A stretch of 64,000 bases of DNA. It comes from an uncultured Vicinamibacterales bacterium (GTDB lineage Bacteria > Acidobacteriota > Vicinamibacteria > Vicinamibacterales > UBA8438). The notes under the pieces were generated by a model. That model made no database searches. It had not been told where the DNA came from and worked only from the letters and a program-made list of their open reading frames with translations. The translations under genes and the position numbers were made by a program. The DNA is taken from assembly GCA_958295905.1 (NCBI GenBank), contig OY282382.1, positions 806,001-870,000 on the forward strand. The letters run 5' to 3'. Of the stretch, positions 1-64,000 are shown in pieces (the first letter of the stretch is position 1; each line of letters starts with the position of its first letter).

Positions 1-101
1 CCGGCTCCAAAGCCGGCTCGACACGCCGGGTTGAACGATGGGTCACCTGTCTTGTACATTGGCGGGCATCGAGATCGCCGCGGTGCCCGTGGCTCGAACC
101 G

Positions 102-1088
102 ATGCATCGGCCCGGCCGCTTTCCGGGGCTGAGTCGGTGTCGGGAGTTCGCTCTGTCAACGACGACGAACACGGCGAAACGGGCGGTCCGCCGGCTCTTC
201 CCAGCGTCGGCGGACAATGCGATCCGGCGGGCGCTGCACGCCCGGCGGCTCAGCCGCGTGCCGGCGCGGGAAGTGGACGTGTCCCGGCTTCCGGCAGCCG
301 GCGAAATCCCGCTGCCGGCGTTGTTCGACGACGATGGCCTGGGCCGCGGGTGGGACTTGGCGCGGCGGCGCATCGGAGAGGTCTTCGAATACGAGAACAA
401 GTGGCAGGCCGTCGACGTGGGCGTGCGGCGGGCGCTCTGGCATCTGGTCCGGCGCTGGAAGCCGCGGGCGATCCTGGAGATCGGCACCCTCGTGGGGGCC
501 TCCACCGTGCACATGGCCATGGCGCTGAGAGCGTGCGGCCACGCGGGCGCGCCGGTTCCGCGCCTCGTCACCGTGGACCTGAACGACGTCAACGATCCGG
601 CCGGGCGCCCGTGGTTGCGCCACCGCGTCTCGGCCTCTCCCCGCGAGATGCTGGCGCGGCTGGACTGCGCCGGCTTGGTCGAATTCGTCGTCGCCTCGTC
701 TCTGGACTATCTCGCCGGCCGCGACGCGGAGTTCGATTTCATCTTCGTGGACCACGCCGCCTCCGCGGACGTCGTCTACCGCGAGATCCCGCTGACGCTC
801 ACGGCGCTGGCCCCGGGCGGGCAGTGCCTGATGGATGCCTACTACCCGGACGGGCAACCTCTGCGTCCCGGCGGCGTGGCCGCGCCCGGGCCCTACCTGG
901 CGGTGCGCCGGCTGCGCGAGGAAGGCGTCCCGCTCGCCGCCCTGCCCCTGGGACCTTTGCCCTGGCCGACCGCGCCCGGCGGGTCGGACCACTCCACCAG
1001 CTTGGCCCTCCTGGCGAGAGAACGCCGTGCGGCGGACCGCCCCGGCGGCAACGGGATCACGACGCGACCGGCTCATGGTGGAGATTGA
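102..1088 (+). CDS. class I SAM-dependent methyltransferase
   Basis: Predicted methyltransferase of 328 residues using S-adenosylmethionine; the acceptor is unknown. The glycine-rich SAM-binding motif reads LEIGTLVGASTVHMA, followed by an acidic strand end (VTVDLND) and FIFVDHA, the pattern of the Methyltransf_24 group found in sugar and natural-product clusters. It is followed 3 bp later by a radical SAM gene and then by two sugar-transfer-type genes, so modification of a surface glycan or lipid is the likely context. The N-terminal 20 or so residues are arginine-rich and low in information; no good ribosome-binding site marks the ATG at 102, so the true start may be downstream. Fold assignment is sure, substrate is not. 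Confidence 0.8.
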   Translation: MHRPGRFPGLSRCREFALSTTTNTAKRAVRRLFPASADNAIRRALHARRLSRVPAREVDVSRLPAAGEIPLPALFDDDGLGRGWDLARRRIGEVFEYENKWQAVDVGVRRALWHLVRRWKPRAILEIGTLVGASTVHMAMALRACGHAGAPVPRLVTVDLNDVNDPAGRPWLRHRVSASPREMLARLDCAGLVEFVVASSLDYLAGRDAEFDFIFVDHAASADVVYREIPLTLTALAPGGQCLMDAYYPDGQPLRPGGVAAPGPYLAVRRLREEGVPLAALPLGPLPWPTAPGGSDHSTSLALLARERRAADRPGGNGITTRPAHGGD

Positions 1089-1091
1089 TAG

Positions 1092-2648
1092 ATGCAACCA
1101 TCCCCTCCCCCTGGCCGGCGGCCGCGGATCATGCTCATCGAGCCGCCTTTCAAGCGCCTCTACCACGACCAGGCCTCGTTGGTGAAGTTCCCCCTGGCGC
1201 TGGGCTATCTCTCGGGGGCGGTCCTGAAGTGGACGGACTGGGACGTCCAGGCCTACAACGCCGATTTCAATCCCGGGCGGAGCGCCATCACGGTCGACAA
1301 CGTCACCCGCATCAGAGCCGGGTTGAACCGCTACCTGCGGATGCTGGAGGACCCGGCGGCGCCTGTCTGGGCGGAAATACGGTCGGCCATCACGGCGTTC
1401 AATCCCGACGTCGTCGGCTTGAGCGCCAAGACGCAGAACTTCCCGTCCGCGGCGAGGATCGCGCGCATCGCCAAGGAGCGCAACCGCGGCACGACTGTCA
1501 TCCTGGGCGGCCCGCATGCCACCTTGTCCACGGTGGATGCTCTGGATTGCCCCGACATCGACGTGGCGGTGCTGGGCGAAGGGGAGCTGACGCTGGTCGA
1601 GCTGCTCAAGGCCCTGCAGAGCGGCGCGCCGCTGGATGACGTGGCCGGGATCGCCTGGCGCCGGGGCGATCGCGTGGCGTTTACGCCGTCGCGCGCCTAC
1701 ATTCCCGATCTTGACGAGCTGCCCTTTCCCGCGGAAGCCGCGCCGCGCGTGCTGCGGGACTTCGAGAGCTATCCGGCTGACGCCTTCGGGTACGTCTTCT
1801 CGGCTCGCGGCTGCCCCTATAGCTGTACGTTCTGCGAGTCCAAGGCCATCTGGTCGCAGACGACCCGCTGGCGCTCGCCCGCAAACGTCGTGGAGGAGCT
1901 CAAGGCGTTGATGGACCGGGGCGTCAGATACGTCTACTTCGACGACGACACCTTCGGCATCAACCCGCGCTACATCCAGGAGCTCTGCGGCCTGATCGAA
2001 ACCGGGTGTCCCCGGCTCGCCTGGGGCTGCGAGATGACCGTCGGCGTCGTCAAGGAGCGGTCCATCGAGCGCATGCGCCGTTCCGGCTGCGTGCGGATCA
2101 ACATCGGAATCGAATCCGGCAACGACCGGATACTGCGCAGCGTGAAGAAGGGGCATACCATCGAGAAGGCGTATGCGGCCGCGGACATCTGCCGGCGCAA
2201 CGGCATCGAAGTCGGCGCGTTCTTCATGGTCGGTTTTCCCGAGGAAACGGAAGAGACGCTGAGAGACACGCTGGCCGCCATCGAACGGATCAAGAGCGAT
2301 GTGATCATGCTGAGCATCTTCACGCCCTATCCGGGCTCGGAACTGTTCCAGACCTGCAAGGACCTCGGCGTCGTGGACGACGACTTCGACATCACGATTC
2401 ACAACCACCAGAGTCCGGAGAACTGTTTCACCGCCTTCATCCCGCCGGAGCGCTTCCGGGAGCTGGTCGGGGAGGCCGCCGCGATTGTCGCGCGCAAGAA
2501 CGGCCGCGGCCGATGGCGGCGCCTGGTGATGATGGTTCTCCACCGTGACTTCCGGCGCGCCACGTATCAGACGTCGCACTTCCTCCGCTCGCGCGCGGCG
2601 GCATGGTCCGAGCGTTTCCTCGGACGGCGCCTGTTGCGGACGTCATGA
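1092..2648 (+). CDS. B12-binding domain radical SAM protein
   Basis: A 518-residue radical SAM enzyme with an N-terminal cobalamin-binding-type domain (about residues 12-170, including GGPHAT and the VLGEGE turn) and a radical SAM barrel carrying the CxxxCxxC cluster motif CPYSCTFC (Cys241, Cys245, Cys248). The later segment VRINIGIESGNDRILRSVKKG is the usual SAM-contacting region. Family members catalyse radical methylations or rearrangements; the substrate cannot be read from sequence. It sits between a methyltransferase and a GINT1-like transferase, all co-oriented with 3-13 bp gaps, suggesting one operon for decorating a glycan or lipid. Start ATG at 1092 directly follows the upstream stop. 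Confidence 0.87.
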   Translation: MQPSPPPGRRPRIMLIEPPFKRLYHDQASLVKFPLALGYLSGAVLKWTDWDVQAYNADFNPGRSAITVDNVTRIRAGLNRYLRMLEDPAAPVWAEIRSAITAFNPDVVGLSAKTQNFPSAARIARIAKERNRGTTVILGGPHATLSTVDALDCPDIDVAVLGEGELTLVELLKALQSGAPLDDVAGIAWRRGDRVAFTPSRAYIPDLDELPFPAEAAPRVLRDFESYPADAFGYVFSARGCPYSCTFCESKAIWSQTTRWRSPANVVEELKALMDRGVRYVYFDDDTFGINPRYIQELCGLIETGCPRLAWGCEMTVGVVKERSIERMRRSGCVRINIGIESGNDRILRSVKKGHTIEKAYAAADICRRNGIEVGAFFMVGFPEETEETLRDTLAAIERIKSDVIMLSIFTPYPGSELFQTCKDLGVVDDDFDITIHNHQSPENCFTAFIPPERFRELVGEAAAIVARKNGRGRWRRLVMMVLHRDFRRATYQTSHFLRSRAAAWSERFLGRRLLRTS

Positions 2649-2661
2649 CCCCCCCTCAATA

Positions 2662-4326
2662 ATGACGGCGCACCCCACGCGCACCCCCCTGGCGGTCGGC
2701 CTGTTGGTGGACAGCCTGCGGGTTCCCGCCTGGGTGGCGCGCATCGTCCGGGAAATACAGGCCGGCGATTACGCCGAGATTACGGCGGTCGTCATCGACC
2801 GGCCGCGCGCCGCGGCCACGGTGCCGTTCCGCAAGCGGATTCCCGCGCGCACTGCCATCGACGGCCTGCTGTTCAGCGCATTCCGCCTGCTCGACCGCCT
2901 GGTGTTCCGGGCTCCCGACAACCCTTTCAGGCGCATTGACATCGAAGCGGACCTGCAAGCGGCCCGGACCATCGCCGTTGCGTCCGGGCCGGCCGCCTGG
3001 CTCGACGGTGCCGACGCGGCCCGGATTCGCCGGTTGGAGCTGGACGTGCTGCTCTGTCTCGGATCCCGGCGCCCTGCGCCGGACGGTCCCGGCGCCGCCC
3101 GCTACGGCGTCTGGTCGTACCGCCACGGGCAGGAGCGGGCCGGCGGCGGCGGGCACGGCCTGTTCTGGGACCTGTATGACGACCGTTCCGTTTCGAGCGT
3201 TGCGCTGCACGTTGACGGCCCGGGGGGCAGCGGCGGAACGCCCGTCGTCCGTCAAACCGTCGGCAGCATCGTTCCATGGTCCTATACCCGGGGCGCGCAT
3301 TCTCTCTATTGGGAGTCCTCCGCGTTCGCCCCGCAGTGTCTGCGGCGCCTTTTCGAGGAGGGGTTCCCGGCCATCGAGGGGCGGTCCGCGGATCGCGAAC
3401 GTCCGGCGCGAGACGGCCGCCGCCCGACCAACCGGGAGATGCTGCGGTTCCTGCCGCGCCATCTGGGCCTGCTGGCCCGCAGGGCCGGTCATCGCTGTTT
3501 CCGGCGCGAACGGTGGTTCCTGGTCGTGAACAGCGGTCCCCGGCTCGGGGCTCTCGCGGCGCCGGCTGCCGCGGCGATGAAGGCGTATCGTCCTCCGCGC
3601 GGCCGTTTCTGGGCCGATCCGTTCCCCGTGGTCGCCGGCGGCCGGGTCTGGGTCTTCTTCGAAGATTACTGTTTCACGTCGGGGAAGGCCGTCATCTCGT
3701 GCGCGCCGGTATCCGCCGGCGGCGTCCTTGGCGACGTATCGACGGTTGTGGACAGCGGCTACCATCTCTCCTACCCGTTCATCCTGGAACAGGAAGGCGA
3801 CCTCTACATGGTGCCCGACACCTGGGACGAGCAGCGCGTCGAGCTGTGGCGGTGCCGGAAGTTCCCGGACGACTGGGTAAGGGAACGGATATTGCTGGAT
3901 GGCGTGAGGATGTCAGACCCGACGATTCATCCGCACGACGGGCGGCTGTGGCTGTTCGGTGCCATGAGCGAAGCGCGGGAGCGGGCGAATGACGAGCTGC
4001 ACGTCTACGTGGCCGACGCGCTGGACGGCGCGTGGCGGCCGCACCCGGCCAATCCGGTGGTGTCCGACTGCCGGCGAGCTAGGCCGGCCGGGCGGATGTT
4101 CTTTCGGGGCGGCGAGTTGATGCGGCCGGGGCAGGATTGCGCGGGACAATACGGCGGTGCCATCGTCATCAACCGGGTGGATGAACTGAACGAGCGCGCG
4201 TATGCTGAAACCCCCGTCGGACGCATCGACGGACGGCGGCTGGGCGGCGACGCCAGCCATACGATCAACTACGCGGCCGGTCTGGAGTTTCTGGATGTGC
4301 GCGAGACGGTGCGCAAGTGGACGTAG
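2662..4326 (+). CDS. GINT1-like / formyltransferase-like sugar-transfer protein
   Basis: A 554-residue protein. Its first half resembles the formyltransferase-like N-terminal region seen in bacterial homologues (for example YGVWSYRHGQ). Its second half (about residues 290-540) resembles the five-bladed propeller domain found beside plant glucosamine inositolphosphorylceramide transferases; the signature runs from PPRGRFWADPFPV through VWVFFEDY to YHLSYPFILEQEG and MVPDTW. The biochemical role of the bacterial proteins is not established; I infer a function in glycan or glycolipid assembly from the neighbouring GT4 and methyltransferase genes. An in-frame start exists at 2545, but it lies inside the upstream gene; ATG 2662 follows that gene's stop by 13 bp and begins the conserved sequence. 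Confidence 0.7.
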   Translation: MTAHPTRTPLAVGLLVDSLRVPAWVARIVREIQAGDYAEITAVVIDRPRAAATVPFRKRIPARTAIDGLLFSAFRLLDRLVFRAPDNPFRRIDIEADLQAARTIAVASGPAAWLDGADAARIRRLELDVLLCLGSRRPAPDGPGAARYGVWSYRHGQERAGGGGHGLFWDLYDDRSVSSVALHVDGPGGSGGTPVVRQTVGSIVPWSYTRGAHSLYWESSAFAPQCLRRLFEEGFPAIEGRSADRERPARDGRRPTNREMLRFLPRHLGLLARRAGHRCFRRERWFLVVNSGPRLGALAAPAAAAMKAYRPPRGRFWADPFPVVAGGRVWVFFEDYCFTSGKAVISCAPVSAGGVLGDVSTVVDSGYHLSYPFILEQEGDLYMVPDTWDEQRVELWRCRKFPDDWVRERILLDGVRMSDPTIHPHDGRLWLFGAMSEARERANDELHVYVADALDGAWRPHPANPVVSDCRRARPAGRMFFRGGELMRPGQDCAGQYGGAIVINRVDELNERAYAETPVGRIDGRRLGGDASHTINYAAGLEFLDVRETVRKWT

Positions 4327-4451
4327 CGGCGATGCATCGGACGCTGAAATCCTGCTCATCGGTGCCCGGTGCCGGGTTCGTCGCGTCGAGCGCTCGATCA
4401 GCGGTCTCCTCACCTGAGGCGCTCACCGGCCATGCCGGAGAGGAATCACCG

Positions 4452-5525
4452 TTGAGGGTTCTTCTCATCGGCCCGCTGCCGACCCCCGGCCACGCCATCG
4501 GCGGGTCGAGGACGCTGTTCGCGGAAACGGTCAGGCAACTGGAGCGGCGGGGGGGCGACCTGGACGTCGTCAATTCGTCCCGGCCGCGCACCGGCTTGCC
4601 CCCCTGGCGGATGCACGCCGCCGGGTTCGCGGTGCTGGCGCGGGTCTTCCGGGACATCGTGAGGCGCATCGGCCGCGCTGATCTCGTCTTCCTCAACATG
4701 TCGCCTTACTCGGCGATCGTCGTCGCCCCGGCGGTCTGGCTGATTTGCCGGATGGCGGGCAAACCGCTGGCGTTGCGGTTCTTCGCCGGCATCCTGCACC
4801 GGGTATACCGGGGTTACGGCCCCGCCGCCCGCTGGCTGGCCGACAGGACGTTCCTGCGCTGCCCGCTGGTCTATGTCGAGACGCACGAACTGCGCCGGGC
4901 GTTCGGCCAGCCGGCCAATTTCCGCTGGCTCCCCAACACGAGGGACATCGAGCCCCCCCCGGCGCCGCCGCGCGCCGGGGTCCGCAAGCTGATCTTCGCC
5001 GGCCAGCTTCGCCCGGACAAGGGACTGGCCGAAGCGCTGGAAGCATGCCGCGCGCTGCCCGCAGGTTGCCATCTTCAGGTCTTCGGACCGGTGATGCCGG
5101 ACACGGACCTCTCCCTGTTCGAGGATCACCCGCGAGCCGGCTATGGCGGCGTGCTGGAGCCGGACGACGTGCCGCGGGCCTTGCGCGAGCACGACCTGCT
5201 GTTGTTTCCGAGCTATCGGGGATGGGAGAGTTATCCCGGCATCATCGTCGAAGCCTTCCAGTGCGGCGTGCCGGTCGTCGCCACCCGGTGGGGCGGCGTT
5301 ACCGAGCTCGTCGAGCACGAAACGAGCGGCTTGCTGGTCGAGCCGCGCTCGGTCGCCGGCCTGAAGGCTGCGATCGAGCGGCTGCTGGACGACCCCGGCC
5401 TGTACCGGCGGCTCTGCGAGGGAGCGACGCGCCGGGGAGACTACTTCCGCAGCGCCGTTTGGTACGATCGGGTGGCGCTGGACTTGCGCGAGCTGTGCGG
5501 GGCGCACGATGACTTGAGGTCGTAG
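4452..5525 (+). CDS. glycosyltransferase family 4
   Basis: GT-B glycosyltransferase of about 357 residues. The N-terminal domain begins RVLLIGPLPTPGHAIGGS, the donor-side domain begins KLIFAGQLRPDKGLAEAL, and the C-terminal part has the GT4 signature ESYPGIIVEAFQCGVPVVAT with the conserved acidic residue, followed by GGVTELVEH. Members transfer a sugar from a nucleotide donor to a membrane-lipid-linked or polysaccharide acceptor. A GTG at 4317 is in frame and overlaps the upstream gene, but the 45 residues it would add look non-conserved; TTG 4452 has a clear GGAGAGG (4437-4443) at good spacing and starts right at the Rossmann strand, so I chose it. Acceptor and donor unknown. Confidence 0.83.
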   Translation: MRVLLIGPLPTPGHAIGGSRTLFAETVRQLERRGGDLDVVNSSRPRTGLPPWRMHAAGFAVLARVFRDIVRRIGRADLVFLNMSPYSAIVVAPAVWLICRMAGKPLALRFFAGILHRVYRGYGPAARWLADRTFLRCPLVYVETHELRRAFGQPANFRWLPNTRDIEPPPAPPRAGVRKLIFAGQLRPDKGLAEALEACRALPAGCHLQVFGPVMPDTDLSLFEDHPRAGYGGVLEPDDVPRALREHDLLLFPSYRGWESYPGIIVEAFQCGVPVVATRWGGVTELVEHETSGLLVEPRSVAGLKAAIERLLDDPGLYRRLCEGATRRGDYFRSAVWYDRVALDLRELCGAHDDLRS

Positions 5526-5961
5526 CGGGGTCAACGCGGCTGCTGGGACCGCCTTCCTGCCGGTCGTACTCGGCACCGCGCGGCGCTCCCGGAGCCCGCG
5601 TTGTTGCCGAACGCGTGAAAGCGATCGATTCGAGCCCGGCGCCGACCCCAAGATGTTTGTGGTGGCCGGGGCATCATCGTCCGACCGACAGCTTCGGCGT
5701 GTGCTTGCCGGCGTCAACTTCGCTCCGCCCGCTTCGCGGGGCTCTCGGCCTGGACGACGGCTCCGCGCACGCCTGTCCGGACTGGGTATTTATCGGACGC
5801 GGAGACACCCCGTCGCAGGCGGAACTGCATCGGGCAGAACGGCCGCAGCCTGAGCAGCTCTTGGCGAAAGCCCCCGCTGCATTCGAGCGGCGATGCTTGG
5901 CCGGCGTCTTCGCACCATCGGCCTTCCATTGTAGGCCGCTGACGGCCGGCGACGGATCGGG
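5526..5961. other. intergenic region without a gene
   Basis: Between two convergent genes. No convincing coding sequence on either strand. Near 5871-5898 lies a short copy of a dispersed repeat (GCATTCGAGCGGCGATGC) that also occurs near 8620 (inverted), 45670 and 57742. The rest holds nothing I recognise. Confidence 0.6.
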
Positions 5962-7146
5962 TCAGTACTTGGGCAGGGTCGGGTCGATCCGGTCGATCCA
6001 GGCGAGAATGCCGCCGGCGAGGTTCCGCGCCCCGGCGTAGCCGGCCTCGTGGAGCAGGCGCACCGCCTTGCCGCTGCGGACGCCGGACTTGCAGTGCACG
6101 ATGATGTCGTCGCGCCCCTTGAGCTCGGACAGCCGGGACGGCAAGTCGCCCAGCGGAATAAGCACCGACCCGGGGATGCGGCAGATCTCGAACTCGCGCG
6201 TCTCCCGGACGTCGAGCAGGAGAAACGGGTCGTCCCGATCGATCCGCCGCTTCAGCTCCTCGACGGTCGCCGCGCCATCGGCCGCGGGGTCTGCCGCGGC
6301 CGGCGCCGGCGGGGCGTCCGCGGCCGGCGCCACGCCGCAGAACTGCTCGTAGTCGATCAGCTCGGTCACCGTCGGATGCTCGCCGCAGACGGGGCAGTCG
6401 GGGGCCTTGCGCACCGTCAGCTCGCGGAACCGCATCTTCAGCGCATCGAACAGAAGGAACCGCCCCACGAGCGGCTCGCCCGCCCCCAGGATTAGCTTGA
6501 CCGCCTCGGTGGCCTGCAGCGTCCCGACGACCCCCGGCAGAATGCCCAGCACCCCGCCCTCGGCGCAGCTCGGCACGAGCCCCGCCGGGGGCGGCTCCGG
6601 AAACATGCACCGGTAGCAGGGACCGCCGGCCGCCGCGAAGACCGAGGCCTGTCCCTCGAACCGGAAGATGCTGCCGTACACGTTCGGCTTGCCGGAGAGC
6701 ACGCAGGCGTCGTTGACGAGGTACCGCGTGGGAAAGTTGTCGGTGCCGTCAACCACGAAGTCGTAGTCGGCGAACAGGGCGAGGGCGTTCTGCGATGACA
6801 AGGCCAACTCGTGGGTGACGACCTCGACCTCGGGGTTGAGGGCGTTCAACCGCGACTTGGCGGAGGCCAGCTTGGATCGGCCCACATCGGGGGTGCCGTG
6901 GATGATCTGGCGCTGCAGGTTGCTGTAGTCGACCTCGTCGAAGTCGACGATCCCGATGGTGCCGACGCCGGCCGCCGCGAGGTAGAGGGCGACCGGCGAG
7001 CCGAGACCGCCGGCGCCGATGCACAGCGCCCGCGCCGCCTTCAGCTTCCGCTGCCCGTCCATGCCGACCTCCGGCATGATGAGGTGCCGGCTGTAGCGGG
7101 CGACCTCCTCGTTGGTCAACGCCGGCAACGTCGCTGCCGGCGTCAC
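5962..7146 (-). CDS. moeZ: MoeZ/MoeB-type adenylyltransferase-sulfurtransferase
   Basis: 394 residues. The N-terminal E1-like ThiF/MoeB domain (about 1-265) has the nucleotide loop GAGGLGSP, the DNFPTRYLVND strand, zinc cysteine pairs CYRC and CPVC, and the CAEGGVLG segment. A proline/alanine linker leads to a C-terminal rhodanese domain with active loop HCKSGVRSG. Such proteins adenylate the C-terminal glycine of a ubiquitin-like carrier and convert it to a thiocarboxylate, using rhodanese persulfide sulfur. The GTG start overlaps the cysO stop (GTGA at 7143-7146), so the pair is translationally coupled and CysO is the obvious partner. It may also serve molybdopterin synthesis, but no moa genes are nearby. 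Confidence 0.93.
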   Translation of the reverse strand: MTPAATLPALTNEEVARYSRHLIMPEVGMDGQRKLKAARALCIGAGGLGSPVALYLAAAGVGTIGIVDFDEVDYSNLQRQIIHGTPDVGRSKLASAKSRLNALNPEVEVVTHELALSSQNALALFADYDFVVDGTDNFPTRYLVNDACVLSGKPNVYGSIFRFEGQASVFAAAGGPCYRCMFPEPPPAGLVPSCAEGGVLGILPGVVGTLQATEAVKLILGAGEPLVGRFLLFDALKMRFRELTVRKAPDCPVCGEHPTVTELIDYEQFCGVAPAADAPPAPAAADPAADGAATVEELKRRIDRDDPFLLLDVRETREFEICRIPGSVLIPLGDLPSRLSELKGRDDIIVHCKSGVRSGKAVRLLHEAGYAGARNLAGGILAWIDRIDPTLPKY

Positions 7147-7427
7147 GATGCCCTCCCGCCGGCCACCGACGGAATGATGCTGACGGTGTCGTCCGGCGTC
7201 ACCGGCGTCCGCTCCTTGTCGAGATACCGGATGTCGTCGTCGTTCACGTAGATGTTGACGAAGCTCCGGAGGGTCCCGTCTTCCTTGTAGAGATGCTGGC
7301 GGAGGCCGGTGTATTGCGCCGTCATGTTGGCGAGCAGCTCGCCGACCGTTTGCCCGTCCGCCTCGACGACATCCTGTTTGGCGGTGTAGGGACGCAAGGG
7401 TGTGGGAATCAGGATCTTGGTGGCCAT
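7143..7427 (-). CDS. cysO: CysO-like ubiquitin-fold sulfur carrier with masked C-terminus
   Basis: 94-residue beta-grasp (MoaD/ThiS/CysO) protein beginning ATKILIPTPLRPYT, with FVNIYVNDDDIRYL in the middle and VSIIPSVAGG near the end, the arrangement of mycobacterial CysO. Family members carry sulfide as a C-terminal Gly-Gly thiocarboxylate. Here the diglycine is residues 90-91 and is followed by Arg-Ala-Ser, so the carrier must be trimmed before MoeZ can adenylate it. A JAMM protease gene lies just upstream in the same transcription direction, and such trimming is known for Pseudomonas QbsE/QbsD. The 3' end overlaps moeZ by 4 bp. The extra tail is read directly from the DNA; trimming is inferred. 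Confidence 0.9.
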   Translation of the reverse strand: MATKILIPTPLRPYTAKQDVVEADGQTVGELLANMTAQYTGLRQHLYKEDGTLRSFVNIYVNDDDIRYLDKERTPVTPDDTVSIIPSVAGGRAS

Positions 7428-7460
7428 GGTGTCTTGTCGCGCTCAGTTGATTCTAGCCCG

Positions 7461-7948
7461 GAAATCGTCGCCTGCGGCTCCGATTGCCGCCCGACCAACC
7501 CTCCCGGAGTCCGCACCGTTCCACGGCGCCGACTCCCGCCCCGGAAATCGTCGCCTGCGGCTCCGATTGCCGCCCGACCAATCCTCCCGGAGTCCGCACC
7601 GTTCCACGGCGCCGACTCCCGCCCCGGAAATCGTCGCCCGCGGCTCCGATTGCCGCCCGACCAACCCCCCCGGAGTCCGCACCGTGCTACGGCGCCGACT
7701 CCCGCCCCGGAAATCGTCGCCCGCGGTTCCGATTGCCGCCCGACCAACCCCCCCGGAGTCCGCACCGTGCTACGGCGCCGACTCCCGCCCCGGAAATCGT
7801 CGCCTGCGGCTCCGATTGCCGCCCGACCAACCCTCCCGGAGTCCGCACCGTGCTACGGCGCCGACTCCCGCCTCGGAAATCGTCGCCTGCGGCTCCGATT
7901 GCCGCCCGACCACCCTCCCGGAGTCCGCACCGTGCTACGGCGCCGACG
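7461..7948. repeat. six-unit 83-bp tandem repeat array
   Basis: The start of the segment GAAATCGTCGCC recurs at 7461, 7544, 7627, 7710, 7793 and 7876, an exact 83-bp period; the sixth unit is cut at about 73 bp. Units differ by only a few substitutions (CTGCGGCTCC or CCGCGGTTCC; CCGTTCCACGG or CCGTGCTACGG). Each unit contains an imperfect hairpin, GGAGTCCGC...GCCGACTCC. The array fills the space between mec and cysO, and its last unit enters the 3' end of mec by about 14 bp. There are no variable spacers, so it is not CRISPR. Diverged single copies occur at about seven other intergenic places in this window. Confidence 0.95.
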
Positions 7949-8366
7949 CCTGGTCGGTGTCTCCGATGACGACGGCTTCCTCGTCGAACCCGGACCGGTC
8001 GTCGCGCAGACGCCACGACGTCAGGGAACCGGGCTCGCGGTCCGCCACCGCCACGATGACGTAGTCAAGCGCCGGCCAGGCGTGGTCGAGGTCGTACTGC
8101 GACGGCTGCGCCGGGGCGTCGGGATGCGAGTGGTAGAATCCGAGCAACTCCCCTCCCTGCTCGGCCGCCCGGCGCTCGGCCGCTTGGTAGTCGACCGGCC
8201 GCACCAGGAACCGCCGGCGCGGGCCCTCGGGGGTGGTGTTCGGCAGCGCGAGCGCCTCGGTGACCACCCGGTCCCGCCCGATCAGGGCGCCGCAGCACTC
8301 GTGCGGGTACGCATCCCGGCCATGCCGGCGAATGCCGGCGTCGGCCGCCTCCCCAATAACCAGCAT
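7935..8366 (-). CDS. mec: Mec-type JAMM metalloprotease (M67)
   Basis: 143-residue zinc protease of the JAB1/MPN+ family. Glu23 lies in PHECCGALIG, and the metal motif is HSHP...SQYD (His79, His81, Ser89, Asp92), the full HxHx7Sx2D pattern. In mycobacteria Mec releases cysteine from the CysO-cysteine adduct; related enzymes also trim carrier C-termini to expose Gly-Gly, which this CysO needs. Upstream of ATG 8366 the frame stays open, but that part is a dispersed repeat, and the conserved fold starts at MLVIGEAADAG. The last codons run into the 83-bp array, so the C-terminus (DTDQASAP) may be repeat-derived. Order on the minus strand is cysM, mec, array, cysO, moeZ. Confidence 0.9.
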   Translation of the reverse strand: MLVIGEAADAGIRRHGRDAYPHECCGALIGRDRVVTEALALPNTTPEGPRRRFLVRPVDYQAAERRAAEQGGELLGFYHSHPDAPAQPSQYDLDHAWPALDYVIVAVADREPGSLTSWRLRDDRSGFDEEAVVIGDTDQASAP

Positions 8367-8389
8367 GACGGCTAGTGTCCAGTCCCTTG

Positions 8390-8640
8390 ACAGCCCGTGG
8401 TGAAACCCCGCGTTAGCCCCGAGGACGGCGAGGGTGCCGGCGGGCTGAAGAGCGCCCGCGGACAAAGAACGCCCGTGCCTGACAACGCGTGAGGAGGGTG
8501 CCTGTTGCGGTGAAACCTGTCCCGGCGTTTCGTGGCGTCGGGGTGATCGGCGTCCCCGATCATGACGGTTCGGGCATGGGCAACCGACGAGCAACACAGT
8601 CGGGCGGGATGCATCGCCGTTCGAAGGCAGCGGGGACTTT
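8390..8640 (-). repeat. composite dispersed repeat (inverted copy)
   Basis: Read on the minus strand, this stretch contains three blocks found elsewhere. The first (8580-8640) contains TTCGAACGGCGATGCATCCC. The second (8505-8570) contains GTCATGATCGGGGACGCCGA. The third (8390-8500) contains TTGTCAGGCACGGGCGTTC. Blocks one and three recur, without the middle block, at 57740-57950; the middle block recurs at 25832-25893 and 62623-62690. No reading frame is conserved between copies. The rest of the 8641-8842 gap holds nothing I recognise. Confidence 0.8.
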
Positions 8641-8842
8641 CGCCACGGGCTGTTAAATTCGCATCACAACCGGTGTCACCCTTGCCGATGACCCGATGAC
8701 CGACTGAGACGCGGTGACCCAGACCAACGGCGCAGGTCACGGTACGCGGAACCAGCTTGCGTCCGCGCAGAATCACGTTACGAATTTACGAGACGGCACA
8801 CCAAGCGCGGCGCTCTCCGGTCGAGCCCGCGGCGGGGTCCAT

Positions 8843-10192
8843 CTATTCGGAATCGGTGACGTAGCCCTTCCCGCGCCACGCCAGGGTACCGCCGGTGATG
8901 CTCCGCACGTTGCGATAACCGAGCGACTTCAGAAACAGCAGGCCCGACAGCGAGGCGTTGCCGCGTTGGCACACGCTCAGCACCGGCGCATCCCGGTCGC
9001 GGGGCAGCACCGCGAGGTAATCGGCGTTCCCGCCCAGTTCGGACAGCGGGATGTTGATCGCGCCCGGAATGTGCGCCTCGTCGTACTGACCGGCCGGACG
9101 CACATCGAGGACGAACGGCTTCTCCCGCCGCCACTGCTCATGCGCGGCGTCGACGTCGATGGTCAGGTCCGGATTGCCCCGCACGTTCTCCCGCATCCGA
9201 TCGAGCAGGGGACTCGGCCCCGCGCCGTTGCCGGCCCGTGCCTGCGGCGCGAGGGCCGGCAGGTGCTTGGCGACCGACGAAGCGTACTTGAAGGCGCTGT
9301 CCGGAAAGATGACGACGACGACGTTGCCGGGCGCGTCCGGCACCAGCGCGAACGCGCCGGCCAGGGCCATCGCGGAGCTGGGCCCGGCCGTGATGCTCTC
9401 CTCGCGGTTCAACCGGAGACACAGGTCGAACGCCTGCTGATTCGAGACCTCCACCTGCCGGTCGTATTCGTCGGGCCGATAGAGCTGCGTCTGCTGCAAC
9501 TGCCGCAGGCTGCGCACCCCCGGGATGTCGTGTCCCTCGTTCGGATAGACGCCCACCACCTGCACGTCCGGACGCTGGTCTTTCAGAAACCGGCCGGTGC
9601 CGGCGATGGTGCCGCACGTGCCCAACCCGGCCACGAAGTGGGTGACCCCGCCCTGCGTCTGGCGCCAGATCTCGGGCCCCGTGGTCTTGTAGTGCGCCTC
9701 GGGGTTGGCCTCGTTCACATACTGGTTCAGCATGTGAAAGTCCGGCCGCCCGCCGATCTCGGTCGCCTTGGCGATCGCCCCTTCCGGCGCGCCCGGCGCC
9801 GGACACAGCGTATCCTGCAGCTCCATCACGTCGGCCCCGAAGAACCGCAGCATCGTGCGCTTCTCGAGGGGAATCTCGCTCGACAGCGGCGTGGTCAGCG
9901 AATAACCCTTGGCGTTCGCGATCATCGCCAGCGCCATGCCGGTGTTCCCCGACGTCGGCTCGACCAGCTTCTGGCCGGGCTGCACGGTCCGCCGCGTCTC
10001 GCCGTCCGCGACGAGGTTGGCGGCGACCCGATCCTTGACGGCGCCGAACGGGTTGTACCACTCGAGCTTGGCGTAGACCTGCGTCTGCGTGTACGGGGTC
10101 ACCCGGTTCAGGCGCACGAGCGGCGTGGGATTGTCGGCGTCGCACTGGAGACCGAGAATCGAGTCATAGACCCGAAGCGCATGATCGTTCAT
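8843..10192 (-). CDS. cysM: CysM-type cysteine synthase fused to rhodanese
   Basis: 449 residues. Residues 1-330 form a fold-type II PLP enzyme with the PLP lysine in NPFGAVKDR (Lys53), the substrate loop TSGNTGMA and the phosphate loop GTCGTIAGTG. Residues about 340-449 form a rhodanese domain with active cysteine in VCQRGNASLSG. Mycobacterial CysM uses O-phosphoserine and CysO-thiocarboxylate; the arginine in GVRSLRQ (Arg230) seems to align with the phosphate-recognising arginine of that enzyme, which is my inference. Downstream mec, cysO and moeZ complete the route. The fused rhodanese could bring persulfide sulfur to the carrier or directly to the enzyme. Start ATG 10192 faces a divergent aminotransferase gene. 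Confidence 0.9.
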   Translation of the reverse strand: MNDHALRVYDSILGLQCDADNPTPLVRLNRVTPYTQTQVYAKLEWYNPFGAVKDRVAANLVADGETRRTVQPGQKLVEPTSGNTGMALAMIANAKGYSLTTPLSSEIPLEKRTMLRFFGADVMELQDTLCPAPGAPEGAIAKATEIGGRPDFHMLNQYVNEANPEAHYKTTGPEIWRQTQGGVTHFVAGLGTCGTIAGTGRFLKDQRPDVQVVGVYPNEGHDIPGVRSLRQLQQTQLYRPDEYDRQVEVSNQQAFDLCLRLNREESITAGPSSAMALAGAFALVPDAPGNVVVVIFPDSAFKYASSVAKHLPALAPQARAGNGAGPSPLLDRMRENVRGNPDLTIDVDAAHEQWRREKPFVLDVRPAGQYDEAHIPGAINIPLSELGGNADYLAVLPRDRDAPVLSVCQRGNASLSGLLFLKSLGYRNVRSITGGTLAWRGKGYVTDSE

Positions 10193-10413
10193 GACTGTGG
10201 CTCAATTCGTGTCGAACTCGTGTCTGCTTTCACGCCTGACGATGACGAGCGCCCGCCGATCCCGCAACCGTACATGTTAATTCGGCCTCGGCCGGGCTTC
10301 AAGGGGAGGCGACGTTTCCCCGCCGCGGCGGCTCGCAAGACCGGTTACACTGGAAGACCGCGCCGCCCGCCCCCGGCGCGCCGCTGTCGCCGGGGCGCCG
10401 GACACGACGTGGA

Positions 10414-11526
10414 ATGCGCATCGACCCCTTCGACCTCGAACGCTGGCAATCGGTTCACGAGCACCGCACCGGGATCAACCTGTCGGAGAGCGGAGCGCAC
10501 CCCCTGCAGGTGCGGGAGCTCGCCGACGGCCGCGATCTCGACGCGCTGCTCGCTCAGTCCCTGGAGTACACCCAGACCAACGGCACCGCCCTGCTGCGCG
10601 AACGGATCGCGGCGCTCTACGACCGCGCGTCGGCCGCCAACGTCCTCGTCACCAACGGCGGGGCCGAAGCGAACCTCCTCGCCTGCTGGCAGTTGATCGA
10701 GCCGGGCGACGAAGCGGTCGTCGTCCAGCCCACCTACCTGCAGATCCCGGGGCTGGTCCGGTCGTTCGGGGCCACCGTGCGCGACGCGTGGCTCGAGCCC
10801 GAGCCGACCCGCTGGCGCCTGAACCTGGATGCGGTGCGCCAAGCGGTCGGCCCCCGCACCCGGTTCATCTCCGTCTGCAACCCGAACAACCCGACGGGGG
10901 CGCGTCTGGACGAGCCGACGGTCGCCCGGCTGTGCGAGATCGCGGCCGGCCGGGGGTGCTGGCTGCTCGCCGACGAGATTTATCGCGGGGCCGAGCTCGA
11001 CGGCCGGGACACGCCGTCGATGTGGGGCCGGTACGAACGGGTGGTCATCACCGGCGGGCTCTCGAAAGCGTACGGCCTGCCGGGTCTGCGGATCGGCTGG
11101 CTGGCCGGACCGGCCGACCTGATCGACGCGCTGTGGGGGCGCCGCGACTACACGTCGATCGCGCCCGGCGCGATCAACGACCTGCTGGCGCGCCTGGCCC
11201 TCGAACCGGAGCGCCGCCGCCACCTGATCGCCCGCACCCGGCGCATTCTGCGCGGGAACCAGGCCGTGGTGGCCGAGTGGGCCGCCGGCCGCCCCACCGT
11301 CCACCAGATCCCGCCGGAAGCCGGCGGCGTGACCCTGATACGCTATTCCGGCGCCCGGCCCTCGACCGAGCTGGCGGAACGGCTCCGCCTGGACCACGAC
11401 GTGCTGGTCACGCCCGGATCCCATTTCGGTCTGGACCACCATCTCAGGATCGGCATCGGCGGCGAGCCGGCGCCGCTGAGGGCCGGGCTCGACAAGCTGG
11501 GACAGGTGCTCGAAACCGACCGGTGA
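10414..11526 (+). CDS. PLP-dependent aminotransferase class I/II
   Basis: 370-residue fold-type I aminotransferase. The PLP lysine is in GGLSKAYGLPGLRIGW (Lys218); other contacts are CNPNNPTG and LLADEIYRGAE, and the distal arginine region reads HHLRIGIGG. Family members transfer amino groups between amino acids and 2-oxo acids, or act as C-S lyases. Substrate is not predictable; the neighbouring divergent cysteine operon and the downstream CoA-transferase give no decisive clue. The start codon at 10414 lies just before MRIDPFDLERWQS, which looks like the family's natural N-terminus. Confidence 0.85.
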   Translation: MRIDPFDLERWQSVHEHRTGINLSESGAHPLQVRELADGRDLDALLAQSLEYTQTNGTALLRERIAALYDRASAANVLVTNGGAEANLLACWQLIEPGDEAVVVQPTYLQIPGLVRSFGATVRDAWLEPEPTRWRLNLDAVRQAVGPRTRFISVCNPNNPTGARLDEPTVARLCEIAAGRGCWLLADEIYRGAELDGRDTPSMWGRYERVVITGGLSKAYGLPGLRIGWLAGPADLIDALWGRRDYTSIAPGAINDLLARLALEPERRRHLIARTRRILRGNQAVVAEWAAGRPTVHQIPPEAGGVTLIRYSGARPSTELAERLRLDHDVLVTPGSHFGLDHHLRIGIGGEPAPLRAGLDKLGQVLETDR

Positions 11527-11619
11527 ACCCCCCGGACCACCCGACGGAGGCGGAGAACGCCGGCGCAACGGCCGGGGCGGCCTACCGTTGCGGGCGGGAA
11601 TTCGGAAGACGGGACGACC

Positions 11620-12840
11620 ATGAGCGAGAACGTTGCGAATACCGATCGGACGACCGGGGGCCCGCTGGCGGGATTCACGGTCCTGGACCTCACCCGGGTG
11701 CTCTCGGGGCCCTACTGCACGATGATGCTGGGCGACATGGGGGCCCGGGTCATCAAGGTGGAGCAGCCGGGCAAGGGTGACGACACGCGCGGCTGGGGTC
11801 CGCCGTTCCAGAACGGCGAGAGCGCCTACTTCATGAGCGTCAATCGCAACAAGGAGAGCGTCACCCTCGACTTCAAGCATCCCGAGGGCCGGGCGGTGCT
11901 CGACCGGCTCATCGCCGAGGCCGACGTGCTGGTCGAGAACTTCCGGCCGGGGACCCTCGACCGCCGGGGGCTCGGCCACGAGGCGGTGCTGGCCGCCCAT
12001 CCGAAGCTGGTGTACTGCTCGATCTCCGGGTTCGGCCAGACCGGCCCGCGGCGCGCGGAGCCCGGTTACGATGCGGTGATGCAGGGGGAGGGGGGCCTCA
12101 TGAGCATCACCGGGGCGCCGGACGGCACCCCGTATCGACTCGGGGTCGCCATCGCCGACATCGCCTCCGGCATGTTCGCGGCCTACGGCGTCGCCCTGGG
12201 GCTGCTCGCGCGCGAGCGGACCGGCCGGGGACAGTTCATGGACGTGGGCATGCTGGACTCGGTGGCGGCCATCCTGACGTACCAGGCCGGCATTTGCTTC
12301 GCCACCGGCCAGGCCCCGCCCCGGTTGGGCAACCACCACCCGACGATCGTGCCCTACGAGACCCTCACCGCGTCCGACGGCGAGCTTGTGGTGGCGGCCG
12401 GCAACGACACCCTCTTCGCCCGGTTCTGCGACGTCATCGGAGCGCCGGAGCTCGCCGGGGACCCCCGCTTCGCCGCGAACCAGGGCCGGGTCGAGAACCA
12501 GGACGCCCTGCGCCCCCTGCTCGCCGCGCGGTTGCGCACGCAGTCCCGGCGCCACTGGCTGGACCGTCTGAAGCAGGCCGGCGTACCGTGCGGCGGGGTT
12601 CGCGATCTGGCCGAGGTGCTGTCCGACCCGCAGCTTCAGGAGCGCATGATGGTGCTTCCGATGACCCACCCCACCGCTGGACCGATACAGGTCCTCGGCA
12701 TACCGGTCAAGCTGTCCGGCACCGCCGGCAGCGTGCGCACCCCGCCGCCGGTGCTCGGGCAGCACACCCGGGCGGTGCTCGGGGGCCTCGGCTACGACGC
12801 GGATCGCATCGCCGCGCTGGAGCAGTCCGGGGTGATCTGA
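11620..12840 (+). CDS. CaiB/BaiF (class III) CoA-transferase
   Basis: 406-residue family III acyl-CoA transferase. It starts LAGFTVLDLTRVLSGPYCTMMLGDMGA, then VIKVEQPGKGDDTR and SVNRNKESVTLDFK, all family hallmarks. The presumed catalytic aspartate is Asp180 in VAIADIASGM. These enzymes move CoA between carboxylic acids (succinate, formate, oxalate, carnitine and others) through a mixed anhydride intermediate; which acid is used here is unknown. The gene begins 94 bp after the aminotransferase; it has no B12 or racemase features. Fold call is firm. Confidence 0.9.
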   Translation: MSENVANTDRTTGGPLAGFTVLDLTRVLSGPYCTMMLGDMGARVIKVEQPGKGDDTRGWGPPFQNGESAYFMSVNRNKESVTLDFKHPEGRAVLDRLIAEADVLVENFRPGTLDRRGLGHEAVLAAHPKLVYCSISGFGQTGPRRAEPGYDAVMQGEGGLMSITGAPDGTPYRLGVAIADIASGMFAAYGVALGLLARERTGRGQFMDVGMLDSVAAILTYQAGICFATGQAPPRLGNHHPTIVPYETLTASDGELVVAAGNDTLFARFCDVIGAPELAGDPRFAANQGRVENQDALRPLLAARLRTQSRRHWLDRLKQAGVPCGGVRDLAEVLSDPQLQERMMVLPMTHPTAGPIQVLGIPVKLSGTAGSVRTPPPVLGQHTRAVLGGLGYDADRIAALEQSGVI

Positions 12841-12864
12841 ATCGGGTGCGCGGCCCCGCGGATC

Positions 12865-13296
12865 TCACCGCTCGACGAACACCCGAATCGCGTCGAGGAG
12901 AAACTCGAGGACGTGATGCTCGGTCAGGGCGTCGATCTCGAGATCGGCCGAGAGGGGCTGTTCGGCAGTCAGGACGCGTTGGCCGCGAACGTGGCTCACC
13001 GTCGTCATGATGGTCACGGGGTCTCCGGTCGCGTCGACCGCCATTTCGATGAACTCCTCGCGGCGCCGGGCGGACGCCAGCCGCACCGCTCCCGCCGGGG
13101 TCGTCAGGCGGTAGTGGAATCCCTCCGCCCGCAGCACCGAGACGAGTTGCCGTACCACCGGGGTGGCGACGTCCTCGATGAAGCGGCGGCCCCGCTCGCC
13201 GGCCTCCGCGGCCCGTGCGCGGCGCTCCGCCGCGTCGAGCCGCGCCTGCTCGATGGTCCGGCGGACCCGACGCCGCACGTCCGCGATCTCAATCAT
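12865..13296 (-). CDS. conserved-looking protein of unknown function
   Basis: 143 residues, start MIEIADVRRRVRRTIEQ. The first 45 residues are a charged, alanine/arginine-rich helix likely to be a coiled coil. The rest alternates strands (VVRQLVSVLRAEG, HYRLTTPAGAVRLAS, FIEMAVDATGDPVTIMTTVSHVRG), suggesting a small alpha/beta domain. No signal peptide or membrane segment. The start overlaps the end of the upstream unknown gene by 8 bp, so the two are probably co-translated and may act together. I do not recognise either family. An in-frame upstream start at 13425 lies entirely inside the neighbour. Confidence 0.65.
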   Translation of the reverse strand: MIEIADVRRRVRRTIEQARLDAAERRARAAEAGERGRRFIEDVATPVVRQLVSVLRAEGFHYRLTTPAGAVRLASARRREEFIEMAVDATGDPVTIMTTVSHVRGQRVLTAEQPLSADLEIDALTEHHVLEFLLDAIRVFVER

Positions 13297-13729
13297 GGTC
13301 GTGGGGGCGGGGTTCGGCGCCGATTTCGTAGATGCGCACCAGCTCCACGAGTTTGTACCCACGGGTCTGGTAGGGGGGCACGATCCGTTCGGTCCGCAGG
13401 TACTGCAGCATGCTCTCGTCGGCATAGTCGGGCGGTCCGACCTGTTCGAACCGGCCGAGGGCCTGCTCGAGATCGGTCACCGTCATCGCCGGCTCGGTCA
13501 CGGTCCGGGTGACCGGCAGCAGGCCCAGCACCCGGGTGCGGCGGACCGTGCCGCGGGTGCGGAACCGGACGAACATCTCGTTGCTGATGAAGTTGTACTC
13601 GACGTCGGACCGGGACGACCGGGAGTCTTCGACCCGGACGAAGGTGACCTGATCCAGCCCGCGAACGGCGTCGATCAGGGTCTGCGTGAACGCGCCTTCC
13701 CCCGACCAGTCGGTCGTATCGATATCCAT
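13289..13729 (-). CDS. protein of unknown function, partner of the next gene
   Basis: 146 residues from ATG 13729 (MDIDTTDWSGEG). A TTG at 13744 would add five residues; neither start has a clear ribosome-binding site. Contents: VTFVRVEDSRSSRSDVEYNF, then a basic strand pair RFRTRGTVRRTRVLGL, and a tail ending in HDHD. No transmembrane segment. It overlaps the following gene by 8 bp. No recognised domain. The two genes are convergent with the CoA-transferase, ending 24 bp from its stop. Confidence 0.6.
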   Translation of the reverse strand: MDIDTTDWSGEGAFTQTLIDAVRGLDQVTFVRVEDSRSSRSDVEYNFISNEMFVRFRTRGTVRRTRVLGLLPVTRTVTEPAMTVTDLEQALGRFEQVGPPDYADESMLQYLRTERIVPPYQTRGYKLVELVRIYEIGAEPRPHDHD

Positions 13730-13830
13730 GGTCAAAGACGGCAACAGCGGACGACGTACGGCCGAAACCGGCCGTCAATCCTATCAGCCGCAGCCGTTCT
13801 CGCACGAACATCCGGTTTCCGGAGGGTGCA

Positions 13831-13899
13831 CGTCAAGAAAGTGAGGCACCGCCGCCGGAACCGGCCTCCGAGGGATTCCAGGTGCCAAAGCCCCAAGAT
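13831..13899 (+). repeat. dispersed intergenic repeat, copy 1 of 2
   Basis: Begins GTCAAGAAAGTGAGGC and ends GCCAAAGCCCCAAGAT. A related stretch with the same ends (GTCAAGTAAAGCGAGGC, GCCAAAGCCGCAAGAT) and a different length in the middle occurs at 30383-30464. Non-coding in both places. The remaining parts of the 13730-14157 gap show nothing else I can name. Confidence 0.6.
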
Positions 13900-14157
13900 A
13901 AAGCCCGTTCGGGGGAGCCGCGATACCGAGAACGGCACGGAAATCGCCGATCTCTCGGCCCGCAGCCAAGGGCCCCGCCGCTGCGGCCGGCGATGCGCCC
14001 TGCCGGACTGCGTTTTTTCCGCGGAGCCGCTCCCGCGCCGTGCGGTCACTCATCGGCCGGATACGCTCCCTCGTCACACCCTGTCAGGTCGGCGCCTCGC
14101 CGGGTGCGGTTTCCTTTTCGCGCGAACACGATGCAGAATACCAGCCTGCGGCAACCA

Positions 14158-14240
14158 GGAGTCTGCGCCGTAGAACGGCGCGGACGCCTGGAGGGTTGGT
14201 CGGGCGGTGAGCGGAGCCGTAGGCGACGCTCTCCGGGCTG
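14158..14240 (-). repeat. single copy of the 83-bp hairpin repeat family
   Basis: Inverted relative to the array at 7461-7948. Contains the hairpin GGAGTCTGCGCCG / CGGCGCGGACGCC followed by GAGGGTTGGTCGGGCGG. It ends about 14 bp before the start of the DtxR-type gene, so it would lie in that gene's leader. Confidence 0.7.
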
Positions 14241-14253
14241 GGCCGGGAATCCG

Positions 14254-14922
14254 ATGCTCCCATCCGCCACCGTCGAGAACTACCTGAAGGCGCTGTATCA
14301 GGCGGAGACGGCCAGCGATGACCGCCGTCTCGTGCCGATGGGGCAGTTGGCCGCGGCGGTCGGGGTGGTCCCGGGCACCGCGACCACCATGGTCAAGGCG
14401 CTCGCCGAGTCGGGGCTGGTCGAGTACGAGCCGTATGCCGGGGTTCGGCTCACGCCCGCAGGGTCCAAGCTGGCGGTCCTGGTCCTGCGGCGGCACCGCC
14501 TGATCGAACAGTTTCTGGTCGAGATCATGGGCATGAGCTGGACCGACGTCCATGACGACGCGGAAAAGCTCGAGCACGTGGTGTCCGACCGGTTGGTCGA
14601 TCGCATGGACGCCATGCTCGGGCATCCGTCCGTCGATCCGCACGGCGATCCGATCCCGACCCCCGACGGCGCGATGCAATCGCACCGGTACCACTCGCTC
14701 CTGAAGTGTCCGCTCGGAACCCAGGTGACGGTCACCCGGATCGCCGACCAGGACGCCACGTTCCTGCGGTTTCTGGAGACGCAGGGGCTGAAGCCGGGCC
14801 AATCGATCGAGGTCGAGGATCGGGATCCGGTCGCGGACCGCGTCTGTCTCCGAACCGGCGCCGAGCGCCGGGTCATCCTGGGGACCCAGGCGGCGGCGAA
14901 GGTGCTGATTGAGGTCGCCTAG
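14254..14922 (+). CDS. DtxR/MntR-family metal-dependent regulator
   Basis: 222 residues. An N-terminal winged helix (SATVENYLKALYQ, then VPGTATTMVKALAESGLVEYEPYAGVRLTP) is followed by the dimerisation and metal-binding segment (RRHRLIEQFLVEIMGMSWTDVHDDAEKLEHVVSDRLVDRMD) and a C-terminal SH3/FeoA-like domain. Members repress iron or manganese uptake genes when metal-bound. The helix has HxxxE and ExxxH spacing consistent with metal ligands. Whether it senses Fe or Mn is unclear. An earlier in-frame start would add 124 residues translated from repeat sequence; ATG 14254 fits the family. No transporter gene is adjacent. Confidence 0.88.
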   Translation: MLPSATVENYLKALYQAETASDDRRLVPMGQLAAAVGVVPGTATTMVKALAESGLVEYEPYAGVRLTPAGSKLAVLVLRRHRLIEQFLVEIMGMSWTDVHDDAEKLEHVVSDRLVDRMDAMLGHPSVDPHGDPIPTPDGAMQSHRYHSLLKCPLGTQVTVTRIADQDATFLRFLETQGLKPGQSIEVEDRDPVADRVCLRTGAERRVILGTQAAAKVLIEVA

Positions 14923-15010
14923 AAGTTCGCGTCAGCGAAACTTCCAACGCGGCCGTCAGGCCGCACGGTCGCGCCAATGCGTCGCCGCGATTAAATGTTA
15001 TGGCCATCAA

Positions 15011-15097
15011 GGAACTCACCTCGAACCAGGAAGAGTCCCCATGCAGGAGAATCACATCATCGACTCAAGTCCGTTTATCCGAAGATCATGACGTGAC
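15011..15097 (+). repeat. repeat with conserved mini reading frame, copy 1
   Basis: Starts GGAACTCACCTCGAACCAGG and ends GATCATGACGTGAC. Two inverted copies lie at 23421-23508 and 23552-23641. All share GAAGAGTC, then ATG, then codons for a peptide beginning M(P/Q)ENH. In this copy a one-base difference changes the frame after ENHII. Its right end overlaps the last codons of queD. Confidence 0.75.
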
Positions 15098-15532
15098 GGA
15101 CCGCTGGCCGATCTCGCCGTAGGTCGCGAACGACGACGGCGTTTCCCACAACGTCACGCGCACGACCGGCAGACCGGCGGCGGCGGCCGCGTCGTGGATG
15201 AGCCGCGCGATCCGTTCGGCCGTCGGATTGGCGTCGATCACGTAGACCGGCTCCCCGAGCGATTGGAGCGCCGCGACGAGCGGATCGCCGCGTCGCAGAA
15301 TCATCTTGTGATCCAGCTCCCGATCCACCCAGGCCTCGACGACCCGTTCGATGTCGGCGAAGTCGCACACCATGTCCCGCCGGTCGAGCGTCGCCGAGCG
15401 CACCTCGATCTCCGCCACCGCGTTGTGCCCGTGCGGATGCCGGCACGGCCCGGCATGGTCGAGCAACCGATGCCCGTAACAGAACTCGATCCGGGCCGCG
15501 GCCGCATAGGCGCGATCGGGCATTGCCCTCAT
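15086..15532 (-). CDS. queD: QueD / 6-pyruvoyltetrahydropterin synthase family
   Basis: 148 residues of the T-fold PTPS/QueD family, which converts dihydroneopterin triphosphate to a tetrahydropterin; QueD makes 6-carboxytetrahydropterin for queuosine and other 7-deazapurines. Zinc ligands are His21 (GHRL), His34 and His36 (HGH); the catalytic cysteine is Cys30 in CRHPHGH, at the family spacing. The glutamate is in WETPSSFATY. No other queuosine genes are in the window, so a different pterin role is possible. ATG at 15532 overlaps the stop of the upstream deoxyhypusine-synthase-like gene (ATGA). The last codons overlap a dispersed repeat. Confidence 0.83.
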   Translation of the reverse strand: MRAMPDRAYAAAARIEFCYGHRLLDHAGPCRHPHGHNAVAEIEVRSATLDRRDMVCDFADIERVVEAWVDRELDHKMILRRGDPLVAALQSLGEPVYVIDANPTAERIARLIHDAAAAAGLPVVRVTLWETPSSFATYGEIGQRSVTS

Positions 15533-16656
15533 CCGCCCCCCGCGCCGGAGCCTGATCGGGCCTGCGCCTTCAGCTCGGACAGCAAAGCCCCGCGGCGATC
15601 GCTCAGGCGCCGCAGCGGGCGCCGGCCGCGCTCGGAAGCGACGACGTACTCGCACAGAATGGGGAAGGCGATGGTGGAGTCGCAGTAGGCGACCACCGCG
15701 TCCGGCAGCCGGCCCGGCTTGACCTTGCCCCAGCTCACCGCTTCGGACGGCGTCGCCCCGGACAGCCCGCCCCAGACGACCTGGTCGGTGGTGATCTGAA
15801 TGAAGTAGTCGGTCCCCCCCTTGGGGATCCCGTAGATTTCCCACAGGGTCGGCTGTCCCTGCAGGTAGAAGTTCTTCGGCGACCCCCCGCCCAGGATCAC
15901 GCAACCATTGGTGGTTCCGCCGAGAACGATGGCGGCGACTTCGTTGACGTCACGGCCGGGGTCGATCCGGCACCCGCCGTCCACGAGGAGCTGGTGCGCC
16001 GCGAGGTTCATGCCGATGGAGCTGTCTCCCGGCGACGACGTGTAGATCGGCACCCCCGCCGCCGCCGCGCCGGCCACCACCGAGTGCGCTTCGCACCCCG
16101 GCATCCGCGCCATCAGATCGCACCCGATGGCCTGGTGGAGGTCGGCCGAGGACATGGGGCCGTCGAACCGGCGGCGCCCGAGAAAGTCGCGCAGATACGC
16201 ATCCGTTTCCAGCAGCACCTGGGCCGGAAACAGCACGTCGTAGATGCGGATCACGCCGTCGCCGTGCAGCTCGACGTCGTCGAGGAACGGCGAGCCGCGG
16301 TGCAGGGTGAAGTTCAGCGCGTAGTGCAGGTCGTGATAGAGGTTGGCGCCGGTACTGATCACGAAATCGACCAGACCGCGTTCCATCAGCTCGATGACGC
16401 ACCCGCCCAGCCCCGCCGGGGTGAGCGCGCCGGCCACGGTCAGACCGATCGTCGTGTCGTTGCCCGGATCGAGCATCTTGTCGGCGAACACATGACAGGC
16501 CTCCCGCAGGCGGGCCGCATTGAACGCCTGGAATCCCTCGTCGACGAGCCGCTGCACGCCCGCACCGCGTCCCGGCCGGTAGTGCCGGATCGGTTCGCCG
16601 GTCAGATGCCGGCGGGCTGCCGGTGATGCGGAAGAGGATGGGGGACGATGGGGCAC
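15529..16656 (-). CDS. deoxyhypusine synthase-like protein
   Basis: 375 residues with strong deoxyhypusine-synthase features: FVISTGANLYHDLHYAL, VPIYTSSPGDSSIGMN, ILGGGSPKNF and DYFIQITTD, plus the active-site lysine context SEAVSWGKVKPG (Lys311). In eukaryotes and archaea the enzyme transfers the aminobutyl group of spermidine to eIF5A. Bacteria lack eIF5A, and bacterial homologues are thought to make homospermidine or other polyamines, or have unknown roles. The lysine that forms the imine is retained, so aminobutyl transfer is plausible. It overlaps queD by 4 bp. NAD-dependent polyamine chemistry is family knowledge; the product here is not determined. Confidence 0.85.
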   Translation of the reverse strand: MPHRPPSSSASPAARRHLTGEPIRHYRPGRGAGVQRLVDEGFQAFNAARLREACHVFADKMLDPGNDTTIGLTVAGALTPAGLGGCVIELMERGLVDFVISTGANLYHDLHYALNFTLHRGSPFLDDVELHGDGVIRIYDVLFPAQVLLETDAYLRDFLGRRRFDGPMSSADLHQAIGCDLMARMPGCEAHSVVAGAAAAGVPIYTSSPGDSSIGMNLAAHQLLVDGGCRIDPGRDVNEVAAIVLGGTTNGCVILGGGSPKNFYLQGQPTLWEIYGIPKGGTDYFIQITTDQVVWGGLSGATPSEAVSWGKVKPGRLPDAVVAYCDSTIAFPILCEYVVASERGRRPLRRLSDRRGALLSELKAQARSGSGAGGG

Positions 16657-16705
16657 GGGATACCTTCCGGGAACCGCAGCGCGCCGAGCGGGAACGATAA
16701 GGCGC

Positions 16706-17020
16706 TCAGGCCGGCTCGATCCAGTCGGGGCGGCGTCCCCCCAGCGCCGTCACGATCAGCGCCACCCCCGTGGCCAGACCGGCGAGACCGAGCCCATCGG
16801 TGATCCAGCTCTCCCAGGGATAGTCGCCGACCGCGACCGCGACCGACGGCAGCAGCAGGAGCAGGCCGCAGGCGCACGCGGCCGGGCGGCTCAGCGCCAA
16901 CCGCAGCAAGCCCCCCCGGAGGCGGCGTCCCCGGGCCGCCCAGGGCCGGAGGCGCCCGGGGCGCCGCGGCGCCCCCGCCACCGGCTCGCCGCCCCCCTTC
17001 GCTCCCGGAGGCGTGACCAT
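16706..17020 (-). CDS. small membrane protein, unknown
   Basis: 104 residues from GTG/ATG-type start at 17020 (MVTPPGAKGGGEPV). An arginine-rich N-terminal half precedes two predicted membrane segments: LALSRPAACACGLLLLLPSV and LGLAGLATGVALIVTALGG, joined by GDYPWESWITDG. It starts 5 bp after the stop of the next upstream gene and ends 50 bp before the deoxyhypusine-synthase-like gene, so it may be part of the same transcript. No family recognised. Confidence 0.55.
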   Translation of the reverse strand: MVTPPGAKGGGEPVAGAPRRPGRLRPWAARGRRLRGGLLRLALSRPAACACGLLLLLPSVAVAVGDYPWESWITDGLGLAGLATGVALIVTALGGRRPDWIEPA

Positions 17021-17024
17021 CCGG

Positions 17025-17684
17025 CTATCGCGACCGGCCCTTGCCGCGGCTTCGGGACGGGCTCCGGTTGAACCGCTCCCCGCGCCCGTTCCCGTTGCGG
17101 TCACGCGCCGGCTTGGCCTCGTGCTTGCCGTACCCGGACCGCGCGAACTGGCCGGGATGGCCCTCCGCCTTGTTGCCGTTCGGCTCGGCGCCGGGCCGGC
17201 CGCCGTTGCGGCGCTTGCGCGACGACTTCCCCCGATCGACGTTGCCGTCGCGGCCCGTCTGCTCCCGAACCGTGAACACCGGCACCGGCCGGGACGCCGC
17301 GACGGCCTCGGGCCGCCCCAGGGTGGCCCGGATCAGCGGACGGCGAACCGAGTCGACGCTCGGCGTCTGCGCGGGGCGGCTCACCGGCGGCGGGGGAACG
17401 TCGAGAGGCGCGGCCGCCGGCGGCGGCTTCACCCCGGCGGGCGGGGCCGGCGCGGCAATCAGCGCCCCGTCGGCGCCCGCATTGGAGAGCGCCGCCACCA
17501 ATCGGGTCTGCCGGCGCGGCGGGACCCGGGCCGCCTTGTAGGCGTGCTCGGTGTCACACGTCGTGCAGCGGGTCAGTTTGATGTCGCTGCCGACGAGAGC
17601 CACGACGGCATGATTGGTCACTCGGCGCTCGCGTGGACAATAGTCGTCCAGGACGTCACCCAGGCGCACCCGGCGCTGATCCAT
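17025..17684 (-). CDS. basic low-complexity protein with Cys-x2-Cys motif
   Basis: 219 residues. The conserved-looking N-terminal 60 residues include VRLGDVLDDYCPRERRVTNH and IKLTRCTTCDTEHAYK, so three cysteines that could form a small zinc site. The rest is proline/alanine-rich, then strongly basic and rich in Arg, Gly and Asn (GNGRGERFNRSPSRSRGKGR), suggesting nucleic-acid or ribosome binding. No membrane segment. It heads a co-directional group with the small membrane protein, the deoxyhypusine-synthase-like gene and queD. Family not recognised; RNA binding is only inferred from composition. Confidence 0.6.
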   Translation of the reverse strand: MDQRRVRLGDVLDDYCPRERRVTNHAVVALVGSDIKLTRCTTCDTEHAYKAARVPPRRQTRLVAALSNAGADGALIAAPAPPAGVKPPPAAAPLDVPPPPVSRPAQTPSVDSVRRPLIRATLGRPEAVAASRPVPVFTVREQTGRDGNVDRGKSSRKRRNGGRPGAEPNGNKAEGHPGQFARSGYGKHEAKPARDRNGNGRGERFNRSPSRSRGKGRSR

Positions 17685-18059
17685 GAATCCCTCTCAGGTT
17701 GGTTCAGATGGTGGGATGGTTTGGCGGTTGCTCGAACGGTTGCCGGACTGATACGAACGGCGATTGGGGGATGCGTCTCATCCCGGTCTTTTCGTCTCGT
17801 CGCGCATCGGCAAGACGGATCCCCGGCCCGGAAGCCTCAGCGGGCCCCGGACACCAAGACCAATGTCCCGAAATACGAAACGTGAAGCACCAATTCCGTC
17901 GCTTCAGGAAAGATTCGCGTTGCGCAGCAAGGACGGTCGCGCAAACGGCCAAACCACGGAACCCCTCGTGCGGGGCAGCTCTGGCGGTTGCGCTGCGCAG
18001 TGAGGCCATTCTACTACTCCCGCCCCCGCCGCGTAAACGCTTTGATTGCCGTCAACCGT
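17685..18059. other. intergenic region without a gene
   Basis: No convincing reading frame. At 17858-17880 the text TGTCCCGAAATACGAA resembles one end of the element at 20942-21053 (TGTCCCTGAAATATGAA), so a decayed relative may lie here; the partner end is not clear. Confidence 0.4.
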
Positions 18060-19442
18060 TCACCGGCCCGGTTCAGCGATCCAGCGGCGGGTCTCGCGAA
18101 GCGCCGCCGCCACCGCGTCGGGTGCGGTCGATTGGGGCGTTCGACGGGCCGCGACCGAACCCCGCGCGGTGATGCGGGCCGCGGTCTCCGCGTCCAGGCG
18201 CTCGTGATACCCCTGCCACTCTTCCGGCGTCAGCGCCGTGAAATCGCGCCCGTCCGCGATCAGATCGCGGACGATTCGACCCACCACTTCGTGCGCCCCG
18301 CGAAACGGGACCCCCCGGGCCACCAGCAGATCGGCCACGTCCGTCGCCAGTGCGAGCCCCGACGCCGCCGCCCCGGTGCGGACCGCGTCCAGCGTGAGGG
18401 TCCGCACGACCGCGGTGGTGGCGCGCAGGGAGCTGCGCACGGTGTCCTCGGCGTCGAAGACCGCCTCCTTGTCCTCCTGGAGGTCCTTGTTGTAGCCGCT
18501 GGCCAGCCCCTTCATCGTGGCCAGCCACCCGGCCAGCCGTCCGATGACCCGGCCGGTCTTGCCGCGGACCAGCTCGAGCGGGTCGGGGTTCTTCTTCTGC
18601 GGCATCAGGCTGCTTCCCGTGGTGACCGCATCGGACAACTCCAGGAACCCGAACTCTTCGCTCGTCAGCAGGACGAGGTCTTCGGCGAGCCGGCTCAGGT
18701 GGACCATGGCGCCGGCGCAGGCGTGGAGGAACCCGGACACGAAGTCCCGATCCGCGGTGGCGTCGAGGCTGTTGGCCACGACGCGCGAGAACCCGAGCCG
18801 CCGGGCGAGGGCCGAGGTGTCGATGTCGTAGCTGGCGCCGGCGATGGCCCCGGACCCGAGCGTCAGCGCATCCGCCTCGTCCCGCGCGATCTCGAAACGG
18901 CGGTGGGCGCGCCGCAGGGCTGCGGCATGCGACAGGAAGTAGTGCGCCACGAGGATCGGCTGGGCCCGCCGCAGGTGCGTATAGGACGGCATCAACGCCG
19001 CCCCGGCCGATTCCGCCCGACCCGCGAGGGCGTCGACCAGAGCGACCACCTCCTGCTGGATGACGGCGGCGCGCCGGCGAAGATACAGACGCAGGTCGAG
19101 GGCGACCTGCTCGTTCCGCGACCGCCCGGTGTGCAACCGTTTCCCGGCGTCGCCGACGCGCTCGATCAGTTGCCGTTCCACGAAGGCGTGGACATCCTCG
19201 TCCGGTCCCTCGACGAACGCCGGATCGTCGCGCCCGCGGTCCCGGATCGCGATCAGGGCGGACCTGACCGCGGCCGCATCACCGGCCGAGAGCACCCCGG
19301 CGCCGGCAAGGGCCTCCGCCCAGGCGAGACTGCCGGTCACGTCGTCCTCGAACAGCCGCCGGTCGAAGGCGAACGAGGACTGGAAGGCGAACACCTCCTC
19401 GTCGGGGGCGCTGTCGAACCGGCCGGACCAAAGGTGTGCCAT
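18060..19442 (-). CDS. argH: argininosuccinate lyase
   Basis: 460 residues, the usual length. Splits argininosuccinate into arginine and fumarate, the last step of arginine synthesis. The fumarase/aspartase superfamily signature is GSSLMPQKKNPDP (catalytic serine loop); also the opening LWSGRFDSAPDEEVFAFQSS, HTGRSRNEQVALDLRLYLR and YTHLRRAQPILVAHY. It starts 36 bp after argG, on the same strand and in the natural pathway order. The C-terminus extends about 15 residues past the lyase core and is low in information. Confidence 0.97.
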   Translation of the reverse strand: MAHLWSGRFDSAPDEEVFAFQSSFAFDRRLFEDDVTGSLAWAEALAGAGVLSAGDAAAVRSALIAIRDRGRDDPAFVEGPDEDVHAFVERQLIERVGDAGKRLHTGRSRNEQVALDLRLYLRRRAAVIQQEVVALVDALAGRAESAGAALMPSYTHLRRAQPILVAHYFLSHAAALRRAHRRFEIARDEADALTLGSGAIAGASYDIDTSALARRLGFSRVVANSLDATADRDFVSGFLHACAGAMVHLSRLAEDLVLLTSEEFGFLELSDAVTTGSSLMPQKKNPDPLELVRGKTGRVIGRLAGWLATMKGLASGYNKDLQEDKEAVFDAEDTVRSSLRATTAVVRTLTLDAVRTGAAASGLALATDVADLLVARGVPFRGAHEVVGRIVRDLIADGRDFTALTPEEWQGYHERLDAETAARITARGSVAARRTPQSTAPDAVAAALRETRRWIAEPGR

Positions 19443-19478
19443 GCGGTGCTGAATCGGAGATGCCGGCTTCCAAGCTCG

Positions 19479-20675
19479 TCAGGAGCCCGGGGTGGCCTTG
19501 GCGGCCGCGAGCTCGACCGGAAGCCCCCAGATTCTGATGAAGCCCTCGGCCGCGGTGTGGTCGAACCGATCTCCTTCGTCGTAGGTCGCGAGCGCCTCGT
19601 CGTACAGGGCGTGGGGCGACTTGCGCCCGACCACCCGGCAATCCCCCTTGAACAGCTTCAGGCGGACTGCGCCGGTGACCCGCTGCTGCACGTCGGCGAC
19701 GAGGGCGTCGATGGCGCAGCGCGTCGGGGTGAACCACAGGCCGTTGTACACGAGGTCCGCGTACACCGGCGCCAACCCGGTCTTGATGCGATCGAGATCG
19801 CGCGGAATGACCAAGCTCTCCAGCTCGCGATGGGCGGCGTGCAGCACGACGGCGGCCGGGGCTTCGTAGATCTCCCGCGACTTGATGCCGACGAGCCGAT
19901 TTTCGAGCATGTCGATCCGCCCGACGCCATGGGCGCCCGCGATCGTCTCCAGACTGGCGATCAGCTCGACGAGGGGCATCGCCACCCCGTTGACCGCGGT
20001 CGGCACCCCCTGCTCGAAGTCGAGGGTCACGTAGGCGGGCGCATCGGGGGCCGCGGTCGGAGCCTTCGTCAACGTGAAGACCTCTTCCGGCGGCTCGGTC
20101 CAGGGATCTTCCAGCACGCCGCATTCGATCGACTTGCCCCACAGGTTCAGATCGGTGCTGTAGGGGCTGTCCACGGTCGCCGGCACCGGGATGCCGCGTT
20201 CCCGGGCGTACTCGATCTCGGCGGGACGGGACATGCCCCATTCGCGCGCCGGTCCGATGACCCGGATGGTCCGGTTCAACGCCCGGGCCGACACGTCTAT
20301 CCGGACCTGATCGTTCCCCTTGCCGGTACAACCGTGGGCGATCGCGGTGGCCGACTCCATTTCCGCAATCTCGACGAGCCGTTTCGCGATCAGGGGCCGG
20401 CCGAGCGCCGTCGCGAGGGGGTACTGCCCTTCGTAGAGCGCCCCCGCCTGCAGGGCGGGCAGGACGTACTCGTCCGCGAACTCGGTGCGGACATCCAGCA
20501 CGTGGCAGCGGATCGCCCCCACCGCCATCGCCCGCTCGCGCACGTCGTCGAGCTCCCTCCCCTGCCCGAGATCCAGGGTCACCGCCACGACCTCCGCCTG
20601 GTGCTTCTCGGCCAGCCAGGGAATCGCCACCGATGTATCGAGACCGCCCGAGTAGGCGAGTATCACGCGTTCCAT
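19479..20675 (-). CDS. argG: argininosuccinate synthase
   Basis: 398 residues. Joins citrulline and aspartate using ATP. The ATP pyrophosphatase P-loop reads VILAYSGGLDTSVAIPWL; later AHGCTGKGNDQVR and YSTDLNLWGKSIECG are family signatures. Start ATG 20675 is preceded by AAAGGGAG, a good ribosome-binding site. It is separated from argR by 381 bp that holds repeats, so it may have its own promoter or depend on read-through from argR. Followed closely by argH. Confidence 0.97.
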   Translation of the reverse strand: MERVILAYSGGLDTSVAIPWLAEKHQAEVVAVTLDLGQGRELDDVRERAMAVGAIRCHVLDVRTEFADEYVLPALQAGALYEGQYPLATALGRPLIAKRLVEIAEMESATAIAHGCTGKGNDQVRIDVSARALNRTIRVIGPAREWGMSRPAEIEYARERGIPVPATVDSPYSTDLNLWGKSIECGVLEDPWTEPPEEVFTLTKAPTAAPDAPAYVTLDFEQGVPTAVNGVAMPLVELIASLETIAGAHGVGRIDMLENRLVGIKSREIYEAPAAVVLHAAHRELESLVIPRDLDRIKTGLAPVYADLVYNGLWFTPTRCAIDALVADVQQRVTGAVRLKLFKGDCRVVGRKSPHALYDEALATYDEGDRFDHTAAEGFIRIWGLPVELAAAKATPGS

Positions 20676-20726
20676 CTACTCCCTTTCTCTTTTTCCTTCC
20701 GGCCCCGCCCGCCGCGGGAGGCGCCG

Positions 20727-20806
20727 GCGCGGACTCCCGGCCCGGCAATCGCCGCCTGCAGCTCCGCCGCCGCCCAACCAACCCTCCAGGAGTCGGCGCC
20801 TCCTAC
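20727..20806 (+). repeat. single copy of the 83-bp hairpin repeat family
   Basis: Same orientation as the 7461-7948 array: GGACTCCCGGCCCGGCAATC, then GCCCAACCAACCCTCCAGGA and GTCGGCGCC. Lies in the leader or upstream region of argG. Confidence 0.65.
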
Positions 20807-20808
20807 GG

Positions 20809-20903
20809 GGAAGTCGGTGCCTCCTGCGGAAGTCGGTGCCTCCTGCGGAAGTCGGTGCCTCCTGCGGAAGTCGGTGCCTCCTGCGGAAGTCGGTGCCTCC
20901 CGC
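20809..20903. repeat. five tandem copies of a 19-bp unit
   Basis: GGAAGTCGGTGCCTCCTGC repeats at 20809, 20828, 20847, 20866 and 20885 with an exact 19-bp period; the last copy ends CCCGC. A diverged version (GGAGTCGGCGCCTCCTAC) just precedes it and is the hairpin arm of the adjacent 83-bp family copy, from which this minisatellite probably expanded. Confidence 0.92.
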
Positions 20904-20941
20904 CGAGGGCGGGGCGGTTCAACGGCGCAAGCTCCTGGTGT

Positions 20942-21053
20942 GGTGTCCCTGAAATATGAAGACACAAATCAGGCGCGGCCGTGAGCCGATTCTTGACGCG
21001 CCATCTCGGTCCGGATCAACGGCTGTATTCTGTATCGGAACTTCAGGGACACC
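20942..21053. mobile_element. 112-bp element with perfect 12-bp inverted ends (MITE-like)
   Basis: GGTGTCCCTGAA at 20942-20953 is matched by its exact reverse complement at 21042-21053. The interior is non-coding and more AT-rich than its surroundings. The element ends 3 bp from the argR stop codon. The ends look like insertion-sequence inverted repeats; no transposase of this kind is in the window. It could also act as a terminator-like structure after argR. Confidence 0.55.
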
Positions 21054-21056
21054 CCG

Positions 21057-21509
21057 CTAGCGGGCCGCCCACCGCTCCACCCTGCGGCTCAGGGTCTTCG
21101 CGCTCCGCTCGGTGCGCATGACGACGAGAATCGTGTCGTCGCCCGCAACCGTACCGACGATCTCCGGCCAGGCGGCATGGTCGAGCGCGAACGCCAGCGG
21201 CTGCGCCTGCCCCGGATCCGTCTTCAACACCAGAAGCTGCTGAACCTGTTCCACGCGCCGCAGATACTCGGTGACCGCCCGGCGAACCCGCTCGTCAGGG
21301 ATGGCCGGCGTCCCCGCCGCCTCGTGGACCGACTGATAGGCTCCATCCGCGGCCCTCTTGACCAGCCCGAGCTCCTTGACGTCCCGGGAGATCGTGGCCT
21401 GGGTCGCCCGAATACCCCTCCCCGCCAACAGGCGCCGCAGGATGTTCTGGCTCTGAACCGGCTGGCCGGAGACGAGCTCGATGATCGCGGACTGCCGACG
21501 AGCCTTCAT
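21057..21509 (-). CDS. argR: arginine repressor
   Basis: 150 residues, full length. An N-terminal winged helix (KARRQSAIIELVSGQPV, then GIRATQATISRDVKELGLVK) contains the SRDVKELGLVK helix typical of ArgR/AhrC. The C-terminal hexamerisation and arginine-binding domain has AWPEIVGTVAGDDTILVVMRT with the GD pair that contacts arginine. It represses biosynthetic genes when arginine is high. Placed divergently from argC and upstream of argG-argH, with ArgR-box-like sequences at its own start and at argC, suggesting autoregulation. Confidence 0.95.
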   Translation of the reverse strand: MKARRQSAIIELVSGQPVQSQNILRRLLAGRGIRATQATISRDVKELGLVKRAADGAYQSVHEAAGTPAIPDERVRRAVTEYLRRVEQVQQLLVLKTDPGQAQPLAFALDHAAWPEIVGTVAGDDTILVVMRTERSAKTLSRRVERWAAR

Positions 21510-21518
21510 ATTTATTCA
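21505..21518 (-). promoter_or_regulatory. putative ArgR box over the argR start
   Basis: On the minus strand TGAATAAATATGAA overlaps the argR start codon. It shares the core WATAAATATR with the palindrome at argC (21615-21628) and carries the ARG-box half-site TGAAT. Operator role inferred from position and similarity. Confidence 0.45.
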
Positions 21519-21531
21519 CACGTTGGATTTT

Positions 21532-21559
21532 AATATACACGGCTGCCGGTCGCTGTCAA
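21532..21559 (-). promoter_or_regulatory. sigma-70-type promoter for argR
   Basis: Minus strand: TTGACA (21559-21554), 16-bp spacer, TATATT (21537-21532). Predicted transcript start near 21525, giving a leader of about 16 nt before the argR ATG. An AT-rich stretch TGTATATTAAAATCCA overlaps the -10 box and could be another ArgR contact. Confidence 0.6.
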
Positions 21560-21614
21560 GCGGCTTGGTCGGGCCACTGCGTCGTGGACGGCATTGACGG
21601 CGGTGCCGGGGTGA

Positions 21615-21628
21615 TGTATAAATATACA
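21615..21628 (+). promoter_or_regulatory. ArgR-box-like palindrome abutting argC
   Basis: TGTATA-AA-TATACA, a perfect 6-bp inverted repeat in an otherwise very GC-rich region, ends 2 bp before the argC ATG. It could double as a -10 box (TATAAA) of a leaderless or near-leaderless transcript, in which case ArgR binding would block both initiation and start-codon access. Confidence 0.5.
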
Positions 21629-21630
21629 AA

Positions 21631-22629
21631 ATGTCGGCTACTGTCGCTGTCGGAATCGCCGGAGCCACCGGATACGCCGGTCAGGAACTGCTCCGATGGG
21701 CCGCACGCCATCCCGCCGTCCGGGTCGTGGCGGCCATGGGATCGGGGAGCGCGGAGGGCGTCCGGCGTCTGCCCGCGCTCGCACGCATCTGGGACGGCGA
21801 CGTCACCCCGCTCTCGGTCGAACGATTGGCGGCGGAGACCCAGGCGGTGTTCCTGACCTTGCCGGACCCCGTCGCGGCGGAGATCGGCCCCGACCTGGTG
21901 GCCCGCGGCGTCCGGGTGTTCGACCTCTCCGGCACGTTCCGGCTGCGCGACGCGGCCGAGCGGCGCCACTGGTATCCCGCCACGCCGGATATCGAGGAAC
22001 CGATCGTCTACGGCCTCACCGAGCACTGCCGCGCCTCGCTGCCCGGCGCGCGCCTCGTCGCCTGTCCGGGGTGCTATCCGACGGCGGCGCTCCTGGCCCT
22101 GCGGCCGCTGCGCGACGCCGGCATCCTCGATCCCGACGGCGACGTCATCATCGACGCGAAGTCCGGCGTCTCCGGGGCCGGCAAGAAGCCGACGGAGCGC
22201 ACGCACTTTTCGGAATGCCACGGCAGCGTCGCCGCCTACGGCGTGCTGGCCCATCGGCACGGGGCGGAAATCGAGCAGGAGCTGGGACGGCCGGTCACCT
22301 TCACGCCGCATCTCGTCCCCCTCGATCGCGGCATTCTGGAGACCATCTACGTGCGCACCCGCCGGGACGTCAGCGCCGCGCAGGTGGCGGACACGCTCGA
22401 TCGGGCGTACGCGGACGCGCCGTTCGTCCGGCTCACCGGCGACGCCCTGCCGGAGATCAAGCACGTCACGCACACCAACCTGTGCGACATCGGCTGGAAG
22501 CTCGACGCCGCCTCGCGGCGTCTGGTGCTCGTCGCGTGCCTGGACAACCTCGTCAAGGGAGCGGCGGGCCAGGCCCTGCAGAACCTCAACGTCGCATTCG
22601 GTCTCGGCGAAACGGCCGGCCTGTCATGA
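21631..22629 (+). CDS. argC: N-acetyl-gamma-glutamyl-phosphate reductase
   Basis: 332 residues. Third step of the acetylated ornithine pathway, NADPH-dependent. The nucleotide loop is GIAGATGYAGQELLR; the catalytic cysteine is in VACPGCYPTAALLAL (about Cys148); SGVSGAGKKPTE and HTNLCDIGWK are also family features. ATG 21631 is directly preceded by an AT-rich palindrome with no obvious ribosome-binding site at normal spacing. Overlaps argB by 4 bp (ATGA at 22626). Confidence 0.96.
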   Translation: MSATVAVGIAGATGYAGQELLRWAARHPAVRVVAAMGSGSAEGVRRLPALARIWDGDVTPLSVERLAAETQAVFLTLPDPVAAEIGPDLVARGVRVFDLSGTFRLRDAAERRHWYPATPDIEEPIVYGLTEHCRASLPGARLVACPGCYPTAALLALRPLRDAGILDPDGDVIIDAKSGVSGAGKKPTERTHFSECHGSVAAYGVLAHRHGAEIEQELGRPVTFTPHLVPLDRGILETIYVRTRRDVSAAQVADTLDRAYADAPFVRLTGDALPEIKHVTHTNLCDIGWKLDAASRRLVLVACLDNLVKGAAGQALQNLNVAFGLGETAGLS

Positions 22630-23417
22630 CCCCCACCGCCAGGGTCGTCCTCAAGCTGGGCGGCGAACTGCTCGCGGCGCCGGAACAGCGCCGCGACGTC
22701 GCGACGGCCATCGGGCGTCTCACCGACGGCGCCGCGCTCGTCGTCGTGCATGGCGGCGGGCGCGAGGTTGACGCGGAGCTCGCGGAGCGCGGCATCGCCA
22801 AGCGGGCCGTCGACGGTCTCCGGATCACCGACGCCGCCACCCTCGACGTCGTGGTCGGGATGCTCGCGGGACGCGTCAACACCCGACTCGTGGCCGCCGC
22901 CTGCGGCGCCGGTATCCGCGCGGTCGGACTGACGGCGGCCGACGCCGGGGTGGCCGCGGTCGAGCGCGCCGCCCCCTACACGGCGGCCGACGGGTCGGTG
23001 GTGGACCTGGGATTCGTGGGCCGGCCGCACGGCGATGCGCCACCGGCCCTGCTGGACACCCTGTCCTCGGCCGGGTTCGTGCCGGTGGTCGCGAGCATCG
23101 GCGCCGGCGCCGATGGACAGTTGCTCAACGTCAATGCCGATACTCTGGCCGGGGACCTGGCCGTCCGGTTCCGGGCCGGCCGGCTGCTGATCGCCGGGGG
23201 CACCGCCGGCGTCCTCGACCCGCAGGGCGGCACGCTGTCCTCGATCGACGATGCGACGCTCGAGCAGCTCATCGCCGACGGCCGGGCCAGCGCCGGGATG
23301 GTAGCCAAGCTGAACGCCTGCCGGCATGCGCGGCGCTACGGGGTCGGGCGGGTGGAGATCGTCGACGGCAGACGGACATGCGATCTGGATGGGCGTGCCG
23401 GCACGCGCATCGCCTAA
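22626..23417 (+). CDS. argB: acetylglutamate kinase
   Basis: 263 residues, amino-acid-kinase fold. Phosphorylates N-acetylglutamate. Motifs: VVLKLGGELL (phosphate lysine), ALVVVHGGGREVD, the substrate loop GLRITDAATLDVVVGML, and LLIAGGTAGVLD with MVAKLNAC near the end. It lacks the N-terminal helix of arginine-inhibited kinases, so it is probably of the arginine-insensitive short type, which is an inference. Coupled to argC by a 4-bp overlap. Downstream lie repeats before argD. Confidence 0.94.
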   Translation: MTPTARVVLKLGGELLAAPEQRRDVATAIGRLTDGAALVVVHGGGREVDAELAERGIAKRAVDGLRITDAATLDVVVGMLAGRVNTRLVAAACGAGIRAVGLTAADAGVAAVERAAPYTAADGSVVDLGFVGRPHGDAPPALLDTLSSAGFVPVVASIGAGADGQLLNVNADTLAGDLAVRFRAGRLLIAGGTAGVLDPQGGTLSSIDDATLEQLIADGRASAGMVAKLNACRHARRYGVGRVEIVDGRRTCDLDGRAGTRIA

Positions 23418-23420
23418 TGG

Positions 23421-23508
23421 GTCGTCATGCCATAATTTTCGGAAAAACGGGCTTGATTCGAATGATGTGATTCTCCGGCATGGGACTCTCTTGGGTTCGA
23501 TGTGAGGC
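23421..23508 (-). repeat. repeat with conserved mini reading frame, copy 2
   Basis: Inverted relative to copy 1 at 15011-15097. On the minus strand it contains GAGAGTCCCATGCCGGAGAA and encodes MPENHIIRIKPVFPKIMA before a stop. It begins 4 bp after the argB stop. Confidence 0.75.
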
Positions 23509-23610
23509 CCCCGGCGACCCCGTTTTGATCATGGCAATGCGCCGGCGGGCCGTCACGGCATAATTTTTGGAACAAACGGACTTGAGCCGAATGACGTGAT
23601 TCTCCGGCAT
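23425..23610 (-). CDS. possible small protein built from two repeat copies
   Basis: A 61-codon minus-strand frame running through two repeat copies: it begins MPENHVIRLKSVCSKNYAVT in the upstream copy and ends MPENHIIRIKPVFPKIMA in the downstream copy. AAGAAGAG lies about 7 nt before the start. Substitutions between the copies keep the peptide similar (V/I, L/I, K retained), which is suggestive but not proof of coding. The third copy at 15011 is frameshifted. It may simply be repeat DNA that happens to be open. Confidence 0.25.
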   Translation of the reverse strand: MPENHVIRLKSVCSKNYAVTARRRIAMIKTGSPGASHRTQESPMPENHIIRIKPVFPKIMA

Positions 23611-23641
23611 GGGAGACTCTTCTTGGTTCGAGATGAGTTCC
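23552..23641 (-). repeat. repeat with conserved mini reading frame, copy 3
   Basis: Minus strand: GGAACTCATCTCGAACCAAG, then AGAGTCTCCC and ATGCCGGAGAATCACG, ending with GCCGTGAC. Tandem-like with copy 2, about 130 bp apart. Confidence 0.75.
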
Positions 23642-23687
23642 CCGATCGCCCCAACTAATATTGCTCGTGATACCGCACCGGCGCATT

Positions 23688-23865
23688 TGCGCCGCGGAAG
23701 CGGCGCATGCCCCCGGCGGAGCCGGGTGGCCGGCGGGGACCGCAAGGCGGGGAGCCCCGGAAGAGACGGCGCGCCGCGCCGGGACCGCCGAGTCTACGGC
23801 GCGGGGACGACTTCCTCCCGCCAACGCCCCGGAATAGAGACGGCGCGCCGCGCCGGGACCGCCGC
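23688..23865. repeat. hairpin and 74-bp-spaced direct repeat before argD
   Basis: A hairpin GCGCCGC-GGAA-GCGGCGC at 23689-23706 is followed by two copies of GAGACGGCGCGCCGCGCCGG, starting at 23763 and 23837. No gene. Function unknown; the hairpin could be a weak transcription stop between argB and argD. Confidence 0.55.
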
Positions 23866-23928
23866 CGGCGTCGGCCGACTGCGGGAAGCCCGCGCGGCAG
23901 GGCGCAACGAGGGGAAGAGCAGTCATCG

Positions 23929-25170
23929 ATGTCGACAGGAACCAACGGCATGGTCACGGAGGCGCGGGATGTCCGGGCGGTCGAGAGCGCGCACCTGCTC
24001 CAGGTCTACAAGCGGGTGCCGTTGATCTTGACCCGCGGCGAGGGAAGCTACGTCCACGACAGCGGCGGCCGCCGCTATCTGGACTTCGTATCGGGGCTCG
24101 GGGTGGCGTCGCTGGGACATGCCCATCCCGGACTGGCGGCCGCTCTGGCCGACCAGGCCCGCACCCTGGTTCACACGTCCAACCTCTACTTCCATCCCCT
24201 GCAGGGACAGGTGGGACGGCGGCTCGCCGGGTTGTCCGGCCTGCCGCGGGCGTTCTTCTGCAACAGCGGGACCGAGGCGGTGGAAGGCTGTCTGAAGTTC
24301 GCGCGCCGCTACTGGCATACGCGGGGCGAGACGGCGCGGACGCGGATCGTGGCGCTGGAGCGTTCGTTTCACGGGCGCACGTTCGGCTCGCTGTCGACGA
24401 CGTGGGAACCCGGATATCGCCGTCCGTTCGAGCCGCTCCTTCCCGGGGTCAGCTTCGTGCCCCCCACCGACCCCGGGGCGCTGGAGACCGCCGTGGGACC
24501 GGACGTCGCCGCGATCATTCTCGAGCCGATTCAGGGCGAAGGGGGGGTGTGGCCGCTGTCCCCGGACTTCGCGGCGGCGGTGAACGCCGCGTGCGAGCGG
24601 ACCGGCACGCTGCTTGTCGCCGACGAGATTCAATGCGGACTGGGCCGCACGGGCCGCCCCTTCCACGCCGCCGCCCTGGGCCTGCGCCCGGACCTGATGG
24701 CCCTCGGGAAGGCCCTGGGCGCGGGGATGCCGGTCGGCGCGATCCTGATGAGCCAGGACGTCGCGGATGCGATTTCCCCCGGCGACCACGGAACCACCTA
24801 TGGCGGCAATCTGCTCGCCTGCCGCGCGGCGCTGGTGTTCCTCGATGCCCTGGAGCAGGGGGGACTCGAGCGGGCGCGCGCGGCCGGCGTGCGGCTGGCG
24901 GACGGCCTCGAGCAGCTGGCGGAACGCTATCCGATCATCACCGACGTGCGCGGCGCCGGGTTGATGCGCGGAATCGAAATGCCCGAGGCGGCCGCGACAC
25001 GCGCCGTCGACCTCGCCCTGGCGCGTCACCTGCTCGTCAACCGGACCGCGGGGCGGGTGGTGCGGCTGTTGCCCCCCCTCACCGTCTCGGACGCCGAGAT
25101 CGACGAGGGACTGCAGATTCTGGATGCGGTGCTTCAGCAGGTCGTCACCCGGGAGGAGTCCGCGTCGTAG
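23929..25170 (+). CDS. argD: acetylornithine aminotransferase
   Basis: 413 residues, class III PLP aminotransferase. Converts N-acetylglutamate semialdehyde to N-acetylornithine. Features: GEGSYVHDSGGRRYLDFVSG, FFCNSGTEAVEGCLKFAR, LLVADEIQCGLGRTG and the PLP lysine in LMALGKALGAGMPVGA. Succinyldiaminopimelate may be a second substrate, as in many ArgD enzymes. ATG 23929 was chosen because GAGGGGAAGAG (23908-23918) precedes it and the sequence before it is repeat DNA; the open frame continues back to 23707. Ends 53 bp before the acetyltransferase gene. Confidence 0.94.
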   Translation: MSTGTNGMVTEARDVRAVESAHLLQVYKRVPLILTRGEGSYVHDSGGRRYLDFVSGLGVASLGHAHPGLAAALADQARTLVHTSNLYFHPLQGQVGRRLAGLSGLPRAFFCNSGTEAVEGCLKFARRYWHTRGETARTRIVALERSFHGRTFGSLSTTWEPGYRRPFEPLLPGVSFVPPTDPGALETAVGPDVAAIILEPIQGEGGVWPLSPDFAAAVNAACERTGTLLVADEIQCGLGRTGRPFHAAALGLRPDLMALGKALGAGMPVGAILMSQDVADAISPGDHGTTYGGNLLACRAALVFLDALEQGGLERARAAGVRLADGLEQLAERYPIITDVRGAGLMRGIEMPEAAATRAVDLALARHLLVNRTAGRVVRLLPPLTVSDAEIDEGLQILDAVLQQVVTREESAS

Positions 25171-25223
25171 GCCCGGGGACGAGACCCCAACCCCAGGCCT
25201 GCGCGGGCGCGGGCACGACCCCG

Positions 25224-25790
25224 ATGATCACCACGTCCACCGTTCGCGTTCACCCCCCCGCGGCCGGCGGCCGCCAGCCGGCGCCGCGTCCCGCCGTGGT
25301 GTCGATTCGACTCGCCGACAGATCGGATGCCGCCGCCATCGGCCGGCTGGTCGCCGCCAACGTCGGCCCGGGCCTGCTGTTGCCCCGCTCGCCGGCGGAC
25401 ATCCTGCGCCATGTGTCCCGATTCCTGGTCGCGACCCGCGAGGGCGCGGTGATCGGGTGCGGAGAGCTCGCGCCGCTCAGCAGGACGATGTCCGAGGTCC
25501 GGTCGCTGGTCGTGGCCGCCGGGGAGCGAAGCGCCGGGATCGGCACGCGGCTGCTCACCTCCCTCGTCGCCGGCGGGCGCCGGCGGGGCGCCTCCCGGGT
25601 GTGCGCGTTCACCCATATCCCCCGCGCCTTCGTCGCGCAGGGGTTCTCGATCGTGCCGCACACGTGGTTGCCCGAGAAGATCATGACCGACTGCCAGGGC
25701 TGCGAGTGGTTCAGACGCTGCGCGCAGTACGCGGTGGTTCTCGAGCTCGACGGCGCCCGCGGCCGCGGCCCGCGGCGTGGAAGCCCGTAG
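25224..25790 (+). CDS. argA: GNAT-type N-acetylglutamate synthase
   Basis: 188 residues; only the acetyltransferase domain, without the amino-acid-kinase-like domain of classical ArgA. The acetyl-CoA loop lies in VVAAGERSAGIGTRLLTSLV, and the C-terminal CQGCEWFRRCAQYAVVLEL matches short-form N-acetylglutamate synthases with their paired cysteines. It supplies the first N-acetylglutamate; ArgJ downstream then recycles the acetyl group, so this enzyme would be anaplerotic. Lack of the kinase domain means feedback by arginine must work differently. Function inferred from family and operon. Confidence 0.85.
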   Translation: MITTSTVRVHPPAAGGRQPAPRPAVVSIRLADRSDAAAIGRLVAANVGPGLLLPRSPADILRHVSRFLVATREGAVIGCGELAPLSRTMSEVRSLVVAAGERSAGIGTRLLTSLVAGGRRRGASRVCAFTHIPRAFVAQGFSIVPHTWLPEKIMTDCQGCEWFRRCAQYAVVLELDGARGRGPRRGSP

Positions 25791-25831
25791 CGGGACTCCG
25801 CGTCGCCTTCGACGCGATTCGCCGAAACCGT

Positions 25832-25893
25832 CATGATTGGGGACGCCGATCACCCCGACGCCACGAAAACATCGGGACCTGTTTCACAGGAAC
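25832..25893 (+). repeat. dispersed repeat block upstream of argJ
   Basis: GTCATGATTGGGGACGCCGA, then TCACCCCGACGCCACGAAAA. The same block is at 62623-62690 (direct) and inside 8505-8570 (inverted). It contains a small stem, TCGGGG / CCCCGA in the other copies. It lies immediately before argJ and could be part of its leader. Confidence 0.75.
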
Positions 25894-25913
25894 ACAAAAG
25901 GCAGACGACACTC

Positions 25914-27116
25914 ATGCTGGAACGCATTCCCAAGGGCGTCACCGCACCGGCCGGTTTCCAGGCCGCGGGGGTCGCCTGCGGCATCAAATCCTCGGGGCTC
26001 GACCTGGCGCTGGTGGTGTCCACGCCGCCGGCCCGCTCGGCCGGCATCTTCACCACCAATCTCGCGGCAGCCGCCCCGGTCACGGTGACGCGCGAGCATC
26101 TGCGGCGGTCGGACGCCACCACTGCGGCGGTCGTCGTCAACAGCGGGTGCGCCAACGCCTGCACCGGCGAGCGGGGGATGGCCGACGCCCGCGACATGGC
26201 CGTCGCCACCGCGGACGCCGTCGGGTGCCCGATCGAACAGGTGCTGGTGTCATCGACCGGGGTCATCGGGGCGTACCTCGACCGCGGCAAGGTGCGGCAG
26301 GGCATCAGGCTCGCCACCGAGGCGCTGAGCCCCGGCGGGCACGCGGAGGCGGCCGAGGCCATCATGACCACCGATCCGTGGCCCAAGGACGCGGCGGTGC
26401 GGGCGGTGGCGCCGGCGGGCCGGTTCCACGTGGGCGGCATCGCCAAGGGCGCCGGCATGATCGAACCGAACATGGCCACGATGCTCGCGTTCCTGACCAC
26501 CGACGCCGCCGTCGAGCCGCTCCTGCTGCAACGCGCGTTGCGGGAGGCGGCGGAGACGACCTTCAATGCCATCACCGTCGACGGCGAGCCTTCGACGAAC
26601 GACATGGTCCTGGCGCTGGCCAACGGGTGCTCCGGGGTCGGCATCGACGATGTTTCCTACCCTGCCTTCGTCGAAGCCCTCCATGCCGTCTGCCACGAGC
26701 TGGCGCTCGCCATCGTGAAGGGCGGCGAGGGTGCCACCAGGCTCATCTCCGTCGGCGTGACCGGCGCGCACTCCGTAGCCGAGGCCGGAAAGGCGGCCCG
26801 GGCCATCGCGAACTCGCCGCTCGTCAAGACCGCGGTCCACGGCGGCGACCCGAACTGGGGCCGAATCGTGGCGGTGGCGGGCCGGGCCGGGGTCCGGTTC
26901 GACCTCGGCCGCGCCCGGGTGGCCATCGGCGGGGTGGAGCTCTTTCGCGGCGAGGAAATCTTCAGCGACCGTGAACCGGCGGCGGCGGCGCATCTGCGGA
27001 CGTCGGAGGTGGCGATCACGGCCGACCTCGGCACCGGCGGCGCGGGCGCCGCCACCGTCTGGACCTGCGATTTCAGCGCCGAGTACATCCGCATCAATGC
27101 AGACTACCGGACGTGA
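25914..27116 (+). CDS. argJ: ornithine acetyltransferase (bifunctional type possible)
   Basis: 400 residues. Transfers acetyl from N-acetylornithine to glutamate, closing the acetyl cycle. It is a self-cleaving Ntn-type enzyme; the site is between Ala188 and Thr189 in GAGMIEPNMATMLAFLTTD, Thr becoming the nucleophile. Also VVVNSGCANACTGERG and DPNWGRIVAVAGRAG. Whether it also uses acetyl-CoA cannot be decided from sequence; the separate NAGS gene suggests it need not. ATG 25914 chosen: the upstream in-frame start at 25833 lies in repeat DNA. Confidence 0.95.
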   Translation: MLERIPKGVTAPAGFQAAGVACGIKSSGLDLALVVSTPPARSAGIFTTNLAAAAPVTVTREHLRRSDATTAAVVVNSGCANACTGERGMADARDMAVATADAVGCPIEQVLVSSTGVIGAYLDRGKVRQGIRLATEALSPGGHAEAAEAIMTTDPWPKDAAVRAVAPAGRFHVGGIAKGAGMIEPNMATMLAFLTTDAAVEPLLLQRALREAAETTFNAITVDGEPSTNDMVLALANGCSGVGIDDVSYPAFVEALHAVCHELALAIVKGGEGATRLISVGVTGAHSVAEAGKAARAIANSPLVKTAVHGGDPNWGRIVAVAGRAGVRFDLGRARVAIGGVELFRGEEIFSDREPAAAAHLRTSEVAITADLGTGGAGAATVWTCDFSAEYIRINADYRT

Positions 27117-27138
27117 GCGTGCCGACGCCGTATCCCGC

Positions 27139-27236
27139 CCCGGGAGTCTGCGCCGCAGGGTACCCCCCCGGAGGCGCAGACTCCCGGGAGGGTCGGTTGG
27201 GCGGTAATCGGAACCGCCGGCGACGATTCCCGGGCT
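27139..27236 (-). repeat. 83-bp family copy with a perfect 16-bp stem
   Basis: CCCGGGAGTCTGCGCC (27139-27154) pairs exactly with 27173-27188, loop 18 nt; then GAGGGTCGGTTGGGCGG and GACGATTCCCGGGCTGG, the family tail in inverted orientation. It lies 22 bp after argJ and could stop or pause transcription before argF, although no T-run follows. Confidence 0.75.
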
Positions 27237-27274
27237 GGCCGGATGGGCTGCGGAACGGTTTGGGCACGATTAGA

Positions 27275-27321
27275 CCCCTGTATATAGTAGTCGTAGACCT
27301 TCAACTCCACTATATGCGGGG
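27275..27321. promoter_or_regulatory. AT-rich inverted repeat upstream of argF
   Basis: CCCCTGTATATAGT (27275-27288) and ACTATATGCGGGG (27309-27321) form an imperfect inverted repeat about 57 bp before the argF start. The left arm contains TGTATA as in the argC palindrome. A candidate argF promoter/operator; role inferred. Confidence 0.4.
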
Positions 27322-27377
27322 GGCTGATTTTCCTGCGGCGCAGATTTCTGGCCGGACGGGCCGCGCACGCCGTCCCG

Positions 27378-28382
27378 ATGAGCACGATGAACACCACTGA
27401 CGCCATGCCGAACGGCAGCGCGGCGGCCGCCTGCACCCCGTTCGCGGCCGCCCGCACCTATCTGTCGGTGCTGGACCTGACCCCCGATGCGCTCGAGACT
27501 TGTCTGGCGCTGGCCGCGCGGTTGAAGCGCGAACGTCGGTTGGGCGCGGCCGCCCCGACCCGCCAGGCGCTGGCCGGACACTCGCTGGCCCTGCTGTTCG
27601 ACAAGCCGTCGCTGCGCACCCGTACCGGGTTCGAGATAGCGATGCAGGAGTTGGGGGGCATCGTCACCTGTCCGCCGTCGGCGGACGCGCTCGGCACCCG
27701 CGAAGCGCTGGCGGACGTCGCCCGCACCCTCGAGCGGTGGATTTCGGTGGCCGCCATACGCACGTTCGAGCAGTCCCGGCTGCGGCAGATCGCCCAGGCC
27801 ACGACCCGGCTGCGGGTCGTGAACGCGTTGACGAACGAAGAGCATCCCTGCCAGGCCCTCGCCGACTGTCTGACCCTCCGCGAGCGGTGCGGCGCGGTGC
27901 GCGGGGTGACCCTGGCGTACGTCGGGGACGGCAACAACGTCGCGACCTCCCTCACCCACGCCGCCGCGATGCTCGGAGTCCATCTCAGGCTCGCTTCTCC
28001 GGCGGGCTACGCCCTGCCCGAGGCGACGCTGGCGGCGGCCCGCCGGATGGCTCGGCACGGCGCGCGGATCGTCGAGTGCGAGGACCCCGTCGACGCGGTG
28101 CGGGGCGCGGACGCGGTCTACACCGACGTGTGGACGTCGATGGGGCAGGAGACGGAAGCGACCCGCCGGCGGGAGGCGTTCGGCGAGTACCGGGTGACCG
28201 GCGCCCTGATGGCGCAGGCGGGCCGCGACGCGTTCTTCATGCACTGCCTGCCGGCGCATCCCGGCGAAGAAGTGGATGCCGACGTCCTCGATGGACCGCG
28301 CTCGGCGGTCTTCGATCAGGCCGAAAATCGGCTGCACACCCAGAAGGCCCTGCTGCTGCTGATGCTGGGCGCCGCTCCCTGA
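27378..28382 (+). CDS. argF: ornithine carbamoyltransferase
   Basis: 334 residues. Makes citrulline from ornithine and carbamoyl phosphate. The carbamoyl-phosphate loop reads [12 protein letters not shown] (SxRTR), then [30 protein letters not shown] and [14 protein letters not shown], matching ornithine rather than N-acetylornithine transcarbamylases. The N-terminal 25 residues are longer than usual and low in information; ATG at 27387 is an alternative. Separated from argJ by repeats and a possible operator, so it may be transcribed separately. Confidence 0.93.
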
Positions 28383-28442
28383 CCGCCCGTGGCGAAACCT
28401 GACTGATATTGGCTCGCGGCGCCGCACTGCACGGCCACCCCG

Positions 28443-28940
28443 TCATGCCGGTTCGAGGCCGGCGGCGGCCTGCTCCACCTTCTCGGCCAGCGTCCGGCGG
28501 TACTCGTCCAGACGCGCGCGGATGTCCGAATCGCCGAGCGCGAGAATCTGCGCGGCGAGCACCGCCGCATTCGTCGCCCCCGCCTTCCCCACCGCCACCG
28601 TGGCCACCGGAACCCCGGGGGGCATCTGCACCGTCGACAGCAACGCATCGAACCCGCCCAGCGGCGATGAATCGATGGGCACGCCGATGACCGGCAACGC
28701 GGTATGCGCCGCGACGACCCCCGCGAGATGGGCCGCCGCCCCGGCCCCCACCACGAAGACGCGGACCCCGCGCCGCACGGCGTCCTCCATCACCCGGTGG
28801 ACCCGATCCGGCGACCGGTGAGCGGACGCGACGGTCATGGCGGAGGCGATGCCCAGATCGCGCAACGTGCGCACGGTATTCGCCATCACCCCCGCGTCCG
28901 ACGCGGACCCCATCAAGACCTGCACCTGTACGTCATTCAT
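28443..28940 (-). CDS. purE: N5-carboxyaminoimidazole ribonucleotide mutase
   Basis: 165 residues. De novo purine step converting N5-CAIR to CAIR. Motifs: [23 protein letters not shown] (catalytic histidine), [50 protein letters not shown], all class I PurE features, so a PurK partner is expected elsewhere. Convergent with argF, whose stop is 60 bp away. Upstream on the same strand is purD, separated by a repeat copy. Confidence 0.96.
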
Positions 28941-28954
28941 TTCGATTTGCGTCT

Positions 28955-29050
28955 CCCCGGCGCGGCAATCGTCGCCTGCCGCTCCGACTGCCGCCCAACC
29001 AACCCTCCAGGAGCCGGCGCCGCCTGCGGGAGCTCACGGCTCGGAGTCCC
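28955..29050 (+). repeat. single copy of the 83-bp hairpin repeat family
   Basis: CGGCAATCGTCGCCTGCCGC, then GCCCAACCAACCCTCCAGGA and a hairpin arm GCCGGCGCC. Fills the purD-purE gap. Confidence 0.7.
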
Positions 29051-29057
29051 GGCCGAT

Positions 29058-30335
29058 TCACCCCGCCAATGCCTTTCGGCCGATGTCCGAGCGAACCTGC
29101 TTGCCTGCGAAGGTGATGCAGGCCTCCGCCGCATAGGCCCGCGCAATGGCCTCCCGGAAGTCACGTCCCCGGCCCACCACCGTCAGCACCCGGCCGCCCG
29201 CCGTCACCACCGCCCCGTCCCGCCGCGCCGTCCCGGCGTGAAACACCAGCACGCCCTCGAGAGCCGACGCCGCTTCGATTCCCGCAACCGGCAAGCCCGT
29301 CTCATAGCGGCCGGGGTACCCGCCGGAAGCCAGCACCACCCCCACGTGCGGATCGTCCACGGTGTCGCAGGCGGAGCCGTTCAGGCCTCCGCGGGCCGCC
29401 GCTTCCAGCACCGGCGCCAGCTCGCCGGTGATCATCGGCAGCACGACCTGGGCCTCCGGGTCTCCCAGCCGGACGTTGAACTCGATGACCTGCGGGCCCT
29501 CGGCCGTCAGCATCAACCCGACGTAGAGGAATCCGCGAAAGGGGTGTCCGGCCTGCCGCATCCCCTCGAGCACCGGCTCCACGATCCCGCGCCGGATGCG
29601 GTGGTCCAGCGCCGGGGTCATCAGCGGACTCGGAGCGAACGCCCCCATGCCGCCGGTATTCGGTCCCTCGTCACCGTCGCGGACCCGCTTGTGGTCCTGC
29701 GCCACCGGCAGGCCGATCGCCCGGCGCCCATCGCAGACGGCGAAGAACGACGCCTCCGCACCCGTCAGATGCTCTTCGATGACGACGCACCGCCCGGCGT
29801 CGCCGAATCGCCGGTCAAGCATCGCCTCGCGCACCGCCTGCTCCGCGGCGGACCGATCGGGCGCCACGGTGACCCCCTTCCCGGCCGCCAGCCCATCCGC
29901 CTTGATGACCACCGGAAACCCGAACTCGCCGCCGGCAACCGTGGCCAGCGCCTCGTCGGCGCGGCGGCAGACCCGGAAACGGGCGGTGGGCACCGCGTGC
30001 CGGGCCATGAACGCCTTGGCGAAGGCCTTGCTCGATTCGAGCCTGGCGGCAAACCGGCTGGGTCCGAACAGGCGCCGGCCGCGGGCCTCGAACAGGTCCC
30101 CGACCCCGCGCGCCAGCGGCAGCTCCGGCCCGACGACGGTCAGGTCGACCGCCTCGGACTCGGCGAACGCCAGCAAGGCCGCCGGATCCGATACATCGAG
30201 CGAACGCGCGGCCGCGGGCGGCCCGGTCCCGGCGTTGCCGGGTGCGCAGATCACCTCCCGAACCGCGGACTCCCGCCCCAGCTTCCAGGTCAGCGCGTGC
30301 TCGCGCGCGCCGCTGCCGACGACCAGTACCTTCAT
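29058..30335 (-). CDS. purD: phosphoribosylamine-glycine ligase
   Basis: 425 residues, ATP-grasp enzyme joining glycine to phosphoribosylamine. Starts MKVLVVGSGAREHALTWKL, the invariant PurD opening. FPVVIKADGLAAGKGV and VVIEEHLTGAEASFFAVCDG are the ATP-grasp strands; VIEFNVRLGDPEAQVVLP binds metal and ATP. The open frame extends upstream to 30626 but that part is mobile-element DNA, so ATG 30335 is right. Same strand as purE, 117 bp apart. Confidence 0.96.
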   Translation of the reverse strand: MKVLVVGSGAREHALTWKLGRESAVREVICAPGNAGTGPPAAARSLDVSDPAALLAFAESEAVDLTVVGPELPLARGVGDLFEARGRRLFGPSRFAARLESSKAFAKAFMARHAVPTARFRVCRRADEALATVAGGEFGFPVVIKADGLAAGKGVTVAPDRSAAEQAVREAMLDRRFGDAGRCVVIEEHLTGAEASFFAVCDGRRAIGLPVAQDHKRVRDGDEGPNTGGMGAFAPSPLMTPALDHRIRRGIVEPVLEGMRQAGHPFRGFLYVGLMLTAEGPQVIEFNVRLGDPEAQVVLPMITGELAPVLEAAARGGLNGSACDTVDDPHVGVVLASGGYPGRYETGLPVAGIEAASALEGVLVFHAGTARRDGAVVTAGGRVLTVVGRGRDFREAIARAYAAEACITFAGKQVRSDIGRKALAG

Positions 30336-30382
30336 CGATTCCGCGCCCTCCAAAGAACAGTGCCGCCGCCCCGCCCGGGTGC

Positions 30383-30464
30383 CGTCAAGTAAAGCGAGGC
30401 GCCCGCCGCCGGCGTATCCGGCGTGGCCGTCCCCCGACGTCCCATGGCGCCAAAGCCGCAAGAT
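30383..30464 (+). repeat. dispersed intergenic repeat, copy 2 of 2
   Basis: GTCAAGTAAAGCGAGGC at the left and GCCAAAGCCGCAAGAT at the right, matching the ends of 13831-13899. Next to the MITE-like element at 30493. Confidence 0.55.
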
Positions 30465-30492
30465 CTGACGTGCACCCCCGCGTCGCCAGGAG

Positions 30493-30648
30493 CATCCCAC
30501 GCTGACTGCGCGTGACGCCCCCGATTCGAGGGGTCGCCACCGTCTTGCCGACCGGCCGGCGCCGTGCGGGACCCACGATTCCGCACGTCCGGAGCCCCGG
30601 ACCCCGCCACGATTCCGCCTGCGCACGGCGGTGGCGGAGCGTGGGATG
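30493..30648 (-). mobile_element. MITE-like element, copy A (156 bp)
   Basis: Bounded by CATCCCACGCT (30493-30503) and AGCGTGGGATG (30638-30648), a perfect 11-bp terminal inverted repeat. The interior matches copies at 43866-44024 (opposite orientation) and 56716-56947 (same orientation), including CGTCTTGCCGACCGGCCGGC and CCGCCACGATTCCGCCTGCG. No transposase encoded. Confidence 0.8.
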
Positions 30649-30672
30649 GTTCCTGCGCGCCGCCCGGCTGTT

Positions 30673-30702
30673 TTGACATGCCGCAGGCCCTCTGCCTATA
30701 AT
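30673..30702 (+). promoter_or_regulatory. consensus sigma-70 promoter for rpsU
   Basis: TTGACA (30673-30678), 18-bp spacer, TATAAT (30697-30702). Both hexamers match the consensus exactly. Transcription would start near 30709, giving a leader of about 280 nt before rpsU. Confidence 0.8.
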
Positions 30703-30708
30703 GCATGT

Positions 30709-30987
30709 TTGCCCCGTGTCGGCTTCAGGAGCGCACGTGCGGTTGCATGGGGCGACGCTCCCCGCACGAACTCCATGCTACACGTTCCGCGACCGCCGGA
30801 TGCCGGTTCGACGAGATCGGACGGGGCGAAAGGCGTCGCGGGGCGGCAATTTGCGGCCGCATGACCGGAAGGCCGCGCGGGTCGAGATTGCGATGGCAGA
30901 GCCCGAGCCGGGCCCCGGGCGGTCCGGCGGACGGTCGGGGCCATCCGAATCGTGACGCGCGCCGCCCAAGGGAGGTGACAGACAGTT
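30709..30987 (+). promoter_or_regulatory. long, possibly structured rpsU leader
   Basis: About 280 nt between the predicted transcript start and the rpsU start codon, with GC-rich complementary segments (for example GTGCGG near 30737 and CCGCAC near 30765). No long open frame is convincing. It ends in AAGGGAGGTGA (30968-30978), a near-perfect ribosome-binding site. Autoregulation of ribosomal-protein leaders is common in bacteria; here it is only inferred. Confidence 0.4.
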
Positions 30988-31185
30988 TTGGCTGAAGTCA
31001 AGGTGCAAGACAGCGAGTCGATCGAAAGCGCGCTGCGGCGTTTCAAGCGCAAGGTGCAGCAGGAAGATATCATCAAGGACATCAAGAAGCACTCGTTCTA
31101 CTTGAAGCCGGGCGACAAACGCCGGGCCAAGCAGGCGTTGGCACGCAAACGCACGCGAAAAAAGCAGCGTCGGGAGACCGAGTAG
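30988..31185 (+). CDS. rpsU: 30S ribosomal protein S21
   Basis: 65 residues: VKVQDSESIESALRRFKRKV, then KDIKKHSFYLKPGDKRRAK and a basic tail with RKRTRKKQRRE. S21 sits on the 30S platform near the anti-Shine-Dalgarno end of 16S rRNA and helps initiation. TTG start at 30988 is set by the strong AAGGGAGGTGA 9 nt upstream; the next ATG would delete the conserved N-terminus. Downstream is a long palindrome before the STAS gene. Confidence 0.95.
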   Translation: MAEVKVQDSESIESALRRFKRKVQQEDIIKDIKKHSFYLKPGDKRRAKQALARKRTRKKQRRETE

Positions 31186-31240
31186 GCGCGGGGGGAATGC
31201 CGACCACACCGCGCATTGACAGCCCCTCAGGTTCATAGTA

Positions 31241-31270
31241 CTTTTGCCGGGCTTGAAAGCCCGGCAAAAG
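31241..31270. other. perfect 14-bp palindrome with 2-nt centre
   Basis: CTTTTGCCGGGCTT-GA-AAGCCCGGCAAAAG. It lies 55 bp after rpsU and 65 bp before the STAS gene. Its T-run is on the upstream arm and its A-run on the downstream arm, the reverse of an intrinsic terminator on either strand. Candidate protein-binding operator, RNA processing hairpin or small element. Confidence 0.7.
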
Positions 31271-31334
31271 CCGAATCACCCCGGTTCCTACGTCTACGTC
31301 CGACGACGGCGTAGAACGCAGCGCAGAGAATCGT

Positions 31335-31676
31335 ATGGAAATCCAGGAAAGAACGCTTCAGGGCGTGGTGGTGCTCGATCTGACGGGGAAGCTGACCATC
31401 GGCGAAGGCGACGAGCTCCTCAAGGAGCGGATCAGCAACCTGGTACAGCAGGGCCATCGCAATCTGCTGCTCAACCTCGAGGGCGTTCCCTACGTCGACA
31501 GCGCAGGGCTCGGAGAAATCGTGCGCACTTACACGACGGTCAGCCGTCAGGGCGGCCAGCTCAAGCTCGTCAACCTCACCAAGCGCATTACCGATCTGCT
31601 GTCGATTACGAAGCTGCTGACGGTGTTCGAAACCTACGAGTCCGAAGACGAAGCCGTGAAGAGCTTCAGCGGCTGA
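31335..31676 (+). CDS. STAS-domain anti-anti-sigma factor
   Basis: 113 residues, a single STAS domain of the SpoIIAA/RsbV type. VVVLDLTGKLTIGEGDELL opens the fold and the phosphoacceptor serine is Ser56 in PYVDSAGLGEIVR. Unphosphorylated forms bind an anti-sigma kinase and free the sigma factor. No partner kinase or phosphatase gene is in the window, so the signalling circuit must be completed elsewhere. Start ATG 31335. Confidence 0.92.
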   Translation: MEIQERTLQGVVVLDLTGKLTIGEGDELLKERISNLVQQGHRNLLLNLEGVPYVDSAGLGEIVRTYTTVSRQGGQLKLVNLTKRITDLLSITKLLTVFETYESEDEAVKSFSG

Positions 31677-31734
31677 CGAACAGGAGTCGCCCCATCCTTC
31701 GCTCGATCCCGCGCGTTCCAGCCCTGGAGGGTCG

Positions 31735-31759
31735 GGCCCGGCGTTTCGGACGCCGGGCC
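31735..31759 (+). terminator. possible terminator hairpin after the STAS gene
   Basis: GGCCCGGCGT, TTCGG loop, ACGCCGGGCC: perfect 10-bp stem 58 bp after the stop. No T-run follows, so termination would be inefficient or factor-assisted. Confidence 0.4.
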
Positions 31760-31961
31760 GTCGGTCGGGTGACTGACCTGCTCCTTCGTCGTTTTCGTCG
31801 AGCCACGGACACCGTTCGCCCCCCAACATCCATCAGGCTGGGCGATGACCCCGCCACCCCGGGCTCACGCCGAATCCCGGGGTTCAGTCGGAACCCAGGG
31901 AGACGGCCCCGCACGTTCCGTCGGCAGGCGGCGGAATCGACGTAGCGTCCTGCGACACACC

Positions 31962-32987
31962 ATGGCCGAGTTCAACAGCCGGGCCGATTCCGTTGACGTG
32001 ATGCGGATCATGGAACGGATCCGCAAGGATATCCGCAAACAGCGCGGCCCGGATGACATCGAGCGGCAGCACCGGGAGCTGGCGGAGGCCACGCGCGCTC
32101 GATGCCTCGAACCCCGGCGGACCGGTTCGGATCGGTACGAGCGCAACCGGCGGCTCACCCTCCCGGGACGGTTCGATCGGGACCCGCAGGGGCGGAGCCT
32201 GGCGCCCGAGCCCTTCGAATTCAACGAGGACACGGTCTACGTCTCGTCCGGGGGAGCGATGGGGAAACTGATCCGTCTGATCCGGAGAATCTTGAACCCG
32301 ATCCTCAGGTTGTTCTTCAACCCCGACCCGATCATCTTCGCCATGATGAGACAAGCGGAAATCAACGATCGGCTCCTGGACCTGCTCAATCGGGTGAACG
32401 TCGAGTTCGAGCGTACCGGCAGGAAATTCGCGGCCCGCGAGGAGCTCGACGCCCTGAACTACGAGGTGGTCAACAATCTGGTGACGGAAATGACCCGGCT
32501 CGCCGTCGACATGAAGAACCACAAGATGCTGGTCGAATCGGTGGCGGGGCGGCTCGACTTCGACGAACGGCGGTCGCGGTCGCTCGAATCGGTCCAGCAG
32601 ACCCGATCGGCGCCGCAGACGGTTGACGCCGAGAGAACCGAGAGTGACGGAACCCCGGCCGGGTCGACCCGGACCCGCCGCCGCCGGCGCCGGTCGCGGC
32701 GGCGTCCGGGCGCGGGCGCCCCGAGCGCCGCGACCGAAGCCACCGGCGAGACGGCGGCAGCCGGAGACGCGGGGAAGGACGAGAACGCGGACGCGCAGGT
32801 GCGCGAACCGGCCGTCGGGGCCGCGCCCCCGGACCCCACGCCGACCGGGGCGGACGTTTCCGCAGCGCCGGCCGAATCGAAATCCCCCCCCGCCGCCGCT
32901 TCCGCGGAAGCCCGCGATGCTGCGCCGCCGTCCCCGCCCGCGGAGCCCCCCGCCGCCGCCCCGCCACCCGCCGCCGGGGACCGATGA
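31962..32987 (+). CDS. unknown protein with helical core and Pro/Ala-rich tail
   Basis: 341 residues from ATG 31962 (MAEFNSRADSVDVMRIMERI). The first 230 residues are charged and helical: DIRKQRGPDDIERQHREL, then IRRILNPILRLFFNPDPII and a helix-rich NDRLLDLLNRVNVEFERTGR. The last 110 residues are low complexity: basic RRRRRRSRRRPG, then Pro/Ala/Glu-rich to the end. No clear membrane span. It overlaps the downstream glycosyltransferase by 4 bp (ATGA), so a role in the same surface-glycan pathway is likely. Family not recognised. Confidence 0.7.
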   Translation: MAEFNSRADSVDVMRIMERIRKDIRKQRGPDDIERQHRELAEATRARCLEPRRTGSDRYERNRRLTLPGRFDRDPQGRSLAPEPFEFNEDTVYVSSGGAMGKLIRLIRRILNPILRLFFNPDPIIFAMMRQAEINDRLLDLLNRVNVEFERTGRKFAAREELDALNYEVVNNLVTEMTRLAVDMKNHKMLVESVAGRLDFDERRSRSLESVQQTRSAPQTVDAERTESDGTPAGSTRTRRRRRRSRRRPGAGAPSAATEATGETAAAGDAGKDENADAQVREPAVGAAPPDPTPTGADVSAAPAESKSPPAAASAEARDAAPPSPPAEPPAAAPPPAAGDR

Positions 32988-34255
32988 GGCTGGCCGTCGT
33001 CGTTCAACGCTACGGCGCTGAGATCATCGGCGGGTCCGAGTATCTCTGCCGGCTGATCGCGGAACGGCTGGCCGGCCGGCACGAAGTCGATGTCCTGACC
33101 ACCTGTGCGCGCGACGACGCTACCTGGAAGAACAGTTATCCGGAAGGCGACGACCGCATTCGCGGCGTCACCGTCCGGCGATTCGCCAATGACCGCACGC
33201 GGGATCCCGCTGCGTTCAACGAGTACTCCGACTGGATCCACCGTCACCCCCACTCGGCCGACGACGAAACGGAGTGGCTGAAGCAACAGGGACCGTGGAG
33301 CCCGGGTCTTCAGTCGTATCTCGAACAGCATCACCGTGACTACGATGCGCTCATCTTCTTCAACTGTCTCTACGCGCCGACGGTCCGGGGACTGCGGGTA
33401 GATCCGGCGCGCAGCATCCTCGTGCCGGCCGCGCACGACCAACCGGCGATCCGCCTCGATCTCTACCGCGGGGTGTTCTCGCTCCCGGCCGGCATCGCCT
33501 ACACCACCGCGGTCGAGCGTGGATTCCTGAAGCGGGCGTTCTCCATCCGCGCGCGCGCGGAGGAAACGGTGGGATGCGGCGTCGACTTCCCGCCCTCGCA
33601 TCTGCACGAGAGATCGCATCCGGACCAGCCCTCATCGCCGCTGTCCGCCCGGGGGGCGGTCTTTCGCAGACGTCACCGCCTCTACGGCCCCATCGCCCTC
33701 CACGGTGGACGGATCGATCCCGGCAAGGGGTGCGAAGAACTGCTCGACTACTTCAACAGCTATGCCGAGGCCGACGGCGACACGTCGCTGGTGCTGATGG
33801 GACTCAAGCTGATGCCCATTCCGAATGCCCTGCACGTGCGGTTCGCGGGCATGCTGTCGGAAACCGAACGGTTGGAGGCCCTGGAAGCAGCCACCGTGGT
33901 CGTGGCGCCCTCTCCCTTCGAGAGCCTCTCGCTACCGGCCCTCGAGTCGTTTGCGGTCGGAACGCCGGTGCTCGCCAACGCCCGCAGCGACGTGATCGTG
34001 GACCACTGCCAACGGAGCAACGCAGGCTTGTACTACGCCGGCCGGGACGAGTTCGTGGCGTGCCTCCGGCTGTTGATCCGCGATGACGACCTGCGCAACG
34101 CCATGGGACGTCAGGGGCGCGCCTACATTCGCGCCAACTACCGGTGGGACATCGTTCTCGGCAAGTACGACCGGTTGATCGCCAGCCTCCCGACCTCGCG
34201 CCCGGGGGGACGGCACCCCCGCTCGGGCCGCCGCCGCGGTCAGAAGACCGCCTGA
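32984..34255 (+). CDS. glycosyltransferase family 4
   Basis: 423 residues, GT-B fold. It begins LAVVVQRYGAEIIGGSEYLCRLIAERL (glycine-rich acceptor loop). The donor domain starts LYGPIALHGGRIDPGKGCEEL and carries the GT4 motif SPFESLSLPALESFAVGTPVLAN with the conserved acidic residue. A basic tail (RPGGRHPRSGRRRGQK) may help membrane contact. Coupled by ATGA overlap to the unknown upstream gene. Donor and acceptor unknown. Confidence 0.85.
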   Translation: MRLAVVVQRYGAEIIGGSEYLCRLIAERLAGRHEVDVLTTCARDDATWKNSYPEGDDRIRGVTVRRFANDRTRDPAAFNEYSDWIHRHPHSADDETEWLKQQGPWSPGLQSYLEQHHRDYDALIFFNCLYAPTVRGLRVDPARSILVPAAHDQPAIRLDLYRGVFSLPAGIAYTTAVERGFLKRAFSIRARAEETVGCGVDFPPSHLHERSHPDQPSSPLSARGAVFRRRHRLYGPIALHGGRIDPGKGCEELLDYFNSYAEADGDTSLVLMGLKLMPIPNALHVRFAGMLSETERLEALEAATVVVAPSPFESLSLPALESFAVGTPVLANARSDVIVDHCQRSNAGLYYAGRDEFVACLRLLIRDDDLRNAMGRQGRAYIRANYRWDIVLGKYDRLIASLPTSRPGGRHPRSGRRRGQKTA

Positions 34256-34257
34256 GG

Positions 34258-35709
34258 TCACGCCCGGGGAGTCCCCGGGTCGGCGGCTCCTCCCGCCCCC
34301 CCGCTACCCGGCGCGAGGCCCCGTTTCCGGCGCGGGAGGATGTCGTAGCGCTTGATCATCTCGTTGAGCGTCGTCGGCTTGACTTGCAGCATCTCGGCCG
34401 CGCGCTTCTGCACCCCGCCGGTCGCCGCGAGCGTGCGTTCGATCAACTGCGACTCGAAGGCGGCGACCACATCCTTGAGCGAGAGCCCTTCCGGCGGCAT
34501 CACGAACTGCGGCATCTGGAACGGACGCTGGGTGCGCACGGCGTCCGGGATCAGATCCGGGCCGATCCGTGAGCCGGTCGCCAGCACGACGGCCCGCTCG
34601 ATGACGTTCTCGAGCTCGCGCACGTTGCCCGGCCAGTCGTAGGCTTCCATGAAGTCGAGCGCCTCGGCCGTGAGCTCCAGATTCCGCTTGTCGTTCTCCA
34701 CCCCGTACTTCTCGAGAAAATGCTGGGCGAGCAGGGGAATGTCCTCGCGCCGTTCGCGAAGCGGCGGCAGCTCGACCTTGATGACGTGGAGCCGATAATA
34801 GAGGTCGTCGCGGAACTTCCCTGCCGCCACGAGCTGACGGAGGTCGATGTTCGTGGCGGCGATGATACGCGCATCGACCTTCTTCGTCTCGACGCCGCCC
34901 AGCCGCATGAACTCCCGTTCCTGCATCACCCGCAACAGCTTGGCCTGCGTCTCCACCGGGACGCTGCCGATCTCGTCGAAGAAGATCGTGCCCTTGTCGG
35001 CCAGCTCGAAGAGCCCCTTCTTGGCGGCCACGGCGCCGGTGAACGCCCCCTTGAGATGACCGAACAGATTCGATTCGAGCAAATCCGGGGGCAGGCTGCC
35101 GGAGTTCACGGTGACGAAGGGGCGGTCGGCCCGGGGTGACCCGGCATGCAGGGCCCGCGCCGCGAGCTCCTTGCCGGTGCCGCTCTCTCCTTCCACGAGA
35201 ATCGTCGTACGGCTCACGGCCGCCTGGGTGATCAGGTCGAACACTTGGCGCATGCGCGGACTGCGGCCGATGATGTCCCGCAAACCGTGGTTCTGCGCCC
35301 GCAGACTCTCGCGAAGCGTGCGGTTCTCGGTCACCAGCCGCCGCTTCTCGGCCGCGTTGCGCACCACCACCAGCACTTCTTCGTTCTTGAACGGCTTGGT
35401 GATGTAGTCGAACGCACCGCGTTTCATGGCCGCGATCGCGTTCTCGAGCGACGCGTAAGCGGTGATCAGAATGACCGGCAGATCCTTGTCGAGCCGGCGC
35501 AGCCGGTCCAGCGTCTCAATCCCACCGATGCCCGGCATCATCACGTCGACGATGGCGACGTCGAACCGCCCCCTGCGAGCCAGCTCCAGCCCCTCGTTAC
35601 CGGTGACCGCGGTCGACACGCGACAGCCCTCGCGCACGAGCAGCGTCTGCAGGACCTCCCGCATGACCTCCTCGTCGTCGACGATCAGCACGGACGTGTC
35701 ACGAAGCAT
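34258..35709 (-). CDS. sigma-54-dependent response regulator (NtrC/AtoC type)
   Basis: 483 residues. The receiver domain (1-120) has phosphoacceptor Asp55 in VAIVDVMMPG and DD at 11-12. The AAA+ domain has the Walker A GESGTGKELAAR, the sigma-54 contact loop GAFTGA and the Walker B IFFDEIG. The Fis-type helix-turn-helix lies near residues 415-455 (VQKRAAEMLQVKPTTLNEMI). It activates sigma-54 promoters on phosphorylation. Its start overlaps the 3' end of the upstream histidine kinase by 11 bp, so the two form a cognate pair. Target genes are not evident. Confidence 0.95.
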   Translation of the reverse strand: MLRDTSVLIVDDEEVMREVLQTLLVREGCRVSTAVTGNEGLELARRGRFDVAIVDVMMPGIGGIETLDRLRRLDKDLPVILITAYASLENAIAAMKRGAFDYITKPFKNEEVLVVVRNAAEKRRLVTENRTLRESLRAQNHGLRDIIGRSPRMRQVFDLITQAAVSRTTILVEGESGTGKELAARALHAGSPRADRPFVTVNSGSLPPDLLESNLFGHLKGAFTGAVAAKKGLFELADKGTIFFDEIGSVPVETQAKLLRVMQEREFMRLGGVETKKVDARIIAATNIDLRQLVAAGKFRDDLYYRLHVIKVELPPLRERREDIPLLAQHFLEKYGVENDKRNLELTAEALDFMEAYDWPGNVRELENVIERAVVLATGSRIGPDLIPDAVRTQRPFQMPQFVMPPEGLSLKDVVAAFESQLIERTLAATGGVQKRAAEMLQVKPTTLNEMIKRYDILPRRKRGLAPGSGGAGGAADPGTPRA

Positions 35710-38623
35710 GGGAACCGCCCGCCGACCGCGTCCGGAGGCGCGACGACACCGGCAGCGTGACGGTGAAGCGGGTGCCGCCGTTCCCGCTCCTGCAGTCGAT
35801 CACCCCGCGATGCTCCTGAACCACGCTGTAGACGATGGACAGGCCCAGCCCGGTGCCCTGGCCGACGGCCTTGGTCGTGAAGAACGGGTCGTAGATGCGG
35901 GACAGATTCCCGCTTTCGATACCCGTGCCGGTGTCCGCCACCTCGATGACCGCCCGGTCGCCGTCGACCCGGGAGCTGATGGTCAACCAGCCGCCGGTGG
36001 GCATGGCGTCCCGCGCATTGAGGATGAGGTTCAGGAACACCTGCTGCAGCTTGCCCTCGACCCCCTCCACCGCCGTCGGGGCCGATGAGAGCTCCCGCCG
36101 GATGCGGATGTTGGACGTCCGGAGCTGATGCTCGACCAGGATCAGCACATCGTTCATCACCCCGTTGACGTCCACCGGACCGGCTGCATCGGACTGCCCG
36201 GGCCGCGACAGGTTGAGCAGACCGTTCACGATCCGGGCGGCCCGGAACACCTGCCGCTCGATCTTCTTCAGCACCTCCAAGCGGGAATCGCCGGGGGCGG
36301 CGCCGTCGATCAGCATCTGCGTGTAGCTCGAAATGCCGGTCAGCGGGGTATTGACCTCATGCGCGACACCCGCCGCGAGCAACCCGACCGACGCCATCCG
36401 GTCGGACAACTGCAACTGCTCCTCGAGCCGTACGCGCGCGGTGATGTCCTCCAGGAGAATCATCGTGCCGGCGGTATCGCCCCCCGGCGTCAGCAGCGGC
36501 GCTTGCGCCGCGTTGACCAGCAGGTCCCGCGGTTCGCCGGCGTGGCGCGAGGTCAGGGGCACCCGATACAGGGTCGATCCGGCCGCGTGGTCGCGCCGCT
36601 CGCGCGCCAGCCGCTCCGTGAAAGCGGCATCGAACAGGGACGCCAGCGGCCGTCCCACCGCGGCGGCGTGCGCCTCGCCGTAGATGCGGTCGAGCGCCGC
36701 ATTCCAGCGCACGACCCGATCTTCGAGGTCCAGCACGACGAGCCCGTCGTTCAGCGACTCGATGATGTTCTCGTTGAACTCGCGAATCCGGTCGACCTCG
36801 GCCGCCTTGACCTGCAACTGCGTGTAGAGACGACCGTTCTCGATCGCGGTCGCGACCTGCGCGGCGACCGCCGTCAGCAACGCGACGTCATCGCTGCTCA
36901 GCGGCTCGCCGCTCGCCTTGGGACCCAGCGCGAGCACCGCGATGGTCCCTTCCTCGGAGACGCAGGGCACGAAATAGTGAATCCCCTGCTCCCGCCAGAA
37001 CGCGACCTCCGCCTCGGGATGCCGGCGGGCGGACGCGGGGTCGTCGAGCAGGATCGTTCCCCGGTTGACGACGTGCGCACCGATGTCCGAGGTGGGTTCC
37101 AACCCCGGCCACGCCCCGGCCGGGCGCCCCCCCGTCGCCCGGAAGGGGCGGAACTCCCCGCCGGCCGCCGGTTCCGCGGGCGCCACCAACAGGACGGTGT
37201 GCTCGACGACCAAGGTCTCGGTCACCCGGGTCACCAGTCGTTCGGCCAGCCGGTCCAGATCGAGGTCGCTGTTCAGCTCCCGCGCGAAACCGAGCAGCGC
37301 GCGTCGGTAGTCATACCGGTCACGGTAGTACGCACGGTCGAGCATCGACTGAACGGCGTCCTTCACCGGGCCGGCCAGCAGGACGACCACCGCCGTCGCC
37401 AGCAGGGCGATGATCGAGTTGTGCCCGTCCGATTCGTTGAGGAACACGGCCCGGGCCAACCGATCGAGAACGAGGTAGATGGCCACCATCGCGGACACCG
37501 CCGCGGTGTAGACCAGCCCGCGCTTGATGATCACCTCGACGTCACGCAGGCGGTACTGGACGATGGCCGACGCGAACGCCAACGGAATCAGGCCCAACGG
37601 AATCGCGGTGACGTCGAGCGGCGCCGGGTCGAACCCGAGCCCCCACGGGATCGCGTAACCCACGACGAAGGGCAGCCCGCCCAGAATCGCCCCCCACACG
37701 ATCCATCGCAGTTGGCGTTTGGAGGTCACCGACGGCACCCGCCGCAGGGTGAGAATCATAAGGGCCAGTCCGCACACGACGCAGCCGGCCAGGTATGCGA
37801 TTTCCAGGTTCCAGACGCGCTCGACCGCGGTCGTGAACACCGCCGAGCCGGCGTCTCCGGCCAGCGCGACCGCCTGCAGGAGTCCCAGCGCGACCGCCGG
37901 GGCGTAGACCATCGGCACGACGAGGCGTCCCAGACGGTTCCGGATCGCACCGGGAGCCCGTTCGGGAAACACCAGGGCGAAGTGCACGAACAGCGGAGCG
38001 AGCACCAGGGTCGCGATCGCGTCCGCCCAGTAGAACACCCAATCCAGCCGATCCAGCCGCCCGCTGAACGAGAAGGCGAACATGCCGAAGAACGCCACGC
38101 TGAGCCAGAAAAAATGCAGCGTTGCCTGGGTTCCCGGTTTCCGGAGTCGAACCGCGGCGCCGACCAGCAGCGTGAACACGCCGACGGCGACCAGCACGAA
38201 GTACAACTGGGTTTCGGCCGCCGGCGCCGGCTCCAGGGTGACGTCGATCAGGCGGGACTGATCGAGCCGCAGCAACGTATAGCCGATGTGGCCGTCGGAT
38301 TGCCGGGAATGGAGATGCTCCACCACATCGGCGGTGGACTGCACCGGGGCGCCGTCGAGCGCCAGCAGCACGTCTCCCGCCGCGATCCCGGCCCGGTCCC
38401 CGGCCTCGTCCGGCGCAACCTCGGCCGCGGTGACGCCGGACGGCCGATCGACCCACAAGACGCCGTCGACCAACTCGTTCCAGTTGGCCCACACCACCAC
38501 GTTCGCGGCGGCGAGACAGATGAGGACGGCCACCAGGGCGACGGCCAGAACCGGGGGAACCCAGGCACTCCACCGCTCGCGCCGGCGGGCGCGCAACACG
38601 CGTCGAGACAGGGAGCGGCTCAT
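35699..38623 (-). CDS. PDZ-GAF-PAS sensor histidine kinase
   Basis: 974 residues. One membrane helix near the N-terminus, a PDZ-like domain (AGIAAGDVLLALDGAPVQSTADVVEHL), several further membrane helices up to about residue 400, a GAF-type domain (about 465-630), a PAS domain, then HisKA with His755 in GVAHEVNTPLTGI and an HATPase with VEVADTGTGI and GQGTGLGLSIVYSV. It phosphorylates the regulator encoded just downstream. A periplasmic PDZ suggests sensing of protein C-termini or envelope stress; that is inference. Very close to a standard NtrB-like output module. Confidence 0.92.
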   Translation of the reverse strand: MSRSLSRRVLRARRRERWSAWVPPVLAVALVAVLICLAAANVVVWANWNELVDGVLWVDRPSGVTAAEVAPDEAGDRAGIAAGDVLLALDGAPVQSTADVVEHLHSRQSDGHIGYTLLRLDQSRLIDVTLEPAPAAETQLYFVLVAVGVFTLLVGAAVRLRKPGTQATLHFFWLSVAFFGMFAFSFSGRLDRLDWVFYWADAIATLVLAPLFVHFALVFPERAPGAIRNRLGRLVVPMVYAPAVALGLLQAVALAGDAGSAVFTTAVERVWNLEIAYLAGCVVCGLALMILTLRRVPSVTSKRQLRWIVWGAILGGLPFVVGYAIPWGLGFDPAPLDVTAIPLGLIPLAFASAIVQYRLRDVEVIIKRGLVYTAAVSAMVAIYLVLDRLARAVFLNESDGHNSIIALLATAVVVLLAGPVKDAVQSMLDRAYYRDRYDYRRALLGFARELNSDLDLDRLAERLVTRVTETLVVEHTVLLVAPAEPAAGGEFRPFRATGGRPAGAWPGLEPTSDIGAHVVNRGTILLDDPASARRHPEAEVAFWREQGIHYFVPCVSEEGTIAVLALGPKASGEPLSSDDVALLTAVAAQVATAIENGRLYTQLQVKAAEVDRIREFNENIIESLNDGLVVLDLEDRVVRWNAALDRIYGEAHAAAVGRPLASLFDAAFTERLARERRDHAAGSTLYRVPLTSRHAGEPRDLLVNAAQAPLLTPGGDTAGTMILLEDITARVRLEEQLQLSDRMASVGLLAAGVAHEVNTPLTGISSYTQMLIDGAAPGDSRLEVLKKIERQVFRAARIVNGLLNLSRPGQSDAAGPVDVNGVMNDVLILVEHQLRTSNIRIRRELSSAPTAVEGVEGKLQQVFLNLILNARDAMPTGGWLTISSRVDGDRAVIEVADTGTGIESGNLSRIYDPFFTTKAVGQGTGLGLSIVYSVVQEHRGVIDCRSGNGGTRFTVTLPVSSRLRTRSAGGSHAS

Positions 38624-38841
38624 TCAATCGACCCGGAAGGCGAACAGGCGCAGTAAACCGCCATCTACGTGGTATGCAATCCGTATTCCAGACATCAGGG
38701 CGGGAGTGGGCGCCGACGCGGGCGTTTTCTGAACCGCGTAGCCTCGTTTCGACGTAGGCCGGTGCCGACGATCCAGATAATTGGTTTGTCTATCCAAAAT
38801 TATGAGCGTATCGTCCGGTGGGCGGGAACGCTTGAACGCCC

Positions 38842-38870
38842 CCCCGCACGGGCTTGACGCTCGTGCGGGG
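38842..38870 (-). terminator. hairpin after the outer-membrane protein gene
   Basis: CCCCGCACG / CGTGCGGGG, 9-bp perfect stem, 11-nt loop, 15 bp beyond the stop of the minus-strand gene at 38885. No T-run. The remaining 38624-38841 gap shows nothing else. Confidence 0.45.
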
Positions 38871-38884
38871 ATGCGGATACGGGC

Positions 38885-40786
38885 TCAGAAATGCACCACG
38901 ACGCCGCCGACGACCTGCCGGGGCGGCCGAATCACCAGCAGCTCGCTGAACATCGACCCCGTGTCCCACGGATCGAAGAACAGGCTGCGAACCGCCAGCA
39001 GGGCTTCCCAACGGCTGCCGCCAATGGGGGTGAACGGCAGCGCCTGGTGAACCAGGAGATCGAAGCGGGCGTCCAGCCCGCCCGGACCCGCGGGGTCGAT
39101 GCCCTCGAACGCCCCGCTGATCCGACAGCGCACGGAGACCCGGGTGGCGGACTCCGGAAACTCGGCCTCGATGGTTCCGCTGATGTCGTGGAACTGCTCG
39201 ACCGCGGGGCGAAGAACCCCGGGCGCCTCGGCCGCCGCCACCAAGCCGAACTCGGCCTGCCCCCACTGCGCTTCGACGACGGAGAAGTCGACCGACCCCT
39301 TGACCCGGCGCCCCAGCTCGCGGCGCAACGTCAAGATCCAGCCGCGGCTCGCGACGGACCCGGCGCGGGCGACGTAGTAGAAACCGGCGGGCACGGCCTC
39401 GAGACCGCCGTCCCCGAACAGCGTCACCATCTGGTTGGCGACGTCCTGATGGAACCGCCGCACGCCGACCACGACGCCCCCGGCCAGATCGCGCTCCAAC
39501 CCCACGTCGAAATGCCGCGTACGCTCCGGAAGCAGTCCGCCGTGCCGGGACAGGGTGGCGAACGTCTGTTCCGGCGGGAGCCACAGTCCCGCACCCGTGG
39601 GAGGGCGGAACGTCTCGGCCCCCGGCGCGACCATCTCCTGGGCCCCCGCCACGCGGAAACGCAGTCCGGGCGCCGGGGCCACGGTGATTGCCGCACGCGG
39701 GCTGAAGAGCCCGCCGTCGATGTAGTCGTACCGGGAGTAACGCCCGCCGTACTCGATCGACAGACGCGGCGATACGGCCCATCGATCGAAGCCGCCGATG
39801 CTGGCGGCGTTCCTGGTCTCGGCCGCGACCGTGAGGGCCAGCGGATTCACGCCGTCGTAGCGTTGGCGCCCGTACGCCGCTTCGGCCCCGAACCGGTGCG
39901 CGCCGGCTTGCGCCAAGTAGGCCCCGGACGCGAACCACGACGAGACGTCGCCGGTGTTCATGGCCCCGTGGGCGGTCCAGTCGCCCCGCCACGCCGGCGC
40001 CCCCACCGACAGATTGGCGATGCCGGCGGCGCGGGGCGCCTCGACGAGCGGGCTCGCCGACTCGAGGGTCGCGCGGGTCAGCAGATTGACTTCCCCGGTG
40101 AGCGGAAAGGCCCCAAGCCACGACGCGAACGATGCCGGCATCCCCTCCGAACGGGACAACGCCGCCTCGCCGTCCTCGGGCGGCGCCGCGCCCGGGGCGG
40201 CGCCCGCGCCCTCCCCCCGCTCCGTCTGCTTGAGCACGCCGCGCCGGGCCCGGCGCAGGCGCCATGCCCTCTCGCCGTGATCGTGCGGCGCGTCCGGCCT
40301 GCGGGCGGCCGGGGCCTCGGTCTCCGAATCGGGGCCCTGTTCCTCCGCGGCGGGAAGCGGGAGACCGAGACTCGCCAAGGTCGGGAACACCGCCCGCGGA
40401 GACGGACCGACCCGGCTCATGGCGATGGCATGGACAACCGCCCGGCCCGCCCTCACCGACACGAGCCGGCGTCGAGAAGTGACGAACCCGGCGACGTGCG
40501 CCTGCACCAGATACCGGCCCGGCGCCAGCGACGGCAACAGGAAGCGCCCGTTTCCATCCGACACCACGAGCTCGGCGCCCAACGGCCCGAACGCCGAGAC
40601 CATCGCACCGTCGAGGGGCTGGCCGTCCACGTCGGTGACCGTTCCGGCGATGCGGCCCGACCGGACCGCCGCCTGAATCGCAGGGGCGCCGGCCGCGGGC
40701 TCCGGCTTCTGGCCGGCGTCCGCCGATGCCGCACCGAACGCGAACAGCCCCGCGGCGACGATCACTACCCGCTGGAACGTATCCAT
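38885..40786 (-). CDS. outer-membrane beta-barrel with carboxypeptidase-regulatory domain
   Basis: 633 residues. A signal peptide (FQRVVIVAAGLFAFGAASADAG) is followed by a carboxypeptidase-regulatory-like beta domain (GRIAGTVTDVDGQPLDGAMV, then LPSLAPGRYLVQAHVAGF). After a charged linker come repeated amphipathic strands ending in VVGGVVVHF, the terminal aromatic of outer-membrane barrels. This arrangement resembles the TonB-dependent-receptor-like proteins abundant in Acidobacteriota, but it is short and I see no TonB box or plug, so it may be a plug-less relative. It heads a two-gene group with the secreted gene upstream (22 bp gap). Confidence 0.75.
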   Translation of the reverse strand: MDTFQRVVIVAAGLFAFGAASADAGQKPEPAAGAPAIQAAVRSGRIAGTVTDVDGQPLDGAMVSAFGPLGAELVVSDGNGRFLLPSLAPGRYLVQAHVAGFVTSRRRLVSVRAGRAVVHAIAMSRVGPSPRAVFPTLASLGLPLPAAEEQGPDSETEAPAARRPDAPHDHGERAWRLRRARRGVLKQTERGEGAGAAPGAAPPEDGEAALSRSEGMPASFASWLGAFPLTGEVNLLTRATLESASPLVEAPRAAGIANLSVGAPAWRGDWTAHGAMNTGDVSSWFASGAYLAQAGAHRFGAEAAYGRQRYDGVNPLALTVAAETRNAASIGGFDRWAVSPRLSIEYGGRYSRYDYIDGGLFSPRAAITVAPAPGLRFRVAGAQEMVAPGAETFRPPTGAGLWLPPEQTFATLSRHGGLLPERTRHFDVGLERDLAGGVVVGVRRFHQDVANQMVTLFGDGGLEAVPAGFYYVARAGSVASRGWILTLRRELGRRVKGSVDFSVVEAQWGQAEFGLVAAAEAPGVLRPAVEQFHDISGTIEAEFPESATRVSVRCRISGAFEGIDPAGPGGLDARFDLLVHQALPFTPIGGSRWEALLAVRSLFFDPWDTGSMFSELLVIRPPRQVVGGVVVHF

Positions 40787-40808
40787 GACGCCCTCTCTAC
40801 CTGCCCGA

Positions 40809-41813
40809 TCAGGACTCGGCGACGGAGAAACCCACGCTGCGGTTCAGCGATTCACCGTTGGTATTGTCCGTCACGGTGATATCGAGGCGGTATTCGGCGG
40901 GCGGAAACGCGCTCAGCGGCACGGCCTGGCCCGCCACGAGCTGGTGACCGGCGCTCAGATCGAAGCCCTGGGGCAGCGTTCGTTCGTTGAACGTCTGGGG
41001 ATTGGTCCGGTTGAAGAACGCCTCGCCGGCCTCTCTCTGGACGCTGAACGCATACTCCACGGTCACGTCCGGCATCCCGGCCCCCGTCACCCCCGCGTTG
41101 TACACGAGGAACAACAGGGAGAACTCGTCGCTGACGAGATACTCGGGCGTCGATTTCGGGACGATGCGCATCGTCCCGAGCGTGTAGGGATTGGCCGGCA
41201 ACTGCTCGGGCGCCAGCGGCGCGTTCAACGACTCGATACGCTCGGCAAGGATGACGCTGCTCGCGGCGAGTCGATCCGTCCACAGGTCGGGCACCGACAG
41301 CGCCTTCCTGAGCATCATCGTCGCGGGAGCGTCGCCGGCGTCGACCTCGCTTTCGCTCAACGCCACATAAACATCGTATTCGCCCGCCGGCGCCCAGAAA
41401 CCACGCCGGATTTCGTAGAAGCCGTCCTCGGTGGGCGCCCCCAGCAGGACGTGATAGCCGTCTTCGAACGCCGCCTCGGGCCCGGAGCCGGCGCGGGCCC
41501 CCTGCGGCGTCACGAACAGGTACATCGCGACCGCCGGCGTCGTCAGCCTGGACTGCTCGATCGACAACGTGAACGGCACGAACGTGGTCCGCTCGCTGCT
41601 CTTCAGGAAATCGTTCGCCCAGCCGAACGGCTCCTCCGTCGGTACGATTTCTCCCCGCAGGGCGGCGCCCACGACGGTGGCCAGCGACACGATCTCCAGT
41701 TCCTGCGCTTCGGCGTCGAGCGGCTGGGTGCCCTCCGCCAATCCTGCGGCGCTTCCCGCCAATCCTGCGGCGATCAGACACGCCGCCGACACGCAGCCGA
41801 TTCTCACGTGCAT
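40809..41813 (-). CDS. secreted protein of unknown function
   Basis: 334 residues with a signal peptide (MHVRIGCVSAACLIAAGLAG, AxA-type end). The mature part has strand-rich segments such as FVPFTLSIEQSRL, GFWAPAGEYDVYVALSES and a C-terminal Ig-like stretch (FPPAEYRLDITVTDNTNGESL, VGFSVAES). Such proteins are probably periplasmic. It is 22 bp upstream of the barrel gene and may be its partner or act on the same ligand. No catalytic motif seen. Confidence 0.7.
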   Translation of the reverse strand: MHVRIGCVSAACLIAAGLAGSAAGLAEGTQPLDAEAQELEIVSLATVVGAALRGEIVPTEEPFGWANDFLKSSERTTFVPFTLSIEQSRLTTPAVAMYLFVTPQGARAGSGPEAAFEDGYHVLLGAPTEDGFYEIRRGFWAPAGEYDVYVALSESEVDAGDAPATMMLRKALSVPDLWTDRLAASSVILAERIESLNAPLAPEQLPANPYTLGTMRIVPKSTPEYLVSDEFSLLFLVYNAGVTGAGMPDVTVEYAFSVQREAGEAFFNRTNPQTFNERTLPQGFDLSAGHQLVAGQAVPLSAFPPAEYRLDITVTDNTNGESLNRSVGFSVAES

Positions 41814-42101
41814 AGCCTCGTGGTTCCCCGGTCCCGCCCCGCCCGCCAGCGACCGGTGCGCAGCCTCCCGCGCCTCACCATCGCACCGCGACGGCGCCGC
41901 GGGACGGCATCAAGCCTGATCGCGTATGGAGCCTGAAGGAGTAGTCAACCACAGGCGGACGGCCCGGCACAAGTCGAACCGGCTCCATCGCCACAACCCG
42001 TTGAAACCGCGCCATTTCCCGCCTCGGAGGCCGCGGGCGGCCGCGGCCCCGGGCGGCCCCGCCGTGTTAGCATGGGGGTTTCGGACTGCCCTTGGAGCCC
42101 C

Positions 42102-43679
42102 ATGCCGACGCCCCGATCACGCCGTCCCCCGCTGGCGCTCGTCATTCTCGACGGCTGGGGCGAGAGCGCCGAACCGGGCGGCAACGCGATCCGGCAGGCG
42201 CGGACGCCGGTCTACCGGGAACTCCGCGGGCGGTATCCGTCCAGCCGGTTGACCACCTGCGGCGAGGCGGTTGGACTGCCGCCGGGTCAGATGGGCAACT
42301 CCGAGGTCGGGCACATGAACCTCGGTGCGGGACGGATCGTGTTTCAGGACCTGACCCGCATCGATCGTGCGATTGCCGCAGACGAGCTGGCCGCAAGCGT
42401 CCCGCTGACCACCCTGCTCGATGCCTGCGCCCACGGCGGCCGCACCTTGCACTTCGTCGGTCTCCTGTCGGACGGGGGCGTGCACGCCCATCAGCGGCAC
42501 CTCCACGCGCTGGTGCGGATCGCGGCGCGGCGGGGCGTGGGCCGGGTGCTGGTGCACGCCATCACCGACGGTCGGGATACTCCCCCTAACGGCGGCGCGG
42601 GGTATCTGGCGGCGCTGGACCGCTGCCTTGCCGACGCCGGCGTCGGACAGATCGCGACCGTGTGCGGCCGGTACTACGCGATGGACCGGGATCACCGCTG
42701 GGACCGCACGCGCCGCGCCTACGAGGCGATGACCCTGGGTCTCGGGGCTCGCGGGACCGACCCGGCGGCCGCCGTCGAAGGCGCGTACGCCCGCGGCGTC
42801 ACCGACGAGTTCATCGCACCGTGCGTCATCACCACCGACGACGATCGGCCGGTGGGACTCCTCCGTGACGGCGACGCGGTCATCTTCTTCAACTATCGGG
42901 CCGATCGCGCCCGCCAGTTGACCCGGGCGCTGGCCTTCGACGACTTCGACGGCTTCGAACGGCGGTCGCCTCCGGCCCTGCGCGTATTGACGCTGACCGA
43001 GTACGACGCCACGTTTCATCTGCCCGTGGTCTTTCCGCCCCAGACCTTCTCGGGTAGTCTGGCCGAGGTGCTGGCCGCGCACGGCCGGACCAGCCTGCGG
43101 CTCGCCGAGACGGAGAAGTACGCGCACGTGACCTACTTCTTCAACTGCGGCGACGAGCAGGCCCCCCCCGGCGAAGATCGGATTCTCGTCCCCTCTCCGC
43201 GCGTCCCGACCTACGACCTCGAGCCGGCGATGAGCGCGGCCGGCATCACCGATCACCTGATCGCGGATCTGACCGGTCGGCGGCACGACGTGGTGATATG
43301 CAACTTCGCCAACGCCGACATGGTCGGCCACACCGGCCGTCTCGACGCGACGGTGACCGCCGTCGAAACGCTGGACCGGTGTCTGGCGCGGATCCTCGAC
43401 GCGGCCCGAACCGCCGGCGCCACGATCATCATCACCGCCGACCACGGCAACGCGGAGCAGATGTGGGACGCGGAGCGCAATGGACCGCATACCGCGCATA
43501 CCACCAATCCGGTCCCCGTCGTGCTCGCCGGACCGGACGTCGAAGCGGACATGCCGCTCCGCGACGGCGCGCTGCGCGACGTCGCCCCGACCATGCTGGG
43601 CATCCTGGGCATCGCGCCGCCGCCCGAGATGACCGGGCGCGACCTGCGCGGCTGGATCGGGCGGGAGTCTCCGCCGTAG
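42102..43679 (+). CDS. gpmI: 2,3-bisphosphoglycerate-independent phosphoglycerate mutase
   Basis: 525 residues, the length of iPGM. Interconverts 3- and 2-phosphoglycerate through a phosphoserine intermediate, Ser67 in QMGNSEVGHMNLGAGR. Metal and phosphatase motifs: VILDGWGES, FFNYRADRARQLTRAL, ADMVGHTGRLDATV and IITADHGNAEQMWD. Start ATG 42102, with TTGGAG just upstream; an in-frame start 30 bp earlier is possible. Both flanks are non-coding; repeats follow the stop. Confidence 0.97.
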   Translation: MPTPRSRRPPLALVILDGWGESAEPGGNAIRQARTPVYRELRGRYPSSRLTTCGEAVGLPPGQMGNSEVGHMNLGAGRIVFQDLTRIDRAIAADELAASVPLTTLLDACAHGGRTLHFVGLLSDGGVHAHQRHLHALVRIAARRGVGRVLVHAITDGRDTPPNGGAGYLAALDRCLADAGVGQIATVCGRYYAMDRDHRWDRTRRAYEAMTLGLGARGTDPAAAVEGAYARGVTDEFIAPCVITTDDDRPVGLLRDGDAVIFFNYRADRARQLTRALAFDDFDGFERRSPPALRVLTLTEYDATFHLPVVFPPQTFSGSLAEVLAAHGRTSLRLAETEKYAHVTYFFNCGDEQAPPGEDRILVPSPRVPTYDLEPAMSAAGITDHLIADLTGRRHDVVICNFANADMVGHTGRLDATVTAVETLDRCLARILDAARTAGATIIITADHGNAEQMWDAERNGPHTAHTTNPVPVVLAGPDVEADMPLRDGALRDVAPTMLGILGIAPPPEMTGRDLRGWIGRESPP

Positions 43680-43765
43680 AACGGCGCCCCCTCCCGGACT
43701 CCGGCCGGGGTTGGTTGGGCGGCCGTCGGAGCCGCCGGCGACGATTCGCGGGTCGGGGATCGGGT
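43667..43765 (-). repeat. single copy of the 83-bp hairpin repeat family
   Basis: Inverted: GGAGTCTCCGCCGTAGAACG, then GGTTGGTTGGGCGGCCGTCG and GACGATTCGCGGGTCGGG. Its left end includes the last codons of gpmI. Confidence 0.7.
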
Positions 43766-43865
43766 AGGGGCACGTCCCGCCGCGTCCATCGTGCCCGGCC
43801 CGGGTCGCGGGCCGGGCGCCCGGATCCGCCGGCGGCTCGTGGCAGGACCCTCCGTCCAGCGGGAC

Positions 43866-44024
43866 CATCCCACGCTCCGCCACCGCCGTGCGCAGGCGGA
43901 ATCGTGGCGGGTCCTGGGCTCCGGACGTGCGGAATCGTGGGTCTCACGCGGCGCCGGCCGGTCGGCAAGACGGTGGCGACCCCTCGAATCGGGGCGAGCC
44001 GTCACGCGCAGTCAGCGTGGGACG
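43866..44024 (+). mobile_element. MITE-like element, copy B (159 bp)
   Basis: Ends CATCCCACGCT (43866-43876) and AGCGTGGGACG (44014-44024), one mismatch in the inverted repeat. Same interior as copies A and C but in the opposite orientation. It ends 51 bp before the acyl-CoA mutase gene. Confidence 0.8.
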
Positions 44025-44075
44025 CCCCTGGCGGCCCCAGCGGGGCCGGTTGCCGCAGGCTGCTAGAATCGCACG

Positions 44076-45626
44076 ATGCCAACAAGGACGGCCGTCCGAA
44101 CCGACCTTCCGGACCGGGCCGCCGACGACCCCCTGGGCGCGCCCGGCGTGTTTCCGTTCACCCGCGGCATCCATCCGACGATGTATCGCGGCCGGCTGTG
44201 GTCGATGCGCCAGTACGCCGGCTTCGGCACCGCCGCCGAGTCGAACCGGCGCTACCGCTATCTGCTCGACCAGGGCGGCAGCGGGTTGAGCGTCGCGTTC
44301 GACCTGCCGACGCAGATCGGCTACGACTCGGACCACCCGCTCGCGCGGGGCGAAGTGGGACGGGTCGGGGTGGCCGTCGACTCCATCGAGGACATGAGCG
44401 TCCTCTTCGACGGCATCCCGTTGGATCGGGTCTCGACCTCGATGACGATCAATGCGACCGCCATCATCCTGCTCGCATTGTACGTCGCGACGGCGCGGCG
44501 GCAGGGCGTCGAGCCCCGGACCGTCGCGGGCACCGTGCAGAACGACATCCTCAAGGAGTACGTCGCCCGCGGCACCTGGATCTTTCCGCCGCGGGCGTCG
44601 CTGCGCATCGTGACCGACGTCGTCGAGTACTGCGGGACGGAGTTGCCCAACTGGCACCCCATCTCGATCAGCGGTTATCACATCCGCGAGGCGGGAGCGA
44701 CCGCGGTTCAGGAAGTCGCCTTCACCTGCGCGCATGCGATCGCCTACGTGGAGGCGGCCATCGCCGCCGGTCTGGACGTCGACACGTTCGGCCGCCGGCT
44801 GTCGTTCTTCTTCGCGGCCCATAACGATTTTCTCGAGGAGATCGCCAAGTTCAGGGCGGCCCGGCGGTTGTGGGCCCGGATCATGCGCGACCGCTTCGAC
44901 GCCACCGAGCCGCGGGCCCAGCAGATGCGCTTTCACACCCAGACGGCCGGGAGCACGCTGACGGCGCAACAGCCGGACAACAACGTCGTGCGGGTCGCGC
45001 TGCAGGCGCTGGCCGCGGTGCTCGGGGGCACCCAATCGCTGCATTGCAACGGCCGTGACGAAGCTCTGGCCCTGCCGACCCGGGCCTCCGCCCACATCGC
45101 CCTCCGGACGCAGCAGGTCATCGCGGCCGAGACCGGCGTGGTCAACACCGTCGACCCCGTCGCCGGCTCCCGCGTCGTCGAATCCCTGACCGACGCGATC
45201 GAGCGGGAGGCGCGCGCGATGCTCGAACGCATCGACGCCGATGGCGGCACGCTGGCCGCGATCGAACGCGGCGAGATTCAGCGTCAGATTCAGGAGTCGG
45301 CCTACCGCGACCAGCAGGCGGTCGACACCGGCGGGCGGACGGTGGTGGGGGTCAATCGCTTCAACGACGACGACGGCGTGAGCATCGACCTCCTGCGGAT
45401 CGATCCCGCCGTCGAGGCCGACCAGCGCGGGCGCGTGGCCCAGGTGCGGGCCTCCCGCGACCCGGTGCGGTGCCGGGGCGCGCTCGACACGGTAACCGCC
45501 GCCGCCCGCGGCGGCGGCAATCTCGTGCCCCCGATCATCGCCGCGGTGGAGGCCCGCGCCACGGTGGGTGAAGTCGCCGACACCCTCCGTTCGGTCTTCG
45601 GGGAGTACCGGGAGGACGGGATGTGA
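44076..45626 (+). CDS. methylmalonyl-CoA mutase-type large subunit
   Basis: 516 residues: the catalytic TIM barrel only, without the C-terminal B12-binding domain. [36 protein letters not shown] and [20 protein letters not shown] (catalytic His) are mutase signatures. The [17 protein letters not shown] segment keeps the tyrosine typical of methylmalonyl-CoA mutase. It isomerises succinyl/methylmalonyl-CoA or a close substrate. Because isobutyryl- and ethylmalonyl-CoA mutases are similar, specificity is not certain. The B12-binding partner subunit must be encoded elsewhere. TAGAAT (44063-44068) lies close to the ATG. Confidence 0.88.
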
Positions 45627-45659
45627 CCGGCCCGGGCCGGCGGTCCGCCGCGTAAGGCC

Positions 45660-45775
45660 CCCGCTTGCATTCGAGCGGCGGCGCATCCCGCCTGTCCCGT
45701 CTGAACTGCGTTGTTCGTCGGTGCCGTGGAACGGTGCGGATTCCCGGACGGCTGGTCGAGCGACGAGCGGAGCCG
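45660..45775 (+). repeat. mixed repeat copies after the mutase gene
   Basis: GCATTCGAGCGGCGGCGCAT followed by CCCGCCTG and GAACTGCGTTGTTCGTCGG match the first block of the composite repeat (57740, inverted 8610). Directly behind it, 45720-45775 is a diverged inverted copy of the 83-bp family (GTGGAACGGTGCGGATTCCC). Confidence 0.6.
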
Positions 45776-45831
45776 ACCAGGCGGCGGCCCCGTGGCGGGA
45801 CCCCGTGGAGCCGGGGTCCTTGCACGGTCCG

Positions 45832-46362
45832 TCAGGCTCCGAGGGCCGGAGGCGGTGGGGGGACCTGCGGCGGCGCGGGCATCGACGGCGGCCCCTGCGG
45901 GGACGTCTGGAACATCAGCGCGCCGAGCAGGCCGCCGAGCGTGGAGAAAATCATGCCGATGAAGAGCATGAAGGCGAAGCCGACGCCCGCACTCAAGATG
46001 ATGCTCTCGGGGCCGGAACCGAAGGTCTCGATCATCTCCCGGAACTCGGGAGGCACGTCGTTCCCGGCGTTCAACAAGAACTCCATCATGCCGCGCTGGA
46101 GCGGTGCGGTCACGATGGTGATCGGTACCGACACCGCCACGTAGACGACCGCGCCCGCGATCCCGGCCAGGAATCCGCCCCAGGCTCCCTCGCCGAGCGG
46201 GAGCGGTTCGGAGCGATCCCGTTGGAGGAGATAGGCGGTCAGCGTGCCGCCCCCGATGATCCAGAGGCAGCAGCAGTTGCCCATCGAGACGATCGGCAAT
46301 GCGGACAACACGCCGATGAACAGGCCGCCGAACACGATCGGCTGAAACTGACTCTGCGTCAT
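45832..46362 (-). CDS. multi-pass membrane protein, unknown
   Basis: 176 residues with about four membrane helices: FQPIVFGGLFIGVLSALPIV, CCLWIIGGGTLTAYLL, GFLAGIAGAVVYVAVSVPI and ILSAGVGFAFMLFIGMIF. A glycine/proline-rich tail ends PPQVPPPPPALGA. The triple cysteine NCCCLWI is notable. It lies 53 bp downstream of ino1 on the same strand, so possibly co-transcribed. Family uncertain (DUF-type); no transport motif. Confidence 0.7.
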   Translation of the reverse strand: MTQSQFQPIVFGGLFIGVLSALPIVSMGNCCCLWIIGGGTLTAYLLQRDRSEPLPLGEGAWGGFLAGIAGAVVYVAVSVPITIVTAPLQRGMMEFLLNAGNDVPPEFREMIETFGSGPESIILSAGVGFAFMLFIGMIFSTLGGLLGALMFQTSPQGPPSMPAPPQVPPPPPALGA

Positions 46363-46415
46363 GCGTCAAGAATCCCTGCGCCGTCGAGCGCACTGCCAGG
46401 ATGAAATCGGCGACC

Positions 46416-47729
46416 TCAGTCGTAGTATTCCAGTCCGAGATGGGTGATGAGATCTTCGCCCCGCAGAAAGCGCAGCGTGTTCTTCAGTTTCATGAGCTGG
46501 ATGAACAGGTCGTGCTCGGGATAGAGTCCCGGCGCGTGCGCCGGGCTCTTGAAGTAGAAGGACAGCCACTCCTGGACGCCGCTCATGCCCGCGCGCTTCG
46601 CCAAATCGAGGAACCGCACGAGGTCGAGCACGATCGGCGCCGCGAGGATGCTGTCGCGGCACAGGAAATTGATCTTGAGCTGCATCGGATAACCGAGCCA
46701 GCCCACCAGATCGATGTTGTCCCAGCCCTCCTTGTTGTCCCCCCGGGGCGGGTAGTAGTTGATGCGGACGACGTGGCACAAGTCGTCGTACAGGTCCGGA
46801 TACAACTCCGGCTGCAGAATGTAGTCGAGGACCGACTTCTTGCTCTCTTCCTTCGTCTTGAACGACTCCGGATCGTCGAGAACCTCGCCGTCCCGGTTCC
46901 CGAGGATGTTGGTCGAGTACCACCCGGCCACCCCGATCAGCCGCGCCTTGAGGCCGGGCGCGACAATCGTCTTGATCAGGGTCTGCCCGGTTTTCAGGTC
47001 CTTCCCGGCGACCGGAGACCCGTTGTCGAGCGCGAGCCGATCCAGCGCGGGGATGTCCGCGCTCAGATTCGGCGCCGCATTGGCATAGGGAATCCCTTCC
47101 TTCAACGCGGCGTAGGCATAGACCATGCTCGACGATATGCTCTCGGCATTCGAATCCATCGCCGCCTCGAAGGCCGCGATGGATTCGTGCTCCGGCGCCG
47201 GCGTCATGAATATCTCGGTGCTCCCGCACCAGATCATCACCAGGCGATCGAGGCCGTGCTCCTGCTTGAACGCTCGAATATCGGCGCGCACCTGCTCGGC
47301 GAGATCCCGCTTGTTCGGGCCCTGCTTGACGTTGGTGCCCATCAGCCGCTTGACGTACCGCTGATCGAACACCGCGGCCCACGGCCGAATCGCCTCGAGC
47401 TCCGGGCGCACCTGCTCGAGCAGCGCGGGCTCGATGACCCCGGCGGTGGTGGCCGCTTCGAACCCGTTCTCTTCGAAGATGTCCCAGGCCCCGAAGACCA
47501 GGTCGTCGAGGGACGCCAGCGGCACGAAGTCCTTGATGAGCGGCGAACGGCCTTCGTTGCGCTTGCCCAGCCGGACCGTCCCCCGCTCGGTGAGCGAGCC
47601 GATGGACGGCGCCAATCCCTTCCGAATGAGCAGGGCGCCGGCGATGAACGTCGTGCTGACGGCCCCCATCCCGACGAGAAGAACCCCGAGTTTGCCGTTG
47701 GCCGGCGCGATTTCGACTGGGCGTTTCAC
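46416..47729 (-). CDS. ino1: inositol-3-phosphate synthase
   Basis: 437 residues. Converts glucose 6-phosphate to inositol phosphate using NAD+, first step of inositol lipid synthesis. Features: LGVLLVGMGAVSTTFIAGAL (NAD loop), VMIWCGSTEIFMT, IPYANAAPNLSADIPAL, and SWYSTNILGNRDG-like (GWYSTNILGNRDGEVL), with KINFLCRDSILAAPIVLDLVR. GTG start at 47729; a TATAGT sits 9 nt upstream on the minus strand, suggesting a leaderless transcript. Inositol lipids in this organism are therefore plausible. Confidence 0.95.
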   Translation of the reverse strand: MKRPVEIAPANGKLGVLLVGMGAVSTTFIAGALLIRKGLAPSIGSLTERGTVRLGKRNEGRSPLIKDFVPLASLDDLVFGAWDIFEENGFEAATTAGVIEPALLEQVRPELEAIRPWAAVFDQRYVKRLMGTNVKQGPNKRDLAEQVRADIRAFKQEHGLDRLVMIWCGSTEIFMTPAPEHESIAAFEAAMDSNAESISSSMVYAYAALKEGIPYANAAPNLSADIPALDRLALDNGSPVAGKDLKTGQTLIKTIVAPGLKARLIGVAGWYSTNILGNRDGEVLDDPESFKTKEESKKSVLDYILQPELYPDLYDDLCHVVRINYYPPRGDNKEGWDNIDLVGWLGYPMQLKINFLCRDSILAAPIVLDLVRFLDLAKRAGMSGVQEWLSFYFKSPAHAPGLYPEHDLFIQLMKLKNTLRFLRGEDLITHLGLEYYD

Positions 47730-47823
47730 GACCGGCCACTATATCATGGCAGTCTGAGGCTTACTGGGCGTCGCTGCTCTCCGGGCGCGGTGGCGCGGGG
47801 TATGCCGGAACCGAATCACATCC

Positions 47824-48417
47824 ATGGCAATCTTCAAGAAGCTCAAGGGCGACAACGACCTCCGGGTTTCCATGACGGGGCTGCGGCTCGGCGACAAGGT
47901 GCTCCAGATCGGGAGCGGCGACCCGCGCCTGATCGCGATTCTCGCCGCCAAGGTCGGCATCAACGGACAGGCGTCGGCTCTGGTCCCGGACGACGGGGGC
48001 GCCGGCCCCATCAGAGGCGCCGCCGAGGCGCGGGGGGTGCTGGTCGATGTGAAGGTGGCCCCGCTGCGGACGCCGCCGTTCGCCCAGGGGTGGTTCGACC
48101 TGGTGGTCATCCCCGAGCTGATCGGCGCCATGCGCCCGCACGAGCGCGTGGGGACCCTGCAGGGCGCACGGCAGGTGCTCCGGGTCGGCGGCCGGTGTCT
48201 CGTCATCGAGGCCGCACCGCGCGGGGGACTGGGGGCGCTCTTCTCCGGCCGCGCCCTCGACCCGCACTATCGCTCGCAGGGCGGCGCGGAGCCGGCCCTG
48301 CGTGCGGAGGGTTTCAAACCGGTGCGCACCCTCGCCGAGCGGCAGGGCCTGCTGTTCACCGAAGGCATGAAACCGGATCCGCAGGACGCTCCTGACGCGG
48401 TCCGGGGCGCCCGCTGA
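47824..48417 (+). CDS. methyltransferase-like protein
   Basis: 197 residues with a Rossmann methyltransferase outline: [26 protein letters not shown] (motif I), [19 protein letters not shown] (motif post I region) and [23 protein letters not shown]. The acidic residue after strand 2 is not obvious, so SAM binding is probable but not sure. The 3' end lies in a duplicated 87-bp unit, so the last 19 residues may be recent. Divergent from ino1 by about 95 bp. Confidence 0.7.
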
Positions 48418-48534
48418 CCGCGGCGGCGCGCCCCGCCTCACCTCGCTGAAGGCATGAAACCGGATCCGCGGGACGCTCCTGATGCGGCCCAGGGTGCCGG
48501 CCGACCGCGGCGGCGTGCCCCGCCTCACCCCGTG
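48361..48534. repeat. tandem duplication of 87 bp at the 3' end of the gene
   Basis: GAAGGCATGAAACCGGATCC starts at 48361 and again at 48448. The first copy carries the stop of the methyltransferase-like gene; the second is outside it with about 10 substitutions. Confidence 0.85.
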
Positions 48535-48619
48535 GGCCGGTGGGCCCCTACAGCGCCGCAGCGACGCGACCGACGAAAGAGGATAGAGGCGCTCAGGCTG
48601 AAGGGAGCACCGGACCACC

Positions 48620-49741
48620 ATGGACGCTACGCTGGCCACGGTCACCATCGTCTCGCTGCTGTTGGCGTGGGCGATGGCCGTCGTCACCAGGCAACGCATC
48701 CGGGCGGAGCGGCGGCTCTCCGATGCCCGAGCCGCGGCCCTGATGGCGGAGCTCACGGGGAATGCCGCCCTCCCCGAGGGACCGCACGGGCGGCCGGAGT
48801 CGCGCCCTCCGATGCGGCCGGAGTCGCGCCCTCCGATGCGGCCGGGGTCGCGCCCTCCGATGCGGCCGGAGTCGCGCCCTCCGATGCGGCCGGGGTCGCG
48901 CCCTCCGATGCGGCCGGAGTCGCGCCCTCCGATGCGGCCGGGGTCGCGCCCTCCGATGCGGCCGGAGTCGCGCCCTCCGATGCGGCCGGGGTCGCGCCCT
49001 CCGATGCGGCCGGAGTCGCGCCCTCCGATGCGGCCCGCGCCCCGCCCACCGATCATGCATCCCGCGGCGGTCCGGAAGGTGCCCCCGGGACGACTGCACG
49101 CGCCGGTCGAGCCGCCGGTCGAGTTGCGCCTGCCGTTCACGGCGCCGGAGGATACGTTGGGAGCCCGCGGTGAGATGCCGCGTGCGACCGCGTCCGTCGC
49201 CGGGCCGGCGCGGCAGGACCCGCCGGCCCGGCGGCCGGACCTCTGGCGGGAGGTGCTCGCGCCCACGCCCCGGGCGCGGCCGCGCTGGGGCCACCGTCTG
49301 GCCGCCGTCGCGGTCGGCACCGTCCTCGTCGCCGGCGTCTCCCTCGCCGACCGCACGCCGGGCCCGCGCGACCCGACGGCGGCGGCCGTGCCGGTCGAGC
49401 TGTTGTCGCTCGACCACCGCAGGCAAGGGGACTATCTGGCCGTCAGCGGCTCCCTGCGCAATCCCCCGGGCGGGAAGGAACGCGCGAAACTGAGCATCAC
49501 GGCGACCGTCTTCGATCGGACGGGCGCGGTCGTCGGCACCGGTCAGACCCCCCTTCCAGTGACGGTGCTGCCCCCGGGGAGCGACACCGCGTTCACCATT
49601 TCCCTGCCGGACGCGGACGTGATCAACCGCTATCGGGTAAGCTTCATGGAAGGCCGCGTCAGCCTGCCGCACGTCGACCGGCGCCACGCGGTTGCGCCGG
49701 GGGACGCCGCGATGCCGGTATCGGTGGGGACCCGACCATGA
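48620..49741 (+). CDS. bitopic or two-span membrane protein with FxLYD-like domain and RP repeats
   Basis: 373 residues. A membrane helix ([15 protein letters not shown]) comes first, then a long Arg/Pro-rich tract of ten 8-residue units (RPESRPPM or RPGSRPPM, about residues 58-137). A second helix ([20 protein letters not shown], near 225) leads to a C-terminal FxLYD-type beta domain ([33 protein letters not shown]). The basic tract between the helices would be cytoplasmic by the positive-inside rule. Overlaps the VWFA gene by 4 bp (ATGA), so the two are co-translated. Function not known. Confidence 0.72.
48791..49030 (+). repeat. in-frame minisatellite, ten 24-bp units
   Basis: Exactly ten units of CGGCCGGAGTCGCGCCCTCC plus GATG; after the first, units alternate between GAGTCG and GGGTCG, giving a 48-bp higher-order period. 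The repeat length is a multiple of three, so copy-number change would alter only the length of the Arg/Pro tract. Confidence 0.95.
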
Positions 49742-50886
49742 CCAGGACCAGGAATCCGTGGCGGCCGACGGCGCCGGGAGCCCGGGGGGCGGCCGGGCCC
49801 CGCCACCGCAGGCGGAGGGCCTCCTGCCGCGGGCTCGTGGTCCTCGCGCTGGCGCTCTGGGTGTCGGGAGCCGGCGGTGAAGCCGTGCCCAGCCCCGGGA
49901 CCGCCCCGCAAGCCCGGCAACGCACCGAGCCGGCCCGGCAACCCGACGATCCGGAGGGCCTCTTCCGGGGCGGGATCGAGCTGATCAACGTGACCGCGAC
50001 GGTCACCGACGCCCGGGGCCGCTTCGTCGACGGGCTGGCGCGGGAAGACTTCCTGGTCTACGAGGACGGCCAGCGGGTGGAACTCACCCAGTTCGACAAC
50101 GAACGGGTGCCGGTCAGCCTGGGCATCGCCCTCGATACCAGCGGCAGCATGGACGGCCGCAAGATGGAGGCGGCGCGGAAGGCGCTCGATCGATTCCTGT
50201 ACGATCTGCTCGGTCCCGACGACGAGATCTTCCTGTACCGATTCGACTATACGCCGGTCCTGCTGCAGGACTGGACCACCAGTCGGGATCGCCTCAGCCG
50301 GGCCATTCGGGACATCCGGCCCCGGGGCGGCACCGCGCTGCACGACGCGGTGGCCGCGGCGGTGCCGCGCGTCGCGGAAGGCCGCCATCGCAAAAAGGCG
50401 TTGCTGGTCATCTCCGACGGCAACGACACCAACAGCGAGATCGACGATCGATCGCTGCGGTCGCTCATCCGGGAGAACGAGGCGCTGGTGTACGCGATCG
50501 GCATCGACGGGCGCGGGACGCGGCGCCGGCGGTTCGGGGGACCGCTGCGGCCGCCGCTGCCCGGACTGATTCCCATCCCGGGCCGCGGGGGCCGGCCGCC
50601 GCAGTGGCCGCGGGGCAATCCGTTCCAGACCGCGCAGGAGGAACGGGTGAACGTCGGCGCGCTCCGCGATCTGACCGACGACACCGGCGGACGGACCGAG
50701 ATCATCCGCGACGCCGACGATCTGGACCCGGCGACGGCCGGGATCGCGCGCGAGCTGAGCCGGCAGTACTACCTGGGCTACCCGGCGCGGCACGCCGGAG
50801 ACGGTCGCTGGCACGGCATCCGGGTCGAAGTGCGCAACCCCGACTACCGGGTCCGGGCGCGGCGCGGCTACACCGCGACACCCTGA
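49738..50886 (+). CDS. secreted VWFA-domain protein (acidobacterial type)
   Basis: 382 residues. An N-terminal basic stretch and hydrophobic helix (GLVVLALALWVSGAGG) indicate export or membrane anchoring. A region typical of the VWFA-related acidobacterial family precedes the A domain (INVTATVTDARGRFVDGLAREDFLVYEDG). The MIDAS motif starts at Asp133 in LDTSGSMDG, with TALHDAV and VISDGNDTN as the other metal loops. An unusual Arg/Pro/Gly-rich insertion follows ALVYAIGIDG. Probable adhesion or envelope scaffold; ligands unknown. Follows the RP-repeat protein by a 4-bp overlap and is followed 4 bp later by polA. Confidence 0.88.
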   Translation: MTRTRNPWRPTAPGARGAAGPRHRRRRASCRGLVVLALALWVSGAGGEAVPSPGTAPQARQRTEPARQPDDPEGLFRGGIELINVTATVTDARGRFVDGLAREDFLVYEDGQRVELTQFDNERVPVSLGIALDTSGSMDGRKMEAARKALDRFLYDLLGPDDEIFLYRFDYTPVLLQDWTTSRDRLSRAIRDIRPRGGTALHDAVAAAVPRVAEGRHRKKALLVISDGNDTNSEIDDRSLRSLIRENEALVYAIGIDGRGTRRRRFGGPLRPPLPGLIPIPGRGGRPPQWPRGNPFQTAQEERVNVGALRDLTDDTGGRTEIIRDADDLDPATAGIARELSRQYYLGYPARHAGDGRWHGIRVEVRNPDYRVRARRGYTATP

Positions 50887-50890
50887 TTTC

Positions 50891-53566
50891 ATGCCCTCCC
50901 GCCCTCGTCTGTTTCTCATCGACGGCAACTCCCAGATGTATCGCGCCTATCACGCGATTCGCGGGTTGACGGGACCGGACGGACGCTCCACGAACGCGGT
51001 GTACGGCTTCATCACGATGCTGCGCAAGCTGGTCTCCGAGCAGGCCCCGGAGCTCATCGCGGCCGCGTTCGACCTCAAGGGGCCGACCTTCCGCCACCAG
51101 CTCGCGGCCGACTACAAGGCCAACCGGCGTCCGATGCCCGAAGACCTCGTCGAGCAGGTTCCCCATGTGCACGACGCGTGCGCAGCGTTGGGGGTCCCCA
51201 TCGTCACCCGCGGGGGTTTCGAGGCCGACGACGTGATCGGGTCCCTGGCCGCGCGGGCGGCGGCGGCGGGTCTCGACGTGGCCATCGTCACCGGCGACAA
51301 GGACTTCTTCCAGCTCGTCGACGATCGGATCCAGATCTTCAATCCGCGGGACGACGGCGCCTGGTTCGACGCGGCCGGGGTGCGGGAGAAGTTCGGGGTG
51401 CGGCCGGACCAGGTCGTCGACGTCCTCGCCCTGATGGGGGACGCCAGCGACAACGTCAAGGGCGTGCCGGGCATCGGCGAGAAGAGTGCGCGGGCCCTGC
51501 TGACCGAGTTCGGCACGCTCGACCGGCTGCTGGAGCACGCGGCCGAGCTGCCGAAGAAGAAGCTCCGAAGCGCCCTGACCAAGCACGCCGAGGACGCGCG
51601 CCGCAGCCGCGAGCTGGTCCGCATCCGCATCGACGTGCCGGTGGACGCAGACCCGACGCGCTACCGCTATCAGGGCGCGGATCGGGAACGGTGCTTCGCC
51701 CTGTTCTCGGCGTTGGGGTTCAAGTCGCTGCTGAACGAGTTCGCGCCGACGGCGGCGACGGTGCCCACCGACTACCGGACGGTGACCACCGTCGCCGAGT
51801 TGGAGACGCTTGCGGCGGCGCTCTCGGCCGCCGGGCGGTGCGGACTGCACGTCCTGACGGTGGCCGGGACGCCCTCGCGCGAAGGCCTCGTCGGACTCGC
51901 GTTCTCGATCCGTCCACGAGCCGCCCGATACGTCCCCTTCGCCGGCCGGGGCCTGGACCTGTCGGGCAATCTCGATGCGGACACCGTCCTCGCGACCCTG
52001 CGGCCGATTCTCGAAGATCCGGAGATCCGCATCGTCGGACACGACCTGAAGCGGACGATGCGGTGGCTCGCCGAGCACGGAGTCCGGCTTCGGGGCCTCG
52101 AGCTCGACACGATGCTCGCGAGCTATCTGCTGGACGCCACGCGAACCGCGCCGACCCTCGAGACGGTGGCCCTGGAGCACACCGGATACCAGGTGGTGAC
52201 GGCGGAGGCGGTGCGGGGCAAGGGTGCGAAAGCGCCGGATTTCGACCGCCTTCCGCCCGAGACGGTCCTCGCCTATGCGTGCGAACGCGCCGACCTGCCC
52301 CTGCAGGCGGCCGACCCATTGACGGAGGCGCTGGCGGGGGAGCAGCTCCTGACGCTCTATCGCGATCTCGAGCACCCGTTGATTCCCGTGCTCGAGGGCA
52401 TCGAACGGGCCGGGGTGCGGGTGGCGACCGGCGCCCTCGCCGAGCAGTCGCGGGCGATGCAGGCCCGGCTCGAGTCGCTCCAGTCGCGCATCTTCGCCCT
52501 TGCCGGCGAGGAGTTCAACGTGAACTCCCCGCGGCAACTGTCGGTGATCCTGTTCGAGAAGCTGGCCCTGCCGACCCGCAAGAAGACCGGCAAGACGCGG
52601 GCCGCCTCGACCTCCGTGGACGTGCTGGAAGAGCTGGCCCTGCAGCACGAGCTGCCGCAGCTCGTGCTGGAATGGCGGACGATCCAGAAGCTCAAGGGCA
52701 CCTACGTGGAGGCCCTCCCCCAACTGGCGCGGCCGGACACGGGCCGGGTGCACACCTCGTTCAATCAGGCGGTCGCGGCAACCGGCCGGTTGAGCAGCAG
52801 CGATCCGAATCTGCAGAACATTCCCATCCGCACCCCGCTCGGGCGCGAGATCCGGCGGGCGTTCGTGGCCCGCGAAGGCTCCGTACTGATCTCGGCCGAC
52901 TACTCCCAGATCGAGCTGCGGGTTCTCGCCCACTTGTCGGAGGATGCGGCCCTGATCGAAGCGTTCGTGCGCGGCGACGACATTCACGACCGGACCGCGC
53001 GCCAAGTGTTCGGGATCGACAGCGGACTCGATCCCCACGAGCTCCGGCGCCGCGCCAAGATCATCAACTATGCCCTGCTGTACGGAAAGACCGCGTTCAC
53101 CCTCGCCCGGGACATCGGGGTCACCCCCACCTTGGCGCAGGCGTTCATCGACGCGTATTTCGCCGGCTATCCCGACGTCAAGGGATTCCTCGACGCCGTG
53201 ATCGAGCAGACGCGGGAGAGCGGAGAGGTTCGCACCCTGTTCGGCCGCCGCCGCCTCGTGCCCGAGCTGCGCAGCCGCAACGCCCAGGTCCGCGCGGCAG
53301 CCGAACGGGCGACCGTCAACATGCCCATTCAGGGCACCGCCGCCGATATCCTGAAGCGCGCGATGATCACCCTGTCCGGCGAGCTGCCTCCCAGCAGTCC
53401 CATGATTCTCACCGTGCACGACGAGCTCGTGCTGGAAGCGCCGCGCGACGAGGCGGACGCGGCGGCGGCGCTCGTACGCGATACCATGTCCGGCGCCGCG
53501 GACCTGCGGGTGCCCCTGACCGTCGACGTGGGAATCGGCGGGAACTGGATGGCCGCGAAGGGGTAG
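50891..53566 (+). CDS. polA: DNA polymerase I
   Basis: 891 residues. The 5' nuclease domain (LIDGNSQMYRAYHAI, TRGGFEADDVIGSLAA, VTGDKDFFQLV) is intact. The middle 3'-5' exonuclease fold lacks the metal acids: the DxE strand is replaced by CGLHVLTV and the second Asp position reads HDLKRTMRW, so proofreading is probably lost. The polymerase domain has motif A SADYSQIELRVLAH, motif B RRRAKIINYALLYGKT and motif C TVHDELV. The O-helix has Tyr (INY) where E. coli has Phe762, which in other enzymes reduces discrimination against dideoxynucleotides. Starts 4 bp after the VWFA gene. Confidence 0.95.
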   Translation: MPSRPRLFLIDGNSQMYRAYHAIRGLTGPDGRSTNAVYGFITMLRKLVSEQAPELIAAAFDLKGPTFRHQLAADYKANRRPMPEDLVEQVPHVHDACAALGVPIVTRGGFEADDVIGSLAARAAAAGLDVAIVTGDKDFFQLVDDRIQIFNPRDDGAWFDAAGVREKFGVRPDQVVDVLALMGDASDNVKGVPGIGEKSARALLTEFGTLDRLLEHAAELPKKKLRSALTKHAEDARRSRELVRIRIDVPVDADPTRYRYQGADRERCFALFSALGFKSLLNEFAPTAATVPTDYRTVTTVAELETLAAALSAAGRCGLHVLTVAGTPSREGLVGLAFSIRPRAARYVPFAGRGLDLSGNLDADTVLATLRPILEDPEIRIVGHDLKRTMRWLAEHGVRLRGLELDTMLASYLLDATRTAPTLETVALEHTGYQVVTAEAVRGKGAKAPDFDRLPPETVLAYACERADLPLQAADPLTEALAGEQLLTLYRDLEHPLIPVLEGIERAGVRVATGALAEQSRAMQARLESLQSRIFALAGEEFNVNSPRQLSVILFEKLALPTRKKTGKTRAASTSVDVLEELALQHELPQLVLEWRTIQKLKGTYVEALPQLARPDTGRVHTSFNQAVAATGRLSSSDPNLQNIPIRTPLGREIRRAFVAREGSVLISADYSQIELRVLAHLSEDAALIEAFVRGDDIHDRTARQVFGIDSGLDPHELRRRAKIINYALLYGKTAFTLARDIGVTPTLAQAFIDAYFAGYPDVKGFLDAVIEQTRESGEVRTLFGRRRLVPELRSRNAQVRAAAERATVNMPIQGTAADILKRAMITLSGELPPSSPMILTVHDELVLEAPRDEADAAAALVRDTMSGAADLRVPLTVDVGIGGNWMAAKG

Positions 53567-53588
53567 CCCCGCCATATTCGGCTATGTC

Positions 53589-54917
53589 ATGACTCTCCCG
53601 ATGGCGGCGCCCGCGACCATCCCGCGGGCGGAGCACATTCTTTCCCGGCGGCAGATCGACGGCGACGCCCTCAAGGTCATCTCGCGGCTCCAGCAACACG
53701 GCTACGAGACCTACCTCGTGGGGGGCGGGGTGCGCGATCTGCTGCTGGAGCGGCGTCCCAAGGACTTCGACGTCGGCACGTCCGCGCATCCGCAGCAAAT
53801 CAAGGCGCTCTTCCGCAACTGCTGGATCATCGGCCGCCGTTTCCGGCTCGCCCACGTCAAGTTCGGCGACAAGACCCTCGAGGTCGCGACCTTCCGCAAG
53901 CAGGTGCCGCCGGAGACCGACACCGAACGGGCGGCGCGGGAGGAAGCGCGGGAACGCGCCCGCCGGGAAGCCGAAGCGAAGGGCGTCCGCCCGCGGCGGT
54001 TCATCCCCCGCGACAACACGTTCGGCACCGCCGAGGAGGACGCCTTCCGCCGCGACTTCACCATCAACGCGCTGTTCTACGACGCGTCGAGCCGGTCGAT
54101 TCTGGACTACGTCGACGGCATGCGCGACGTCCGCAGCCGGACGATTCGAAGCATCGGGGACCCGAACGAACGGTTCGTCGAGGACCCGGTGCGCATGCTG
54201 CGCGCGGTGGTCCTGGCGGCCCGGCTCGATCTGTCGATCGATCCGGCGGTGACCGCGGCCATTCGCCGCCACCGCGGCGAGCTCGTCCACAGCTCGCCGG
54301 CTCGGCTGCTGGAAGAGCTCTACAAGATCGCCCGCAGCGGCGCGTCCGAACGCATCATCCGGGACCTGGGCTCGAGCGGCCTCCTGAAGTACGTCGCGCC
54401 CGAGCTCGACAAGGCCCGCTCGGACGCGCTGTGGCGCGCGCTGGCGGCGCTGGACCGCTATCGGCGCGGGTTCGACGACGCCCCGGCCACGCTCAGCAAC
54501 GCCCTGCTGCTGGGAAGCCTCGTATCCTCCTTCGCCGTCGTCGAACGCCCGCGGCGGGGTGCGGCCCGCGAACCGCTCGCCGACCGTCCCCCCGAAGTCT
54601 CCCTGGGCGTACTGCCGGTGGCGAGAAGGGACCTGGAGCGGTTACGGCAGATACTCGACCTGCAACGCCGCCTCGCCGACCCGCGTCTGTCGCCGCGGGC
54701 TAGACGCGCGGTCACGCAGCGGGCCGCGTTCGAGGCGGCGCTCACCTGGATGACGATTCACGGACAGACGCCGGAGCTCGTCGAGGGCTGGCGAACCGAT
54801 GCCGACGCCGGGCCGGCGTCCCCGGGAGCGGATCGCCCCCGTCGCCGCCGCCGTCGCCGCCGCCGGCGACCCCCGGCCGGCCCGCAGGAACCCCAGAACG
54901 GCGGTCCGGAAGGGTAG
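53589..54917 (+). CDS. pcnB: poly(A) polymerase I
   Basis: 442 residues, class II nucleotidyltransferase. GYETYLVGGGVRDLLLERRPKDFDVGTSAHP carries the catalytic DxD; RRDFTINALFYD and EDPVRMLRAVVLAARL are head-domain signatures shared with CCA-adding enzymes. The long LEVATFRKQ...FGTAEEDAFRRDFT section and the absence of an HD domain fit PcnB better than CCA enzyme. A C-terminal arginine run (RRRRRRRRRR) would bind RNA. It follows polA by 22 bp. Confidence 0.9.
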   Translation: MTLPMAAPATIPRAEHILSRRQIDGDALKVISRLQQHGYETYLVGGGVRDLLLERRPKDFDVGTSAHPQQIKALFRNCWIIGRRFRLAHVKFGDKTLEVATFRKQVPPETDTERAAREEARERARREAEAKGVRPRRFIPRDNTFGTAEEDAFRRDFTINALFYDASSRSILDYVDGMRDVRSRTIRSIGDPNERFVEDPVRMLRAVVLAARLDLSIDPAVTAAIRRHRGELVHSSPARLLEELYKIARSGASERIIRDLGSSGLLKYVAPELDKARSDALWRALAALDRYRRGFDDAPATLSNALLLGSLVSSFAVVERPRRGAAREPLADRPPEVSLGVLPVARRDLERLRQILDLQRRLADPRLSPRARRAVTQRAAFEAALTWMTIHGQTPELVEGWRTDADAGPASPGADRPRRRRRRRRRRPPAGPQEPQNGGPEG

Positions 54918-54942
54918 CCCACCGACTTCCGCCGACGGCTCG

Positions 54943-54965
54943 ACCCGGGGCCGCCCCGGGTTTTC
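54943..54965 (+). terminator. intrinsic terminator after pcnB
   Basis: ACCCGGGG, CCG loop, CCCCGGGT followed by TTTC, 25 bp after the pcnB stop. An 8-bp GC stem and short T-run. Confidence 0.65.
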
Positions 54966-54967
54966 AA

Positions 54968-55090
54968 CTTGGCCCGGAAATCGTCGCCGGCGGTTCCGTT
55001 AGCGTTAGCCGCCCAACCAACCCTTCAGGAGTGCGCGCCGTTCTACGGCGCGGACTCTGGCGCCGGAAATCGCTGCGTTGCGGCTCCTGC
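54968..55090 (+). repeat. copy of the 83-bp hairpin repeat family
   Basis: GGCCCGGAAATCGTCGCCGG, GCCGCCCAACCAACCCTTCA, then a hairpin arm GGAGTGCGCGCCGTTCTACG / GCGCGGACTC; it continues into the beginning of a second unit (GGAAATCGCTGCG). Lies between pcnB and xth. Confidence 0.75.
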
Positions 55091-55105
55091 TTCCCGCCGA
55101 TGCTC

Positions 55106-55891
55106 CTACGGGGCCCTTTCCGGGGACAGGTCGATGCCGACGGGACAGTGATCGGAGCCGGTCACTTCCGGCCAGATGAAGGCGTCGGCGACCCGGGCCG
55201 CCGCGTCCGGACAGGCGAGCACGTAGTCGATGCGCCAGCCGACGTTCCGTTCGCGCGCGCCGCCCCATTGCCGCCACCAGGTGTAGTGCCCCGTCGCGCC
55301 GGGACGGCGGGCGCGGAACGTATCCACCCAGCCCGCGTCGAGCCAGCGCGTCAGCTCCGCCCGCTCCACCGGCAGGAAGCCGCTGGTCTTGGTGTTCGAC
55401 GCGGGCCGCGCGAGATCGATCGCCTCGTGCGCCGTGTTGAAGTCGCCGACCGCGACCACCGGACCGTCGCGCCGGAGCGCCTGCAGGCGCTCGAACACCG
55501 CGGCGTAGAAGTCGAGCTTGTACGGTACGCGGCTATTGTCCCGGTCGCGGCCGCTGCCCTTGGGAAAATAGACCGACGCCACCGCCAATCGCTCGAACCA
55601 GGCGATGACGAGCCGGCCCTCGGCGTCGAAGCGCGGCTCGCCCAGCGCCGTCGCCACCTGCGCGGGCGTCTCGCGCGAGTAGATCGCGACGCCGCTGTAG
55701 CCGGGCCGCTCCGCTGGCGAGAACGCCGCGTGCCATCCCGCCGGGGCCCGCACGCCCGCGTCCAACTGATGCTCGAACGCGCGCACCTCCTGGAGGCCGA
55801 CAACGTCGGCGCCCGATGCGCCCAGGAAGTCGAGAAACCCCTTCCGGGCGCAGGCGCGCAACCCGTTGACGTTCCAGCTCACGATGCGCAT
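55106..55891 (-). CDS. xth: exodeoxyribonuclease III / AP endonuclease
   Basis: 261 residues. DNA repair nuclease of the exonuclease III family. SWNVNGLRACARKGF (metal Asn), LQEVRAFEHQLD (catalytic Glu), SGVAIYSRE, VAVGDFNTAHEAIDLARP, RIDYVLACPD and the final TGSDHCPVGIDL motif are all present. ATG 55891 starts at MRIVSWNVNG; the open frame continues upstream only as shadow of other DNA. It overlaps pdxJ by 13 bp and is probably co-transcribed with it. Confidence 0.95.
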   Translation of the reverse strand: MRIVSWNVNGLRACARKGFLDFLGASGADVVGLQEVRAFEHQLDAGVRAPAGWHAAFSPAERPGYSGVAIYSRETPAQVATALGEPRFDAEGRLVIAWFERLAVASVYFPKGSGRDRDNSRVPYKLDFYAAVFERLQALRRDGPVVAVGDFNTAHEAIDLARPASNTKTSGFLPVERAELTRWLDAGWVDTFRARRPGATGHYTWWRQWGGARERNVGWRIDYVLACPDAAARVADAFIWPEVTGSDHCPVGIDLSPERAP

Positions 55892-56673
55892 GACGCCGCG
55901 GCCGCAATGGCCTCGAGATACTTCCGGACCGCCGTCGAGAGACCGAAGTCCAGCGCATCGGCGACCAGCGCGTGGCCGATGGAGACCTCGGCGATATCGC
56001 CGACGGCCACGAACGCGCCGAGGTTGTCGAGGTTCAGGTCGTGTCCGGCGTTGACGCCGAGACCCAGCGCGGCCGCGTGCCGGGCGGCGCGGGCATAAGC
56101 GTCGAGACTGGCGCGGGTCTCCGGGTGTTGGAGCCCGTGACGCTCGACGAGATCCGCGTAGGGTCCGGTGTAGAGCTCGATGCGGTCGGCGCCGCACGCC
56201 TTCGCGCGGGCAATCTGGGCGTCCACCGGGTCGATGAACAGGCTGACCCGCACCCCCCGGGCGCGGTAGCGCGCAACCGCGGCGGCCACCCTCCGCGCGC
56301 GGTCCGCGTCGGAGAGGTCCCAGCCGTGATCCGAGGTGAGCTGGGCGTCGGCGTCCGGGACGAGGGTCGCCTGGTGGGGGCGCGCCGTCTCGATCAGGCG
56401 GTCGAACCCCGGATAGCCGTTGTCGCGCGCGCCCGCGGCGGGGTTGCCCTCGATGTTGAACTCGACATGCGGGTACTCGCGGGCCAGGAGGTCCGCGAGC
56501 GCTTCCACGTCGGCGGGGAGAATATGACGTTGATCGGGACGCGGGTGCACGGTGACGCCGTGCGCGCCGGCGGCGATGGCGGTCCGCGCCGCCGCGAGGA
56601 CGCCGGGCCGGGCGCCCGCACGCGAGTTGCGGAGCCACGCGATCTTGTTGACGTTGACCGAGAGCGCAGTCAT
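55879..56673 (-). CDS. pdxJ: pyridoxine 5'-phosphate synthase
   Basis: 264 residues, TIM barrel. Condenses 1-deoxyxylulose 5-phosphate with 3-amino-2-oxopropyl phosphate, last step of DXP-dependent vitamin B6 synthesis. Starts LSVNVNKIAWLRNSR; HPRPDQRHI, FNIEGNP, VSLFIDPVDAQI and GLGVNAGHDLNLDNL are family motifs. The gene heads a pair with xth. A MITE-like copy lies just upstream (56716). Confidence 0.96.
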   Translation of the reverse strand: MTALSVNVNKIAWLRNSRAGARPGVLAAARTAIAAGAHGVTVHPRPDQRHILPADVEALADLLAREYPHVEFNIEGNPAAGARDNGYPGFDRLIETARPHQATLVPDADAQLTSDHGWDLSDADRARRVAAAVARYRARGVRVSLFIDPVDAQIARAKACGADRIELYTGPYADLVERHGLQHPETRASLDAYARAARHAAALGLGVNAGHDLNLDNLGAFVAVGDIAEVSIGHALVADALDFGLSTAVRKYLEAIAAAASCAS

Positions 56674-56715
56674 CGTTTGTCTCTACTGTACCGCAACCCA
56701 CCGTGCGGCCAAGGG

Positions 56716-56947
56716 CATCCCACGCTGACTGCGCGTGACGGGCCCGCCCCCGATTCGAGGGGTCGCCCACCGTCTTGCCGACCGGCCGGCGCCGCGTGGG
56801 CCGTGCCGTTGCCGCCGCGCGGCGGGCACGGGTGTCGCCACCGTCTTGCCGACCGGCCGGCGCCGCGTGAGACCCACGATTCCGCACGTCCGGCCCCAGG
56901 ACCCGCCACGATTCCGCCTGCGCACGGCGGTGGCGGAGCGTGGGATG
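56716..56947 (-). mobile_element. MITE-like element, copy C (232 bp, internally duplicated)
   Basis: Ends CATCCCACGCT (56716-56726) and AGCGTGGGATG (56937-56947), perfect inverted repeat. The interior matches copies A and B, but the segment ACCGTCTTGCCGACCGGCCG occurs twice, about 70 bp apart, explaining the extra length. Confidence 0.8.
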
Positions 56948-57017
56948 GTCCTGTCCGTGCGGAGACGGACGGGACCGGCGGACTGCTAACATGCATGGCG
57001 TGGAATCCAGGGATGCG

Positions 57018-57719
57018 ATGACGAACCCGACCACCGCGGCCCCCCCGGCCCGACCGCAGCGCGCCGCCGCCGCCGTCCACACCATCGCGGCGACGACGCA
57101 CGGCCGGTATCTCGTCGCCCCGGCCGGGGGGGCCGGACCCGCGCCGCTGCTTGTGGGCTTCCACGGCTACGGCGAGCATGCCGAACGGCATCTGGCCGAG
57201 CTCGACCGCATTCCGGGGAGCGGGCGGTGGACGCGCGTTGCGGTGCAGGCCCTCCACCGGCACTACAGCGACGGCGCCCGCCACGTGGTGGGAAGCTGGA
57301 TGACCCGCCAGGATCGGGAGCTCGCCATCGCCGACAACATCGCCTACGTGCGGGCGGTGGTGCGCGAAGTCCGGGCGGCCCATCCGACCACCGGAGCCCT
57401 CGTCTGCTGCGGCTTCTCGCAGGGGGTCGCGATGGCCTACCGCGCCGCCGCCCGGTGCGGTCACGATAGCCGGGGCGTCATCGCCCTCGGCGGCGACGTG
57501 CCGCCCGAACTGCGCGCGGACGCGACCGTCGCCTGGCCGCCGATCCTGATCGGACGGGGCCGGACCGACGCGCGGTACACGGCGGAGAAGCTGGACGCGG
57601 ACCTGGCCGCCCTCCGCGGTGCGGGCGCGACCGTCGAATCGCTGCTCTTCGACGGCGGGCACGAGTGGACGGACGACTTCCGGGACGGGGCGGGCCGGTT
57701 CCTCGCCGCCGTCACGTGA
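57018..57719 (+). CDS. alpha/beta hydrolase (phospholipase/carboxylesterase type)
   Basis: 233 residues. PLLVGFHGYGEHAERHL is the oxyanion-loop region, CCGFSQGVAMAYR the nucleophile elbow (GxSxG with Ser), GRTDARY the acid region and DGGHEWTDD the histidine. Resembles the LysoPLA/carboxylesterase group, so it hydrolyses small esters or thioesters. ATG 57018 gives a start typical of the family; ATG 56991 is an alternative. No partner genes recognisable. Confidence 0.82.
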   Translation: MTNPTTAAPPARPQRAAAAVHTIAATTHGRYLVAPAGGAGPAPLLVGFHGYGEHAERHLAELDRIPGSGRWTRVAVQALHRHYSDGARHVVGSWMTRQDRELAIADNIAYVRAVVREVRAAHPTTGALVCCGFSQGVAMAYRAAARCGHDSRGVIALGGDVPPELRADATVAWPPILIGRGRTDARYTAEKLDADLAALRGAGATVESLLFDGGHEWTDDFRDGAGRFLAAVT

Positions 57720-57739
57720 CGGCCCGCGGCGGAACGGCC

Positions 57740-57950
57740 CGCCGCATTCGACCGGCGATGCATCCCGCCTGAACGGCGTTGTTGCGTCGGACTGCGCAGT
57801 CCGCGGCTGCCAAGACGCCCGGTGATGGCGCCCTCCTCACGCCTTGTCGGGCACGGGCGTTCTGTGCCCGCGGGCGCTTTCTCAGCCCGGCGGCGCCCCC
57901 GCCGCTCTCGGCGCAACGCGGGGTCCGCCACGGGCTGCCAACCCACGGCT
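57740..57950 (+). repeat. composite dispersed repeat (direct copy)
   Basis: GCATTCGACCGGCGATGCAT, CCCGCCTGAACGGCGTTGTT; then CCTTGTCGGGCACGGGCGTT, GTGCCCGCGGGCGCTTTC and AACGCGGGGTCCGCCACGGG. Matches 8390-8640 inverted, minus the middle block. Sits upstream of the M16 protease gene. The rest of the 57720-58035 gap shows nothing further. Confidence 0.8.
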
Positions 57951-58035
57951 GCCGGCGACGGCCGGAACTCCGCGGCAGAGATCGACGTCCAATACGTATC
58001 CACCCGCGACTTCGACGCGACACCGGGAGACGTTC

Positions 58036-60780
58036 ATGCACCGACTGGCCCGCACCGCCCTCGTCCTCTGTCTGCTCGCCGCCCCGCCGGCCGCCGCGCA
58101 GGAAGCCGTCGACATCCCTTATACGAAGTACGTGCTCGACAACGGCCTGCGGCTGATCGTGCACGAGGACCACAAGGCGCCGATCGTCGCCGTCAACGTC
58201 TGGTACGACGTCGGCGCCGCCGACGAGGAGCCCGGCAAGACCGGCTTCGCCCACCTGTTCGAGCACCTGATGTTCAATGGGAGCGAGCACTTCAACGACG
58301 ACTACTTCAAGCCGTTCGACCGTGTCGGGGCCACCGGCATGAACGGCACCACCAACCAGGACCGCACCAACTACTTCCAGGTGGTGCCGACCACCGCCCT
58401 CGACATGGCGCTGTGGATGGAGTCGGACCGCATGGGGCACATGCTCGGCGCCGTCGATCAGGCCCGGCTCGACGAGCAACGCGGCGTCGTGCAGAACGAG
58501 AAGCGGCAGGGCGAGAACCAGCCCCTACGGCAAGGTGTTCCTGACCCTCTTCGAGAACACCTATCCCGACGGCCACCCCTACGGCCACTCCACCATCGGC
58601 TCGATGGACGATCTGAACGCCGCCTCGCTCGACGACGTCCGCACGTGGTTCGAGACCTGGTACGGCGCCGCCAACGCGGTGCTGGTGGTTGCCGGGGACG
58701 TCGAACCCGAAGACGTCCGGGCGCGGGTCGAGCGCCACTTCGGCCACATCCCCTCGGGACCGCCGCTCGTCAAGCCGGATGTCGACCTCGCCCGGCGGAC
58801 CGGGGAGAGCCGTATCGTGCTCCAGGACCGGGTGCCGCAGGCGCGGGTCTACAAGGCGTGGAACGTCGCGGCGCTGAAGGACCCCGCCCTCGACCACCTG
58901 ACGCTCGCCGGCGACGTCCTCGCCACCGGCCGCAGTTCGCGCCTCTACCGGCGGTTGGTCTACGAGGACCAGATCGCGACCGACGTGTCGGCGTTCATCC
59001 TCGCGCGCCAGTTCGGCAGCCTGTTCATCCTGCAGGCGACGGCCCAGCCGGGGCAGGACCTCGCCGCGGTGGAGGCGGTCCTCGACGAGGAGCTGCGCGC
59101 GTTCCTCGAATCGGGCCCGGCCGCGGCCGAGCTCGCACGGGCCCGGACCGGCCGGCGGGCCTCCTTCGTCCGCGGCGTCGAGCGCATCGGAGGCTTCGGC
59201 GGCAAGTCGGACGTCCTCGCGGCCAGCGAAGTTTACCTCGGCAGCCCCGACGGCCACCGGCGGACGCAGGAAACGATTATGGGCGCCACCCCCGCCGATG
59301 TCCGGGCCGCCGCCGTCGAGTGGTTGAGCCGGGGGGCGCTCACCGTCGAGGTGCAGCCCTTCCCCGCCTACACCGTGTCCGAGAGCGCCGTCGACCGTTC
59401 GTCGGGGCCGCCCGAGGTCACCGATTTTCCGTCGGCCGCGTTTCCGGCGCGCGAGACGACGCGCCTCTCGAACGGGCTCGACGTCATCCTCGCCCGGCGG
59501 GACGCGGTGCCCGTGGTCGACTTCAACCTCATGCTCGACGCCGGCTACGCCGCCGATCAGTTCACGCTGCCCGGCACCGCCCGGATGACCATGGACATGC
59601 TTGACGAGGGCACCACGTCGCGGACGGCGCCGGCGATCGCCGAGGCGCTCGCGAGAGTCTCGGCACCACCCTGTCCGCAGGCTCGAACCTGGACACGTCG
59701 ACGGTCAGGATGTCCACCCTGAAGGAGAACCTCGACGCCTCGCTGGACCTGTTCGCCGACGTCGTCCTCAATCCCTCCTTCCCGGAGGAGGAGTTCGACC
59801 GCCGGCGCCGGCAGCAGTTCGCGGCCATCGCCCGCGAGAAGGTCCAGCCCATCGGCATGGCGATGCGCGTCTTCCCGCGCCTCCTCTACGGCGAGGGCCA
59901 CGCCTACAGCCAGCCGCTGAGCGGCTCGGGCACCGAGGCCACGCTGAATGCGCTGAGCCTCGACGGGCTGCGCGCGTTCCACGACACCTGGTTCCGGCCC
60001 GGCAACGCCACCCTGATCGTCGTCGGCGACGTTACCCTGGCCGAGCTCGAGCCCGCGCTCGAGGCGCGGTTCGCCGACTGGGCGCCGGGCGGGGTGCCCC
60101 GCAAGAACCTCGGCGCGGTCGATCACCAGGCCGAGACCGTCGTCTACCTCATCGACCGTCCCGACTCCGAGCAGTCCATCATCTTCGCCGGCCACATCGT
60201 CCCGCCCAAGGGCGACGCCCGCGATCTGCAGATCGCGGCGATCAACAACATCCTCGGCGGCGGCTTCACCGGCCGGGTCAACATGAACCTGCGCGAGGAC
60301 AAGGGCTGGTCGTACGGCGCCCAGAGCCTGATCATCGACACCGCGGGGCAGCGGCCGTTCCTCGTCCTCGCCCCGGTCCAGACCGACCGGACGGCGGAGT
60401 CGATGGCCGAGATCGACAGGGAGGTCGGCAGCATCCGCACCGGAGGCGACCAGCCGCCGACGGCCGACGAGCTCGCCCGCGTCAAGGACCAGCGCACGCT
60501 GACCCTGCCGGGCCGCTGGGAGACCAACGGCGCGGTCATGGCCGACCTCGTCCAGATGGTGCGATTCGGCCTCCCCGACGACCACTGGGAGACCTACGTC
60601 GAAGCGGTGCGGGGCCTGAGCCTCGCCGAGATCCGGGCCGAGGCCGACCGCGTGCTCCAGCCCGACCGCATGATCTGGGTCGTCGTGGGCGACCGCGCGC
60701 GCATCGAAGAGAGCATCCGCGAGCTCGACCTCGGCGGGATCCGCTTTCTCGACGCCGACGGCAATCCCGTCGAGGGGTGA
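58036..60780 (+). pseudogene. M16 zinc protease, two-domain, with two compensating frameshifts
   Basis: One gene of about 914 codons if repaired. A signal peptide (RTALVLCLLAAPPAAA), then the first M16 half with HxxEH in FAHLFEHLMFNGSEHF (His73, Glu76, His77). At 58522-58525 a CCCC run carries one extra base compared with the expected GENQPYGKVF; reading continues in the second frame through MDDLNAASLDDVRTWF. Near 59652-59660 a base is missing (CTCGCGAGAGTC), after which the original frame resumes with SLGTTLSAGSNLDTST and the second, catalytically inactive M16 half to 60780. Periplasmic peptide-degrading role expected. Either sequencing errors or recent inactivation. Confidence 0.85.
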
Positions 60781-60800
60781 GACGGGGCCCGCCGAACCAA

Positions 60801-60835
60801 GCCGGAACGCCGCCGCCGTGAGGCGGCGTTCCGGC
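60801..60835 (+). terminator. strong hairpin after the M16 gene
   Basis: GCCGGAACGCCGCC / GGCGGCGTTCCGGC, 14-bp perfect stem with 7-nt loop, 21 bp after the protease stop. No T-run after it. Confidence 0.5.
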
Positions 60836-60936
60836 CAACGGGTCCACCGCGCCCGCTCCGCTCCTCGTGGCCCGCCCGACGCCGAGGCCCCGCGTCACGC
60901 CACCCACCCCGCTACCTGCCAGGTCCAGCAATCGTG

Positions 60937-61241
60937 ATGAGCCCCAAGAACGGCATGCGCCCGGTGCACCCGGGCGAAATCCTGCGTGATGAGATCCAGG
61001 TCCTCGGCATGTCGGCCAACGCGCTGTCGAAGGCGCTGGCGGTGCCGGTGAACCGCATCACGGCGATCCTGCACGGGCAGCGGGGCGTCGCCGCGGACAC
61101 GGCGCTGCGGCTGGCGCGATACTTCGGACGACGCTGCAGGTGTGGCTGAACCTGCAGCAGACCTACGAGCTGCGCCGGGCCGAGATCGCGGCGGGTCGCC
61201 GCATCGCCGAGAGCGTCCAGCCGCGGGACACCGCGGCATAG
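60937..61241 (+). pseudogene. HigA-family antitoxin-like gene with one frameshift
   Basis: Reads MRPVHPGEILRDEIQVLGMS, the hallmark HigA opening, then a Cro/XRE helix-turn-helix (ANALSKALAVPVNRITAILHGQRGVAADTALRLARYFG). At about 61124-61128 a G is missing (TTCGGACGACG), ending the frame at 61149; with one more G the frame continues LQVWLNLQQTYELRRAE to a stop at 61241, giving the usual length of about 100 residues. No HigB toxin is upstream, so this is an orphan or damaged module. DNA-binding repressor expected if functional. Confidence 0.75.
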
Positions 61242-61373
61242 AGGTGTCCGGACCCGCTCCATGCCGCTCGGCGCCGCGCACCGCAACCCCCGCGGCGCGG
61301 GCGTGGTAGGCTACGCGTCTTGCGGACCCCTTGCATGGAACGTGCATCTCACCGAGATGAAGGAGGAACTTCG

Positions 61374-62225
61374 ATGAAGCGGTTGATCCTCGCGGCAGCG
61401 GCGGCGCTGATCCTGTCCACCGGCGGGGCGGCGCTCGCCCAGGACGTGACGAAGTACGTGCGGTACGACTTCGACGGCGCGGTCTCGTACGGCATTCTCG
61501 ACGGCGGGTTCATCCATCAACTCCGAGGCGACGTCTTCGCGGGGGCCGAGCGGACCGGCGCGGTGGTCGCCCTCGACGCGGTCCGCCTGCTGGTGCCGGT
61601 GGAGCCCCGCAAGGTGGTGGCGGCCGGGTTCAATTACCGGAGCCATCTCGGCGACCAGAACGTCGCGCCCGAGCCGGGGTTGTTCGACAAGCACGCGACG
61701 TCGCTCGTGCCCCACGAGGCGACCGTCACCTACTACGAGGACGCCACCAACCTGCACTTCGAGGGCGAGATGGTGCTCATCATCGGCAAGCGGGCGCGCA
61801 ACGTGACCGAGGCCGAGGCGGCCGACCACATCTTCGCGGTGGCGCCGGGGAACGACATCAGCGAGCGGGTGTGGCAGGGGAACGACCTGCAGTGGTTCCG
61901 GGCGAAGGGGGCGGATACGTTCGGTCCGGTCGGTCCGGTGATGGCGCGCGGCGTCGACTACAACGACCTGCTGCTCCAGACCCGCGTGAACGGCGAGGTG
62001 ATGCAGTCGCAGCGGACGAAGGACCTCATCTTCGGCCCCGAGTTCCTCGTGAGCTACGTCAGCCGCTACGTCACCCTGGAGCCGGGCGACATGATCTTCA
62101 CCGGCACGCCGGGGTCCACGTCGGCGATGCAGCCGGGCGACGTGGTCGAGATCGAGCTCGAGCACGTCGGCGTGCTGCGCAACACGATCGGGCAGAAGGG
62201 CGCGCGGACCACGAACGACCAGTGA
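61374..62225 (+). CDS. exported fumarylacetoacetate-hydrolase-fold protein
   Basis: 283 residues. A classical signal peptide, KRLILAAAAALILSTGGAALA, with predicted cleavage after Ala22, then the FAH fold: VVAAGFNYRSHL, the metal-binding acid pair in LHFEGEMVLIIGKRARNV, NDISERVWQ and the end LEPGDMIFTGTPGSTS, MQPGDVVEIELEHVG. Cytoplasmic relatives hydrolyse C-C bonds in 2,4-dioxo acids or act as isomerases/decarboxylases. Export of an FAH enzyme is unusual. AAGGAGG (61360-61366) sets the start at 61374. Confidence 0.88.
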   Translation: MKRLILAAAAALILSTGGAALAQDVTKYVRYDFDGAVSYGILDGGFIHQLRGDVFAGAERTGAVVALDAVRLLVPVEPRKVVAAGFNYRSHLGDQNVAPEPGLFDKHATSLVPHEATVTYYEDATNLHFEGEMVLIIGKRARNVTEAEAADHIFAVAPGNDISERVWQGNDLQWFRAKGADTFGPVGPVMARGVDYNDLLLQTRVNGEVMQSQRTKDLIFGPEFLVSYVSRYVTLEPGDMIFTGTPGSTSAMQPGDVVEIELEHVGVLRNTIGQKGARTTNDQ

Positions 62226-62748
62226 GGCGAGCCGGCGCCGGCGCGCGTTTCCGTCCGCCGGATCCGCTTGGTGACACCGCCTTCGTCACCGGCGGATCCG
62301 GCTATTTCCTCTCGGAGCCCGCGGCAAGCCTTCGGATCTCTCGGCCCCATCCTGAACCGCACGCCGAAGCGGAGCCCCGATCTGTCGCGCACCGAGGGGC
62401 TGATCCGCATCCCGCGCGCCATCCTCGAGAAAAACGGCGTCCGCGTGGGCCAACGTGCGGCGCGGACCGCGTCCGGGCGGCGCCGCCCGCGCGGTCAAGA
62501 GCCGGGAAGTGAACCGAGAGATCCGACTGGAACCGCGTCCAAAACGGTCATGGCCGCGCTTTGCGCTTCCGAGGCCAGTGGTCGTTGTGTTTTGGTGGTG
62601 GGTACCCATCCCCGAATCCAAACCGTCATGATCGGGGACGCCGATCACCTCAACGCCACGAAACGTCGGGGACATGTTTCGCGGGGAACGGGCACGCAGT
62701 TGCGCAAGTCCGCACGTCGGCGGGATCAGGCAGCCCGAAGCCGAGGCA
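62226..62748. other. intergenic region with one repeat block
   Basis: At 62623-62690 lies GTCATGATCGGGGACGCCGA, then ACGCCACGAAACGTCGGGAC, a direct copy of the block at 25832-25893. 62226-62620 has a loosely protein-like plus-strand stretch (GLIRIPRAILEKNGVRVG) without start, stop or family match; I regard it as non-coding or decayed. Confidence 0.5.
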
Positions 62749-63576
62749 TCAACCGAGCAGCTCGCCGGTCACCTGTATCAGCGAGAGGCCGAAGCCGACG
62801 ACGGTGATCACGATCAGCGCCAGCGACGCCAGCAGCACCCAACTGCTGTCCTGGCGGTCGTCGTCGAGGCTCATCAGATGCGCGCCGATCCAGCCGGCCG
62901 CGAACCCGCCGCCGTGCGCCCAGTTGTTGATGCCGGGCATGATGAACCCGAATACGCCGAGGATGATCGCCCACTGCCACAACTGCTGGGTGACGACCGA
63001 GCTCCCGCGGCGGCGGCCGTAGACGATCAGCGCGGCCAGCAGCCCGAAGATGCTGCCGGAGGCCCCGATGGTCGGCACCCCGCTCATGATGTTGGAGACG
63101 ACGAAGCCGCCCGCCCCCGCGAGGTTGAACAGGAGGAAGGCGCGGCCCGGGCCGTACACCTCGGCCACCGGCGGACCGAGATTCCGGATCCACATCATGT
63201 TGAACACGATGTGGAGCAGGCCGCCGTGGAGGTACATCGCGGTCAGGAGGGTCCACCACCACCCGCGCGCCATGGCGAAGTCGCCGGTCATGCCGAGCTG
63301 GAGGAGGGCCCGGTTGCCCGGCGACAGCAGCGACAGCAATCCGCGCGACTCCAGCAGCGCCTCGGGCTGCAGCAGGCACGCCAGCGCGTACAGCGTGACG
63401 CACGCGGTGACGATCAGGGAGAACAGATCGAGCCGGCCGCCCAGCGCCCGCCGCAGGACCGTGGCCCAGCCGAAGAGGCCGGGACGCCAAGCGCCGCAGA
63501 AGGGGCACTGCGGTTCGTTGACGCCCACCAGCCGGCCGCACTGGGGACAGACGACCGAGCCCTGAACCTGTCTCAC
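62749..63576 (-). CDS. rhomboid intramembrane serine protease with zinc ribbon
   Basis: 275 residues. An N-terminal zinc ribbon (CPQCGRLV, CPFCGAW: two CxxC pairs) precedes six or seven membrane helices. The catalytic dyad is Ser173 in TIGASGSIFGLL and His221 in NNWAHGGGFAAGWI; HGGLLHIVFNMMWI is the L1/TM2 signature. Cleaves membrane-protein substrates inside the bilayer. Convergent with the FAH gene; upstream is serC on the same strand. Confidence 0.93.
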   Translation of the reverse strand: MRQVQGSVVCPQCGRLVGVNEPQCPFCGAWRPGLFGWATVLRRALGGRLDLFSLIVTACVTLYALACLLQPEALLESRGLLSLLSPGNRALLQLGMTGDFAMARGWWWTLLTAMYLHGGLLHIVFNMMWIRNLGPPVAEVYGPGRAFLLFNLAGAGGFVVSNIMSGVPTIGASGSIFGLLAALIVYGRRRGSSVVTQQLWQWAIILGVFGFIMPGINNWAHGGGFAAGWIGAHLMSLDDDRQDSSWVLLASLALIVITVVGFGLSLIQVTGELLG

Positions 63577-63623
63577 CGGCTCCTCACCCGCGTCTCACCG
63601 CCCGCGGTCACTCCCCCCGCCGG

Positions 63624-64000
63624 TCAGCCGTGGACCCGCTCGAACTCCGCCATGAACTCGACGAGCGCGCGGACCCCGGCTTCCGGGAAGGCGTTGTAGA
63701 TGGACGCGCGGACCCCGCCGACCGATCGGTGCCCCTTGAGCCCGGCGAGGCCCGCGTCGGCCGCCTGCTCGATGAACCGCTGCTCGATCGCCGCGCTCGG
63801 CAAGCGGAACGTCACGTTCATGAGCGACCGGCTCCCCGGGTGGGCGGTGCCGCGATAGAACCCGCTGCCCTCGATCGCATCGTACAACAAACCGGCCTTG
63901 CGCCGGTTGCGCGCGTCGGCCGCATCCAGCCCCCCCTCGTCCCGCAACCACCGCAGGACGAGCCCCGCGAGGTAGATGGCGAACACCGGCGGCGTGTTGT
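63624..64000 (-). CDS. serC: phosphoserine aminotransferase, C-terminal part
   Basis: Open at the window edge; about 125 residues seen. NTPPVFAIYLAGLVLRWL followed by SRSLMNVTFRLPS, GLKGHRSVGGVRASIYNAFPEAGVRALVEFM match the C-terminal domain of SerC. Makes O-phosphoserine from 3-phosphohydroxypyruvate, also serving pyridoxine synthesis. O-phosphoserine is the expected substrate of the CysM/CysO system at 5.9-10.2 kb. N-terminal PLP-binding part lies outside the window. Confidence 0.9.
   Translation of the reverse strand, partial: NTPPVFAIYLAGLVLRWLRDEGGLDAADARNRRKAGLLYDAIEGSGFYRGTAHPGSRSLMNVTFRLPSAAIEQRFIEQAADAGLAGLKGHRSVGGVRASIYNAFPEAGVRALVEFMAEFERVHG

Follow-up and report, generated by a model that had tools for sequence, protein, structure and literature searches.

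By reading of the sequence, six units arranged head to tail, each 83 bp long except the last (82 bp), occupy the spacer between mec and cysO in the 64-kb window (the whole stretch of DNA that was analysed, 64,000 nucleotides). The array starts about 30 bases upstream of the start codon of cysO, and its last unit extends over the 3' end of mec. Tandem Repeats Finder (TRF) reported the array at 7457-7947, with a period of 83, 5.9 copies, 97% matches and a score of 898. The neighbouring genes and the other copies of the repeat in the window, seven further places located with a profile built from window copies, are given in Table 1.

Table 1. Features of the mec-cysO locus and further repeat copies in the window.
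Feature	Coordinates	Strand	Basis
MoeZ-like E1/rhodanese, downstream in operon	5962..7146	-	
cysO-like sulfur carrier (ThiS family)	7143..7427	-	
Left flanking tetranucleotide CTAG (congener empty sites CTGG / CCGG)	7453..7456		
Array of six units (83, 83, 83, 83, 83, 82 bp)	7457..7953	+	TRF and unit sequences
Hairpin A, unit 1 (CGGAAATCG-TC-GCC-TGC-GGC-TC-CGATTGCCG), recurs every 83 bp	7459..7489	+	Covariation, 48 genomic copies
Hairpin B, unit 1 (GGAGTCCGCACCGT...ACGGCGCCGACTCC, GGAGTC...GACTCC), recurs every 83 bp; two abutting IS1182-type terminal repeats	7506..7536	+	
mec (Prok-JAB protease), stop TAG in hairpin B loop of last unit (7935-7937), C-terminus shorter than congeners'	7935..8366	-	
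Right flanking tetranucleotide CTGG	7950..7953		
cysM-like cysteine synthase with rhodanese domain, upstream	8843..10192	-	
Other repeat copy	14159..14235	-	Profile
Other repeat copy, hairpin B region enlarged by 19-bp x 5.7 array 20791-20900	20744..20815	+	Profile, TRF
Other repeat copy	27144..27231	-	Profile
Other repeat copy, partial	28964..29023	+	Profile
Other repeat copy	43665..43746	-	Profile
Other repeat copy, diverged	45717..45786	-	Profile
Other repeat copy, then second partial unit	54975..55057	+	Profile and sequence

Each unit consisted of hairpin A, a CCAACCC linker, hairpin B and a tetranucleotide. Hairpin A occurred in two main variants (AATCG/CGATT and GAGCG/CGCTC), and the linker GGGTTGGTTGGGCGG was almost invariant among copies; the last array unit carried a 1-base deletion (ACCACCC instead of ACCAACCC). 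Pairwise differences among units 1 to 5 were 1 to 6 of 83 bases, with units 1 and 2 near-twins and units 3 and 4 likewise. The original prediction of a six-fold array of near-identical units with an exact 83-bp period, placed between mec and cysO, was confirmed, apart from the shorter sixth unit. The GGAGTC...GACTCC hairpin that it attributed to every unit was exact in five of the six and imperfect in the sixth (GGAGTC...GACGCC), and hairpin A, the second hairpin of each unit, had been overlooked, as had the further copies in the window and the overlap of the last unit with mec.

A single unit folded with z = -4.5 (+ strand) and z = -3.2 (- strand), and the RNA of the whole mec-cysO spacer was predicted to fold strongly (z = -6.8), so the structure of the array is not due to chance. 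Both stems were kept in 93.2% of cells across 48 aligned genomic copies. Double-change cells in the stems numbered 39, against 16.9 in shuffles (0/500) and 5-10 in slid registers; as related copies can exceed shuffles without any structure, this covariation is support and not proof. The Rfam search of window positions 6000 to 10500 returned no match at E <= 1, and the search near the array for intrinsic-terminator-like sites and sigma-70 promoters found none. A CRISPR array was rejected, as the whole 83-bp unit repeats with no unique spacers between. From the sequence alone, two further features were considered: a reading frame of 13 codons that follows GGAGG in the linker, which indels among copies break, and a G-quadruplex in GGAGGGTTGGTTGGGCGG.

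The unit was not confined to this locus. A search of the same genome with the array gave 44 matches, on the chromosome and on a second contig. An 864-kb sample, made up of the window and 40 stretches of 20 kb selected by their position, contained 82 units in 63 arrays: 50 were single units, 10 were double, 2 were triple and one, at mec-cysO, was sixfold. Genome-wide numbers, which are extrapolated from the sampled stretches, came to about 600 units per 6.3-Mb genome. Tandem spacing was most commonly 83 bp (24 cases), followed by 84 bp. With a covariance model the repeat was present in 13 of 193 Vicinamibacteria genomes, all of one family, and an exact 42-base core was matched in GTDB contigs titled Vicinamibacteria or Acidobacteria. 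There was no match in the plasmid collection, and relatives of the repeat were searched for in viral contigs and none was found.

Variation was also seen within units. At window positions 20791-20900, local expansion took another form, with a 19-bp unit (AGTCGGTGCCTCCTGCGGA) repeated 5.7 times inside hairpin B of a different copy. A recurrent alternative form of hairpin B had a GGCGCCTCC...GGAGGCGCC palindrome nested in its loop (locus L026, 13237-13325; L033, 13355-13443). Two other repeats were observed in the window: a 24-bp repeat of 11 copies (48790-49053) in the open reading frame 48620-49741 (+), encoding alternating peptide repeats and with no relation to the array seen, and an 87-bp direct repeat of 1.9 copies (48361-48529) at the 3' end of the open reading frame 47824-48417.

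Genomes of two congeneric species, G001 and G002, aligned on either side of the array position with nothing between. The site read GTTGATT-CTGG-TCCGCGG in G002 and GTTGATT-CCGG-TCCGCGG in G001, against GTTGATT-CTAG-(497 bp ending CTGG)-TCGGTG here, that is, a single CYRG where this genome has CTAG-array-CTGG. The suggestion of a hypervariable site, to be examined by comparing copy number with relatives, was thereby supported in that the site varies between species (six copies here, none in either congener). At L030 there were two units here, one in G001 and none in G002, which keeps TTCTAG; the arrays at L026 and L061 lacked a counterpart in a congener; and at L049 all three genomes had copies, in differing numbers. 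The repeat is dispersed through the genome and polymorphic in its insertions.

The tetranucleotide CYRG stood at 37 of 60 left ends and 43 of 68 right ends (background 2.8%), and CTAG at 14 of 60 left ends and 13 of 68 right ends (background 0.02%). Left and right flanks of the same array were identical in 6 of 46 cases, with 5.1 expected (p = 0.39, permutations). Matching target duplications at both ends of the unit were thus in no excess over permutations; the flanks being no more alike than when permuted, CYRG may represent a target motif plus an element-borne copy and not a classical duplication.

In G001 and G002 the mec frame runs beyond the start of cysO (...ETADRNQPDEHDETPWPPGS in G001), and the two genes overlap in both. 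Here mec ends in ...GDTDQASAP, with its stop supplied by the array inside hairpin B, and does not overlap cysO; insertion of the array between the two genes ended the overlap. As read from the sequence, the insertion would have given mec a new stop, removed the overlap and added about 500 nt of structured RNA to any mec-cysO transcript. The proposal that the array decouples expression gains a concrete footing from this comparison, in that an overlap present in both congeners is gone here, which would be consistent with uncoupling. By position the hairpins would lie within the mec-cysO message, as had been proposed, provided that the operon is co-transcribed.

Through lone hairpin B ends, a family of 109-bp MITEs was recognised that has GAGTCTGCGCCGYAGRA as its inverted ends and flanks of the CTAG type; it was present in 16 copies in the sampled loci (L020, 8294-8402, and 15 similar loci) as two subtypes with the interiors CGATTTTGGGCACGATTAG and CGGTTTTGGGTCCGATCTGG. 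A DDE transposase search led to a 1580-bp insertion sequence (IS) with the same ends as the 109-bp MITE; its terminal inverted repeat (TIR) of about 17 bp is GAGTCTGCGCCGCAG, and its ends are also given as GAGTCTGCGCC. The transposase of 440 aa matched NF033551 at 1.4e-107 (360.6 bits, cut-off 270). All seven IS copies with both ends had identical 4-bp flanks (CTAG or CTCG, mostly CTAG), one of them being internally shortened to 874 bp. Transposase, TIRs and exact 4-bp duplication place the element in the IS1182 family, of which ISPse1 (1653 bp, 16/16 IR, 4-bp DR; PMC3281130) is a comparable member. The IS was observed at L120 (1274-2853) and about eight other loci; in L124 it stands head to tail with a 109-bp MITE, a single CTAG being common to the two. 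In other genomes of the class, CTAG|GAG also formed the end of some IS1182 relatives (e.g., L138 and L141), and IS fragments of 79-91% identity with the same terminal repeat occurred in three other genomes that carry the repeat (G012, G014 and G185). No IS1182 copy close to this IS was found in G001 and G002, and draft genomes often lose IS copies.

As the arms of hairpin B are of the same type as the IS and MITE ends, hairpin B corresponds to two IS1182-type ends back to back. No convincing match of hairpin A to the IS or to the 109-bp MITE was found, and its outer end (CCCGGAAATCG) is not an IS1182 end. The repeat carries no gene, and only its hairpin B matches IS ends, in which it differs from IS1182 elements. 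In a bacterial MITE both outer ends are TIRs of an autonomous IS; hairpin B alone and the 109-bp family have such ends and the unit does not. The unit is short, non-coding, present in many copies and polymorphic in insertion, as bacterial MITEs are, and it is called MITE-like and not a MITE because the outer end of hairpin A is unmatched. Like CTAG-targeting bacterial MITEs such as MITEPsy1 (PMC3189936), it is palindromic, has a tetranucleotide target and is kin to IS ends. Unlike them, it has its only TIR pair inside hairpin B, ends on the other side in a second, unrelated hairpin and is arrayed in tandem; MITEPsy1 has its closer counterpart in the 109-bp family of the same genome.

The array is best explained, with fair confidence, as an inserted non-autonomous MITE-like mobile repeat, probably mobilised by an IS1182 transposase, with tandem amplification following the insertion; from the shared ends, IS1182 is a likely but unproven mover. 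The transposase would move the two-hairpin repeat in trans, the CYRG borders would then act as new targets or recombination partners, and the six near-identical units would have arisen by duplication at mec-cysO, as the twin-like pairs among the units suggest. The outer end of hairpin A, the non-matching flanks and the failure to find a close IS1182 copy in G001 and G002 count against this explanation. An IS701-type transposase was rejected as the mover, with no DDE_5 (PF13546) match in the same genome.

The orientation of the repeat is not predicted by simple DDE transposition and also counts against the IS1182 explanation. None of 86 repeat loci lay inside predicted genes, against 75% coding in the sample (P about 1e-51; genes for the context counts were predicted with a simple script based on codon usage). 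Where the genes on either side were co-directional, the repeat was antisense to them in 45 cases and sense in 8. Replication strand was rejected as the cause, the same bias being present on both strands (antisense to sense, 26:5 and 19:3). In 29 of 84 elements the stop codon of the antisense gene was no more than 30 bp away from the end of hairpin B; 12 gene stops coincided with the flanking CTAG, and 6 fell in the loop of hairpin B. Several left ends sat in ATTCTAG, the reverse of a TAGAAT box, and insertions of this kind just upstream of a gene were observed at window positions 7450-7456 and at the left ends L026 6698, L030 1544, L049 2159 and L056 3420. The TAGAAT boxes may be -10 elements, in which case the repeat may replace the -35 regions at these insertions. 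At 0.21 per kb, CTAG is scarce in this genome, and the association with stop codons and -10 boxes may reflect no more than its survival there.

The repeat may have been retained because it acts at the RNA or DNA level (by protecting 3' ends, terminating transcripts, insulating the translation of adjacent genes or binding a protein), which is compatible with a mobile origin, though the balance leans against such a function. The strong gene-orientation bias, independent of replication strand, is consistent with such a function, as are the clustering of stop codons at the end of hairpin B, in the flanking CTAG and in the loop, the covarying stems and the near-invariant linker. Purging of harmful insertions would, however, also yield an orientation bias, and the covariation could mirror the structure of the source elements themselves. 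Orthologous positions were often not conserved, even between congeners, and the repeat was missing from most of the class. A further reading, in which a composite of an IS1182 end dimer and a second structured end inserts at CTAG by stop codons and -10 boxes, amplifies, has its orientation set by transcription and serves as a portable insulator of transcripts, by which neighbouring genes are uncoupled time and again in this family of Vicinamibacteria, is conceivable but rather unlikely. Mycobacterial MIRUs are short units between operon genes at overlapping stop and start sites, variable in tandem number and mostly in one orientation. By analogy, the repeat resembles them in placement, tandem number and orientation, in a different phylum. 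The orientation bias is the best reason to seek a function, if any, for the repeat.

Movement of a REP/BIME-like element by a tyrosine (HUH) transposase of the RAYT or IS200/IS605 kind, acting on single-stranded hairpins and the tetranucleotide, has a low probability. High copy number, extragenic position, imperfect hairpins with a tetranucleotide at the foot and tandem clusters would all suit it; the outer end of hairpin A and the end of hairpin B do not form an inverted repeat, and the non-matching flanks suit HUH activity better than DDE duplication. However, Y1_Tnp (PF01797) was absent from the same genome and from 9 of 10 other carriers with multiple matches (only G018 had one) and was present in several non-carriers, and Y2_Tnp (PF04986, IS91-type) was absent from the same genome and from most carriers tested. 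RAYT/Y1_Tnp and IS91-type Y2_Tnp were rejected as mobilisers on finding neither in the genome of the array. The arms of hairpin B, moreover, are IS1182 terminal repeats. REP/BIME sequences with RAYT (PMC2817692) likewise form hundreds of extragenic imperfect hairpins in clusters; here no RAYT was found in the genome, the units are head to tail and not alternating, and the arms match a DDE-type IS.

Inflation of the copy number in assembly, to which tandem repeats are generally prone, is unlikely, its probability being very small: the array units bear distinct substitutions, arrays of 2-6 units (83/84 bp) recur at many loci as well as in genomes that were assembled independently, and the array sits on a 6.1-Mb contig. 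An operon-specific regulatory array grown by local duplication, as the original prediction framed it from the six structured units between mec and cysO, is equally improbable, since the unit is found hundreds of times elsewhere in the genome and the site is empty in congeners; the mobile repeat is spread genome-wide, and the array in the cysO operon is one of its insertions.

An apparent oddity of one operon belongs, on the IS1182 explanation, to a family of mobile repeats that is specific to the lineage, has a plausible transposase and reaches a REP-like copy number without RAYT. Its hundreds of copies make the gene-orientation bias statistically testable, and the loss of overlap in the CysO sulfur-carrier gene pair makes a possible uncoupling effect testable by comparison of congeners.
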